A stretch of DNA of 64,000 bases from Rhizophagus irregularis (taxonomy: Eukaryota > Glomeromycota > Glomeromycetes > Glomerales > Glomeraceae), in the NCBI RefSeq assembly GCF_026210795.1, contig NC_089433.1:2567001-2631000 (forward strand). Direction: 5' to 3'. Within the stretch, counting starts at the first letter, position 1; every line of letters begins with the position of its first letter. The position numbers were made by a program, and so were the translations under genes. Positions 1 to 64,000 of the stretch are shown here, in pieces. The notes below the pieces were generated by a model. The model was not told the DNA's origin, ran no database searches, and saw only the letters and a program-made list of their open reading frames with translations.

Positions 1-1510
1 CTAAACATAGAGGAAATGTTGCACGATATTCTTCTAAAGAAGCAGGTGCTTCAAGTGACTTTTTGTGTGCTTTTAATTTATGCTTTGCAAGTATTGTTGA
101 ATTTGCCAATACCTTTCCAAATTCAAAGAAATGTTTTGGTGTAAGATTTTTAGGATTAAGTTTTTTATGTGTATTATAATCAAATTTTACTAAAGCAAAA
201 ATAACAAGTATTATAAATAAAGAAGGTACTGATATTGATGAAAAAGACTCGGAAGATGATAGTTCAAATGTAATGATAGATTTTTCTTGATTAATAGTAC
301 ATAAAATAGGAACTAATTGTACTAAAACTTTTTTTTGCCAAACTAATTTAACTGAAAAAGCTACATTAAGAATTCAGTATCCAATTGCTTCTAATGCTTT
401 TATTGTATCATTATTGTGATGTGACATATTGTCACAATTTGGATCATTCTTTACACCTTTTCCAATATGTTGATAAGTATGCCCGCCCTTATTTTCATAA
501 CAATTAATACATACATAACGTGCATTTTTACTCTGTTGTGTTGAAAATACAAGAGGATGATATACTTGTAAGGCACCACATTTTTTTTGTCCTATACAAG
601 GAACTTGAATATTTCTACCTACAATTGTATATGAATGTTCTTCACAATTAGCACCACGACTAAAAAAAATTTTATTTTTACTACAAAATAAACAACGACG
701 ACGATGAATAATACTTTGGGTATACTTTTTAGTTTGCTTCAAATTAGCTGAATGTAGTTTATTTTGATCATACATAAAATGTGTATAACAAACTCCTAAT
801 TGTTCAATTGTGAAATTTTTTGCTCTAACTTCTTCTTCATCAATTTGCTACATACCAATCATTTGCCAAAGGCGCCTCAAATTTGTTTTGGAATTACATC
901 TTTGAATTTTACCCTCAAATATATCAATTATAACACATGGACTCAATGTTTCATTGTCCTGTAATTCAGAAATAACTTCATCATGTTCATCATACTCTTC
1001 TCCATGCTCTTCACCAGATTCTGTTTCAGAAAATTCATCTTCATCTTCGTTTGAGACATTTTGTTGAGCAAATTTTTTCGCATTTGCAAGTGCATCACGA
1101 TCTATTTCAAATAAAGGTTCACCATTATTCAATTCACTTTGTATAGATGATTCTTCAATTACACTTTCCTTTATTTAAAAGAATTTTAATAAAATAAAAT
1201 TTATTAAAATATAAATTAAAATTATTCTTATTTACGTTAAAAAATAAATAAAATGAAGACATTCCCATTAATACTCACCAAATCTTCTTCTAGATTTTTG
1301 TATTTACTAAAAATTTCTTCAAAATCCACTAAGTTTTTTTATAAATCCTCATATTCATCATCATTACTTATTAGGTTTTCCTCTAAATCTTCGTATTCAT
1401 TATCATCTCCACTGGAAAAGTCTTTTTTAAACTTACATATTTATTACATAAGATTTTCTCCAAATTTCATATTCATTATGAGTTTTATCCCTACCTTTTT
1501 CCATTTCCAT
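1..1510 (-). pseudogene. Broken multi-exon gene of a repeat family, running off the window start
   Basis: Function not recognised. Reading leftwards from an ATG at 1510, short acidic exons lead to a GTGAGT donor at 1278. An intron of about 110 nt ends at 1169, and one frame then continues from 1168 to base 1. That frame holds an acidic stretch (about 950-1080) and a Cys/His-rich stretch (about 430-700) with CLFC, CINC and CEEH pairs, suggesting metal binding. It then has a Lys-rich C-terminal part crossing the window edge. Three in-frame stops break it: TAA near 1345, TAG at 850-848 and TGA at 376-374. The last two could each come from one transition in a Trp (or Gln/Arg) codon, and homologous-looking sequence continues past each. 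I infer a recently decayed member of a mobile or expanded family. A sequencing error cannot explain three stops. Confidence 0.5.
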
Positions 1511-2299
1511 TATGATAAATAAATCCAAAATCTATAAAAAAAAATGCTTTTTTAAAGATTTATTTAAAAAAAAATTAAAAATATAGTACTTCGTCAGTTT
1601 TGTAGGTTTAAATGCTTTAAAAACCCAGTTTTATTATATTTTAACGAAAAAAATAAACTAACTTTTGGTAAAGATCCAGGTTAAACGGCAAAAGTTATAT
1701 TAAAATTTTTTTAACGAGGTCGGAAGAACGGTCAATAAGTTCCTATTTTGCTTTTGGTTTAAAGCGTTTCATTATATAAATGTGGTGTTACCTTTACCCG
1801 CATTTTTTCAATTTTTGCCGAAATTTAGCCGGCATTATCAATTTGGCCAGAATTAACGATAATTTCGGCCAAAATCACATTTTGAAGATCGGCAATTTTA
1901 ATCCAATAAAATTAATTTTGCCGATTTTGAAAACTATACATGCGATATTTACCCAAAGACGATGCTGCACCATAATTTTTATTAGGGCAAGTATATTGAA
2001 AAAATTTTGCCCTTAAATTTTATCATATTTCCCCTGACTGTTATATAGGTAAGGTCCCAAAAATTTTTTTTATTAGAAGCTCTAAGCATAGGTTTTTACT
2101 ATGATCGCATACAGATCTTTTGCACTTTATGCAATCTCCTATCGCCAAGCACTGGTCAAAATCAAAACTTTTGACCGTTAAGAGCTTTCGGCATAATTTT
2201 GCCGATTAGTCATATGATTCATCACATTTTTTGACCAATGGCAAAAATTGGTAAAATCAATGAAAAAAAATTGACCAATAACTTTTTGGTCGATATTTT
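1511..2299. other. Intergenic, no gene seen
   Basis: No convincing reading frame. The stretch around 1795-1935 is rich in words such as GGCCAGAATTAA and GCCGAAAT and their complements. Similar words recur at 6893, 10620, 37800, 38890 and 46795, so I take it as terminal sequence of old inverted-repeat elements. Diverged inverted similarity (TTGCCAAT/ATTGGCAA, GGTAAAATCA) links 2110-2280 with 4080-4260, on either side of the mini-intron array, and could be the ends of one element. Confidence 0.35.
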
Positions 2300-2563
2300 G
2301 TAATTATGTATCACGTGCATTACGCAATACTACTATATATTAACTTTATTTAAACTTTTTTTTTCTCACACTTTCGTCTCCCCTTTTCACTCACTTTACT
2401 TTTCCACACACTTCTTCGTCACCCTTTCGTCTTTCCTCTTTCTATTCACTCTTTTGTCTCCCTTTCCCTCTCACTTTTTCGTCTTTCCCTTTCCCCTTTC
2501 TTTCGTCCATTCTCTCTTCCTTCTTTTTAGGTGACGCCTCGGCTCTTTGGATACGGTATTTCA
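2300..2563 (+). promoter_or_regulatory. Putative promoter and pyrimidine leader of mini-intron array 1
   Basis: A CACGTG word lies near 2310 and TATATATT near 2334. They are followed by about 170 bases of almost pure C/T on the + strand (CTTTCGTC, CCCTTTC repeats) up to a splice-acceptor-like TTTTTAG at 2523-2530 and a 33-nt first exon. The arms of the palindromic element at 54.6-60.2 kb have the same order: TATA-like and CACGTG words, C/T-rich leader, GTAAGT. Conserved order supports a transcribed unit; the start site itself is a guess. Confidence 0.35.
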
Positions 2564-3960
2564 GTAAGTTTTTAATTTTTTTTATTTCCCTTGTTTTCGC
2601 CTTAATAAACTAATTTCAAATTTTTTTTTTTAGTTATTCAGCTTTTAGACGCGTGGGTACTTTGGTAGGAGAGTTAGATTTTTTTAAAAATTTTATTTAA
2701 CGAAATATTTACTAACATTTTCGTTCTTTTTTTTGTAGGTTCAAGACGCCCTCGAAGTATAATAGATATTAGGGTTTAGGGCATGAATTAGTCGATAGTA
2801 AGTTTCGAAGTTGAGTTAATTTCGAAACTTTAAAAGAAATGATTTACTAATCATTTCTTTCTTCTTTTTGTAGGCCTTCACTTTGGGCTGATGGATCGGA
2901 TAAGTTTTGAAATATTTCGAAACTTTTTGAGATTTTTTTTTATAAAAGAATCGGTTTGCTAACCGTTTCTTTATTTTTTTTGTAGGTTCTTCTTCGTACT
3001 ATTATTGAGAAATAGACGTGTAAGTTTCGATGTGTATTTCAAAACTTTATTTTTTATTATTATTAAATAAACGGACTAACCGTTTTCTTTATTTTTTTTT
3101 TGTAGGTTTCCATTAACGAATTGGGGTAAGGGGGGTAAGTTTTGAATATATTTCGAAATTTTGTGATTTTTTTTTATTGAAGAAACATTAAACTAATTGT
3201 TTCTTCTTTTTTTTTATAGATTTCCCCCTTCGGACTTTATTGGATGGGTGGGTAAGTTTCGAATTTTTCAAAACTTCAAGTTTTTATTAAAGAAACGAAC
3301 TAACCGTTTCTTTTTTTTATTTGTAGGTTTTCATTAACGAATTGGAGATAAGTTTTGATATTTCGAAACTTTATTTTTTTTTATCGAAGAAACATTAAAC
3401 TAATTGTTTCTTCTTTTTTTTGTAGATTTCCATCTTCAGACTTTTTATTGGATGGGTAAGTTTTGAATTTTTTGAAACTTCATTTTTTATTATTATTAAA
3501 GAAACAAACTAACCGTTTCTTTTTTTTTGTAGGTTTCCATTATCGATTTGGGAGTAAGTTTCGAATATATTTCAAAACTTTGTGATTTTTTTTTATCGAA
3601 GAAACATTAAACTAATTGTTTCTTCTTTTTTTTGTAGATTTCCCCCTTCGGACTTTATTGGATTGTGTAAGTTTCGAATTTTTCGAAACTTCAGTTTTTA
3701 TTATTATTAAAGAAACGAACTTACCGTTTCTTTACTTTTTTTTGTAGGTTTCCTCTTCGGATTTTATCAGATCGGGTAAGTTTCTTTTGAAACTTCAATT
3801 TTTTTATTTAAAAAATAGGTTACTAACCGTTTTCTCCTTTTTTTGTAGGTTTTCTACGGATTTTTATCAGATTAGATGAGGATGATGGGTGGATGGTGGA
3901 TGGTGGATGGTGTATATAGATGATAGATAGCTATATATTAATTTAATATGTAATTTTTAA
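2564..3960 (+). ncRNA. Array of about 12 structured mini-introns and micro-exons (locus 1)
   Basis: Introns called from donor and acceptor words: 2564-2633, 2665-2738, 2798-2873, 2900-2985, 3020-3105, 3135-3219, 3252-3326, 3348-3425, 3456-3532, 3554-3637, 3667-3747, 3776-3848 (70-86 nt). Exons between them are 21-59 nt, and from 3106 they alternate between two types (TTTCCATTAACGAATTGG and TTTCCCCCTTCGGACTTT) with a dimer period near 210 bp. Most introns start GTAAGTTTCGAA with a downstream TTCGAAACTT, forming a hairpin at the donor. Most then carry a second hairpin such as GAAACG/CGTTTC with ACTAAC in the loop, followed by a T-run and GTAG. Two units (2900 and 3348) have ATAAGT instead of GTAAGT. 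I found no open frame through the joined exons, so I call it non-coding. The 3' part has a short GGATGGT tandem repeat (3888-3912) and AATAAA-like words. Confidence 0.6.
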
Positions 3961-4559
3961 TAAAACGAATTAATAAAATTTAATTAATAAATTATTATAA
4001 AATTAAAATCAGTAATCAGTTAAATGTACAAAAATCGTTAATAAATTATTAGGTTTATTAACAATCGTCAATTTGATTTTACCGATTTGTTGCCAATTTT
4101 ACTGATCGATTTGTTGACAAGTGGCAGGCATTACGGTGCAAATCGTTTATAAAATTAGTTGCCAATTTTTTTGGTACTGATCGGCTAAGGTCAGACCAAA
4201 TTTTGTCCAACATTCGGCAATTTAAAATTTTGCCGAAATGGACTATTCCGACCAGTGAAAGCGTGCTGGGATTAGACGCTTGCCCTTCTTCAGTAGATTT
4301 ATCTATTTGGTCTTTTTTATATTCCTTCAAATCTATGTCACTATCTAATACTTTGTTATTTTCCTTCCAGTTGAATATCACGTGGTCTCCTCTACTTCCT
4401 TCTTGGCCTTTACGCTTCCTACTACCGAAAGACTTAGTTCTTAAAAGCTGAAAATCTTGGAAAAAGATTAATCTTTTCAACCTAGCCCAATTGGTGTCTT
4501 CATATGGTACTATTTTATTGCCATGGTGACAACTTTAACTGTTTGGACGAATTAATTTT

Positions 4560-6520
4560 TACTCTTAGTTACTGGCTTGGTTTAAATTTATTTTGAATAA
4601 TTTTGTTGTTTCTTCTAATTCTTATTTTCTTTTTACTATGCTTAATATTTTGCCTTTAACTATTACGTCTCCATCTGTTGGCCGTTTACAATGGGCTATT
4701 TCTTTTCATTCTCCTACCCAAACTGTATTCATAAGTCATGTGTATATCACTATTCAATCTCGTAATATTGCTATTTCTTTTATCAGACTCATCTTCAATT
4801 GACTCACCTGTTCTGCAACCATGCTAATCACTCTCTTTCTGACTATATATCCTTTTCCTTTATTCAGAACAAACGTCTGTTTGAACTATACTACTTTGAA
4901 GTTTTTTTATCTTCAACTATTTGCTATTCTCTTAAACATGATCGAAAATTCAAATATATTAATTCACCATCAGAAGCTATTTCGCTTGATATCTCCTTAT
5001 TATACACCAAATCCCTGTTGTTTTGACATTTGTTTGGCACCATCTCGATTTCGTCTAATTTTCTTATTTCCCTTGGCATTAATCCTATTGAACTACTTTC
5101 GCTATCTACAAAAGTCTTATATATAGATGGCTCTTATATGCCTCTGTCTCCTAGTGCTCCCGTTCCTGCGATATCTTACGCTTGGATTGCATTAGACAAA
5201 GATAATATGATCTTGGAATATTCTTACAATTCTTTTTCTACTCTGTTTCCTTCAGATTTTCACTCTGAACTTTTTGCTCTATACTTTGGTCTTTGTTCAC
5301 TTCACCCCAGATCCTCTGTTACTGTCAATACTGATTGTTCTTATCTGATTACTTCCTGATCTCGCCTTATTGATAATCCTTTCTCTTTTAGACTTTTGAA
5401 AGAAGATAATCATCTTATATGGATTTCTTTAAGACAATTAATTATGAAGAATAATCTTTTAATTTCTTTCAAAAAAGTTTTTGCTCATGCAGATGATTCT
5501 TTGAATAACCAAGTGGATGCCCTCACCAAAAACGCTTATTTCTCTTAGCAACCTTCTTTTACTCTTCACTCTTTCATTGATGCTTCCTGCATCCTTTCAT
5601 TTAATTTCTTATCGATTGATACCAATCTTCACCAATTTTGCAAGCATATTTTTGAAGCACGAAATTTGCTTTCTTTCTGTTTTTTTACTTGCTATACTTC
5701 TTTAGGCCCTCTCTCTCTCTTTAACTGGACTGGCATTAATTTTTACCTTTCAAAGTTTAAAGACTTTGCCTTTTATAAGAATGGTCATCCTGAATGCTGA
5801 GCATTCTGTATCAAAATTTTTTTGGATCAATTACCTACTTTAACTTTTCTACAAAAGCGAAGACTTCAAGTCTACCTTTCAACCTGGTTATATTCCCAAT
5901 GTAATTCTACTCTGGAAGACTTAGATCATCTGTGGACTTGTCCTTATATCTTAGCTGATTTTAATCTTAAGACACATCACGTATCCTTGGTCTCCTTATT
6001 TTGAGATAAATTGCTCAACTTTCTTGTGAAGCACCTTTCTTCTCTCTTACCAAGTTATATTGATGGTTTTCTTAACTTGAATTATTGGAATTATTCTTTG
6101 CCTTTCTCACAGTGCCTTTAGTTAACACAAGGACTTATTTCTATGTCCTTAACTACCTACCTACTTGTCTCTTTTTCACTTAATTTTATTCACAATACCT
6201 TGGCCTCTCTTCTGGATGAATTCCACTTTAAACTTTATGTGGAAATTTGGATTTGCCATTCCATCTTTTTTCATCATTAGGAAATTTCTCAAGAGATAAC
6301 TGATCAAATCAAATATTCAAAAACTTCTTCTACTTCTAATTCCTCTCTTCCTTTTATCTCTTCTCTAATTTTGGGCACTTCTCTGGCGATAGTTGATTCA
6401 GATTCCTGAGTTTCTTGGATATCCTCTGCTATAATTCGAGGTGGATCTTGGATTTTACACTTAAATTTTCTGCGCCGCTTAACAGTTCAGCCTCTTCATC
6501 TTAGAGTTCTTCTTTAGTAA
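4560..6520 (+). pseudogene. Decayed LINE-type retroelement fragment with RNase H domain
   Basis: From 4799 to about 6500 one frame can be followed through several stops, many of them TGA at places where Trp would fit. RNase HI motifs appear in order: YIDGS (about 5120), HSELFALYFGL (about 5260), NTDCSYL (about 5330), then AHADD..NQVDAL (about 5490-5520). Near 5880-5945 a C-x-H-x-C pattern (QCN...DHLWTC) resembles the C-terminal zinc motif of LINEs with RNase H. Upstream, 4593-4797 matches in another frame, so at least one frameshift exists. No reverse-transcriptase core is visible, so the copy is probably 5'-truncated. The 3' end may lie near AATAAAATATAAAG at 6750-6765. The same domain order is seen in the better preserved copy at 42768-45592. 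Confidence 0.7.
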
Positions 6521-6769
6521 CAGGTTAGATTTTAGGACATGCTGGATAGTTGACTTATACTGACTTTTGGGTAAAGTTGAAGTATACGATTCTGTAAAAT
6601 AGTTTAGTTCTCTTTTCTTTAATTTTATTTTAGTTTAGATTTCTTTACTTGTATGAGTCGTGAAGCTACTCTTTTTTATTTTTTATTTTAATTTTCGTAT
6701 TATATGTAAATATTGTTCAATTTTGTAAAATTTTTTGAAGTCAAAATTTAATAAAATATAAAGTCATAT

Positions 6770-7069
6770 GACTGTTTGCCATGACTCCATAGCATTCTTC
6801 GTGACATGATTAACTTCATCTTAAGTATATACTTACTTTGTATAACCATAATTTTCTTATATAGATAATATATTACATAAAATATATAATTCCGGTCAGA
6901 ATTATAAATTACGTGACATAATGCTGGTAACAGACCAATCAGAATTTTGGAAAAATTTCAGCATTTTGGAAAAGTTTCAGAAAAAATTCTGGGCCCGAAA
7001 TTAGTTTTGGAATTCAGAAATAGTTTCAAGTGACAGCTTTATTGTCTGTATAAGTGGGGTGATATAGAT
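6770..7069. other. Non-coding stretch
   Basis: No gene seen. It contains a CCGGTCAGAATTATAAATTACGTG block (split by a mismatch from the common GGCCAGAATTAA word) around 6892-6915, probably the end of an old MITE. Confidence 0.3.
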
Positions 7070-7342
7070 ATGCGAAAATTTGTATGGGATAATTTATTTC
7101 AGAAATCTAGTGTAGAAAAAGAGTATTGGTGTAAAAATCTCGTAGATGCTAGAACTCGCATTAAATGGCCTAAGATCTGCGTACTTCTTCCCTTTTTGAT
7201 AGCATTATATATTTCATTCGCTTCTTTAACATTTTCTAATTGGCACATCAGTAATAAAGTTTTGCATTTGAATAAAAGTTCAGTCTCGAATTTTAAAAAC
7301 ATTCAAAGCTTTTTGCTCTTTTTGCCCTTTAAGAAGAAATGA
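7070..7342 (+). CDS. Hypothetical 90-residue reading frame
   Basis: Open from ATG to a stop, Trp- and Lys-rich with one hydrophobic stretch (about residues 42-58, LLPFLIALYISFASL) that could cross a membrane. No family recognised, no introns seen. It sits between a dead LINE and a decayed gene, so it may be another transposon fragment rather than a host gene. Confidence 0.25.
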   Translation: MRKFVWDNLFQKSSVEKEYWCKNLVDARTRIKWPKICVLLPFLIALYISFASLTFSNWHISNKVLHLNKSSVSNFKNIQSFLLFLPFKKK

Positions 7343-8420
7343 AGGCAAATAAAAGGAAAGTAAGTAGGAGGAAAGTAGGTAATTTTTCTCGCTTGACAAA
7401 AGTTGACCTTTAAATATGGGATGCCTCTATGCCTGCAATTTGCCCTTATACCTGCATGTGTGCAATCTCGTAACTAGATTATATAAATTGTAATCTATTG
7501 TGCTTTATCACGTTTTTGATGATTCGCTAAACTCATGATGAATACCTCCTATAGTTACTTTACAGAAACAAAGTCTGAAAAATATCACTTCTTAAATTTT
7601 TACCAATACCATAGTAGACAAAAAGATTTTACTTTTTCTTTTCAAAAGGAGGCTGACATACTTCAAAAATGTCTGGACTTCCTGAAGAAAGTGAGTTCAG
7701 AAGACGTATTGACATGCTATTGCAAGGATTTGATATAAATTATATTAAAATTTTTGGACAGATGACACGCAGTATGGAAGACTTCTAGCAGTTCTGAAAA
7801 GGGGTAAAACTCATATAACTATGTTGGCATCTACTTGTTGCTTATTTTATAGTTTACTTGTTCATTGTGGCCTGCTTGCATTAACTAAATCAACCAAGCA
7901 TTTCACTTCAGTATCATATGTATCACAAATTTTTTATACTAATATATTTCACCTTTTTTGCTAGAAGCATTGATTATATCAGGATGTCAATAATTTTTGG
8001 AACAAATTGAGTTAATGTATTACAAAATGAACAGAAACGTTTAGAATCAGAAAGGGCTACATGGACAGTAAGTTTTCTTTATACTTAATAATTTTTAAGC
8101 TTTTTATTAACTGATATATATATAGCTATGATGATATTACATTAATATAAGAGATAAGACACAAAATATGATGGAGAACATGACTAAGGAAACAGTTAAA
8201 GAAGCTGAGATTTGTGATCGATATAGATTGCACAAATTGTATTTTTTTTTATTTATATATCTGTGTTTCTTCCCTTCAAGAATACTTGCAAGAAATCATG
8301 TTCTGAGTTTATAAAATATGAACAAATAATGAAGGGTTTCACTTATCAGTATTATTACCACCGCTGAGTAAGGTCAGAATATACAGTAACTTAATATTTA
8401 GTTCTTACAAAACATCTTAA

Positions 8421-9009
8421 TTGCCAATCTGCCTAAAATCGGCACTGCATTACTAATAAAATTTGGGGATAATAGCGATAATAAAAAAAAGCATTTTTTG
8501 CATCTTGCACGTGAAATAAGTTTCACCTATTTTACAAATAGAAATATCATAAATACAATATTTTCTTTCATTTTATGACAAGTCATATTTGCCAAAAAAT
8601 TTTATAATTATATTTCTGTAACTGGTTTTTTTCAACTTTCACTTGTTTTTAATAATAAAAATATTTCAAAAAAGCTTTTAAAAACAACTTTAGAAGCTAA
8701 AAATTATAGGTTTTTAATGTAAATAGTAATGCAATATAGTAAAATGAAATATTGAAATTTCGTATATTTTAAGGTGTAAATCTGATGCGCGCGCATAGTA
8801 AACTCATTATTTTGCATATGAATATATCACTTTTTTTTGCAAATTTATTTTTTTCAAGTATTTTTTTAATATATTATATGATTTTTTTTTATAGTCAATA
8901 TATCATCTATAAGATTTTCTTTTTTGAAGTTTGTGTTCTAGCACAAAATCGGCAAATTTAACCCTGAATTTTATTAGTAATGCAATGCCAATTTTAGGCA
9001 GATCTGTAA
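8421..9009. mobile_element. 589-bp MITE with TTAA target-site duplication
   Basis: The ends are inverted repeats: ATCTGCCTAAAATCGGCA at 8428-8445, matched with two C/T differences by the complement of 8987-9006. TTAA stands on both sides (8417-8420 and 9010-9013). The uninterrupted copies of the host segment read ACATCTTAATACTTT (about 11270 and 11805), showing one TTAA. TTAA duplication is the signature of piggyBac-type elements. No transposase is inside, so it is non-autonomous. Confidence 0.8.
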
Positions 9010-9104
9010 TTAATACTTTCGCTAACCTTTTTGAATATATAGATCTTATTACCTGCAGAACAGAAGTAAAGCGAACTGATAATGATTCGACATTTAGTGA
9101 TGAA

Positions 9105-10190
9105 AAAAATGGTCTGGATTGGTCTGGGTTGAGGAGTAACACAAGACTGGACTGAAAAATTAGTTCATTTCAGTCCAGTCCGGTTTATATTAAAAGGAGA
9201 ATTTGGAACCAGACTGGACTGGACCAGTTATTTTGATTCAGTCTGGTCCAGTCCTATAATAAAAAATGGTGTGAAACATTTTTTTTAATATATTATTATG
9301 AAAAAACGTTTGCGCAACATTTTTTTAATTAATTTAAAGAAAAAATGGTGCGAAAACGTTTTTTTTAATTAAATATACTAAGAAAAAAACGTTTTGCAAC
9401 ATTTTTTTGTTAAGTTAATTAAAAAAACGTTGCAAAAATGTTTTTTTTAATTAAATATACTAAGAAAAAATGTTTCACAACATTTTTTTTTAAAATTAAT
9501 TAAAAAAATGTTGCGCAAATATTTTTTTATAATAATATATTAAAAAAACGTTTCGCAATATTTTTTCATTAAGTTAATTAAAAAATGTTGCGAAAACATT
9601 TTTTTAATTAAATATACTAAGAAAAAAATGTTTCGCAACATTTTTTCTTTAAATTAATTAAAAAAATGTTGCGCAAACATTTTTTTATAATAATATATTA
9701 AAAAAAAACGTTATGCAACGTTTTTTCATTAGTTAATTAAAAAAATGTTGCGCAAACATTTTTTTATAATAATATATTAAAAAACTATTACACAACATTT
9801 TTTCGTTAAGTTAATTAAAAAAACGTTGTGCAAATGTTTTTTTTAATTAAATATATTAAGAAAAAACATTGCGCAACATTTTTTCTTTAAATTAATTAAA
9901 AAAACATTGCGCAAACGTTTTTTTTATAATAATATGTTAAAAAAAATGTTATGCAATGTTTTTTTATTTAATAATTAAATAATCGCAATGGTTTTAATAT
10001 AAACCATTGCGAAAATATTTATCAGTCCGGTCCAGTCTCAACCCATTTAATTCAGTCTGGGTTAGATTTATAATTCAAAATCGTACTAAACCGGACTGAA
10101 TATTTTAGTCCAGGTTGAAGCATCAACCCAGACTGGACCAATCCGAATTTTTGGTCCAAGTTGTCGGATTAGGACTGACCTGATTAGAGC
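9105..10190. mobile_element. Inserted element with GGACTGG-rich ends and hairpin minisatellite core
   Basis: It interrupts unit 1 of the triplicated segment between GATGAA (9098-9103) and TTCTGCTC (about 10195). The flanks (9108-9250 and 10020-10170) are dense in CAGTCCAGTC / GGACTGGACC words in both orientations. The right end reads, in complement, AAAGCTCTAATCAGG, like the end at 60213 and similar to the TAGAGCTC ends of the hAT MITEs at 38394 and 47755. A clean left end and target duplication were not found. Confidence 0.55.
9255..10005. repeat. Inverted-unit AT-rich minisatellite
   Basis: Repeats of about 80-90 bp built from AAAAAATGTTGCGCAAACAT and its complement, separated by TTAATTAAATATACTAAG or TATAATAATATATT. 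Each word is itself self-complementary (TTGCGCAA), so the array could fold into a chain of hairpins. Confidence 0.7.
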
Positions 10191-10481
10191 TTTATTTCTG
10201 CTCTTCTTAAAAATGCTTTTACCAAGACTTTTTCACAACAATCTGATACAAATATAGGAAACTCTAATTTAACGTCAGCCTAAATAGCTAAAATTTAAAA
10301 ACTAAGAAAATACATTAATCGGGATATAGCAGACGATGTTTTAAAAATATATCAGATAAGTATTCTGCTAGGTGAAAAATTTATGTTTAATGGTATACAG
10401 AACATGGCTGAAAAAACAGTCAAAGAAGCTGAGGTTTGTAATCAATATAGATTTCACAAATTGTATTTTTTTTATTTATAT

Positions 10482-11122
10482 GGTGCGCACAGTCTAAAGC
10501 CGACACTTTTTTATTTTTTGGCCAAATTTTTATAAAATCACGTGAGCAAATTTCATTGGTCAATATTTACTTATCATATATATATATAGGTGGGTTTGTA
10601 GAATAGAATACCAATTGTTTAGTCAGAATTAATATTAATTCTGGCTAAAATGATTTATAAATTCATATTATCAGAAAGAATCTGTTATTTTATTATATAT
10701 AAAATTGTGATACCCATTAAATTTTTTTTATATTCATTAAGAATAATAAACATATATTTAATTTGTTTCAAAAAAAAAATAAAGTTTAAAGATAAATAAT
10801 TCATATTCAGTTATTTTAAACAAAAATATTTTTATATTAATTCTTAATTTAGGCCAGTTTATAAATTTTGGCCTGCATTATATTAGTATTAAACTGGCCA
10901 AATTCCTTCAAATTTATTCAAAACATAGTAAAATAACCAAAATTAAAACTTTTATATCTTATGCTACAGTAATTCAATTTGAAAAAACTCTCTGTTACAT
11001 AAAAGTATACTGTTTAAACTACAATATTACAGAAAGTTTTTTTAAAAAATATTGGTTAAATTTTTTTTTCTATTCATTTGAAATCACATAATAAAAAGTG
11101 GTGGCTTTAGACTGTGTATACC
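10482..11122. mobile_element. 641-bp MITE in unit 2 of the triplication
   Basis: Ends are inverted: GGTGCGCACAGTCTAAAGCC at the left, GGTATACACAGTCTAAAGCC in complement at the right. The other units read TTATTTATATATCTGTG without interruption, so the insertion is real. The target duplication is ambiguous (ATAT) because the site is AT-rich. The interior holds a palindromic CAGAATTAATATTAATTCTG at about 10623. Confidence 0.75.
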
Positions 11123-12358
11123 ATATATCTATATTTTTTTTCTTTAAGAATACTTATAAGAGATCACATTCTAAATTCATGAAATATGAACAAAATAATG
11201 AAGGGTTATTAGTATTATCATCACCGTTGAGTAAAGTCAGGATATAACTCAATATTTAGTTTTTACAAAACATCTTAATACTTTCACTAATACATAAATC
11301 TAAACTACCTGCAAAACAGAAGTGGAGCGAACTGATAATAATTCAACATTTAATGATGAAGAATCCCTTTCTACTTCCTTACAAATGCTTTCATTAAGAC
11401 TTCTTCGCAACAATCTGATACAAATATAGGAAACTCTGATTTAGCATCAGCCCAAATAGCTAAAGTTCAAAAACCAAGTAAATACATTAATTAGAATATA
11501 GCAGATGATATTTTAAAAATGTATCAGATAAGTATCCTGCCAGGTGAAAAACTTATATTTAATGGTACACAGAACATGGCCAAGAAACCAGTCAAAAAAG
11601 CTGAGGTTTGTGATCAATATAGATTGCACAAATTGTATTTTTTTTATTTACATATCTGTGTTTTTTCCCCTTAAGAATGCTTGTTAGAGATCATATTTTG
11701 AGTTCATAGAATATGAACAAAATGATGAAGGGTTATTAGTATTATTATCACTGCTGAGTAAGGTCAGGATATAACTTAATATTTAGTTCTTACAAAACAT
11801 CTTAATACTTTTGCTAACTTTTTTGAATATATAGATTTAAACTACCTGCAGAATGGAAATGGAGCGAACTGATAACAATTCAATATTCAATGACGAAGAA
11901 TCCTTTCTGCTCCCTTACAAATGCTTTCACCAAGACTTCATCGCAATAATTTGATACAAATATAGGAAACTCTGATTTAACGTCAGCTCAAATAGCTAAA
12001 GTTCAAAAACCAAGTAAATACATTAATTGAAATATAGCAGACGATATTTTAAAAATGTATCAAATGAGTATCCTGCCAGGTGAAAAACTTATGTTTAATG
12101 GTGTAAATATATTGAATTCCATGTTATTAGATATGAAGAAAATGAAGAAAACTAAAGTGGCAAAGAGTTTACTTAACATTCATGTCATTAATTTCCACAA
12201 CCTTGATTGCATGAAATATTTACCTCATAATTATAGTAACTATATTGCAGATCAAATTCAGGATTAAAATAGTGAGACTGACAATTTTGCTAATGGAAAA
12301 AAAATCGATAAATTTATTGTGGATTGTGACACAATGAAAATATCTATATGATTTTCAG

Positions 12359-12535
12359 TATACATGCTACCCAAATTATTTTAGGATGCCATAATTATAA
12401 TTTGGGATGCCATAATTCATTCGGTTTATATATAATTTACTATGTAAAGTGCCAAAATAATTTGGGATGCCATAATTGAATTTGGGATTTTACTTATAAT
12501 TACGGCAGTCCAAAATAATTTGGGTGGCATGTATA
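12359..12535. mobile_element. 177-bp MITE with perfect 8-bp target duplication
   Basis: ATTTTCAG occurs at 12351-12358 and 12536-12543. Terminal inverted repeats are TATACATGCTACCC and, in complement, TATACATGCCACCC, then AAATTATTTT. An 8-bp duplication fits the hAT superfamily. Internal words TTTGGGATGCCATAATT recur. A worn relative lies at about 26340-26445. Confidence 0.8.
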
Positions 12536-13570
12536 ATTTTCAGTCAAACACCTTTCTAAAGTTTCTAAATCATTTACTTCATAAAATTTATTCAAATAAT
12601 TCAGAATTTATTCATCACAAATGATCTTATATATGTACAGAACCTATTTTATCCCTTTTTCTTTCTGCTTAAGAATGACTTTTTAACTCAAAATATGTCA
12701 GAATATAAGTTTAACTCTTATATTTAGACGCCATTATTGAGAAATGCGTTTCTTGAAAAAAGTGATTTTAAGCTAAACTATGGGAAATTAGCATTTAAAT
12801 TATACAAAAAACTAAAAGAACTTTTGAATATTATTAGTGGCTATAGTGCTCCAAAATTAGACAGAAAAGGCTTTTTCAAGTCTTTGGGAACTAAAATCTT
12901 TGCTCAAGAGGACAGCATTCTAAATACAAGAGGTAAAAGAAAAGGCAATCTACAAAAATTAGAATATTGTTTAAAGGTTATATTAATAGCTCTTTTTATT
13001 GCGTTACCTTCTTTTACTAAATAAAGCCAGTATTACAAATATTGAAATATATAGTATTCAATCAAATGGGTTTCGTCTGACAATCTTAGTTTCAAAGTAT
13101 CTGTTTGAAGATACTATTATAACAATAGACTTGCAAGATGTGGAGGTCCCAAGAACTATTAAAGAGTTTTTAAATCTGGTAATGGCCGTAAAAGTAATCT
13201 TATCTTAGAAGACATACACTAAAAGGAATATGATAGCATTTTACAAAGCATTAAAGATAGATCGTAAGTATATAACAAATGGTGTTAAGTTTTCACCAAA
13301 AAAAATGTTAAAAAGACAGGATTAGGATTCTGCATCTAGTCAGTAATGCCATCATATTCTTCTATTTTTTTCTGTATTAGCTTAGATATGTAAGAAAAAG
13401 TTTTAAAATTTTAGAAAAAGTAGTATATGTGACCATGACATTAATAATAGTTATAAAAAGTCTTAAAAATTTAAATTTTCTTTAAATTATTTTGTTTAAT
13501 TTTAATGAAATTTTTATTAATTTACATTTTTTACTAATTATATTTAAATTAAATATAATAATCAAGTCAT

Positions 13571-14418
13571 CAAATTGCTAAGTATTTATAATTGAAATTG
13601 CAAAAAATGCAATAAATGAGAAATTAATAATTAAAATTGCTTCAAATTTTGTAGATTTGTTGCCAAATGTATTACTATTATATATATAAATTATTAGCCT
13701 TCTATCTTATTTCTTTGTTTTACAATTGATTTTTTAATTCAAAAAAAAAATTGTATTCTGATACAATATTCAAATTGCAATTCATTAAAAGGTTAATGAT
13801 TATAAATTAAAGTTTACATCAAAATAATTTTATTAAAAAAAATTTGACACTTTTTTATAAGATTAAAGTTTCTTTATTATATTGATTACAACTTAGCCTA
13901 ACTCTTATTTTAGTAAAAAGAACTAAAATTCAAATTAAATTAAATTATAATAATTATGAAGGATTAATATTCAAATGTTTAAAAAAATATCAATTAAAAT
14001 AAGTATAATATATTTAAAACTTATTTTATTTTAATGATTTTTAAGTCAACATTAATGTCAATTTATAGAAAAACTAACTAATTAAGGTAATAACCAAATT
14101 TTTTAATAAATCAATTAAAGATATATTCTTATTCTATGATTTTTTATTATAATTATACATGTTGATTGTTAATAGCTAAGGACAATATTATTATCCTTAT
14201 TAAATTTTACCTTACTTAAATTTTTAATGGTTTTTTTTGTTTTAAAAAAAAATCAATCAAAAGGCAAGGAAATAAGATAAAAAACTGAAATTTTATACAC
14301 TTAATATCAACCCATTTGGCAACAAATCTGTAAAATTTGAAGCAATTTCAATCACTGGTTTCTCACTAATTTCACTAATTGCATTTTTTGCAATTCCGAT
14401 TACTTTTTGCCAGCATTG
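13571..14418. mobile_element. Element with about 80-bp terminal inverted repeats
   Basis: Left arm words ATTGCAAAAAATGCAAT, AAAATTGCTTCAAATTTT and GATTTGTTGCCAAATG (13600-13675) recur in the same order in the complement of 14310-14400. The 600-bp middle is AT-rich without a gene. Non-autonomous foldback or MITE; exact ends uncertain. Confidence 0.6.
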
Positions 14419-14576
14419 TAGATCGTGAAATTTCAATGATTCTGCGCAGTTGATCCTACATGTAATTAATATGTGAAATGAAATTAATTGGATTCTTTAA
14501 AAATGACGAGAAAACAACCATTTTTAAATTCTAAATTACCAATTTTGGATTAATATCGATCAGACCTTTTACTATT

Positions 14577-14690
14577 GTATGAAAATAAATAAATAATAAA
14601 TAAATAAATAAATAAATAAATAAAATAAAATAAATAAAATAAATAATAAATAAATAAATAGTAAATAAATAAATATACAGTGTAAACAAG
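14577..14690. repeat. AAAT/AATA microsatellite
   Basis: About 100 bases of (AAATA/AAAT)n. Apparent reading frames over it on both strands are low-complexity artefacts. Confidence 0.9.
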
Positions 14691-14700
14691 TTTAAATTGA

Positions 14701-14733
<33 letters not shown>

Positions 14734-15599
14734 TTTGCTGCAAAATCATAAAATTATTATTATTTAAAATAATAAAATATAAAGATTTGCTGCAAAATCA
14801 TAAAAATATTATTATTTTAAAAAAAAACTCTCACAGGACAAATCATATTGAATCATTATTTGCTATATTTTTCCCCTCAATTAGTTTAAAGAAAATCAAT
14901 CACAATTGGTTAAAAACGAATTATATAAATATAAATAGGATTTTTTTTTTTTAACTATTTACAAAGAGAGATGAAAAAAAAATTCATATCATTTTTCTGT
15001 CCGAAAAAGAAAAATTAAATACTTGCGAAAATTCGAAAGGACGGCTTTTTTTTTAAACATTAAAAAATAAATTTCGATGTAAATAACGAATAATATAAAA
15101 TTATTATATTTCCAAAAAGGAAAAACAAGAAAAAAAAACTTTCTTTTTCGATCAAGAGAATTTAAATGCTATATATATAGTGAGAGTTTTTTTTAACATA
15201 GATAATTGAGAGTATATATTATATTTATACAAATAATATTGAACTTTAAATATAATTAGTTACGAAAAATATGTATACGAAAATGGAAAAAGGTTTTTAT
15301 AAAAATGTACATTATTATTATTTTTTTTAAAAAAAAATAGCTATAGGGAAAATTTTGACTTGTATTTTTTCATTATGGTATTTTACTTTTTTTTTTTAAA
15401 AAAAAAAAAAAAAAATCGTCATAAAAAAATCATAGAAAATTTAAATTATAATGTGGGAGAGGGAAAAAAGAAAAAAAAAGAAGCGATATAAAAGAAATTT
15501 AGATAATCGTGATGCAAAAAATACCTTATTACATTTTCTTAACTAAAATAAGGAAATTATTCACATAATTTTTTATAATCGTCCAACATAATGTTTTTC
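14691..15599. other. AT-rich 3' flank of the bZIP gene
   Basis: No gene seen. Several long A and T runs (14717-14736, 15390-15417). An AAGATTTGCTGCAAAATCATAAAA-like block appears twice near 14735-14810. Confidence 0.5.
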
Positions 15600-17353
15600 T
15601 TAAGAGGAATCATCACTACTTTCATCACTATGATTATCACCCAAAATCAATCTCAAATTTAACGGATGATGTTGAGTATAATTAGGAGGCGAAGGTTCTA
15701 TTGGTGATGGGGATGATGAAAAATAATTTTCTTGTGGCTGTTGTGATGACCATTGAGATTGTTCTGGTAAAGGAAGTGTTGGACAACATTCGCGTGATGT
15801 TTGAGAAGATTCATTACACGAATATTGTGAAATGGATTTTTTTGGAATTATCCACATCCGCTTGCCTTCTTTATGATTGATATAACATGGAGATAATTGT
15901 GTCTGATCTTTTTCTATATTATCAACAGGAAATTCTTCAACAGTTTCACAAAAACAAAGATCTCCTTCTTTAGTTTCACAGAAAACAGGGTTATTAATTA
16001 TGTCCTCAACGGACTCAACAGATTTTGTTGGTGAGCTTGGTTTCTGTTGATAACGTTGTTCATTGAATGAAAATGACGAAATGGCGGACAATCGATTACC
16101 TGGCGACACATACGATTTTTGTTTAAAGAAAAAATTAAAATGGAATATTATTGTCGTATTCACTCACTCACCGCGGTGTTTTGAAATTCAAATTTTAAAT
16201 CATGTGCGGAATACGCACATGATTTGAGATTTTTATATGCGCAACTTTTAAATTATGTGTAAGTCGCATTTTTTTATGATACAAAATTTTTGTGTGCCTT
16301 TTTTACGCACACAAAAATTTTTTTATGAAAGAGTACATAAAAAAATTTTTCATGCACGGTTTTAAAAAATTTGTGTACGCGCGCTTTTCGCACATTGAAT
16401 TTCAAACATTTAAGTGAGCGAGTGAATCTATTGTAGTTCAAACTCTACTATAAAACTTGAGACCCTAGCTAAGTTGCTAAGTTGCTAAGTTTAGGATATT
16501 TGAAATCCCAAACCTAATTTCGGATATGTTATTATTCTAGCCTTGATTTGAATTGGGCTCTCAATCAAACACGACAAGTAGAGCAGCTCTACAACGTTCT
16601 ATATAAAGATAAATTTAAAAATTACATACCATCATATGTGCCATTACTTATGGAAGTGTCACCAGGAGCGTCGCTTTCTTGGTATACGGATGTGTTGCAT
16701 AATTTATCATTTTGATTTCCTTGAGTTTGCGCATTTGCAAGTCTTCTTTCAAGTAAGTTCAGCCGGTCTCGTAAAAGTTTAATATCATTTTGAGCTTCGT
16801 TATATAATATCTCATAAGTGGTGGCCTTATTTTCCAAAGTACGAACATAATCTTCGCGTCTTCTGCGAAAAGCTCTTTGATTCGTCAAGTTTTGGATATG
16901 TTTTTTCTATAATTTCAAAAAAAAAAAAAAACCGCACGTTTCACGTTGTAATAATAAATAAGTATAACATGTTTAAAGCAATTATTTTGTTGATAAATTA
17001 AAGTAAAAAAAAAATTATAAATTTGACGAAAAATTACTTACAGTTTCGGGCATTTTTGATAATGGTTTACGTCCTCTCTTGTTTTGTTTGCTCATTGAGG
17101 ACATGGGTTCTGTGAAACGTGACAAAAATTCAAATAAAAATATAACTTAAGATGTTTTATGTGATGAAAACAACTTACGACATGTCGTAGGTAGGTTTAT
17201 TGGTAATTGAGTTTGTTGTGTCCAATTATTGGGAATCAACATGTCCGAAAATTTAGTGTTTGGCGTAAGCAAAGAAGTTGGTGAAAGCCTCGGTATTGGA
17301 AGCTTGAGAGATTGAGAAGGTGTCGATTGTTGTCCAGATACATCCATATTCAT
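15600..17353 (-). CDS. bZIP transcription factor, Pap1/Yap type
   Basis: Exons on the - strand: 17353-17179, 17109-17042, 16906-16630, 16099-15600. Together 1020 nt, 339 aa, with phases agreeing at all three junctions. Exon 2 gives KRGRKPLSKMPET. Exon 3 gives the basic region NLTNQRAFRRRRE (about residues 86-98), matching the N-x3-Q-x2-F-R pattern of fungal Pap1/Yap bZIPs, then a leucine zipper (TLE, ILY, LLRDRL, LLERRL, to about 135). The C-terminal exon is Ser/Pro/Gln-rich and has a cysteine cluster FCETKEGDLCFCET, recalling the Cys-rich regions of stress (Yap1) or iron (HapX) regulators; which one cannot be told from this. It should act in the nucleus as a DNA-binding dimer. The last acceptor is chosen because it keeps frame; it follows a 530-nt intron holding a MITE. 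The first ATG of the first exon is used. Confidence 0.8.
16158..16427. mobile_element. 270-bp MITE inside the last bZIP intron
   Basis: Ends ATTCACTCACTCAC and, in complement, ATTCACTCGCTCAC; then GAAATTCAA and CATGTGCG-like words in both arms. The interior contains smaller palindromes (TTTTTGTGTGC...GCACACAAAAA at 16288-16318). No clean target duplication was found. It lies wholly in intron 3, close to the splice acceptor at 16100. Confidence 0.7.
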
Positions 17354-17625
17354 CGGTTGTTAATGGTTAAAAGAAAGGTCTTTAAAGGAGAAAGAAAAAA
17401 AGTGGATATCATGCGCCTCAATTTCCATAAAATTTCGCATTAAAAAGTAATAATAAATATGCTTCATAAATATCAATGATTGGTTGAAACCATATATTTT
17501 ATTTTTTGTTAAGAAAAAAAAAAATTTTTCTTAAAAACGAATTAAATATGCACGTGTGTGTTTAGTAAAATTAACTTGCTAAACAAAAGAAGATCATATC
17601 CTTTTTTTTTTAGAGCTCATTACTT

Positions 17626-17835
17626 TTGCAAGATCATCATTTTTCAATATGTAACAAAGAAAGTATAGTCCCCCGGAAAATTGATTATCTTTATGAACGT
17701 GGACGAACGATTCGTTCAGAAAACTTGGTATATATGCAGGCCGCTTTATTAAGCATATCTGTTTTTTCCTTATTATACTTAGGTTTTGTGGACGCTATAA
17801 TAAGATTTTTTCACACAATGCGCCAAATAGAATGA
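17626..17835 (+). CDS. Possible small membrane protein, 69 residues
   Basis: Unrecognised. The frame is less AT-biased than its surroundings (GTGGACGAACGATTCGTTCAG). It encodes a charged N-terminal half and one hydrophobic segment at about residues 39-58 (AALLSISVFSLLYLGFVDAI), consistent with a tail-anchored or single-pass protein. It diverges from the bZIP gene 270 bp away. A T-run and TTAG just upstream (17604-17612) could be an acceptor, so a 5' exon may be missing. Could also be chance. Confidence 0.35.
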   Translation: MQDHHFSICNKESIVPRKIDYLYERGRTIRSENLVYMQAALLSISVFSLLYLGFVDAIIRFFHTMRQIE

Positions 17836-20027
17836 ATGTCATATTGTGTGAATATTATTCATAACAATAAAATCTAGAACAAAGTAAAAGGAATTATGAC
17901 GTTTTAGGTACTTAGTGAATGAGTATGAAACCGAATTTAAGTTACTCCACGAAATTATTTTTTTACGCCATTATCCCGATTCAAATATTTATATATTTAC
18001 TTTTGTGAAACCAACTGTCAAAATTATAACCCATTGTTGGTCAATTATTAATTTTTAACCAAAAGTATGAAATTTATTATTGTTACATGTTGATCCAAAA
18101 CTAATATAGACATAATTGGTATTTTTAATTTGAAATTTTTTCCTTTTTTATATATATTATAAAAAAAATATAAGATTATCATCAAATAAAAGATTATAAC
18201 AAATCAAATTTATGGGATATTCCACGTTTAGATTTTACTCCACAAAAATATTTTTTTTTACATAAAATTAAAACATACGACACATGTTTATTATTTATAT
18301 TAGTTATTATTTGTATTTAACAAGTTACAGTACCTGTTTCTCCCCCATGATTAAATATTACCACAAATGTACTGTTAATACAAATGTTTAATTTTAAGAA
18401 AACTTGGTAAACTTTGATAAATAAATTAGATAATATACAATTTCACATGTATAAAAAAATAAAGTTAATGAACACAAAATAATCTGATCCATCCGAGCGC
18501 AAAAAAAAAATATTTTAACCTTCGAATTAGTTCTTTATTAGCATATTTGTGAGACCATTTTCTTTCGATTTATTCCAAAATAATATGCAAGTAAGCACTT
18601 TCAAAGTAATAATGATTTGTCTTGTTTTTTAACCGTATCAGATCTACTATTATAGTAACCTGCATAAGTCTATGTAAGGTTATAAAGCATAAGTTTGTGT
18701 AGATTCACTTCCAAAAAAATTAATTATCCTTGACTTGTATCACTTTACTTTCGACTTGTATAGTATGTAATACAATCTATGCTTTTTTTTTTTATGTATT
18801 AAAAGTATGCAAAGAATAGTATTATTGATATGTCGCTATATATAATAATTTTTCTTCAACCCGTTGCAATGGAATATCATTTGCGGATAACAAAAAAAAG
18901 TATTACGAAATATATATTCTTAATAATAATATAAATAGGTATTTTGCTAAATACTGTAGTATTAGATGTGATAGGAAAATATCCATATTTTTCTCATATT
19001 TAAAAGATTCAATTTAGTAATATTTATTTGAAAATTTGTTAAAATGTTAACATAGTAGTCAATAAACCGTTATAAGCATAAAGCTAATTATTATTAAAAC
19101 TGAAATTAAAATTTTGATATAAGGCTAAATTTTATAGACTTATTATATGAATTGACTTTTTAAAGCATAAAAATGATAATAAAATAAAATGTCTTAATTT
19201 TGAATTACTATTTGTTTTATTGATTATATTATAATATATAGCAGAAAAAAATGTAATTAAATATGGTAATTTATGATCTTATCATATTTATTATCATTAT
19301 TATTATCTTAATATCCTTAAAAATGGTTTAAAAAAAAAAAAAATTTGAGATACTGTATATAGAAGTATTAAATACTATAATTATATATATATTTAAAGTA
19401 AATAATTTATTATTTGTTTTTGAAATATTTTATTAATAATGATTTATTTAATTTATATCTACTTTAACTTTAATCTGAAATATTAAATAAGTAAAATTTT
19501 ATGATTTTTTTAGATTCTTTTTATATAATGAATTATTATTATTAATACTTAATTTCATTTTTATTAATATTTACATTTATTTTTTAGTTAGATTTGCTTA
19601 ATTTACAAATAAATTTTAAAATAATGCTTTTTATCAAAATATTATCATATTAACATCTCATTTAATAATATTATTATATTATTACTGCTGTAATTTTCAC
19701 CTTATTAAACTAATTAAAGTAAAATTTTGTGTAAAATTAAAAATATCATGAAATTCTACCTATTAATATTTGCTAATGCTAATGCAATAAAAATCATTTG
19801 TAGTAAGATTTAGTAATGCCTATATTTCTTTTTCTTTTTTTTTAAAAAATTTGAATATGATAAATTTAATAATAAATATTATAAAATTCAGTAATTCCAA
19901 ATTTAAATTAATTGATATTTATATTGTAGTACTCTTTATAAAAATAATATTTAACTTTCTTATTTCTGAATAATTTAAAAATTTTATATATATTAGTATA
20001 TTATATTTTCTTTATGAATTTTGCTAA
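17836..20027. other. Long AT-rich region without a gene
   Basis: I see no credible reading frame, RNA gene or clear repeat pair here. Homopolymer runs at 18500, 18780 and 19330 are the only features. Confidence 0.55.
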
Positions 20028-20281
20028 TTTGCCCCTGAATTAAATAATCTGGGTTAAATTACCCTCCTAAAATTTATATTTTACATCAATATTTTTTTTT
20101 AAAAAAAAAAATTATTTGTATTATTGTTATTATTCAATATTATAGCTAATTTTCTTATATTTTTGATAATATCTTTCATTTTTTATTGTAATTATAATTT
20201 ACATTTTTTTTTTTAAAAAAAAAATTTGGGCAAAATTATATAAATTTACTAGTAAGTTAAATTACCCAGATTAAATCACCT
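20028..20281. mobile_element. Palindromic MITE
   Basis: AATCTGGGTTAAATTACC near 20046-20063 is matched in complement by GGTGATTTAATCTGGGTAATTTAAC from 20255-20280, and TTTGCCC by GGGCAAA (20028 and 20228). An (AT)n run follows at 20282-20302. Confidence 0.5.
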
Positions 20282-20799
20282 TATATATATATATATATAT
20301 ATAATCTTATACTTTTTTTATTTATTTTATAAAAATAAATTAATTTTAAAAATAATTTAAAATTATTTAAAAATATTTTTTTATTAATATATTATTAAAT
20401 ATTTCTTAAAATACATCACAAATTATATGATTTTATTAATTTTGTTTAATCACGTGGTATTAGTTATACTACGCAAAAATTATTTACGTTATGATTTGTT
20501 TATTACTACTACGCAAATCGCCATATACTTTACTTAATAAAATACTGCAAAACTTTGTCATACTTTCCAAAATAAAAACCCTTTTAAATTGTATACTAAA
20601 ATATTACAAAAAATATCAAACAGATTAATATTCAATATCAATAAACTAGCTTTCTGTTTATTTTTAGTTATATTTTTTTTGCTTTTTATTGACTAATACT
20701 TTTGTTTTTCTTTTCTTTTTTTATTTTAGTTTTCGTTTCAATATTTGTATGACTTCGATAATAAATTTAAAAATAATAATTAACCTTCTTTAATAAAAG

Positions 20800-22180
20800 A
20801 TGTTAGTATATATAGATACTTATTTAGAAAAACTGGAAGACTGTCAAAAAATTAATGATAATACAAACATTAATATTAATACTTCTCCGCAAGTAAGTAT
20901 TATTTCTCTTTAAATATATAATTAACTTTTTTTTGCTTTTTATTAACTAATTTTTTTTTTTATTTGTTAGCCTTCTGTTCAACTTTCATACAGCTTTATT
21001 CTTAATAGCAAATTTAGAAATGATCACTAGCATAATGTTGTTATCACTGGTGAATGTAATATAACTGAATTGCTTAATACTAATTCAAAAGAAGCGAAAG
21101 ATCTGAAATTAAAGATTGGATTTACCTTTTCAAATTGAACAGAATTTAAAATATAGATTAAAAATTTTGCTAAAACAAAGGAATTTAACTATAAAATTAA
21201 GACTAGTCAGACAGATGGAAAAGTAATACATCATATTACTTATAAATATTCAAGATCAGGCATCCATAATTTGCAAGTAACTTTTGACTCAACTAAAAGA
21301 TGAAATACAACTTTACAGCATATACAATGCCTGTAGAAAATAACATTGCTTGTTCTAAGTCAAGTAATGTTATTAGAATAACTTATTTGATGACAACTAT
21401 AATCATGTTTTACCTCAAATATACAACTGAAGAAATGGCTTCACAATTTTAAAAATTAACTTCAGAAATGTTATGTGACATAAAATATGTCATTCAAGGA
21501 CAAATGGATTCTGTATTTATTTATCCAATACTTATGCATAATTATCCTAACTAAATAATTGTTAAAAAAGATTTATATAATACAGTATATATACCAATTT
21601 TATCCAAATGATTCAGATACATTTCAAATGCTTCAAATGTTATTAAATTGGAAAGATTCAGATCCATTGTGGATCGTTAAATCATGTCTTAAAAAATTAA
21701 GCTATTTACACAGGTCAAAATGCTAAAAATTGGCAAAAAAAATGGCGTGAAAAGCAGTGGTTATTTTTGGCTATTTTTGGCTGTTTTTGGCTATTTGTGA
21801 ATTAACCTATACTATTTGTAAATAGTTTATACAAATTTACGAATAGTTTATGCAATTTGTGCTATTTTTTTGCCTGTTTTTGGTCATTTGACATGTGTTA
21901 TTGTAGATATCCTTACTGCAATAAGATTTATATGAAAGATTTTATGATGCTATAATTCTGGACTATCAAAACTGATATGTACTAGGAGCTATCTGATATA
22001 TTTAAAACATTTCTTCATAAAATACAGACTAAAATCAATAAAAATGAAAATTATATTACTTATGTCAAAAATTCAAATATCATCAAACATAAAGACATCT
22101 ACCAAAAAGGTTGCAATCAAATGTTGAAAAATCCTTCTCTAAAAATAAACATGTATTAAGAAATAACTTACGATCAATAT
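20800..22180 (+). pseudogene. Dead FAR1/MULE-type transposase fragment
   Basis: A first exon-like piece (20801-20891) ends in a GTAAGT donor and is followed by an acceptor at 20969-20971. The next frame reads, through stops, FAKTKEFNYKIKTSQTDG and ITYKYSRSG, which resembles the FAR1-like DNA-binding domain of Mutator-like transposases. Compare the better preserved GFGVVKHRLEKN at 42100. Frameshifts and stops are many, and a palindromic insertion sits at 21709-21902. Only the N-terminal domain is recognisable. Confidence 0.45.
21709..21902. mobile_element. Small palindromic insertion
   Basis: ACAGGTCAAAATGCTAAAAA at the left is loosely matched by the complement of the right end (ACATGTCAAATGACCAAAAA). 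The middle carries repeated TTTTTGGCTA and AATAGTTTATAC words. It splits the dead transposase fragment. Confidence 0.45.
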
Positions 22181-23163
22181 TTATAATGATGAAAATGCAA
22201 AAAATATAAAGGGTAGTAAAAGGCGTAGGTATAAAAAATACAAACAGTACAAAAATTATATTACAATTTACCAGGTTTCAGTGTCTTAAAGTATGTTATT
22301 TATTAAGTTTGTTAGTTTGTATTTGTTGTAATAATGTTTATTGATTTTGTTATTTTTACTATTTTTGTTAGAACTGTTAGAATCGTTAGGTTGTTAGGTT
22401 GTTAGAAGCATTATTAGGATAGATTATTAGAATCATTATAGTATTATTAGATTCGTTTAATAGAATTTGACTTCAAATAAAATAGAACCTTATTCTACTG
22501 CTATTTTAACTACATTAAGTATTCTAAAGTTAAACTTATAAAAGTATTCATTAGAGTTCGTCAAAGTTTGTTAAATTTTAAAGTATTTTAAGTATTTTAA
22601 AGTTCTTTAGATTTTATCAGAGTTATAATTTTTTTTGATGATTTATTAATTTATTTATGTCAGGTTTAGATCACGTTTTTTTGTATTATCATATAATTTA
22701 CATTAATCACGTGATTCGTGCACTACTATAATATGTACAAATAGAAATAGTCTATATTATTATATTTATTATAAAAGTATTGTTAAATATCACTAGTGGT
22801 AATAGTCATTAATAATAAAATTATAATATAATCTTAACCAGTATTTTATAGATTTTTAATTTTAGTTAAAAATATATCATAATACTGATACAGTAACCAT
22901 TACTACCAGCAGTAAACTTTAGCAATTTACTTTTTTTTTTTTATTGCAGCATATTTAAAACTTTATTAAAATAATAATTTATTGTATATCATAAAGCTGC
23001 TACCTAAAATTAAGGAATTTTAATATTTGCTGAAACTGAAATGGTAAAATTAATTTAGGAAATACTTAATTTTGAAATGCTGAAACTATTCTGAAATTCT
23101 GATTGGCTGTTATAATATTACATGATCAAAATTAAAATTTTTACCAAAATTATAACTGTATTT
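22181..23163. other. Non-coding AT-rich stretch
   Basis: No gene. A GTTAGAATCGTTAGGTTGTT simple repeat lies at 22370-22410, and palindromic CTGAAATTCTG words near 23050-23105. Confidence 0.5.
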
Positions 23164-23383
23164 TAATTCCATAATTCTGGCTCTATAGCGATCTTCCTGA
23201 CATATATAGTTTTATTTAAGTCTATGTTCATTTTGTGTAATGTATATACTATATAAGGAAATTATGTGTGATACATCTTTATGCATTAATATTATACAAA
23301 GTGAACATAGGCAGGCTTAAAATGAAACTACATATATTAGAAAGATCACTACAGAGCCAGTATTATGGAATTAAAATAAATTT
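23164..23383. mobile_element. Fold-back element with about 85-bp arms
   Basis: Left arm starts TAATTCCATAATTCTGGCTC; the complement of the right arm starts TAATTCCATAATACTGGCTC. The match continues through GATCTT, ATATAT, TATGTTCA and TGTAATAT-like words, leaving a loop of roughly 45 bases. Confidence 0.7.
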
Positions 23384-23880
23384 ATAAAGTTATATAATTT
23401 TATAATAAATTAATTGAAAGTTTCAGACAATTTTGGGAGTTTTAGAAAAATTAGGATTTCAGAAGAATTTCAGAATTTCAGAATTAGTTTCAAAAACAAA
23501 ATTTTCAGGCAGTAATTTTAGTATATCATACATAAATAAATTTAAAATTTTAACATTAGTAAGTTTTAAATTATTTGTTATTCTAAAAAGAATCCACATG
23601 TATACTGTCAAACAAAATTCAGACTATGAAAATAATTTCTGTAATTATATTAGAATTTACTATATACCCACAAAAAGAATTTAATATAATATAAAATGTA
23701 AATTTCTAAAACAGTTTCTTGAAGTTTAAACGTTCTCAACCTACTACAACATTTCCTGTTTATTAATTCACCCTTTTTCATTAGTTTTATATAAATACCA
23801 TATGGAAATTTTTCTTTAAAATATTTTTCAGTTTGAAAATGCAAACTGTAAAAAGCTTCATACTATCAGTCATATGGGCG

Positions 23881-24028
23881 CTTTGCAGTAAAAAGAGATG
23901 AAACTACTAAAAAAAAATAAAAAATAAGTTAATATAAAGTCTAAACAAATTATAGCATTTAGAATATTTTTGGCATATAAAAGAAAATTTGAATTTTTTC
24001 AGTAGTTTTATCCTTTTTTACTGCAAAG
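23881..24028. mobile_element. 148-bp MITE
   Basis: Ends CTTTGCAGTAAAAAGAGATG and, in complement, CTTTGCAGTAAAAAAGGATA, then AAACTACT in both arms. No coding content. Confidence 0.7.
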
Positions 24029-24621
24029 TATCTATAATATATATGTAAATATAACTGTAAATGATGATTGTTCATAATTAGTTGTATAAATATTTACTAT
24101 TTTTACTTCTTTTTAGTTTATAGTTATATTACTTAGCAAATCAAACCATATAGACATTTCATCTATATTGCCTATATATTTTAGTTTATATTTATTGTGA
24201 ATTCTTAGATATATAATATTACTTAAAAAATATTTTGCTTTTTAATTAAATCTAATGGTAGTTGTTATACTACTGTTATTCTTTAATGCTTACTAAAGTC
24301 ATATCTTTCTAGAAATCCATTAAGTTATTTATTGGAAAATTTGAACACAGCAATACCCAGATTATTTGCTAATAATTCTGAACTTTTAGATAAAAAAATG
24401 GCTTTATTGATAATTAATTTTCAGGTAATGGCATTATTTCTACAGTACGGTACCTCTATAATAGGTATCCCTTATATCTTATAATCTAATGGTCAGAATT
24501 TTATAAAATTTTAAAATTAGATAGCTTTTAAAAAGATAAATACATTAAGCAAATAAAAAAATTTTCTTGATTTTTTTTGCTGACATAATACAAAATCACA
24601 TGACTTAAAATAAATTTGATT

Positions 24622-24992
24622 CTTTATAGAAACTTAACATTTTTAATCAATATAAAATCGATATTGTTAAGTTTATCTTAACAGTATCATTTTGATATCA
24701 TTGCAATATTGATTTAATATCGATATGATATCAAAATAAAGTATTATCATTTTGATATCATTTTGATATTAAAATGATATTGAAATGATAATTAAAATGA
24801 TATCAAAATGACATCTTTAAATTAAACTTAAAGATGTTGTTTTGATATCATTTCTATTATCATTTTAATATCATTTTAATATTGATTTAATATTGAAATG
24901 ATATCAAAATGATAATACTTTATTTCGATATTATATCAATATTAAATTGATATCAAAATGATATCACTTGAAAACTTAAAATTTCTGTAAAG
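24622..24992. mobile_element. GATATC-word MITE, copy 1
   Basis: Inverted ends CTTTATAGAAACTTAA and, in complement, CTTTACAGAAATTTTAAG. The body is almost only alternating AAAATGATATC and GATATCATTTT words, so it is palindromic at many scales. An inverted copy lies at 48975-49320. Confidence 0.7.
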
Positions 24993-26001
24993 TTGGCTAA
25001 TGCAATACTTAATGTTAATTAGAATTATACATAATTTTTTATATACAATTTATTATTTATTATAATTATTTAAAAGTGATTTGATTAAGTATATCTATAT
25101 CATTAGGAACTTTTCTATAGAATTTATATTTTTTTAGCAAGTTTTTCTGTAATTCCTTTTTGAGAAATAGGCATAATATAATTTGTAATAAATAAATACT
25201 ACCAAAATTTTTTTAATTTTTTTCAAAATTTTTTTAACAAAGCATAGATAAGTTTATAAGCTAAAATGGTTTATTTTAATAAGCACTATCAAACGATTAT
25301 TTTTTTTTATATTACACAAAAATCACTTATTTTCAAATTTTTCCTATCATAATAAATTACCTGAACTTCAAACTTATGTAATACTAGCAAAATTTATTAT
25401 TTTTTAATTTAACCTGATCAGTTTAAAAGCTCTTAATATACTTTATTAAAATTATCAGTTAGAATTTTAAAATATTATTTTTTGCTAATGTGACATCTTT
25501 TTGAAAATGTCACATTACGACTATAAAATTGGCATGCGTTATAGTAGTACGCACTGTATTAACTTTTTTTCACTTATTTATGCAAATAAATTATTTTCTA
25601 ATTTCAAAAATCTGGCAGGTTTACCTGAATGAAGCTTAGCCATATAAGGAATAGTTATTAACAAAGTTTCTTTTTTATTTTTTCAATTATGCAGTTGTTT
25701 GAACTGAATATTAAATCTTTTGGCAATTCCACATATATTTCTATTATTGTTTTCATAATAATATATTATTATTAATTTTTTCTTGCATTTCATTATCTTC
25801 ATTTCTTTTGTGATAAATGATTGCATGTTTTTTTATTTTTCTTGTTACCAATAACTACTATTTTACTTTTAATAGAAAGAAAAAAAAATGCATAAAATAA
25901 AGACATGTAAATTAAATAAAGATATTATATATATAAATAGGTATTTAGATAAGTAATTTTGTATAAAATATCTTAAAAAAGTATCAAAATATGAAAAATA
26001 G
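24993..26001. other. Non-coding AT-rich stretch
   Basis: No gene. One compact hairpin at about 25488-25518 (TAATGTGACAT...ATGTCACATTA). Confidence 0.5.
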
Positions 26002-26175
26002 TACAGTCAAATCTTAATATAGCGAACTCTTGATATAGTGAATTTTTTAGACAACTATAATAAATTTCCCTTTGCTATAATGAATTAACCAATCAAATCT
26101 CTTAAAATCTTCACTATAGTCTTATAGCGAAGTTAAGGTCTGGACCTTAAAGTTCATTATAACAAGGGTTGACTA
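26002..26175. mobile_element. Tc1/mariner-pogo-like MITE flanked by TA
   Basis: Left end TACAGTCAAATCTTAATATA, right end in complement TAGTCAACCCTTGTTATAAT. CAGTC...AACC ends with TA on both sides are typical of pogo/Tigger-like non-autonomous elements. Confidence 0.65.
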
Positions 26176-26339
26176 TATACATTTAGAAATTTTTAATAAG
26201 AAATTATATATTATATATAATAAGTACTCTGGGTATTTTAAAAATCCTATACCCCTTCTATGTATAGTATCTACTTATGTAATTTACTTTCAGATACAGG
26301 TCCAAATACTTAAAATTTGCAAGATACTTGGAGTACTGT

Positions 26340-26445
26340 GATTTACGATATACAGTAATTTACTATATAAAGTGCCAAAATAATAAAATTTTACTTATGA
26401 TTATAGCAGTTCAAAATAATTTAAACAACATGTATAGTTATTTGA
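26340..26445. mobile_element. Worn relative of the 12359 MITE
   Basis: Shares TTTACTATRTAAAGTGCCAA, CAGTYCAAAATAATTT and an ACATGTATA right end with the element at 12359-12535. The left end is lost or diverged. Confidence 0.5.
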
Positions 26446-26496
26446 TAAGAAAGACTATAAATAATCTATTCTTTATAGCAACTTCATATTACAGTC

Positions 26497-26787
26497 AGGA
26501 CCCCGGATATCTAATATAAAGGTCATAATGGACTTTTGGACCAAAAACACCCCTTAAAAGCTCAAAAATCGTTTTTGTAAATATCTCAGCATCCAGTAAT
26601 TCAATTTTAATGAACTTTTTTTTATTTTGTAGCCCTCATTTAGCTCTACAATTTAAAAAAAGTTCATCAAAATTGGACCACTGGATGCCGAGATATTTAC
26701 AAAAAACGATTTTTTTGAAATTTCGAAAATGGGCCAATCTGCCGAAAGTGTGACTTATGACTCGTTTTGGAGATATCCGGGGTCCTT
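26497..26787. mobile_element. Fold-back MITE with AGGACCCCGGATATC ends
   Basis: AGGACCCCGGATATCT at the left and the same word in complement at the right. The arms are strongly inverted inside as well (TTTTTGTAAATATCTC, GCATCCAGT, GAACTTTTTTT against their complements). It directly abuts the next MITE. A diverged relative of the inner palindrome lies at 54160-54300. Confidence 0.75.
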
Positions 26788-26975
26788 TACAGTCTAACCT
26801 CGATATACCGATATTCGATATACTGATATACTATTCAAAACTTGTTATACTGATAAAATTTTAATTTCCCACTATATGTGAGGACATATAAATATCAGTA
26901 TAACTTTAATATAATGATATTTTCTAAAAATTCCATATATGTTCTAACATATCGTTATATAAAGGTTTGATTGTA
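26788..26975. mobile_element. 188-bp pogo-like MITE
   Basis: Left end TACAGTCTAACCTCGATATA, right end in complement TACAATCAAACCTTTATATA. Internal CCGATAT/ATATCGG words. TA on both sides. Confidence 0.7.
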
Positions 26976-27382
26976 TTTAGCAAAAGAGTAAAGAAAAACA
27001 TAAGCTGAGCAACTTGCAAGTCATCTTCAATACTAAGATATGAAAGAAGTTTTTATAGAGCTTTTGAATATTTAACAGCTTATTATACTCTGCTTGCAAT
27101 ATAACTGTTTAAAGTGTTTGGGATATTCCCATTTTACTAGATTTCATAAGTGCTTTAAGCATTATCACAGTATATTAAACAAGAGTTTTTCTGTTCTTAG
27201 CTATATTTCTGATATTATTAAATTCACTGAAATAACAAACTTTATTTTATTTATTTTATTTATAATAAAGTATACAATAAATTGAGTTTATGTCATCAGA
27301 TACTTGCGTAATTTTTGTTGTAAAAGTTATTTTTATGCATAAGTTTATAATAATAAAAATTATTTTTTCTGCAAAAAAAATG

Positions 27383-27745
27383 CTTTACTAAAAATGGCCA
27401 ATTTTTTGAAATGATTTTGTAATAATTTTGAAATACTACAAAAATACATTTAATACATCAAAATGGGTTTATTATATTTTTGTTATTATTTTGTAATTAT
27501 ATTGTATCTAGGTCTATAAAAATAACTCATAATAATATCACAATAATTTTTTAATGTTTTTGTTATTATTTTATTATTATAATATAATTAACTTTGATAT
27601 TATTTTAATATTTTAATCTCAAAAATACCTCAAATATATCTTGATATATTTTAAAAATTTTACAAAATAATTGTACAATTGTTTTGAAAGCCATTGTATC
27701 TAGGTCTATAAAAATATTTCAAAAAATTGGCCATTTTTAGTAAAG
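27383..27745. mobile_element. 363-bp MITE with 30-bp terminal inverted repeats
   Basis: CTTTACTAAAAATGGCCAAT followed by TTTTTGAAAT at both ends in opposite orientation. GTATCTAGGTCTATAAAAAT occurs twice inside (about 27504 and 27696). No gene. Confidence 0.75.
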
Positions 27746-28673
27746 TGGACATAATGATCTTCAGAAAAAGTTCATCTTTACAATTTTATTTAATAAAATA
27801 TTATTATATATCAGGAAATTAAATTAGTAAGTCAATAACATTAAAGCAAATCTGCATAGGCAATTTTTTCCGGTGTCAACCAAAATCTCAACATCCATTT
27901 TCCCGACAGGACGTTTGCTCACACATTGGGCTCATGATTTTAACATGTGTATGCTTCATATGATGTGGTGTGTATATTAAAGAAATTTTATTTGATTTTT
28001 TGTGTAATTCTGAATGAATAAATTATTATGGTCAAAAAAATAACAGTGAATCAGAAAAGCATTTAAAGTTTTTTATCCAATGACTACGTATGGATCCTCG
28101 TAATACCAAACATATCTTAGAGCATTCTCTTTATTATATAGCCTATAAATTTGCATGTTATCAAGGTTAGTTAAAAAATTGTTATTACTTGATTTCAGGA
28201 ATCGGTTACTTATAACCCCTACTGTATTATTTAAGTTTTTTTTAAAAATATCTTTTTCCATTATTAGATCTTCAAAAATTTAGGAATTCCAAATTGCCTT
28301 CAACATATATGTTATGTAACTTTCTTAAAAAAAAATTATAAGGAATAATGTTAAATTTGCGCAATATAAATAATGTATACTAAGGTTAAAAAAGAAAAGC
28401 GTTCTAAACATCAGTTAATTCAATTTTATGCGCATAAAGATCAATCCCATTAAGTTATACAATCACCTGATTACTGTCATCAAATTATTGTGCCGATCAC
28501 AGAATATTCTGTCGACATTCTCTGAACAAAAAAGATAAGATCATCGCCACCCACTTTTGGTAATTCCGGCGTATAAAAAAACTACTAGCTTTTCTGGGAT
28601 CTTGCCATTCAAATCGACTATAAATATACTATATTTGTCGCTCGTTTTAATGCTAAAAGTCTTCAATAATTTG
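27746..28673. other. Upstream region of the WC-2-like gene
   Basis: No supported gene. A 62-codon minus frame at 28073-28261 is open but not recognisable. The composition becomes less AT-rich from about 28430 and may include promoter and 5' UTR of the WC-2-like gene. GATC and CGATC words are frequent there. Confidence 0.4.
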
Positions 28674-30203
28674 ATGGATGATTTTAATCCAAATACACCA
28701 GAATACCAACGACTTTTGATGGACCGGAAAATCCTGAGCGAAGGTTATCCTGCTGCTGCCGCAGCCGCCAACCTTGGATCTTCAAGGAGTGTAGTTGGAG
28801 TTGGAGGTAGCGGAAATGCTATTGTTAGTTCTTCTACCTCCGTTGTTCCTTCAGGGTCTAACGCTGTTGCTACCACTAGCGGTAGTAGTGCACCGACGAA
28901 TATGACAGAGTTTACAAAGAGAAAGAATTGGTCACAACGGATAATTGAAGAGCTAAAAGATTTTTTGCATGTTATTTCCCCAACAGGGAAGCTCATGTAT
29001 TGTTCACCTTCTTCAACCGAGCTGGTCGGTTATACTCCCGAAGAATTAGTGAATCGCACTATAACAGACTTTATCCATGTCGATGACGTCGATATGTTTC
29101 TTAGAGATTTCGGGTTGGCCATACAAAATAAAACTAGTTTCACTCTTTATTATCGATTTCGCAAGAAAGATGATAAATATATAATTCTTGAGGTTAATGG
29201 ACATCCTTACTTTGGTGAAAATAACACTACTGGTAATTGTAAATGCTTTTTCAGTATGGGTAGAACTTACCCATCAAAAACAACGGCAATGTTAGATTCA
29301 TTTTTGGAATTGAAAGTCGAAAATGAAAATCTGCGTCGTCAACTTCGCGAGTTAATTGGACCATCGGAAACTCCAGCTGAGGCTAGCGGCAGCGGCAGTG
29401 TCAGTACAGTTAACACCACTACTTCTACTACCGGAGGGTCAACTTCTATCCCTGAAGGCCGTTCTGTGGAAAATCTACTTCATGATACAAGTAATCCGTT
29501 AGAATTATTGACCGGTTTACGATACCAGGAGGGTGAGCGTGCCAGAGGAATTTCCACTGGCTCTAATAACCCAACTTTACTGAACGTAAGTTTAATGGAT
29601 GTAGATATGGCATCATCTCTAGCAACGCCGTCTTCAAGAGACGACAACCTTTTATCTACGCAAATCTCCGAACCTGCTCCCCAACCTTCATCGACTACCA
29701 CAACTTCTCCATCGAAACCTCGAAAGAAGGTTTGTTATCTTATCAAGTGATGAGCTTTTTTACATCTTTTGAATTCTTCATTTATTTCTTTAATTTTAGA
29801 AAAAACCTAAAGTCGAAGAAGAAGAATATGTCTGTACGGATTGTGGTACTGTAGAATCACCTGAATGGAGAAAAGGTCCACAAGGACCAAAGACGTATGT
29901 GATAATACTTATTTTATTTAATACTTTTTATTGTTGGAATTTTAAATTTGTTTTATAAAAACATTACTAATTTTTATTGCAAAAAAAATTGCAAATAATG
30001 TGTGACATCGTTTTTGTATATCCTTCGCAAAATCTGCATATTGCAATAATAATTATTGCAAAATGTCATTTTAAAGGTTATGTAATGCATGTGGACTTAG
30101 GTGGGCTAAAAAAGCAAAAAGACAAGCTAGTAGTGGCGGTAATGGAGGAAGCTCAACTCAACCTCCTCCACCGCCAGGTATCGATACCGGAGGTGGTGAA
30201 TAA
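28674..30203 (+). CDS. wc-2: White collar 2-like PAS/GATA transcription factor
   Basis: Exons 28674-29729, 29800-29894 and 30077-30203; phases agree and give 425 aa. A PAS domain spans about residues 92-200 ([31 protein letters not shown]). A short coiled coil follows (about 208-228, [16 protein letters not shown]), then a Ser/Thr-rich linker. The GATA zinc finger is C-x2-C-x18-C-x2-C (CTDC at 364-367, CNAC at 386-389) followed by GLRWAKK, as in fungal WC-2. In other fungi WC-2 pairs with the photoreceptor WC-1 to bind GATA-containing light-response promoters; that role here is by family. The finger is split by the second intron. An upstream in-frame ATG at 28650 would add eight residues; I prefer 28674. 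The first donor is an unusual GTTTGT. Ala and Gly/Ser runs lie at residues 27-75. Confidence 0.85.
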
Positions 30204-33200
30204 TATCTGCACATTACCCTTTGTTTTTGTGATGATGATTTTTCTTTTATGAAAATTTTATTTTACCTAGTTTTATTAACTATTAATGCGCTAATATATA
30301 AATATCTTGCAGATTCGATATTTAGTAATTGATTTTATTTGCCAATTAATTAACTCAAGAATTTTTCTGATTTATTTTTTTTTAATAGAAATAACAGAAT
30401 TTAATATATAATTTCTCACAATATCGAAATTATTATTTATTATTACTAAACTCAATAATCATATTATCTTTTTTACATTATACAAAGTCACAATCATTGC
30501 TTTTTCTCTCAAATTTTCGAAATAATATTTATTAATTTTATATGAACATTGTTCAACCATGCGATTCAAAGTTGATTCTATTTTAAACTATTCAATTTGA
30601 TTTTGATTTTGATTAAATGTATGTTTAACAGGAATATTCTTATTAAGTCAAGTGTTGAAGCAAATATAGTAAGACTAATAATGGATACTTTATCAGATGG
30701 ATCAATCTTATCGTATTAAAATGAGCTGGCGATTATGAGTGGTAAAAATCCTTGTTTCTTAAGGTTGGTTTCATAATATGGGCAAAAAATTTTACAATTA
30801 CTACTGCACTACCCAACGAGAGCAGCGGGTTCACACGATGAATTCTCGCCATATTCATCATCACCATCCAGAGAGCATCTGTTGAAGAAAATTGTTCAGA
30901 ATCATTTTATATATATATATATATATATAGTTAAATATGACTAAATAGCATTTCAAAGAAATAATATAATACTTTGTATATATAGTCACGAGAAAATATT
31001 TTGATTTTATTAGCTCACAGTTAATAGACACTCGATCAACATTTTATCTGAAATGTTATCTAAATGCCCTTTAAATTTCAACCACTAGAAAATTTGCCCT
31101 TGGCTTTATTTAAAACAGGTAATTCTCAAAAATCCTTTACGTTCCATTTAGAAAATGGTTGTTGCGATTGAATACGGTTACTTTTTTATCCATTTCAACT
31201 CTAATAGACTCGATTCTCGGCGTGTCTTGACTAGGTCATACTTTTTAGTGTGACCAATTAATTTAAAGATTTCCATCGGCATTTATGAGCACAAATGCAG
31301 TTATACATCTGGAGATGTTATAAATGCACGAGTGGCAGAGTTAGTATCGTAAAATTTCTCTTATATATGATATAATGATAAAATTCTTTTCTTCATTTTT
31401 AACATCCTGGCGATCCCGTTGTCAATGTAATTGTAATTGTGAACATCGATTTTTTGCTTTCATTCCATGACCAAGGACTTGCTTGGCTAACAAAGCGACG
31501 AGCCATATCTTCGTATGATGAGTTTGCACATAAACAATTCAGATATGTTAATCTGCTCATTTAAGTAAATCGGGTTGAATTTCCATTTCTACGGCGCAAT
31601 AGGAGTAGGGTATAAAGGAATCTTATAAAGTTCAAGATCAATAAGCAATAAAAAGTTCCGGAATTATAAACTTCTTTTCAACTCTTTACAAGCCAAATCT
31701 TTTTCTTCGCCGATTTGACGATTCTCTTACCAAAAAAAAATCTGCCATTTCCTTTCTATTTTAGTAACTCATTTTTTTGAGTCTCAAACTAAACGGCCAC
31801 AGTGTAGTCAGTGACGGTTATGAGTATTGTAGTCTCTGGCATACCAACAGAAATCAATTGAAAAAGGCCATTTTGCTGTAGCATATTGACAAAAAACGCG
31901 AAACGTAAACCCCGATCATCCGTCACATATCATTTTTATATGTTTGTTTATTTATTTTATTTTATTCAATTACCATTTATTGATTGTCTTTCCGCATGTA
32001 CATCTTATAATTTTTAACAAGTATTCGCTAATTTCGGCATGACACAAGTGCCAATTCCCACTTGAAAATATATTTAATTTGTTCAACAGTGATTGAGATC
32101 ATTGAAATCATTAAAAGATATCAACTAATTGTTTTATTTCTTGGCGATAACTTGCTTTTGGCGTGCATTTTTTTTAGTTTGAATGCCGTTTGTTTGAGAA
32201 TTCTTCCAAGATAATTTATTTAAAAATAACAATTTATTCAAAAGTTGTAATTATTGATATTTTACATTGAAAACTAGTTACAATAATTTCATATTAATCA
32301 GATATTATTATCAGTCTATCAGTATTTTTTACAGCACCCTCTCATTTTCATATTTACTGTATATGCTAAAGCAAGATCACTTATTTCTAAATTATTTGTA
32401 TTACTATCTTGATAAAAAGATTCATCATAATATAATACTATTACTATTTTTGGTATCGCAATTTTCTTTCAATTTGTTATATTCTTAATAACATTAGCGT
32501 TAAAAAATCATATGTGGGTTCCTTAATTACTAAATCTGGAACTTAGGAACTATCAAATCCAAAATTTTTCCGTTTTTTGATCTGCTTTGTAAGAGACTGA
32601 TGATTATTTGTAGGCAAAAGTTTTCATAGTATTGATAATACTAACAATTGTTGTGCTTTTTCGATCTCACCAGCTGTAGGTTTAAAGTAGGACTGACCAG
32701 TTATTTTTTAAATTTTTAAAGAAAGTGGCAAAGAGAATAAGAGCATTAAAAAAGGTTAAAAATAATCAAGTGCATATAATCTCAAAATTTCGGATAAATC
32801 ACCTATTCGGTACGAATTGGTGATGCTGGCTCAAAATCAACCAATCAAATTAATTTTATTTATAATAATCAAGCTAAAAAGATCTAAATAAATTATGGTG
32901 TTTTTTAATGTTTAATATACTCTATATACATCTTAACAGTTGTAACAGCTAATCAAAGATCAGCAATGCCATATGACTTGTTCAATTGGCATTTCGTGTA
33001 TTTTGAGTCAGCGGTTTTGAACTTGAGGAGAGATAAAAATGCTTCATACGCTAGCCCGTCCTAGTAATTGCAGATCACGGTGAAGCGTTTAAAGTAAGAA
33101 CGAAAGATGTAAGTAAATTTGTTATAGTCGGTATAAACCAATTGTATATATTGTTGGTTTACTTTATGGGTTTCATCCTTTTCATCCGCTAAATTATTTT

Positions 33201-33981
33201 GCTTCTGTTAATTTCAAAGAAATTGTGCCCGAATTATCAGTCAGCCAAGATGCCTGGTCTGCTATAATTAGTAGTTGATTAATTTTAGGATTAAAGATTT
33301 ATCGCCGTTTTCGAATTACTGTAAACAGTATAAACAGGAAAAATAAAATAAAAAAAAAAAATGAATTTTCTTGAAACCCACGAAACAGTAAATTTTTGGA
33401 TGGAGAAGGTGCGATTATAACATGAAAACCTTGATTTTAGAACGGAAAATCCTCTTAGGTAAGTTAACTTTTAGGTTACACGAAATCTCAAAAGGTCGCT
33501 TATAGGCAAACTTGCCGAAGAATTAAGTTTTCTGCTCTGAAATTAACGTTTTCAGGTTTCTCTATCCAAAAATGCAATAAACCCTACTTTTTTCGCGGGT
33601 CTTTAGTGAATAATTTTTTTAGTATTTTAATATTACAAAATGAGGGGCCGGCTTTCTGATTTCATATTACCAAATGTCACAAAAGTTCTCTCGACTCAAA
33701 CCTACTAATGACTAACAAACACGTAAGCAAAAATTTCTGATTTCGCAAAGAAGTTATACATTTTCGTTTCAAATAATAAACGGAATCCGTTATATCTTTA
33801 TATTTCTGTTAAACCCATGATAGAAAAGTCGGTTTTCGGTATATAGATATGGAATACAAAACACGGACCAACATTTTTTACAGATTAAGGATTTTACATA
33901 TAAAGAAGCATGAATTGCAATTTATTATTAATGAAATAAATTCAACTAAATTATTTCCTACCATTTCATATAAATTTCAAT
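30204..33981. other. Long gene-free stretch of mixed composition
   Basis: Less repetitive than the rest of the window, but with no convincing gene. A 50-codon minus frame at about 31400-31560 (contains MARRFVSQASPWSW) could be an exon remnant. An (AT)n run lies at 30908-30929. I cannot exclude a non-coding RNA or UTRs of flanking genes. Confidence 0.4.
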
Positions 33982-36020
33982 TTAAGAAAAGTATAAGACA
34001 ATCTTATTATTCATAATTTCTTTTGCCTCAAATCTAGCTACAAGCCAATCCTCTTCATCCACAATATTTATTCTATCATTAACAGCATTCTTGAAATATA
34101 AGTTACTATGATTAACTTTTACATTATATCGTTGTTCAATTGTATTAATCAAGTCTTTAAGAGAAGTCTCGTAGGGAATTACAATCACATAATTTTGGAT
34201 GAGAAATGCGAAAGTAATGTATAATTGAGCCTTAAGAATCAATACCATTTAAGTACATATACAATATTAAAAAAAGGAAAGATCAATGGTTATAATAAAA
34301 TAATAAATCATATTTACCTCTGTTATAAACGAAGTATTCGAATTTTCATTTTCATATCGTTTATCAGAGAGAGCCTGTAATAAGCAAATCACAACTTAAT
34401 ATTAATCTACTTTTAAAAAATCAAAACATGATGTTACCTCATGGCGATTAATTAGTTTGGACACAGAAATAGGGTCCTTAATATTACGCGTAAGGTTCAT
34501 TATTTCCTATTATAAACTGAATCTTTAGTTAAAAGACCTTCTGGTAAAGATAATAATATAAATTAATTTAATTTACTCTGTCGTCCATATCAAGAAGACT
34601 GTGATTTGGTTCTCCATTAGCTACAGATGTAATGAATAAATTATTAACTTGCTTCTCAAGTTGTATAGTTGCTTCTTCTCTAGACTTAATAGTGGGGGGA
34701 GTCATCGGTGAATCCTTTATCGGTAATGTTTTTAGTATTGAAAAATGATACAATCAGTAAAAATAAGACACCAGAATTGTTTTCTTACCATTATATTTTC
34801 GTTATTAGTTTTGCTGATCCATTCAGCAATTGATTTGTTGCGAAAATGCACAGGTTCTCCTTTAGTAACATTAGGCTAGCCAAAAAGAGAATAGTAATTA
34901 ATGTACAAATTTAGCTTAAAATCATACGATTATCATTTACCTTTTCGACATTTTGCGCAGTAACTACAAATTTAGAAGGATAATCTTTCTCAAAAGATTT
35001 AACGCCATCACCTGTAATATTTAGATTTTTACAATTATATTGTGGTTCCTGATTGAAAGATCGCTTATGATCATTAAAAGATTGAATATGTTGGCAGGTG
35101 CTGACTTGATTCATATCTGAGGATTCATTGTGTTGAAGCTTATCTGATTTTTCTTGATCATTAAGCTGAGGAATTTGTTTTTTTGGATTCTCCTTTGATA
35201 AGTATTAAATTTATTTATTAATCACTTTTAATTAAAAATAAAAAAGGAAATTAATCTCTTTACCTTATTGAATCTTAATCTTTTCATTTCATTACTTAGT
35301 TTTAAGTATCGTTTATCTTCAACGTAATCACACGGGCTGAAAACAATTGTTGTGGTATCATCTAAAAGACCTCCTAAAGGATCAATTGCTATCTGAATTC
35401 GAAAATCAATTTCTCCAAGAGGGTATTCATAAAACTAACAAAATCAATTTTTAGCCGTTATATACTGCGCCACATTAAATATAAGCTACTTACAAATTTT
35501 CTAAATTTTCTCTTCATTTCCAATTCAATATCACGCTTCTCATTAATTGCAAATCTACGAAGTTGTTCTAAGGGGATCGAAATTTCTTTTTTTTTCTCAA
35601 CCAAGACTATACATATTTCATTAGTTATAATACGTAAAATTAAAGCCAATGGGGGTTTATTGAGGGAACGAGGAGTTTCTCCTGGATAGAATTGTCCTGA
35701 TGGTAAGGTTTTTAGATGTGCACATTCGAAAATTACATAGTCCAATAAGCGCTTGGCCACTTTCAAATCTATATTGTTGTTGGTATTCATTTGTATGGAT
35801 AAATTTGTACGGGTTGAAGTTCCGTTTTCGAGTAATAGTTGTATGAGGATAATGATCTAGCCTATATTAGAAGAAATGGTATTATATATTTATTTATTAA
35901 TCTAATGATATATCAACGCGAATAAAATATTACCGTATTCATCGATATTATATAATCATCATCATCCCAATCTTCCGCCACTTGATAATGACTTGCAATT
36001 CGACAATTACGTAATAACAT
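33982..36020 (-). CDS. PB1-domain protein, nine exons
   Basis: Exons on the - strand: 36020-35934, 35856-35494, 35434-35264, 35192-34941, 34875-34789, 34714-34577, 34506-34438, 34374-34318, 34230-33982. Every intron is phase 0 and the joined frame gives 490 aa. The last exon (residues 409-490) looks like a PB1 domain: YITFAFLIQN, IPYETSLKDLINTIEQRY, then an acidic OPCA-like IVDEEDWLVARFEA. It lacks the basic lysine of type II, so it is type I-like. C-terminal PB1 domains occur in polarity and NADPH-oxidase adaptors (Bem1, Cdc24, NoxR/p67phox), but no SH3, PX, PH or TPR is recognisable here. The closest role is therefore open: a scaffold or adaptor acting through PB1 pairing. The N-terminal half (residues 30-200) is unassigned. 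The start is the first ATG that opens the frame; a further upstream exon is possible. Confidence 0.7.
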
Positions 36021-36549
36021 GAATCTACCTTCCTTTTATAACGAATTATTTAAAATGATAAGACTTTAAGTGATCAATAATCATCATGAAGTATTTCCAA
36101 GTAATTTTAATTTGAATTTACTTTATAAAACGACATATTCGTTAAATATTAAAGATATTTGCGATATTATAACTTATTTTAATGTTCGCAGCAACGTTTA
36201 AACGTGATCGCGGTATAACTTTTTTTCAATCGATCAATCGATGTAATTTAAAAAGAATAATTTTGAATTCTTCATTTTATTCTGTCTTATTCTTAGTTGT
36301 CACAAAATTATCTGGCAAATTTGAAAAGAGATTTAAGCTTCTAAGTCGCAAACCTAATTTTTTTACATATTACATAACTCGTAAATAAATAAACACATTA
36401 TTTAATGATCGCGTAGAAAATTATTTTTTTTTCTTGATTTAATTAGCAGAATGTAACATTAATTTTATTGGTCATTTTGGTGGAGAGTAAAAAAGTTTGT
36501 GTGTGAACTTTTATTAAAGTGTAATAAAAAGAAAGAAATCATTATCCCA

Positions 36550-36906
36550 TTATCTCAATTTCAATAAGCTTTCCGTCTTTGGTTTAGTTGCTGGTTTGAT
36601 AGTTCGAGTCTTCTTTCTCTTTTTTTCTCGAGTGGAGGTAATTTCAACCGCGACAGCTTCGGTGTCGATCATTATAAAAGAATCTTCTTGTTGATAAGTG
36701 TTCATAAAAATTTCCGCCAACGGATCCCTATAACGCCTTTGAACTACATAGTTCATAAACTTTGGGTTTGTTCTTCGGTTGAAATTATTATTATGACGGG
36801 TTCCTGCAAATGTTTTATTGACAGGGTCAAAGTTCTCTTTATTTTGGAAAAAAAGACGCGAGTTAACACGTTCATATGAAAGTCTTTGAGATTCCATAGA
36901 GTCCAT
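36550..36906 (-). CDS. Small basic protein with KEN and D-box-like motifs
   Basis: Single exon, 118 aa, strongly basic at the C-terminus (KKRKKTRTIKPATKPK, about residues 95-111, a likely nuclear signal). Residues 23-25 are KEN followed by F-D-P, and residues 60-63 are R-D-P-L, matching the RxxL destruction-box core. KEN plus D-box is typical of proteins destroyed by the anaphase-promoting complex (securins, Shugoshin/Cdc6-type regulators). A cell-cycle role is inference from these short motifs only; no domain is recognised. It lies 530 bp beyond the 5' end of the PB1 gene, on the same strand. Confidence 0.55.
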   Translation of the reverse strand: MDSMESQRLSYERVNSRLFFQNKENFDPVNKTFAGTRHNNNFNRRTNPKFMNYVVQRRYRDPLAEIFMNTYQQEDSFIMIDTEAVAVEITSTREKKRKKTRTIKPATKPKTESLLKLR

Positions 36907-37555
36907 ATTTCTCGAAGAAAAGAATAGTGTATCGTTAAGAAAATAAGGAAAGGGGAAAGTAAAAGAACAAGTTCATTTAAAACGCGTTTTTTTTTTTCTA
37001 AACTTTTCGTGTATATATAGAAAATCGTGCTTACACAAAGTCATATGAGTGATTGTAATACTGTGTCAATCACGTGAGTGACTAAATTTTTCATGGCACG
37101 GTTACGGCTACATTTACAATATTTTACATCTATATTTGGAATACAATATATATTTAGATATTCAATAAACATATTTAGTCATACAGAAGATAATAAATTT
37201 TTCTAGAGTAATTTTGTATAATCATAATAAAATTCAGATAATTTATTACTCATTAGAAATTAATATAATAGATAACATTTATATTTATTTCCGCAAATCA
37301 TCTAGTATAATCTATTACTATATAAAATATGAAATATAAAGAAAATTTATACAAATATCCCATCCTATTGATAATAACCAATTAAACGTGATTTGTCAAT
37401 TTTCAGTAGAACATTTGTCTACATGTGTAGGTTTGCATTGCTCACCACTTAGCAAAAGTTAGACAGTATTATTTATATTAAATCATTTAAATTTATAAAA
37501 AAAAAATATTATAATTTATATTATTATCCTGACTAAAAATACTAAAAAAATTATA
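36907..37555. other. Upstream and intergenic DNA
   Basis: No gene. CACGTGAGTGAC near 37071 and TATATATAG near 37012 could belong to a promoter of the KEN-box gene. Confidence 0.4.
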
Positions 37556-38021
37556 TATGGTGCCAGAAGTCTATATTTAACAATAAAAATGTAACACTCA
37601 ACTTCTTAAAAAAATACAATTTAGAAAAAATAAACTGATAACTTTATTCTTTAAGATAAGCTCTATCAAATTATTGGTCAGATTTTTAAAAGAAGAAAGT
37701 TATAAGCATTTGAAATTGCATGATTTTCATATGATCAGTTCAAATTAAAACAAAATGTATTGACCAGAATTTATGATAATTCAGACTGATTCCATGCATT
37801 GTAATAATGCCAGCCAGAATTATCATAATCTGAAATGAATGTAATTTTTTAAAAAAATTTTTATTTTAGAAATCCACTTTTCTTATGTTTTATCTTGTTT
37901 GTAATAAAAATTTTCAAAAACTGCATTTTATTAGTACTTTATATAAAAAATTATAGGTTTTTATTAGCTGAATTTCAGAACAAAATTACATAATTGTTAA
38001 GTATAAATTTCTGGCACTATA
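37556..38021. mobile_element. About 466-bp MITE flanked by TA
   Basis: Left end TATGGTGCCAGAAGTCTATA, right end in complement TATAGTGCCAGAAATTTATA, both continuing TTTAACAAT / CTTAACAAT. TA flanks suggest a Tc1/mariner relative. An AGCCAGAATTATCATAAT block lies inside at 37813. Confidence 0.65.
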
Positions 38022-38109
38022 ATTATATTATATTTTGGAAATCCATCAGAAAGTCACATCAGTAACATAACTAAATCACTAATTTTTTTGTTTATGTTTA
38101 TACATAGAT

Positions 38110-38640
38110 TTTTTTTACAAGTTTAATTTATTACACTTTCTTTTTTTTTAATTTTAAAGATACTTTATTTTCATTAATAAATACTAATTGCTAAAAAATA
38201 TTTGTTTTAGTTAAAAAATAATTTTTGTTTCAAAAAAAATATATCTTTATTTTTTGTTAAAAAAAAATAACTTTATAAATACTTGTTTCATTAAAAAACA
38301 CTTTATAAATACTGTTTTATTAAAAAAAATACTTTATTTTCATTAAAAAAATAATAAAAATACTTTTTTTTAGTTAAAAAACTACCTTAAAAGTAGAGCT
38401 CCTAATGAGTCGAGTTGAGTCAAGTCACAAGTCAAAAACCTTAATTTTAAAGTACTTTTTATTAAGTTAGAATATAATTAAACAAAAATTTACAATTATG
38501 CGAGTCAAAAATATGAGTTTATGCAAGTCATTTTCGGAGCTCTACTTAAAAGTATTTATTTTGTTAAAAAATACTTTATGAATATTTGTTTTATTAAAAA
38601 ATAATTTAAAATACTTTGTTTTTATTTATGGCAATTTCTA
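38110..38640. repeat. Irregular TTTATTAAAAAATACTTTA repeats
   Basis: A run of degenerate units (ATACTTTATTTTCATTAAAA, AAATACTTGTTTCATTAAAA) interrupted by the 151-bp MITE at 38394. Confidence 0.6.
38394..38544. mobile_element. 151-bp hAT-type MITE with perfect 8-bp target duplication
   Basis: CTTAAAAG stands at 38386-38393 and 38545-38552. Ends are TAGAGCTCC and, in complement, TAGAGCTCC. Subterminal words are GAGTCGAGTTGAGTCAAGTC-like repeats. The TAGAGCTC end resembles the CAGAGAACTGCA end of the hAT element hobo. Inserted in the TTTATTAAAAAATAC repeat. Confidence 0.85.
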
Positions 38641-39048
38641 TTTGTATACGGGATATTTAAACACGGGTCATATTAGTAGATTAAAAACGGCATTCAAAAC
38701 CAGTGCTTAAAATAGAAATCAAATTTTACCGGCCTAAGAATCCGGGAATGAAAATATTTTCTGCGACAAAGCGCATCCGAATTTCATAAAATTTACCGAC
38801 TTATAAATTTGAGTATTGCTAAAGCTCACCGGTGGTGATTCTCACTGGTGGTGATTTTCACCAGCGGTGATTTTCACCGAATTATAACTTCGGCCAGAAT
38901 TAATATACTTAAATGATTTAACAAAATAATGTGCAAAAGTATCGAATTATAAACAAAAAAATTGAATAAATGCAAAATTTAAGTCTTTAATTATTTCAAA
39001 ATTTACAAATTAGTTGCATATTTGTAAGCATAAACTAAGAACATTCGG

Positions 39049-42000
39049 TTATTTGGTTCTTGCTCTAACACCTTTCTTTTTAAGTTCACAACTACGGGTA
39101 TTATGTCCGTTACCTTTACAATAACTACATATGTACTTAGTTTGACGAATAGGAATTTCAGGTTGTAATTCGCTTCTAGATTGCTTGTTTGGCGCTTTAA
39201 CATTCAATCTACATAATAATTAATTGATTACTTAAGTTCAATAAATTAATACTTATTAGATAAGTTTTTACTTACTTCATCATATCTTGTCTATTCTTAT
39301 TATTATTGTATTTAATAGTAGTGTTTTTCAACGCGTTCTTTACACGCTTCTTTAGAGCACCTTTTGTACGCGCCTGATGGGGGTTGCTAATATTTGGAAG
39401 ATTTTCTTTAAACCCAATTGTACATCCCTGCTGCTTATCACAAATTTCTCTTTCTTTTTTTCTTATCCAGCTTTGCAAAATCTCATTTATTTCGTTTTCA
39501 CAACCCAATTCAAGAGACATTCCAATTGCTTTTTTTGCATACCCAAAACCCTCATTATATTTAGCTTTATGAGACAGATTCTGCTTCACAGTTTCTGAAA
39601 ATAGTTGCATATGACGAATTTCATTTAGTATATCAAAATTCACCCTAATTTGGTGTTCATATACAAGTTTGTCATCATCTGGCGCATTTTTTTTGCTGCA
39701 AATTGCGATTGCAAGTTCTTCTTGAGTGCTAGAAAAAATATCATTATACCATCGAGCTGGAATGAGTCCAATATGGAACATAGCCATATCCGAATTAAAC
39801 ATCACTGAAAAGAAGTGACGGCAAACAAGCCCTCTTATTACGAGCCACATGCATGTACACAAATGATTAGCATTACCATATAATACCACGAAATGTTCTT
39901 TATTTTTTTCGATAGTTGTTACACTCCAAACTTCTTGAATAACAGTATGGCCAAGATATAAAATTAAGGAACGTAAGTTTGACAGTTTTGATTCATAATC
40001 ATCTTCAGCAAACTTAACTTTGCTATCTTTCTGTTTCATTCTACTTTTCTCAACTCCTTCATTGTCAAATCGTCCTTGTTCTTGCTCTTTATCATCAGAG
40101 CGTTTCCATTCATCATCATCACATCGTACATATTCATTATCGTCAAATTGTTTCTGATTAGACTGTTTCCATTCATTATCATATTGATCCCGCTCTTCTT
40201 CATAAGATTGATCCCATTTTTCATCGTCAGATTGATCCCATTCTTTATCATCAGATTGATCCCGTTCTTCTTCATCATATTGATCCTGCTCTTCTTCATC
40301 AGATTGATCCCGTTTTTCATCGTCAGATTGATCCCGTTCTTCATCATCAGATTGATCCCGTTCTTCATCAAATTGTTCCCATTCTTTTTCGTCAGATTGT
40401 TCTTGTTCTTTTTCTTTAGTTTGTTCCCGTTCCTCTTCTTCATATCGTTCCCGTTTTTTACCTTTAGATCGTTCATTATATTCTTGATTTTCGTTTCGAC
40501 TAGATGTACTATTTGTTTTTTCATCAAAATCATAAGCCTAAACGAAATGAATAATAGATAAGTATGAAGTATTAATGTAATTAGAAGTAATGATTAGTTA
40601 GGTTTTAGTGTTTTGTAAATAAAATCGTAAATAAAGAAAAATCGCAAGCTTAAAAATCAATAAATTAATTTATTTTGTATGTTATAGACTTGATGGCTTG
40701 CATATCCAAAAAACAATAATAAATTAATTTCTTGACTTCATACCTTATGTTCAAGTAAAAGTTCCCAGTTCTCAATTTTTTTCACACGGTAAAGTAAGCT
40801 TTCATTCATCTGGTGACGTTGCATTTTTAAAACATGTGGCGTAAGATATTTTTTGATGATACTATCAACTCGCTTGAAATATCTTTCAATAATATTAGGT
40901 AAACCAACTCTTGGATTTTGATTAATTTGTTCTTCCAGCCGCTCAAATTTTTCTTCCTTATCAAGCTGTAATTGAATTTGAGTATCTAGTTCGTATAATG
41001 TTGTGGATCTTCCAACGGATTTTTTAATTAATGCATTGTAACTTTCGACACGTTGCGTCGATTGTACACCTGCATTAAATGATCGATGTGTGAAACATAA
41101 GGCCCAACCAGTCACATCAGTTCCTAATGCACGTTCAAGATATTTCTGTGCTTCTGGATAGTTTGTGAGAAGCTCATGCCACCGTTTTTGAAATTCTTCC
41201 TCAGAGAAGCTGTTTCGGCATTTATTCCATTCTTTTATAAAATCATTATATTTTTTATGAAGCTTCCCTTTTAAATTCTTCTCAAGATTTTTTCGTAAAT
41301 GCCAAATGCAATAGTTATATTTTGTTGATGGAAGAGTCTCATGAATAGCGGCAACCATACCAGCATCTGCATCTGTAAACAATACTCTTGGTGCAAGACC
41401 ATTTGTGGCACATAAAAGACATTCAAGAATCCACTGATAAGTATCCTTAGTTTCATCTGAAACTACAGCCGTAGCAGCCATTCTTGATCTTGCATGATTA
41501 TCAATAACAATTGTAAGGGACAAGTACATTCGATACTTGTTTGTCTGAGATGTATTATCGTTTATCGCAACATCATGAAACTTTTGCCATAATTCAATTT
41601 GGGATGGCCTCATCCAGAAAAGACCGGTAAGATGATTATCATCACCCTCTACTCTTGCTTCTACAAACTAGCCATTATCTTCACGTTGCATTTTCATTAA
41701 CTTATCATATGTTTCAGCAGCATCAGTTTTTATTAGTTTTTGATCACATCAAAAAAGACAAATTGCATTATATACATTTTTGGGGTGAATTGTTGTATCA
41801 GGAAACCGTTTTTGAAGCATGCGAATTATTGGACCTGCTCCACAGCCAATATTAACAAGAAATTCTATTTCTTCAAGCATTTCTGGGTTGAGACAGCGAT
41901 CTAATGTTATGTTTCTATTCCCGTTTCCATATAGTGGGTGATTGTGTTCTTTGTGTATAGAAGTAATTCGTATAATACCTTTATTATAGTTAAGATTAAC

Positions 42001-42393
42001 CTTCCATGAGCATTTTATCTTCACACTATCCCGTTCACGGGTTTCTTCTATATCAGCTCTTTTCTTTGCGCAATATTCACCTGAATTTTGGCACTCAAAA
42101 GTTCGACGTATAACTTCACCATGACTATTTTTTTCAAGACGATGTTTTACAACTCCAAATCCAACTACCTTTGAATAAATTTTAACTTGTTTTTCAGCTA
42201 ATTCCCAATCTTCAAATGTATCACCTTTTTCTAAACCAAGTATTGCACATTTTTTGTTAGAATCTTCAATACTTGAACTTGACAAAGTGCTTTCACTCTC
42301 AAAATCTTCTTGTAGCTTGTTAACATCTGAAATCTCCTCCTCTTCTGAGGAATATACATCAAAAATGGAACGTTTGTGCATATTTTTATCCAT
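39049..42393 (-). pseudogene. MULE transposase gene with two nonsense codons
   Basis: Exons 42393-40744, 40537-39276 and 39208-39049 on the - strand join in frame over 1024 codons. Domains in order: an acidic start; a FAR1-like DNA-binding region (GFGVVKHRLEKN, HKEHNHPL); a MULE DDE domain (D in the NDNTSQTNKYRMYLS stretch, second D in LFTDADAG, final E in RVESYNA); a low-complexity acidic tract; a SWIM finger C-T-C-x9-C-R-H; and a zinc knuckle (CSYCKGNGHNTRSC). Two stops interrupt exon 1, TGA at 41751-41749 and TAG at 41670-41668, 27 codons apart. TAG replaces an expected Trp and TGA an expected Arg or other residue; both are single transitions. All else is intact, so inactivation looks recent. 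Donor words are GTATGA and GTAAGT. Confidence 0.8.
40076..40400 (-). repeat. In-frame minisatellite coding acidic octapeptides
   Basis: About 24-27-bp units (ATCAGATTGATCCCGTTCTT on the + strand) code on the - strand for repeats of R-D-Q-S-D-D-E-E, inside the MULE transposase between DDE and SWIM domains. Length steps are multiples of three, so the frame is kept. Long frames in the other phases of this tract are artefacts of the repeat. Confidence 0.75.
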
Positions 42394-42767
42394 TCTGGTA
42401 CTTTGTAACTCTGTGATTAAAGTATTTCTGTGATTGTGATTAAATAAAATAAAAAAAAGAAAACACGTATAAATTTGTTTTAATTATACATATTCTTCGT
42501 TGTAATTTGCCAATTTTGGCATCAATACTGATGATGGTCACGATGTTTCACATAGTCACGCATATCACATTATCACGTATTTATATTTAGTCAAACTTGT
42601 AACACATACGCATAATCACATGATTTAATTATACCGGCGAAAATCACCACCGGTGATTTTTTGACATTCTTTTTAAGTAATTATAAATTATAAAAAAAGT
42701 GCATTGCAATATTGCAATACAATTTTTATATTATTAAAATCATATAAAAAATGAGTTGCGATATTGC

Positions 42768-45592
42768 TTAATCAGTGCAAGGATATTATTAAAAGATATA
42801 ATAAAACAATTAGCTTCAAACAAATAATGGATTTGCAGATGAAATATATATATAATCACGTGATCATTCCTCGTGTTGATTATAAAGCACAATTGTTAGT
42901 TTGGACAAATTCTCAAACAGAAAAATTAAATTCTACTTGTAGATATATGTTTAAAAGAAAAGCGTCATTGCCACTTACTACTCCTAATAGTATTATACAT
43001 TCATCATTGATTACGCTATTAAAGATATTAATACGATTCAAGCTCAAAGACAGTTAAGTAGATTATATAATCAAGTGATATCAAAGGGTATGATGAAAGA
43101 TATTTTTGAAATAGATTGTAAACAATTGCAAAGTGAATTATTGTCTAATAAATCTCCATTAGCAACATAGAATATCAGTCTGAAAGACTTACAAGTAAAA
43201 CACTGTTTATTAGCTCATGTTTTAGCACTTTTATACGACAATATGTTAACCATAAAATCAAGTGGTGTGAAAGTTAATCAGATTCAAGGGGGATTATTAC
43301 CAATAGTAGAAATATGTACACATAAAGAAATATTTTCAAATGGAATTAGTAAGGGACTGAAAGGAAAAAATGTTTATTTCGTTAGTCAGTTGATGTCGTC
43401 AGATGGTATACGTCTTCTGAGATATAAAGATTTAAAATACAGGACTAAGATAAATACACAGGGTAGATCCCTCGTTGGTTCAAGTTTATAGAAACCAAAC
43501 TTATTAAAGATCCTTTAAAATCTAAGAAAGTGAAAACTGATTATCAATTAGGATATAATATACATAGTGTAAATACAAAAATTGATAATTTAAAAACAAA
43601 AAATTGGATAACAACCTTTCATGATCAAACAGGTAAACCTATAATAGGACGTGTTTTAGATAATCCAAATGAGGACAGAATTCGTATAGAACATTGGATA
43701 CAAGACCTAGAAAATGATCAAATATCACCATCAGTACAGTTACCAATCCTTAAAAAATGTGGAGGATGTGAAGTGAAAACGAATCAGATCAGAAATAAAA
43801 GAAATAACACTAAAGTAAGGTGTATAGCAGATATTAGTATAGAGAATTGTGTTAAAGTTAATGCAAATTCAATTCAAAATGATCGTTATATAGCAGATAT
43901 GGCTATTTACGAGACGTTAGCTCAAGCAGAATGTAAATACTACAGAAAAACATCTATGAATGAATGTATTATTGAAAAAGTGAATGGTTTGTTAAAATAT
44001 ATACATTCAAGTGATTATCGTAATGCGTTAATAATAGAAATTGCAAATAGTTTAATGCAAGAAACTGATATAGAGATTTATACAGATGGGTCAATGAAAA
44101 ATATAGCGACTAACGAAATAATAATGGGTTGTACGTTTGTAATTAGCGCTCCTATAAAGAAAAGTTTTAATTGTGGAATTACAGATAATCCTTCATCTAA
44201 TAAGGCTGAATTAATGGCAGTAATTTTAAGTTAAATAACCTGTCCTAAAGCTGCAAATGTCGAAATATATAGTGATTCTCAATGGGTGGTTAATACATTT
44301 GATGAATTAAATTTTTTAACGATTAAAGATATAGAAAGATTAAAAGTTAATTATAAGGTTTTATGGTTATGTTTATTCAAGATAATTAGGATCTATAGTC
44401 TCAAAGTAAAGATAACTAAAGTTAAAGCGCATAGTGATTGTGATTATAACAAAGAAGCAGATAAACTCGCTAAATCTGATGCTGAGAAAAATGTATTAAT
44501 AATAGAGGATAAATTGTTATTACACAATGGTACGGTTTGTTGGAGAAATATGCCTATAGAACGTAACCCTATCCTTATGATAAAGGGAATAAAGGACGCT
44601 CAATTTATAGAAGAATTCCTAATGCTACACCATAATGAAGTTTATAGACAATCAGATTTATTAAGGTTGATAGATTGGAAAATATAAATCAATATGATAC
44701 ATTGTTTGAGGATCATTATTTACAATCATTTAGGATTAAAAAATTTGCTGTAATGAATTACCAACTTGTGCTAATTTAAAAAAGCGAAAGCCAGATCTAT
44801 ATGATGAAAATTGGAGATGTAATTTTTGTAAAATAGAAGAAGAAACCTTTGACCATTTTTGGAAATGTAGTAAGATTCAAAATGTGGTGCAAGATATACT
44901 CATACGATTAAAAATTTTTTTAGTTAAAATTATACAGGAGTATTCAAGAGAGGATATAGATATACAAGAATTAAAAGTTAAAATTAATGAGCTTGATATG
45001 TGGGATATTGGACGCTTATATGATTTTACATTTTTAATGAAGAATCAAGTTAGTTGTCAGTTAATAGAATTATTAAGGTGCTACAAAATAACTGAAGAAA
45101 AATTGTTGTATAAGGTACTGAAACAAATAACTGGGAAAGTTTTATTAGAATTCAAAGTGCTTATTTGGGAACCAAGGAACGAGTTACAAATAAAGGAAGA
45201 AAAGCAGTGCGGTATTAGCGGTAAGGATAAAAAAGCAAAGTCACATAATAAACGCACTGAAGTGGATGTTAAAAATGTTGGCTGTAATATGTTAGAAAGT
45301 AATTGGAATAAATGGAATGATTTGGCATTCCATCGTGGCGGTCATTAGGCAAATTTTTAGGTAGATCATGACAGTCACCTTTGAATTTAAGGTCGCATCA
45401 TGGTTTTTAACAATGATGTGATCGTTTAGATGACAGGTCGACTTGTTCTTTATGAAAAGTAGTCTTGTTTCATAATGCTTAATTCTTATATGTATTTGTT
45501 TATCTTATATTTTGTAAGTTTATATATGTAAGTAAGCGTGATTATAATAGGACATGATCGCATCTATAATAAAGTATTAAAAAAAAAAAAAA
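42768..45592 (+). mobile_element. 5'-truncated LINE with poly(A) tail and 17-bp target duplication
   Basis: ATGAGTTGCGATATTGC at 42751-42767 recurs as ATGAGTTGTGATATTGC at 45593-45609, one C/T difference. The element ends in an A-run (about 45580-45592). The + strand encodes, with two frameshifts (near 43475 and 44725) and in-frame stops (TAG near 43168, TAA at 44232): the post-RT region (IIPRVDYKAQLLVWTNSQTEKL); RNase H (YTDGS near 44080, NKAELMA near 44200, YSDSQ near 44270, KVKAHSD..NKEADKLAK near 44420-44475); and a zinc motif CNFC..DHFWKC near 44820-44870. The RT core is absent. It inserted into a 52-bp satellite. Confidence 0.85.
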
Positions 45593-45599
45593 ATGAGTT

Positions 45600-45890
45600 G
45601 TGATATTGCGATTCACATTTTTATATTAAATCATATAAAAAGGTGAATTGCAATACCGCAACTCACTTTTTTTATATAAAATCAATATAAAAAAGTGAAT
45701 CGCGATACCGCAACTCACTTTTTTTATATAAAATCAATATAAAAAAGTGAATCGCGATACCGCAACTCACTTTTTTTATATAAAATCAATATAAAAAAGT
45801 GAATCGCGATACCGCAACTCACTTTTTTTATATAAAATAAATATAAAAAAGTGAATTGTGATACTGCAACTCACTTTTTTTTATATTTAG
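45600..45890. repeat. 52-bp palindromic satellite
   Basis: Five or so units of AAAAAAGTGAATCGCGATACC + GCAACTCACTTTTTTT-type sequence spaced 52 bp apart (GTGAATCGCG at 45695, 45747 and onward). AAAAAAGTGA pairs with TCACTTTTTT in each unit. A single unit also lies left of the LINE (42690-42767), so the LINE split the array. Confidence 0.8.
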
Positions 45891-45924
45891 TTATTACTAA
45901 ATTCATAAAATCTATAAATAACTT

Positions 45925-46050
45925 AATCAGGACCAGGTTCAGAAACCAGGTCCAGGACTGGTCCTAACAGGACCTGGTCCGCAGGTCCGTTCAATAGGAC
46001 TTATAGGTCCCAGGACCAGGACCAGACTAGAACCAACCTAACCATCCCTA
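45925..46050. mobile_element. GGACCAGGTCC-rich element fragment
   Basis: Dense CAGGTCC / GGACCTG words in both orientations over about 90 bp. The right end CCATCCCTAATAATT resembles hAT ends (AGGGATGG in complement). The left end is not clear. Same design as the elements at 9105 and 47755. Confidence 0.45.
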
Positions 46051-46738
46051 ATAATTATAATATAAAAATTTTGATTTTAAGACAAAAAAGTTTTCCATTT
46101 TGAAATTAATATTTTTAAATTATAATTATATTTTTTTTATCTAAAAATACAATAAAATTTACTGTTTCATAAGTTTTTGAAAAAAATCATTTTTTTTATT
46201 TTATTTTTTTATTTAAACTGTTTACAGTAATTCAAAAATAGCAATAAACTCTTTATGATAATTTAAAAATAACAATAACATTTTTATAGTTTTAAAAATT
46301 TTTAAGTAATATATAAATAGGTCATAAAAAATTAGCAAAATTTTACTATTAGTTTTACGTATTTTTTCAAAACCTAATGTATAAAGTAGGTAAAACTTTA
46401 TAATAAATGTAAAATTTAGTAAAATTATATTAAAAATTATATATAATTATGAAATTATAATAAATTCTTATAAAAAAACAGTTATATTAGAGTTGTTGCT
46501 CTCAAAAAGAACTTTAAAAATGTTTTGATTTGACGAAAAAGCCATGTTTCTTCAAAAATAGTACTAATAATTTAGTGAAAAAAAATGGTTCATGTGATCA
46601 GCAGAAAGAGTTTTTTCCCTGTCAATAATATATTGAATTAATATGGTTTAATATTTTTTTTATTAATATTAATAATTAATTTTTTTTGCAAATGGTTTTT
46701 TTTTAATTTTATACCTTTTTTTTTTTAATATTACTAGT

Positions 46739-47026
46739 ATTCACCTGTTGTCTATGATAACGATTAATATGTATTAATAAAATGGCATAATTCCGGCCAG
46801 AATTAAAAGATCTGTAAATAATTTCCTTTTTTGGAAATTCGCATAACTGTCAATTTCCTTTTATGGAATTCTGTATAACCCTAAAATTTCAGTTTTTGCC
46901 GTAAAATTTCCTTTTTTGGTCTTGTGTAATATTGGCAATGAAAGTAGGGTTACACACTTTAAATGACTTATTTATATGGTTAATCTAAACATAACATCCA
47001 TGTGATTGCAGTATTTTTTAATATAT
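46739..47026. mobile_element. Short copy of an element with ATTCACCTGTT start
   Basis: Begins ATTCACCTGTTGTCTATGAT and ends ATGTGATTGCAGTATTTTTT. The element at 58828-59870 begins ATTCACCTGTTAACTACGTT and ends ACGTGATTGCAGTATTTTTA. The inner 230 bp contain three TTTCCTTTTTTGG-like words. Confidence 0.5.
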
Positions 47027-47380
47027 AATAATATTAACAGAAAAATTTTGATAATTGCATTCTATTGGATGGATATCGTTTATGATAATTTGTTTGTATA
47101 GTATATAAACTTAATATTAATAAAGTACACTGGCTACTTGAACAAAAGTAGCGGAAATTAACATTTTATTAATTACTTTAAAATTTATATAATAATAATA
47201 TCCGAAATTTTAATATGTAATAATGTAAACAATACAGAATATATATTTAAAATTTTATTGTTCAACTATATTAATTAAAGAAAACTCAGAAAAAAATTTT
47301 AACAATTATCTATATATTATATAATAAAAATAAACAAATAGTCTGATACTGCCAGTTTATTTGGAATTATATATAATAAT

Positions 47381-47602
47381 TAAGGTTGCTTGCCAAAACC
47401 TTCTTAATAACTGCCGAAACCTATACGGAAAATGCCAAAACTATATTAAATCATATTAAAAATCCTGCCGAAACTTTGCCGAAATGCCAAAACCCCTATT
47501 TGCCGAAACTGCCAAAACTCTGCCAAAACTATAGTAAACATATAGTAAAATCTTGCCGAAATTTATCGCAGGATTTTGGAGAGGTTTCGGCAAGCAACCT
47601 TA
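47381..47602. mobile_element. TAAGGTTGCTTG MITE, copy 1
   Basis: 222 bp with ends TAAGGTTGCTTG / CAAGCAACCTTA and perfect 8-bp flanks ATAATAAT (47373-47380, 47603-47610). Rich in TGCCGAAAC words. Relatives at 53146 and 54661. Confidence 0.85.
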
Positions 47603-47754
47603 ATAATAATAATAACAGAAATTTTAATATGTGGCAGTACAGGATCTTAATTAGTATATATACATCTAATTTCTTATTTCTAGTTGTTTTTATATGGATT
47701 ATAAAAAAAATTGAGAAAAAATTAAATTTTAAAAACAATAATAGTACTCTTTAC

Positions 47755-48974
47755 TAGAGCTCTGCAACCTGACCTGACAGATCAGGTGACCTGACGGGTT
47801 GATCTGAAATATTCAGGTCAGGTCATCAAATTCATGACCTGATACGAGTCAGGTCAGTGCTAGTCGGTACCTGACTTGACCCATTGACTTGACATATATT
47901 TGGATCAAATAAATTAAAAACACTAAAACTAATAGTTTCAGCATTTTTACATGTAAAATCAAAAGGAAAAATGCTGAAACTAATGATTCTGATGTTTTTA
48001 CATGTAAAATTGAAAAAAAACACTGAAACTAATAGTTTCGGCATTTTTACATGTAAAATAAAAATGAAAAATACCAGAACTAATGATTCCAGCATTTTTA
48101 CATGTAAATTGAAAAAAAAATGCTGAAACTATCAGTTTTGGCATTTTTACATGTAAAATCAAAAAGAAAATCGCTGGAACTAATGATTTCAGCATTTTTA
48201 CATGTAAAATTGAAAAAAATGCTGAAACTAATAGTTTCAGCATTTTTACATGTAAAATCAAAATGAAAAATGCTGGAACTAATGATTCCAGCATTTTTAC
48301 ATATAAATACAAAAAAAAATGCCAAAACTAATAGTTTCGGCATTTTTATATGTAAAATCAAAATGAAAAATGCCAGAACTAATGATTCTAGCATTTTTAC
48401 ATGTAAAATCAAAATAAAAAATGCCAGAACTAATGATTCTGGCATTTTTACATGTAAAATCAAAAAAAATGCTGAAACTATCAGTTTTAGCATTTTTACA
48501 TGTAAAATCAATATGAAAAATGCCAGAACTAATGATTCCGACGTTTTTACATATAAAATTGAAAAAAAATGAAAAATGCTGGAACTAATGATTCCAGCAT
48601 TTTTGCATTTAAGATCAAAAAAAATGCCAAAAAAAATAGTTTCAGCATTTTTATATATAAAAATAAAAGTAAAATGCCAGAACCTGATATTTTTTCAATA
48701 AAAATTAAAAAAAATCTTTTTTTTTAATTAAAAATGTTGAACCTGACGTTTTTTGTATAATTAATAAAAAAAACGTTACAAAACATTTTTTTAATTGAAA
48801 TATTTAATAATAAAACTTCAGGTAACTTGAATTACCCAAAGTGACCTGAATACTTTTAGGTCAAATGGGTCAGGTTGGGTCAGAACAGTTTACCCGACCC
48901 AACCTGACCTAAAAAAAAATTTCAGTTCAGGTTAATCAGGTAACCTAACTTGACCTGACCTGTGCAGAGCTCTA
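47755..48974. mobile_element. 1220-bp hAT-type element without transposase
   Basis: Ends TAGAGCTCTGCA in both orientations; flanks CTCTTTAC (47747-47754) and CTTTTTAC (48975-48982), an 8-bp duplication with one C/T change. Subterminal ACCTGACCTGAC repeats occupy about 100 bp at both ends. The core is a hairpin minisatellite. It sits within the left end of the GATATC-word MITE. Confidence 0.85.
47930..48670. repeat. Hairpin minisatellite of about 52-60 bp units
   Basis: About a dozen units of CATTTTTACATGTAAAAT + spacer + AATGCTGAAACTAATAGTTT. TTTTACATGTAAAA is palindromic, and GAAACTAATAGTTTC forms a second stem. Two variants alternate (GAAACTAATAGTTTC and AGAACTAATGATTC). Long frames over it are artefacts. 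Confidence 0.8.
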
Positions 48975-49320
48975 CTTTTTACAGAAACTTTAAGTTTTCA
49001 AGTGATATACTTTCGATATCATTTCGATATTATTTTGATATCATTTCAATATTGATTTAATATCAATACGATATCAAAATAAAATATTATCACTTTAATA
49101 TCAAAATGATATTGAAATAGTATCAAAATGATATCAAAATAATAATAGAAATGACATTGAAATAACATCTTTAAGTTTAATTTAAAGATGTCATTTTGAT
49201 ATCATTTTAATTATCATTTCGATATTATTTCAATATCGATTTAATATTGAAATAATACCATTAAGATAAACTTGACAATATCGATTCTATATTGATTAAA
49301 AATGTTAAGTTTCTGTAAAG
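48975..49320. mobile_element. GATATC-word MITE, copy 2 (inverted relative to copy 1)
   Basis: The right end in complement, CTTTACAGAAACTTAACA, matches the left end of the copy at 24622, and ATTGTCAAGTTTATCTTAA-like sequence follows in both. The left end is interrupted by the hAT element. Confidence 0.7.
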
Positions 49321-49502
49321 CTGTTGCTAATTACTAAATTACTTTTTTTAATTAATATAGTTATAGAACTATAAAATTTTGAATATATATTCTTTATTAT
49401 CTATATTATTATATATTAAAATTTCACGTATTATTAATATGTATATTTTTGATTAATTAATAAAATATGATGAATTCCTGCTACTTTTGTCCAAGTAGTG
49501 TA

Positions 49503-50120
49503 TATATAGATTATTAAAAAAAAAAATAATAATTATAGAACTAAAACAAATTATAAATTATATTTTTAATCATTTTTTAAAAATTAAAATCAAAGTTATA
49601 TAATTTTCTTATAACTTGAACTTTATAATTTTAAAAATTAAATTACTGAATATTAAAATATTTGCAAAAAACAATTTTTTGAGTTTTAATAAAAAAGGTG
49701 ATTTTAGTTAAAAATTTATTATAATTTATATATTATTTATATTAACTGAATTTTTTTTTATAAATATTTTTGAGTATTACCAAATATCACCAGCGGTGAT
49801 TGTCATCATATGTAACATATATAGCAGGCTTTCCGATTTTTGAATAATCACATGATGATCGCATATGTATTATTTTTAGTTTTTTATTTAATAAATTATC
49901 TGTTATGGCACCATAATAAATAACTAAAATTTACATTTTCTAGTAATTTTTAAATGACATAATACTGATATAATTGTTTGTATATAGATATGTATTTTAT
50001 TGGCTGGATATCGTATGTATCACACATGTGATAGCTGTACTAATTTATTTTAATTGTGACACAAAAATTTTAATAGCAAAGGACATAAAGATGTGATATG
50101 TAATTATTTTTAGAAGGTTG
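49503..50120. other. Non-coding AT-rich stretch
   Basis: No gene. Contains one CACCAGCGGTGATT word (49788), like the MULE terminal repeat. Confidence 0.45.
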
Positions 50121-50422
50121 TAAGGTTGCAACTATTACAACATACATACAACACTTTTGTTGTAATTGCAATACAATATTATAATTATTATATAGTATTA
50201 TAATACTATTAAAATTGTAATTATTATATAGTGTTGTAATTATTTTTAATTATACAAATATGTATTATAATATATTAATTATTTTTTTTTATGATGATAT
50301 TTATTCTATAAAAACTTATTTTTGTAATTTTTATTTTTCAAAAAGAAAATTTTTGAATAATCATAAGTGTTGTAATATTACAACACTTTAACTTTAAAAG
50401 TAGTAATAGATTGCAACCCTTA
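50121..50422. mobile_element. Palindromic MITE with TAAGGTTGCAA ends
   Basis: Left TAAGGTTGCAACTATTACAA, right in complement TAAGGGTTGCAATCTATTAC. TTACAACA words recur in both arms. No target duplication found. Confidence 0.55.
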
Positions 50423-51800
50423 CTATTACAACATAAGGTAGTAATTATCAATTACATACTACATCTTTAAAAGGACAATAAAAAAAATTGATCTTTCAGG
50501 TCTTGTTTAAACATATTACAAAGGAATCTGGCTATTGGAGGTGAAATCCAGAAGTTATAAACACTTGAAACCTTCTTATAAAATGAAAATAAGTATAGTA
50601 CGTTTATATTATTTGACTTTACAAAGAATTTTTGACAAAAAATAGTTGAAATCAAATAAAGATATATTTTGACACTCCAGGTTCTTCTTAAGTGTAAGTT
50701 ATAAAGTTTTAAATAAGTTTAGTGTCAAAAAAATTCTTTATTAATAGAACTCCCTATCATTTAAAGGATCAGATAGGATTTTTAGAAATTTTTTTTCCTT
50801 TATTAATAAACTAATTATTTCTTTCTCTTTTTTAGGAGTTGACTTATGAATTTCATCAGTATATTCTGTTAAAAGCTTAAACAACATCCTTTAAATAAAG
50901 TGAAAGGAGTTTTATAACTACAATTATTGGTAAAAAATATAATTTAAATTTTGTGTCAGGTTTTGATTGTAATGATATTATCGTTAATTTATCAATATAC
51001 ACATATGCTAAATAAATAATTTTATATTCCTTTGAAAGGTGTAAATGAGCTCTAATTTTGAATCAAAAATCATGCAAATTGAATCATTAAATAAGGAGAT
51101 ATTTACGTTCAAATGCAAGAGTTTATGTTAAATTGATAGTAAATATGTTGAGCATATTTATTAAGGAACTAATGATTCAATAGATCTTATTCTTTCCTTT
51201 CAAATAAATATAAATTCATTTTTCTAGCATGCATATATGTTGAGTTATTTATGATTTTGCAACAGGAATTATAATGGATTTTTAATTTATATGGAAGGTA
51301 CATATTAGCATTTTTTGCTTCTGTTAAAATAAACCTTAAAATTTTTGAATTTATTTCAGATTTTAATAAAATTTTTTTTGCAAATATATTTTATTAATAT
51401 TTATTAGTTTGCAAGATTTAAAGTACGATTATTATGTGAGTTTTTAAATCTGCCAGTCATTTACATTAAAAAATTATGTAAAATGCATTAAATTAAAAGT
51501 TACTACTTGCAAAAATCGGTCAATAATAATTCAATTTGAATAAAACTTTGTATGATTAAAATTTAAAGTGCAATAAATTTATTTGCAATATTTGAGGTCA
51601 TATTAATATGTAGAATTTTATGCAATGTCTTGTAACAGCATTTTATATCATGTGATAAAATCAGAAAATGATTGGCAAATTAATGTGATAAATGAGAAAG
51701 CCTGCTATACTAGTATCATATGTAAAATATTTTTTGAATTTTCAAAAATTTTTAACTGAAATATTATTCTAATTAAAAAAAATAATATAAATATTATTAT
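50423..51800. other. Non-coding AT-rich stretch
   Basis: No gene recognised. A 62-codon minus frame at 50467-50655 is unremarkable. Confidence 0.45.
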
Positions 51801-52563
51801 CATATCGGCGGATTTGTTCACTTTTGCATAATGCTAAATTTTGAATGATTTTCATAATATCCGTCACCCAAAACCGGTTTGTAATGTCATGAAATCACCT
51901 GATTGAATATCACTTGACTAAATAATAAGTCGAGTGAAAATCTACATTTGCAAAACTTAAATTATTTAACGTAAAATAGACACAAAAAAACCCATTTCGT
52001 TAACAAAAAACCCATTTCTCACCTGCATAGTATTTTTAATGTGTATTATTAGAAAGTAAGTATGTTTTAATAAAACAAAAAGTAAAATAAAAATTTATAT
52101 AGACGCAATAGCTATGAATATTTATAAAAGTATTCTAAGACTCATTTAATATTTAAAAAATTTTTTTTTTATAATAACTTTCATAAAATTGTCCATTTTT
52201 TGCATTTTTCAAAACATATTATTAATTTTTATTTATCTTGCTGTAGACAAAATAGGAACTTTTATATTCAAACAAATTGTAAGCATATGTATTATTGATT
52301 TTTACACAAAAAAGATTTAGAAGCTATTGTATAAAGTGAGATTCCACAACAGATATTATCAGTATTGCTAAGAATAATATTTATTGTATTTTAGCTTAAA
52401 AGAACTATTTATCAAATTTATCAAATTATTGTATTAATAAAACCAAATAAAAATTTTTTTAATGTTCGTCCCAGGTCCTACTGCGCCATATGTAATAATT
52501 TGTGTAACAAAAGTACCTTAAAATAAACATGTTAATTAGAGGGTGAACAAATCCGCCGATATG
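51801..52563. mobile_element. 763-bp element with 21-bp perfect terminal inverted repeats
   Basis: CATATCGGCGGATTTGTTCA(C) at 51801-51821 is repeated exactly in complement at 52543-52563. No coding region. Flanking duplication not evident. Confidence 0.75.
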
Positions 52564-53145
52564 TTATATGTAAATTTATAAGTAGAACAAGTTTTCTTTA
52601 GATTATAAAGGCTATTATTTAGATAATTTTTGAGAAAAACAGGAAAGTTTAATTTTATAAGTAAATACAATTTTTTGTTTTAAAAAAGATTTTTTTTAGT
52701 TAAATTTTCAAAATTTTAGTATGATTAGTATCTATTCAGATTTATTTTGCATATTTATTATTTAAATTAAAATTTTTTTAAAAAAAATTTATGATGTGTT
52801 TTTTAACTTTAGCCAAAATTATAATTTTCAACTAGAATTAAATAGTGTAATGATGATTATTACTGGTGATATTGATATTTTTTTTAATAAATCAAATTTA
52901 TTACTCTTATAATAAGATAAAATGCTAGATATTTTGTTATCAAAATAATATATTTTATTTATTTCTTTATTTATTATAATATATATATGTACTACTATGT
53001 ATAATAAAAAATAAGTGTGCTTCTGATCCTGTTTATATATAAAACTAAAATTAAGTCAATTTTGGTCTTTAAAATGATCAAAATAATCAAAATAATTTTG
53101 ATTTAAACTTTTTAAAAGTTGAAATAATTAAAATTATATTAAAGT
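52564..53145. other. Non-coding AT-rich stretch
   Basis: Nothing recognised beyond short runs and (AT)n. Confidence 0.45.
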
Positions 53146-53389
53146 TAAGGTTGCTTGTCTGAACCACTTCAAAATCCTACGATTAGTTTCATCAAAATTT
53201 TACTATAGATTTATTATAGTTTCGGCAGAGTTTCGGCAGTTTTGGCATTTATAATAAGTTTCAGCAGTTTCGTCTTTCTCCAAAGTTTTGACAGTTTTTT
53301 AATATAACTTTAATATAGTTTCAGCAGAATTTCGCTTTTCGGCGAAACACCATCTTGCCTAAACCCCTAGGTTTTGACAAGCAACCTTA
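53146..53389. mobile_element. TAAGGTTGCTTG MITE, copy 2
   Basis: 244 bp, flanked by ATTAAAGT at 53138-53145 and 53390-53397. Nearly identical to copy 3, differing mostly by C/T and G/A changes. Confidence 0.9.
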
Positions 53390-54159
53390 ATTAAAGTTAT
53401 ATGATTTTTATATTAAAATTTATTATTAAACTTTAAAACTGATTATCTTATTATCTAATAGTTAAATTTTAATTTTAATACCATCCAATTCATCTTGCTG
53501 AAAGAGTTAAAGAGGATTTCAAAAAATAGATAAAAAAGTTTTATTTTGAATTTGCTTAATATATATTATAATAAATGTATATTAAATAAATATTTTTTTT
53601 ATGATTTTTTAATATAAAATAAATAAAAAAAACATTTTGCTCTTTTATTTTCAGAATTCTATTTAATATTTTTACAAAAAAAATAATTTAAAAAACAAAT
53701 TATTATTTAATAAAAGAAATTTAATAATTTCAATTTATGCAAATTATCACTAAAATTGGTTAATATTTCTTTTTACTGGATTATTGTAAAATTTAAAGTT
53801 ATTAAAGTTCTATGTTTTTAATTTTACTATAAAAGAATGTAAACTAATTTAAATTTTAAATGATTTATTTTTGAATTATTTTAATTAAAAATAAATTAAT
53901 TATAGTTTTTATTTAGTTTTTGAATTTTTATTTAATTTTAGTTTTTTTTTTTTGCAGCACATATGATAGATCTTTATTAAGATTTTTAAAAAAAATTTAT
54001 ACAATACATATAAAACTAATATAAATTCTAATTTAGCAAAGAACTACACTACCTGCTAACTTCGAGCAAGAACTATACGCGCACTACAGCGAAGAATTTA
54101 AGTAGTGTTCTGCACAAATTGATTCGTGATATAGTATGATCCTAATTGTTTCTGAATAA
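53390..54159. other. Non-coding AT-rich stretch
   Basis: No gene. TTTGCAGCACATATGATAGA near 53955 resembles sequence near 22945. Confidence 0.4.
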
Positions 54160-54300
54160 TAAAAACATATTTTGTGAATAACTTTTAATCTAGCAGTCCA
54201 ATTTTGATGACCTTTTTTTATTTTGATTAGGCAATAAAACCTATCAATTAAAAAAAAGATCATCCACTAGATCCTGAGATAATAATTTTTGAAGGTTGAA
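54160..54300. mobile_element. Worn fold-back palindrome
   Basis: CAGTCCAATTTTGATGACC and its loose complement GATCATCCACTAGATCCTG surround an AT core, like the inner palindrome of the MITE at 26497. Confidence 0.4.
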
Positions 54301-54660
54301 TCGAGTCTGAATTGAATTGAATTTCAGAAGAGAAATTTGATTTATGTAGAACATTAGATTTAGGTTAGGGGAGTAAGTTCACCTTTTAGGTGTTCTTTCT
54401 TAAAGAGGTCTCATTTCTTTCAGTCTACACCATAAGTGTCTTCAAGGACTTACTGCTATTGCAGATGAAACTATTCAAACCAAATAGAAGTAAAGAGGCA
54501 ATAACAACATCAGCAAGTTTTAAAAGTGTTGCTTTACATAATTATAGTGCATCAGTAAGATTTTGGGTGGTGTATAATAGTGTTAATTAACACCAATTAA
54601 CACTAGTGTTGTTTAACGCCTTAAAAATGTAGAAAAACTAACCCTATAATAACCGACACT

Positions 54661-54904
54661 TAAGGTTGCTTGTCTAAACCTCCTCAAAATCCTACGATTA
54701 GTTTCGTCAAAATTTTACTATAGATTTATTATAGTTTCGGCAGAGTTTCAGCAGTTTCGGCATTTATAATAAGTTTCGGCAGTTTCGCCTTTCTCCAAAG
54801 TTTCGCCAGTTTTTTAATATAACTTTAATATAGTTTCGGCAGAATTTCACTTTTCGGCAAAACGCCATCTTGCCTAAACCCCTAGGTTTCGGCAAGCAAC
54901 CTTA
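54661..54904. mobile_element. TAAGGTTGCTTG MITE, copy 3
   Basis: 244 bp, flanks CCGACACT (54653-54660) and CTGACACT (54905-54912), an 8-bp duplication with one C/T change. Inserted near the left end of the palindromic element. Confidence 0.85.
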
Positions 54905-55530
54905 CTGACACTATCAAAAAACGTGTATAAAAACGGTAGATTAATGTTAAACAATGCGTATCATGTGTTAGTTTATTTATATTGTACAATATAATTTTTT
55001 ATTAATAAACTCGATAAACAATGTGTATATTAACGCGAAAATAATGTATTGTTTTATTATTTTATTAACACTAATTCATTATATTACAAATTTGTATTAT
55101 TTAAATATTCTAATTTCTAATTAACTAAACTAATGTCTAATGTAAAAAAATCACCTAAAAAAAGAAAGTAACGTAAGCTTTCTTCGATAGCTGCGCCTAA
55201 AATCACAAATACGCGTAGAAAATATCTATGACCTTCAGTTTAACGAAGATCGCCTTCCATAATCCAAGTATAAGTTTTTACGTTCATCAATGATAAATTT
55301 GTATGCTGAATAGCTATACATTTTGCGTATCTCCAACAACTTTGTATCGCCCGGACATTTTTCCATCCACTTTAGTTCTCTATTCATTTTTTTCTCTTTA
55401 ACTCATTTCACACACTCCGAAATTGGTCCATTTTTGCTAAATCACTAAAACAAAAAATTTGAAAAATAAGTTTTGCAACGAAAGTTGTTGCGAAACCTGC
55501 CGTTCCTCAAAATCAAACATCAGACGGTAC

Positions 55531-56738
55531 CTATAAAATAAGAGAAAGGAAATGTTAGTAAAAATTTCCTAAAAAAATTCCGAAATGAATAAAACTTACC
55601 CATTACAAATTCCCAGTGATTTGTACTCCTGGAACCTAAAAGAATGAAAAGGAAACGTTAGAAAATGTTTCTATTACAAAAATATATACATGATAAGCTT
55701 CACAACATTTGCGAAACTTACCCATAATCATCCAGAATCCAAAACACTCCGAAGTCTAAATAAAAGAAAAAGAGGAAATGTTAGTAAACATTTCCTAATT
55801 AAAAAAATAAAAAAACAACGGTAGTTTCGTAACAAACGTACGAAACTTACCGTTTTCCGAATTTCTAAACTCCTATAACTGAACCTACAAAAAGAAATAA
55901 ACGTTTAGTTAGAACGTTCCTAATAAAAAATAAAAAAATATTAATTTTAAAAGTTTTGAAGCGAAATGCTTCGAAACTTACCATTTCGTTTTCCTCCAAA
56001 ATCGAATATGCCGAAGGTTCATTTTTCTCGTCACATCTTTTATTCCAAATATTTATTCTACATTGATCATAATAGAAATACCAAAGATCATCAATTAAAT
56101 TTTTAACTTCTATTTTCGATGAATCTTGCTAAATCTGTCTCTACAAAAAAAAATTATAGGAAACATTAATAACGTTTCCTAAAAAAATTAATTTAAAAAA
56201 GTTTCGAGGTGAACGCCTAGAAACTTACCCTTTCTTTTCCAAGTCAAATACGCCAAAAAGACCTAAAAAAAGAAAGATTAGGAAGCGTTAGAAACGTTTC
56301 CTAAAAAAAAAAAAATATTAAAAGTTTCAAGGCGAAACGTCTTGAAACTTACCATTTCATTTTCAAAATCAAATACGCAAAGTCTTACAAAAAAATTATA
56401 GGAAACGTTAGTTTCCTAAATTTTTTTAAAAAAAAATAAAATTAAAAAATGTTTTGAAGCCTTCGCTTCGAAACTTACCATTTGGAAAATGGGAGAACGA
56501 GAGAGAGCGAAAAATCAAGTAAATTTACCACTCAGTGACTTATTTTTAATTAACCTTTAGTGACTTAAAAAGTTTTTATATCACAAAAGTCGGTACAATT
56601 AATGATTTAAACTTGTACCTATGCCATGATTGGTGTAAAAGAAACATAAAGATAAGGGAAGGGGAAACGAAAGGGAGAAAAAAGAAATTTAAAAAAAAAA
56701 GTTTAAAAAAGTTTCGAAGCAAACGTTTCGAAACTTAC
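55531..56738 (-). ncRNA. Mini-intron array 2 (left arm)
   Basis: On the - strand, introns at 56478-56384, 56352-56263, 56228-56141, 55981-55885, 55850-55756, 55721-55636 and 55599-55531 (69-97 nt). The exons between them are 31, 34, 159, 34, 34 and 36 nt. An extra donor lies at 56738. Donors are GTAAGTTT with the matching AAACTT some 15-20 nt later. Branch hairpins read AGGAAACG..CTAACG..TTCCT, AGGAAATG..ACTAACATTTCCT and the like, with CTAAC at the loop edge; acceptors are TTTTTTTAG or GTAG. Several exons end AAATG directly before the donor and share TATTTGATTTTGAAAATG-like text. No through frame found. The direction is outward from the palindrome centre. Confidence 0.6.
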
Positions 56739-56739
56739 C

Positions 56740-56990
56740 ATTTGGGAAATGGGAGAATGAAAAGGGAAGGGGATAACGAAAAGGGAAGGATAACGAAAGA
56801 GAAAGAGAAGGGGAGAACGAAAAGGGAAAGGGGAGAAAGGGCGAAAAAAAAAATTAAGCTTTGCTAAAAAAAGCTTAAATCTTTTTTTTCGCTATACCGC
56901 AGCACCGCAGCAGGCGCAGCGGTAGTTATTAATTTTATTATCACGTGATACACGTGATATGTAGATTTATATAAATAGGGGCTTTTCCCG
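56740..56990 (-). promoter_or_regulatory. Putative promoter and C/T leader of array 2
   Basis: Reading leftwards: TATTTATATAAAT (about 56980-56968), two CACGTG words (56942-56958), a GCAGC block, then C/T-rich leader to the donor at 56738. The mirrored right arm at 58380-58733 has the same order. A second leader copy ends at 56478. Confidence 0.35.
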
Positions 56991-57661
56991 AAATTTTTTT
57001 TATATTTTTTTCTAATGTATGTATATATATGCTTTATATATACATATATAATTAATATATATCTATTAACTTTAATACTTTACGAAAAAAGCCCCTCTAT
57101 AAATAGGTAGAGCATAAAGCCTATAGGAGAGCTATTGCGCTCCCTCCGCCTGTTTTATAGCGATAAAAAGAGGGAGTCTTCAGTAAGTAAGCGTTTGATG
57201 TGTATTTGTACACATTAATTATTAATATTGAACAACACAATAAACTACACCTAGTATTAAAAAATATGTATAATGTTAAAAAATACTAATAAAAATGAGT
57301 GTTTTTCTATACTAAATTGCAGTATAACAAACTTTGTATTTATATGTACTGCTTAATACCATTTAATATATGTTAAACTAAATTCTATGTTGAAAAATAT
57401 GTATACTGTTAATAAATGGCAATAACAACTAGTGTATTTTTATATTAAATTTTAATATTGCAACATTTTGTGTTTATTTACATTAATTAATGGCATTAAA
57501 CTATATTGTATATCATATTAAACTATACTTAACATCAAACAACATAAAAAAACTTGTATAATTATACGTATATAACAGCATTCAGTATTAATCATTACAG
57601 TATACAGTATTAAACAATAGGATATATCATATTAAACAACCCCTTAATGTTAATTAACACT

Positions 57662-57698
57662 ATAATTATGTAAAGCAACACTTTTAAAACTTGCTGAT
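57662..57698. other. Spacer between the two palindrome arms
   Basis: The 43 bases 57658-57700 are an exact reverse complement of 54507-54549, which lies just outside the left end of copy 1. The spacer therefore looks like a captured, inverted piece of the original flank. Confidence 0.8.
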
Positions 57699-58379
57699 GT
57701 GTTAATTAACATTAAGGAGTTGTTTAATACGATATATCCTATTGTTTAATACTGTATACTGTAATGATTAACACTAAATGCTGTTATATACGTATAATTT
57801 TACAAGTTTTTTTATGTTGTTTGATAACAAGTATAATTCAATATGATATGCAATGTAGTTTAATGCCATCAATCAATGTAAACAAACACAAAATGTTGTT
57901 TTATTAAAATTTAGTATAAAAATACACTAGCTGTTATTTCTATTTATTAATACTATACATATTTTTCAACACATAATATTGATAGTTTAACATATTGTTA
58001 AATGCCAATAAACAATGTATATAAATATGAAATTTGTTAACTGCAATTTAGTATGGAAATACACTCATTTTTATTAGTGTTTTTTAATATTATACATATT
58101 TTTTAATATTAGGTGTAATTTAATATGTATATTGTATTGTTTAATATTAATAATTAATGTGTATAAATACATATTAAACCTTATTACTGAAGACTCCATA
58201 CTTTTTATAAACACTGCAGGAAGGAGCAGCAATAGCTCCTATAGGTACTTTATGACCTCTACCTGTTTATAGAAAAGGGTTATAAAGTTAATAGATATAT
58301 ATACGTATATATAAGCACATATATACATCTATTAAAAATTAAAATTATAAAAAAAAAATTTTAAAGTTCGAGGAAAACC

Positions 58380-58732
58380 CTATTTATATATTTTTATATA
58401 TTCCGTATATCACGTGATACTTAACCGCAGCTTCAGCTGCTTTTGTTGCAGTATAGAGAAAAAAAAATTAAGCTTTTTATAGCAAAGCTTATTTTTTTTT
58501 CTCTTTCACGGCTTTTCTTTCCCCTTCCTTCACCCTTTCCCTTCTCCTTTTGTTCTCCCATTTTCCTTTTGTTTATTTATTTAAAAAATTCATTAAAAAA
58601 AATAATTCTTAATTATTATATACTATTATTTTATTTATTATGTTTTATTTAATTTTTTTATTTAATTCCCTTTTCGTTTTCCTATTTCGTTTCTCCTTTC
58701 CCATTCTTTTTCACTCTCCCCTTTTCCAAATG
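58380..58732 (+). promoter_or_regulatory. Putative promoter and C/T leader of array 3
   Basis: TATTTATATA (58381), TATCACGTGATA (58407), GCAGCTTCAGCTGC block, then C/T-rich leader (CTTTCCC, CCCTTCC) ending CCAAATG before the donor at 58733. Confidence 0.35.
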
Positions 58733-60212
58733 GTAAGTTTTGAAGTGAAAGTTTCAACACTTTTTTTTAAAAAATTTTTTTTTTAATTAAGAAACATTAC
58801 TAACATTTTTTTTTATATAGGACTAGGATTCACCTGTTAACTACGTTAACAGTTAATATTTAAAACTTAAAAACATATATAAAGTAAAATTTTAATTATA
58901 TATATATAATACCTGCGCCTTGCCATTTTAGTTTCACATACAGGTGGTTCTTGTTTTTGCGCTCCTTTATTCTCTTTTTTCGTTCTTTAACTTCGTTTTA
59001 ACTTTTTTTTTCTCTTAGGTCCAAGCACTTCAGCATTTTGGCTCTTCAGTTTTTGGCTCTTTGGTTCTAAGGTGCATCTTTTTTTCATTTTTTTTTGTTC
59101 GTTCTGACTATTCTTTCCTCTCAGACATGACGCACTTCAATAACAGATGGTTCAAATGCAAGTACATAAGGATAACGGGGAACTATAATGTAAAAAATTT
59201 CCAATTAATATAACTCATTTAACATCTCAAAAAAAGTAAGAAAAGCAAAATTATATAGTTTACCAAGGGATTTTATTTTTGTTTTTTATGTTTTGCTCAA
59301 TAGGTCCCAAACTTCGATATTTCAGTTTCAAGGTTCAGCTACTTTTTTTCATTTTTTTTTCTCTTTTTGTTTTTTTTTTCGTTCGTTATATTGTTCTAAC
59401 TCTTCTTTCCTCTTAGATTCCAGCTCTTCGGCATTTCGGCTCTTTGTTCTATTGTTCTAACTCTTCTTTTCTTTTAGGTCCTGGCTTTTTGGCAACTTCA
59501 GCACTTTAACATTTCGGTTCTGTTCTTTTTTTGTTCTTTAACTTTGTGCTAACTTCATTTCCTTGATAGGACCTGGTTCTTTGGCAATTTCGGCACTTTG
59601 GTATTTTGGTTCCATATAGATGGGTTCTTTTTTCGTTCCTTTGTTCTCTTTTTTTCTTTCTTTAACTTTGTTCTACATAACTTTTTTTTTTTTTGCTTCT
59701 TTTTTTTTTGCTTTTTTTTTAATTACGGTAATCGCGTATGAAGCGTGCCTATCATGTAAAAAATCAAGATTTATACTTTGCATTACACACTGCAGTTACA
59801 CAATTGTAAATTGTTATTTATGTGGTTAGTTTAAACGTAACGCCCACGTGATTGCAGTATTTTTAAATATTAGATTTTGGCTCGATTTCAGTTCAGAATA
59901 TTGAAAATGGTAAATTTCGATTCGCTTTGAAACTTAAAAATTATTTTTTTTTTTAGTTTAGGAAACTAATGTTTCCTATAATTTTTTTTTTAGAACTCAG
60001 CAGTATTTGATTTGAAAACTGAAATGGTAAGTTTTGAGGTGTTTACCTCAAAACTTTTAATTATTTTTTTTTTAATTTTTAGAAATGTTTCTAACGTTTC
60101 CTATATCTATTTTTTTAGGACTTTTGGCATTTTCAACTTGTGAAATGAAAGGGTAAGTTTCGAGAGCGTTCACCTCGAAACATTTTTAAAATTTTTTTAA
60201 TTTTTTTTAGGA
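58733..60212 (+). ncRNA. Mini-intron array 3 (right arm), interrupted and truncated
   Basis: Introns 58733-58820, 59910-59993 (donor GTAAAT), 60027-60118, and a last donor at 60153 without its acceptor. Exons 59994-60026 and 60119-60152 are 33 and 34 nt. Hairpins again bracket donor and branch site (AGGAAACTAATGTTTCCT, AGAAATGTTTCTAACGTTTC). The exon after 58820 is split by the 1-kb insertion. Confidence 0.55.
58828..59870. mobile_element. 1-kb insertion with repeated acceptor-like exons
   Basis: Ends as for the element at 46739. Inside, four or five units combine a C/T-rich stretch, TTAG, and text such as GGCAATTTCGGCACTTTGG, CTTCGGCATTTCGGCTCTTT and CTTCAGCATTTTGGCTCTT (59018-59615). These resemble the first exon of locus 1 (CCTCGGCTCTTTGG at 2537), so this may be a further, more distant mini-exon array. 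No protein gene; the 69-codon frame at 59620 is T-run sequence. Confidence 0.5.
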
Positions 60213-60335
60213 AATTAAAGCTCTGAACGGTTCCGATTTGAACCGGGAACCGATCTGGAACTGGAAAAAAATTCGGTTCAGTTCTCAGTTCGGTTTTGGA
60301 CTTGGAACCGTCCGGTTTGGTTCGGTTCTATCTGA
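60213..60335. mobile_element. GAACCG-rich terminal fragment
   Basis: Starts AAAGCTCTGAACGGTTCC and holds many GAACCG / CGGTTC words, self-complementary overall. The AAAGCTCT start matches the right end (complement) of the element at 9105-10190. It then runs directly into the palindromes. Confidence 0.5.
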
Positions 60336-61090
60336 AATTAAGAAAAAATGCGAAAAAATGAATACACAACCATCCAGTGATCGTACAAGGACGAGCCATA
60401 GCTCGTTGGAATCATCTCATCGAGACGCGTCGAATGGTGGTAAAATCAAGTCTTTAGCATTAAGAAATTTGCATTAGAAAACGATCCATTGATGCTAGAG
60501 ACATGAATTTACCACCATTCAACGCATCTCGACGAGACGAATCTAATGAGCTATAATTCGTCTTTTTACAATTACTGGATGGTCGTGTATTCGTTTTTTC
60601 GCATTTTTTTTAAATTTTCGAACGTCAAAAATTAAAATTCCGATACAAGCGATTAAACGCCATCTATTGATCACACAAAGACGAATTTTAGCTCATTGGA
60701 TTCGTCTTTGTGCGATCAATCGATGGCGTTTAATCGCAGATCGAATTTTAATTTTTGACGTTCGAAAATTTAAAAAAAATGCGAAAAAACGAATACACGA
60801 CCATCCAGTAATTGCAAAAAGACGAATTATAGCTCATTAGATTCGTCTCGTTGAGATGCGTCGAATGGTGGTAAATTCATGTCTCTAGCATCAATGGATC
60901 GTTTTCTAATACAAATTTTTTAAGAAACACTCACCATGTTCTATCTCGTGATCTATCGATGCTAGAGACTTGATTTTACCACCATTCGACGCGTCTCGAT
61001 GAGAGGATTCCAACGAGCTATGGCTCGTCCTTGTACGATCACTGGATGGTCATGTATTCATTTTTTCGCATTTTTCTTAATTTCGGATGT
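60336..61090. repeat. Nested palindromes of about 750 bp
   Basis: 60336-60465 pairs with 60960-61090; 60478-60690 pairs with 60700-60905. Modules share ACCATCCAGTRATYG, GACGAGCCATAGCTCGTTGG / GACGAATTATAGCTCATTAG and GAATGGTGGTAAA. The inner module resembles the outer one, so the structure looks like repeated inverted duplication of one unit of about 130 bp. The frame at 60238-60477 is incidental. Confidence 0.75.
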
Positions 61091-61093
61091 AAC

Positions 61094-64000
61094 TAGAGGT
61101 GCAGCCTTATCCCTCCCCATGGGTTATAACATTGTGTCATGTGTCATATGACATGCGTCTGGATAACGCATGTTACAACTCGTGACGTTTGACATAATGC
61201 TAACCAATGCCGTAATTAATGACATTTGACGCAAAGTGTGACGTATGACGCATTGTATTTGACGTAACTTCGATAATAAATTGTATCTTATCTCTGCGAA
61301 AAATACTTTTTTATTAAAAAATTTTTTAAATGCATGCTTGTGGAGTACAATGCGTTATGCTGATCCCATTTTTATAATAAATCATAATAAATTTGATAAA
61401 CGCGAAATTTACTTCTTTCTTTTGTTTTACGTGTCACGACCTACAACTAATTATGACAGAAACAGTTAGAACTGATTTACAAAAATGCAGTAATGACACT
61501 TTATCCGAAACTCCTCTTTCACGAAAGAAAGCTAATAAAGGAGGCCCAAAATTTGATGAAGTATGGCAATATTTTACTCAAGGAGAAGAATTAAATCCAG
61601 GTCATTATAAAGCTACATGTTATCATTGCAAAGAGGAGTGGTCAAAGGGAAGGCCAGTAGCTTTAAAAGCTCACTTGGCAAATGAATGTTTGGCATGTCC
61701 TGAAGATATTAACAAATATTGGCGTGATAAACTTACTGAAAATACGGTGAATTACACCCGAAAGATGCATTTTTCACAAGATCAAACCCAAATTCCAAAG
61801 CCTCAGTACAAACAAACCAAAATTGTAAACCATTTTAGTTCAGATGAGCCACTTCCTCCTGAAATAAATAACCGTATTGATTGTTCTTTATTAAAGGCAT
61901 GGGTGATGGCAGGGATTCCTTTTGAAGTTGTTGAGAATCCCTTTGTTTTGGATTTATTTAAAAATTTAAATCCAGCATATATCCCTCCATCTCGAACTAC
62001 TTTGTCTGGTAGACTTTTAAATGAAGAAATTTCGCGTGTTAATAAAAAGGTTACATCTGAATTGGAGATAGCAGATAGTTTAACTTTAAGTAAGAAATTT
62101 TAATTTTTAAATTATGTTAATTATTAATTAGTTATTTTAATTTATTAATTCTCATCATTTATTTTATAATTAGCATTGGATGGTTGGACATCCAAACGAA
62201 ATGAATCACTTTACAATTATGTCATAACAACTTCCGATAGAAAAGAATATTTAGTTGCTTTACGCAATTATTCTATGGAATCACATACAGGAGAATTTCT
62301 TGCTTCAGAAATATCAGATATTGTAGAGAAAATTGGTTTAGACAAATTTACAGCTGATGTCACTGACAATGCTTCCAATTGTCGAGTTGCTAGAAGAATA
62401 ATAGAAGAAAAATATGGTCATATTTGGGATATACGATGTGCAGCTCATGCTATTAACTTGATAGCAGCTGATTTAGTAAAACTTAATGATATAAAGGAAT
62501 TTATCTCAAATTGTGGGATGATTACAGGGTTTTTTAATAACTCACATCAAGGTTCTGCAATTTTAGCTCAAGGTTTAAAAGATATGAAGATTAATATTGA
62601 GAGATTACAAATATGGTGTAAGACTAGATGGGGTTCATTGTATATGACAGCAGATTCAATTTTACGTGCGCGTCCTGTTTTTGACTGGGTGAGATAATTT
62701 TTTTGATTGTTTATTAATATTCTTTATTTTATATAATAATTCTAACAATTAAATACTATAGATTTTATTAGAACATAATGGTATTGTTACAAATTCAAAC
62801 GTTTATCTCTTAATTCAAGATGAAGAATTTTTTACAAATTGTCGTCATATTCGTTCAATTTGGGCTCCCATCAAGGAATGCATTAATATCCTTGAAGCAA
62901 AATCAGCTTCTTTAGCTGATTGTTTCGTGCAAATGATCAAATTAGCAATTGCTATATTTCGTCTCCCTTCATCAAATCCCTTTAAAGCTTCAGCAATTCA
63001 GATTTTTAATCATCGTTATCTTGAATTTCAGCATCCTGCTTACTTATTATGTTATTTTCTTCACCCTTATTATCGAGGTATTTACTATTTTTCAGTTAAT
63101 TATTAAAATCATTATTGCTAAAAATTATTTTGATTTTTTAGGTCTAGGACTTAATGATGAAGGATTTAGAAATGCAGCAATAACTGCCACAACTCTCTGG
63201 CAAAATTTAGGATATTCTGAACAAGAATGTAGAGAACTTCTTACTCAATTCCGAAAATATGATCAAAAACTTAAACCTTATGATTTATCTTATGATAAAA
63301 ATATGGATACACCCGAATTATGGTGGGGTTCTATAAGAAGTAAACCATATTATTTACGAGATCTTGCACTTCGTTTATTTGGTATTGCTGTTTCACAAGC
63401 AGGATGTGAACAAAATTTTTCTGTACTTAAATGGATTATTGGAGATAGACGCACAAGGCTTGATGTTCAAAAGCTCGAAGGTATTTCTAAAATTCGTTCT
63501 TATTACTTAGCAAGCATTAAAAATGAATTATCATATTATGGAAAGCATTTGGATGAAGCAGAATTAAGAGAAGTTGCCAATACCTCTGCAGTTGGTGAAA
63601 TTATTGCTTTAGATGATAATGATAATGATACTAATTATCTGCTATTAGAGGAAGATCAGGAAAGAGAAGGTACACAAGAACGTACTACTTTAATATTGGA
63701 GGACATTATTGATTTTACACAACCAATTTTTGAAAATGCAGAAAATGTGGATAATAATACTAATGAAGAAATCAATATAGATAGAAATATGGATTTTAGT
63801 CCTATTGATTTAGTTAACCAAATTTTAGAAAACTAATTTGTTAGTTATTAATTTGTTGTATTAAATTCAAATTTATTGAATAAACTCATAAATCATATGT
63901 CAAATTTGGCAATTTATTATATTTTAAGTTACGGCAATATGGTATGCGTCTTAAGTTATGGCATACGTCATTATGTCAAATTTACTCTTGAGTTACATGC
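61094..64000 (+). mobile_element. hAT element, left end and transposase; right end outside the window
   Basis: Left end TAGAGGTGCAGCC at 61094, preceded by GATGTAAC (61086-61093), the presumed 8-bp target copy. Subterminal ATGCGTC / GACGCAT and TGACGTATGACG words occur at 61140-61265 and again near 63940-63975 in opposite sense, so the right end should be close to or just beyond 64000. Confidence 0.8.
61453..63836 (+). CDS. hAT transposase with BED zinc finger
   Basis: Exons 61453-62089, 62174-62688, 62762-63077 and 63142-63836 join in frame without a stop. A BED-type zinc finger lies near the start (FDEVWQYF, CYHC, LKAHLANEC). The hAT catalytic region follows (LDGWTS, FTADVTDNASNC, RCAAHAINL, CKTRWGS). 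The C-terminal hAT dimerisation block is PELWWGSIRSKPYYLRDLAL, with FSVLKWIIGDRRTRL and an acidic tail. It should cut and paste the surrounding element by binding its ends. The ATG at 61453 is preferred because an earlier in-frame ATG (61393) adds an unrelated hydrophobic stretch. Introns are 73-84 nt (the second and third donors are GTGAGA and GTATTT). The frame is intact, so the element may be active or recently active. Confidence 0.85.

Follow-up and report, generated by a model that had tools for sequence, protein, structure and literature searches.

Classical CACTA transposons have terminal inverted repeats (TIRs) that begin CACTR, and a wider CACWR rule also exists. The En/Spm tnpA gene, with about 11 exons, shows that an intron-rich transcription unit can lie inside a CACTA transposon; unlike the array described here, it codes for a protein and has longer exons. 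CMC and Plavaka elements have been reported in Rhizophagus irregularis, where about two-thirds of transposable elements are described as unclassified (PMC11075540). Tandem introns with structured content are described for the SNORD115/SNORD116 clusters of SNHG14, where 29 and 48 tandem introns each hold a snoRNA (PMC11608373). These clusters resemble the present locus in their tandem exon-intron repeats, one structured RNA per intron and a non-coding host transcript, but there the snoRNA lies inside the intron and outside any transposon, whereas here the splice signals themselves are in hairpins. The first-pass annotation of this DNA, in saying that it knew of no previously described element composed of arrayed structured introns, was thus too strong. 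Fungal introner-like elements and symmetrical stwintrons are likewise proliferated introns with inverted-repeat structure, described as single gene insertions with symmetry along the intron (PMC8469720), in contrast to the two separate hairpins, the arrays and the location inside TIR elements found here. Judged by titles and the opening lines of abstracts, the snoRNA clusters come closest to intron arrays. Nothing of this kind appeared in broader literature searches, and a search for introners in Glomeromycota or Rhizophagus found no paper, most subscription journals lying outside these searches.

The window, that is, the whole 64,000-nucleotide stretch of R. irregularis DNA that was analysed, holds 12 mini-exon/mini-intron units at 2564-3848 on the plus strand (Table 1). 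The introns are 68-86 nt as parsed and the exons 21-59 nt, which agrees with the units first proposed, apart from intron 2, whose start more probably lies at 2665 (GTAGGA), where the match to model R2 begins; this gives it 74 nt and the preceding exon 31 nt. U2-type signals (donor, branch word, T-run and AG) are present in the window introns. A donor hairpin occurs in 10 of the 12 (introns 3-12), being absent by eye from introns 1 and 2, and a second hairpin at the branch word occurs in most, by eye in introns 2-12; automatic stem choice, applied to introns 3-12 only, settled on different stems in introns 5, 9 and 12. The first-pass annotation had placed both the donor and the branch site in hairpins, and this stands for the stems themselves, but CTAAC/CTAAT is only partly exposed in the loop, its AAC half being stem-paired in many introns and above all in other arrays. 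To our knowledge, SNHG14 introns carry no hairpin on the donor and branch site. No intron nested inside the splice site of another (stwintron) was seen by eye in the window array.

Table 1. Coordinates of the arrays and associated features (positions in the window)
Feature	Position	Strand	Remarks
TIR element holding array	2150..4257	+	CACTGGTCAAAATC ... TATTCCGACCAGTG; flanks AAG / AAA, a one-mismatch 3-bp target duplication
CACGTG in TATCACGTGCATTACG	2312..2317	+	upstream module common to other arrays
Pyrimidine-rich leader	2364..2530	+	5' of first exon
Intron 1	2564..2633	+	donor stem and branch stem both absent by eye
Intron 2	2665..2738	+	donor GTAGGA; branch stem by eye; first parse began 2671
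Exon 3	2739..2797	+	first part is remnant of antisense open frame, 335 codons in paralog L055
Intron 3	2798..2873	+	donor and branch stems
Intron 4	2900..2985	+	donor stem (ATAAGT) and branch stem
Intron 5	3020..3105	+	donor stem, one mismatch; branch stem by eye
Intron 6	3135..3219	+	donor and branch stems
Intron 7	3252..3326	+	donor stem, one mismatch; branch stem
Intron 8	3348..3425	+	donor stem (ATAAGT) and branch stem
Intron 9	3456..3532	+	donor stem; branch stem by eye
Intron 10	3554..3637	+	donor stem, one mismatch; branch stem
Intron 11	3667..3747	+	donor and branch stems; branch word CTTAC
Intron 12	3776..3848	+	short donor stem AAGTTTC/GAAACTT; branch stem by eye
Last exon	3849..3964	+	AATAAA word at 3959-3964
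Second array	55445..56738	-	CACGTG/pyrimidine leader module
Third array	58733..60210	+	points away from second array

The genome (146,748,485 bases in 32 contigs) contains 241 matches to a perfect donor hairpin pattern and none to the reversed pattern; a looser donor stem followed by CTAAC/CTAAT gave 353 matches against none reversed. Among the matches listed from four pattern searches, hairpin-intron places form at least 141 clusters. Viral contigs scanned for the hairpin gave no match. Twenty loci (L009-L028) were sampled from contigs 1-4, each seeded on a perfect hairpin, and 19 of them have at least two R2 matches on the array strand (E up to 0.1); the remaining one, L021, has one R2 match and one intron found by regex only. 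Hairpin introns of the sampled loci thus come in arrays, with 12 introns parsed in the window, 14 in L027, 15 in L017 and fewer in some. At window 55000-60200, two arrays diverge from an inverted repeat whose midpoint is near 57.65 kb, and both have CACGTG and a pyrimidine leader; no paired TIRs were found for these 55-60 kb arrays.

BLAST comparisons among the loci revealed sharp common ends, which are TIRs with 3-bp target duplications and fall into two families. The larger, with CACAGGTCGAA ends, comprises L016, L017, L022, L023, L024 and L027, and its TIR, CACAGGTC, keeps CAC with A as the fourth base (CACAG, not CACTR). The other, with CACTGGTC ends that fit the CACTR start, comprises L020, L028 and the window element, which is 2.1 kb long, has the ends CACTGGTC and GACCAGTG, and shows homology to L010 and to L028 that breaks off at one common 3' end. 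The window element has a paralog, L010, whose end words are altered, and single end words occur in L013 (one CACTGGTC) and L014 (one GACCAGTG). Eight of the nine elements in which both ends were found are flanked by an exact 3-bp target duplication (L016 ATA, L017 TAA, L022 TAT, L023 TAG, L024 TTT, L027 AGT, L020 TCT and L028 CTA), the window copy being off by one base. No TIR pair with duplication was found around the array in 12 of the 20 sampled pieces (L009-L015, L018, L019, L021, L025 and L026). Genome-wide there are 61 copies of the CACAGG left end, and among the matches listed at least 33 of these have an array match 0.3-6.5 kb inside on the same strand, none has one on the opposite strand, and 2 have one upstream, while for 28 of the 61 no array match is listed; on contigs 1-7, with matches listed to 1.35 Mb of contig 7, the count is 18 of 24.

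No transposase was seen in the two of nine elements examined for open reading frames, the longest being at most 98 aa in L017 and at most 103 aa inside the L028 element. The genome has 155 matches to Transposase_21 (PF02992), not tied to these TIRs, and their presence favours a transposon reading. For the two families, it is well supported by these ends that the arrays belong to CACTA-like transposons, and the elements look like non-autonomous ones carrying arrays of consensus, structured introns. They share with non-autonomous CACTA/CMC/EnSpm (Plavaka-type) transposons the CACTG...CAGTG ends, the 3-bp target duplication, the lack of a visible transposase in the two copies examined and an apparent capture of foreign sequence; they differ in an interior made of an array of structured, spliceosomal-type introns. 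The earlier reading missed this context, in which the arrays are, as judged from the element ends, internal parts of TIR transposons.

Other features of the window were also recorded. A Mutator-type transposase (MULE domain; 40738-41613, minus strand) and a DUF659 fragment (62176-62697) mark the window as rich in transposons. A PAS-domain protein is encoded at 28557-29750, which we take to be a possible white-collar-type light sensor. The sole new TIR pair from BLAST at the remaining loci belongs to an element at 47128-49500 on the minus strand that is CACTA-like by its ends (CACTACTTGG...CCAGTG). It contains a tandem run of roughly twelve hairpins (e.g., AAATGCTGGAATCATTAGTTCCAGCATTT), with both arms varying and no splice signals. 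In their best-fit stems, read on the minus strand, wobble pairs outnumber non-pairs by 20 to 6, which favours pairs. R2 matches at 48157-48845 were rejected as introns, since they belong to this different hairpin array, which lacks GTAAGT.

Pairing in the intron stems was assessed in two alignments. A1, with 60 introns picked from 91 distinct stem-filtered introns and so leaning towards stems, has 89.9% of cells paired and a covariation score of 0.223 against 0.134±0.006 in shuffles (reached in 0 of 500), which drops to 0.06-0.08 when the partners are slid; two of the five covariation measures beat the shuffles weakly (both-side changes, reached in 38 of 500, and further pair types, in 31 of 500). 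A2, which takes the top 150 among 276 model matches and is fitted to the model, has both-side changes in 24 of 24 pairs. A less biased test of the donor stem used the looser pattern, which constrains just eight bases to either side of the donor loop. In 77 distinct hairpins from the 100 matches listed out of 353, inner donor-stem pairing beyond the pattern averaged 3.97 pairs against 0.71 when shuffled (largest 1.14), and stem position 11 was paired in all 77 (AT 45, CG 19, TA 13; 47% expected), as it was in 106 of 112 donor hairpins of the loci under study. Covariation beyond simple duplication, by which the first-pass proposal of paired stems could be checked, was therefore found for both stems in A1 and A2, and for the donor stem also at position 11.

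Predicted folding gave a similar picture in 93 array introns chosen by splice signals without regard to stems, although their loci had been seeded by perfect hairpins, which biases the comparison upward: the first 36 nt have a mean folding z of -2.6 (52/93 below -2) against +0.36 (1/23) in 23 chaperonin introns from elsewhere in this genome, and the branch region -2.69 (61/93) against 0.03 (1/23). Because signal words partly defined the choice of array introns, only the folding result counts in this comparison. Read directly, the last six of the 15 parsed introns of L017 lack the AAGTTTCG stem, and the exon end pairs there with the intron start across the junction (e.g., ACATTTCGAAG|GTATACTTCGAAATGT), so that these introns rebuild the donor hairpin from other material; the ninth intron has neither kind of donor hairpin.

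In layout the arrays resemble transcription units. Of 23 arrays, 12 have CACGTG within the 1 kb upstream (4 have it within 1 kb downstream, 3 inside), mostly followed by a pyrimidine-rich leader; it is absent upstream in the other 11, L020 and L028 included. The module of CACGTG and leader is common to the window element, L010 and the CACAGG family and is absent in L020 and L028. The transcript had been called apparently non-coding, and indeed splicing yields no long reading frame beyond the pyrimidine leader: exon lengths are out of phase, coding is not evident in the exons, and the longest open stretch after splicing is contained in the leader or extends from it in the window array and L027, and amounts to 76 codons in L017. 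Exon 3 is extended by about 0.9 kb in paralogs L055-L057. The insert in L055 (308-1315, minus strand) is a 335-codon antisense open frame with no Pfam match, similar inserts occur in L056 and L057, and the window exon 3 keeps just the tail, so that the exons look like captured or drifting filler. Many exons of L017 and L027, read directly, start with GTTCCGG or ATTCCGG and end with GAACCG or similar, and joined exons would therefore form the palindrome GAACCGGTTC.

A search for spliced copies with a junction pattern gave no match in the genome. The spliced window query had 44 genome matches, 43 of which lie inside one exon, give or take six bases, which implies that exon limits are kept among copies; the 44th (query 228-267, 85%) is window exon 8 with the adjoining intron tail. 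Absent spliced copies say little about splicing, as DNA transposons do not pass through RNA. From their sequence, the arrays are likely to be spliced.

We read the array, with a probability of roughly 0.6, as a transcription unit that forms the interior of a non-autonomous DNA transposon of CACTA/CMC-like type. At the sequence level this reading draws on TIRs that start CAC[T/A]GGTC, a single array orientation relative to the ends, and CACGTG with a leader in about half of the arrays. The unit would be transcribed and the spliceosome would remove each intron by intron definition, since exon definition would need exons longer than the 20-40 nt seen here. Local hairpins may fold each donor and branch site onto its own intron, so that near-identical units avoid mispairing or skipping. 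Selection would have acted on a few active lineages, which could explain why stem types differ between subfamilies, with inserted copies presumably decaying nearly neutrally. A possible benefit is that a heavily spliced transcript may resemble a host gene to silencing.

Whether the stems are selected as RNA structures, as the first-pass annotation had held of both, is a narrower matter. CpG decay yields two single-hit states, U.G, which pairs in RNA, and C.A, which is unpaired, and at stem position 9 genome-wide these are equally frequent (56 vs 57, two of the 57 rows being one hairpin). The window family has G.U 26 times and A.C 20 times, and among distinct local hairpins position 9 has 17 wobbles against 12 A.C and position 10 has 15 against 5. 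Raw divergence in the window family alignment is 0.119 in exons, 0.033 in the donor hexamer, 0.046 in the branch stem, 0.076 in the donor stem and 0.13 in the acceptor triplet. Conservation was dropped as a sign of selection, since exon and intron divergence are close once sorted by base and CpG context (GC sites 0.155 vs 0.124; CpG-type 0.218 vs 0.234; A/T sites 0.027 vs 0.008, the last reflecting T-runs); donor hexamers are somewhat better kept (GC sites 0.079; A/T sites 0 of 524). Individual copies thus decay nearly neutrally, which fits copies dying after insertion with any selection confined to active lineages and also fits a DNA-level palindrome origin. The U.G and C.A balance and this decay weigh against selection of the hairpins as RNA, to which we give, if splicing is granted, roughly even odds.

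The hairpins could instead be DNA-level palindromes in transposon tandem repeats, arising via template switching or serving as protein-binding sites, with splice-like words inherited from one ancestral intron and not necessarily used. We regard this as possible but doubtful. Template switching is described as able to create paired changes in a single event (PMC8794818); the single-hit states are strand-symmetric, copies decay near-neutrally, and the idea gains weight from the 47128-49500 element, a CACTA-like element with varying internal hairpins and no GTAAGT. Against it, the stems hold constant positions relative to donor and branch word, the six L017 introns re-form their donor hairpin using exon sequence, the strand of the arrays does not vary relative to the element ends, and local wobble pairs exceed A.C at position 10, less so at position 9.

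A more specific extension of the transposon reading is that structured-intron arrays constitute an RNA-level strategy, either a decoy that loads spliceosomes in competition with weaker introns of the fungus, or a mark left by splicing through which transposon transcripts escape silencing by small RNAs; both hairpins would be selected for tuning how each unit is spliced. On the sequence features above, we consider this unlikely.

A host gene for intron-derived small RNAs, snoRNA-host or mirtron-like, is improbable. The layout does recall SNHG14 (PMC11608373), and the introns, about 70-110 nt, have two hairpins. Against this, no known snoRNA or other Rfam family was present at gathering score in the 9 sources searched, so a known RNA family was rejected; at E up to 1, window 2140-4270 matched just two bacterial sRNAs, at E 0.098 and 0.13 and with scores well short of gathering. 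Stems of 7-14 bp, as here, are also short for Dicer.

It is slightly less probable still that the intron itself is the mobile unit, spreading into genes as an introner-like element does. Stable predicted structures or inverted repeats are also described for fungal introner-like elements (PMC8469720), but 19 of the 20 seed loci have multiple R2 matches on the array strand (L021 having one and one regex-only), target duplications flank whole elements, and folding of this kind is on average absent from the 23 chaperonin introns, of which one falls below z -2 at each of the two places. Within the 20 sampled loci and the 23 chaperonin introns, no similar introns dispersed among unrelated genes were found.

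A protein-coding gene with mini-exons would share the spliced layout but is refuted as it stands, and coding exons were rejected, given exon lengths out of phase, longest spliced frames tied to the leader (window, L027) or of 76 codons (L017), and part of exon 3 lying antisense to an open frame.

If the arrays are spliced, these elements would amount to DNA transposons that carry splicing itself as cargo. The hundreds of natural donor- and branch-hairpin variants would then form a test of RNA structure tuning intron removal, and the arrays would test both the shielding of transposons from silencing by introns and the possibility that covariation arises in the absence of selection on RNA.
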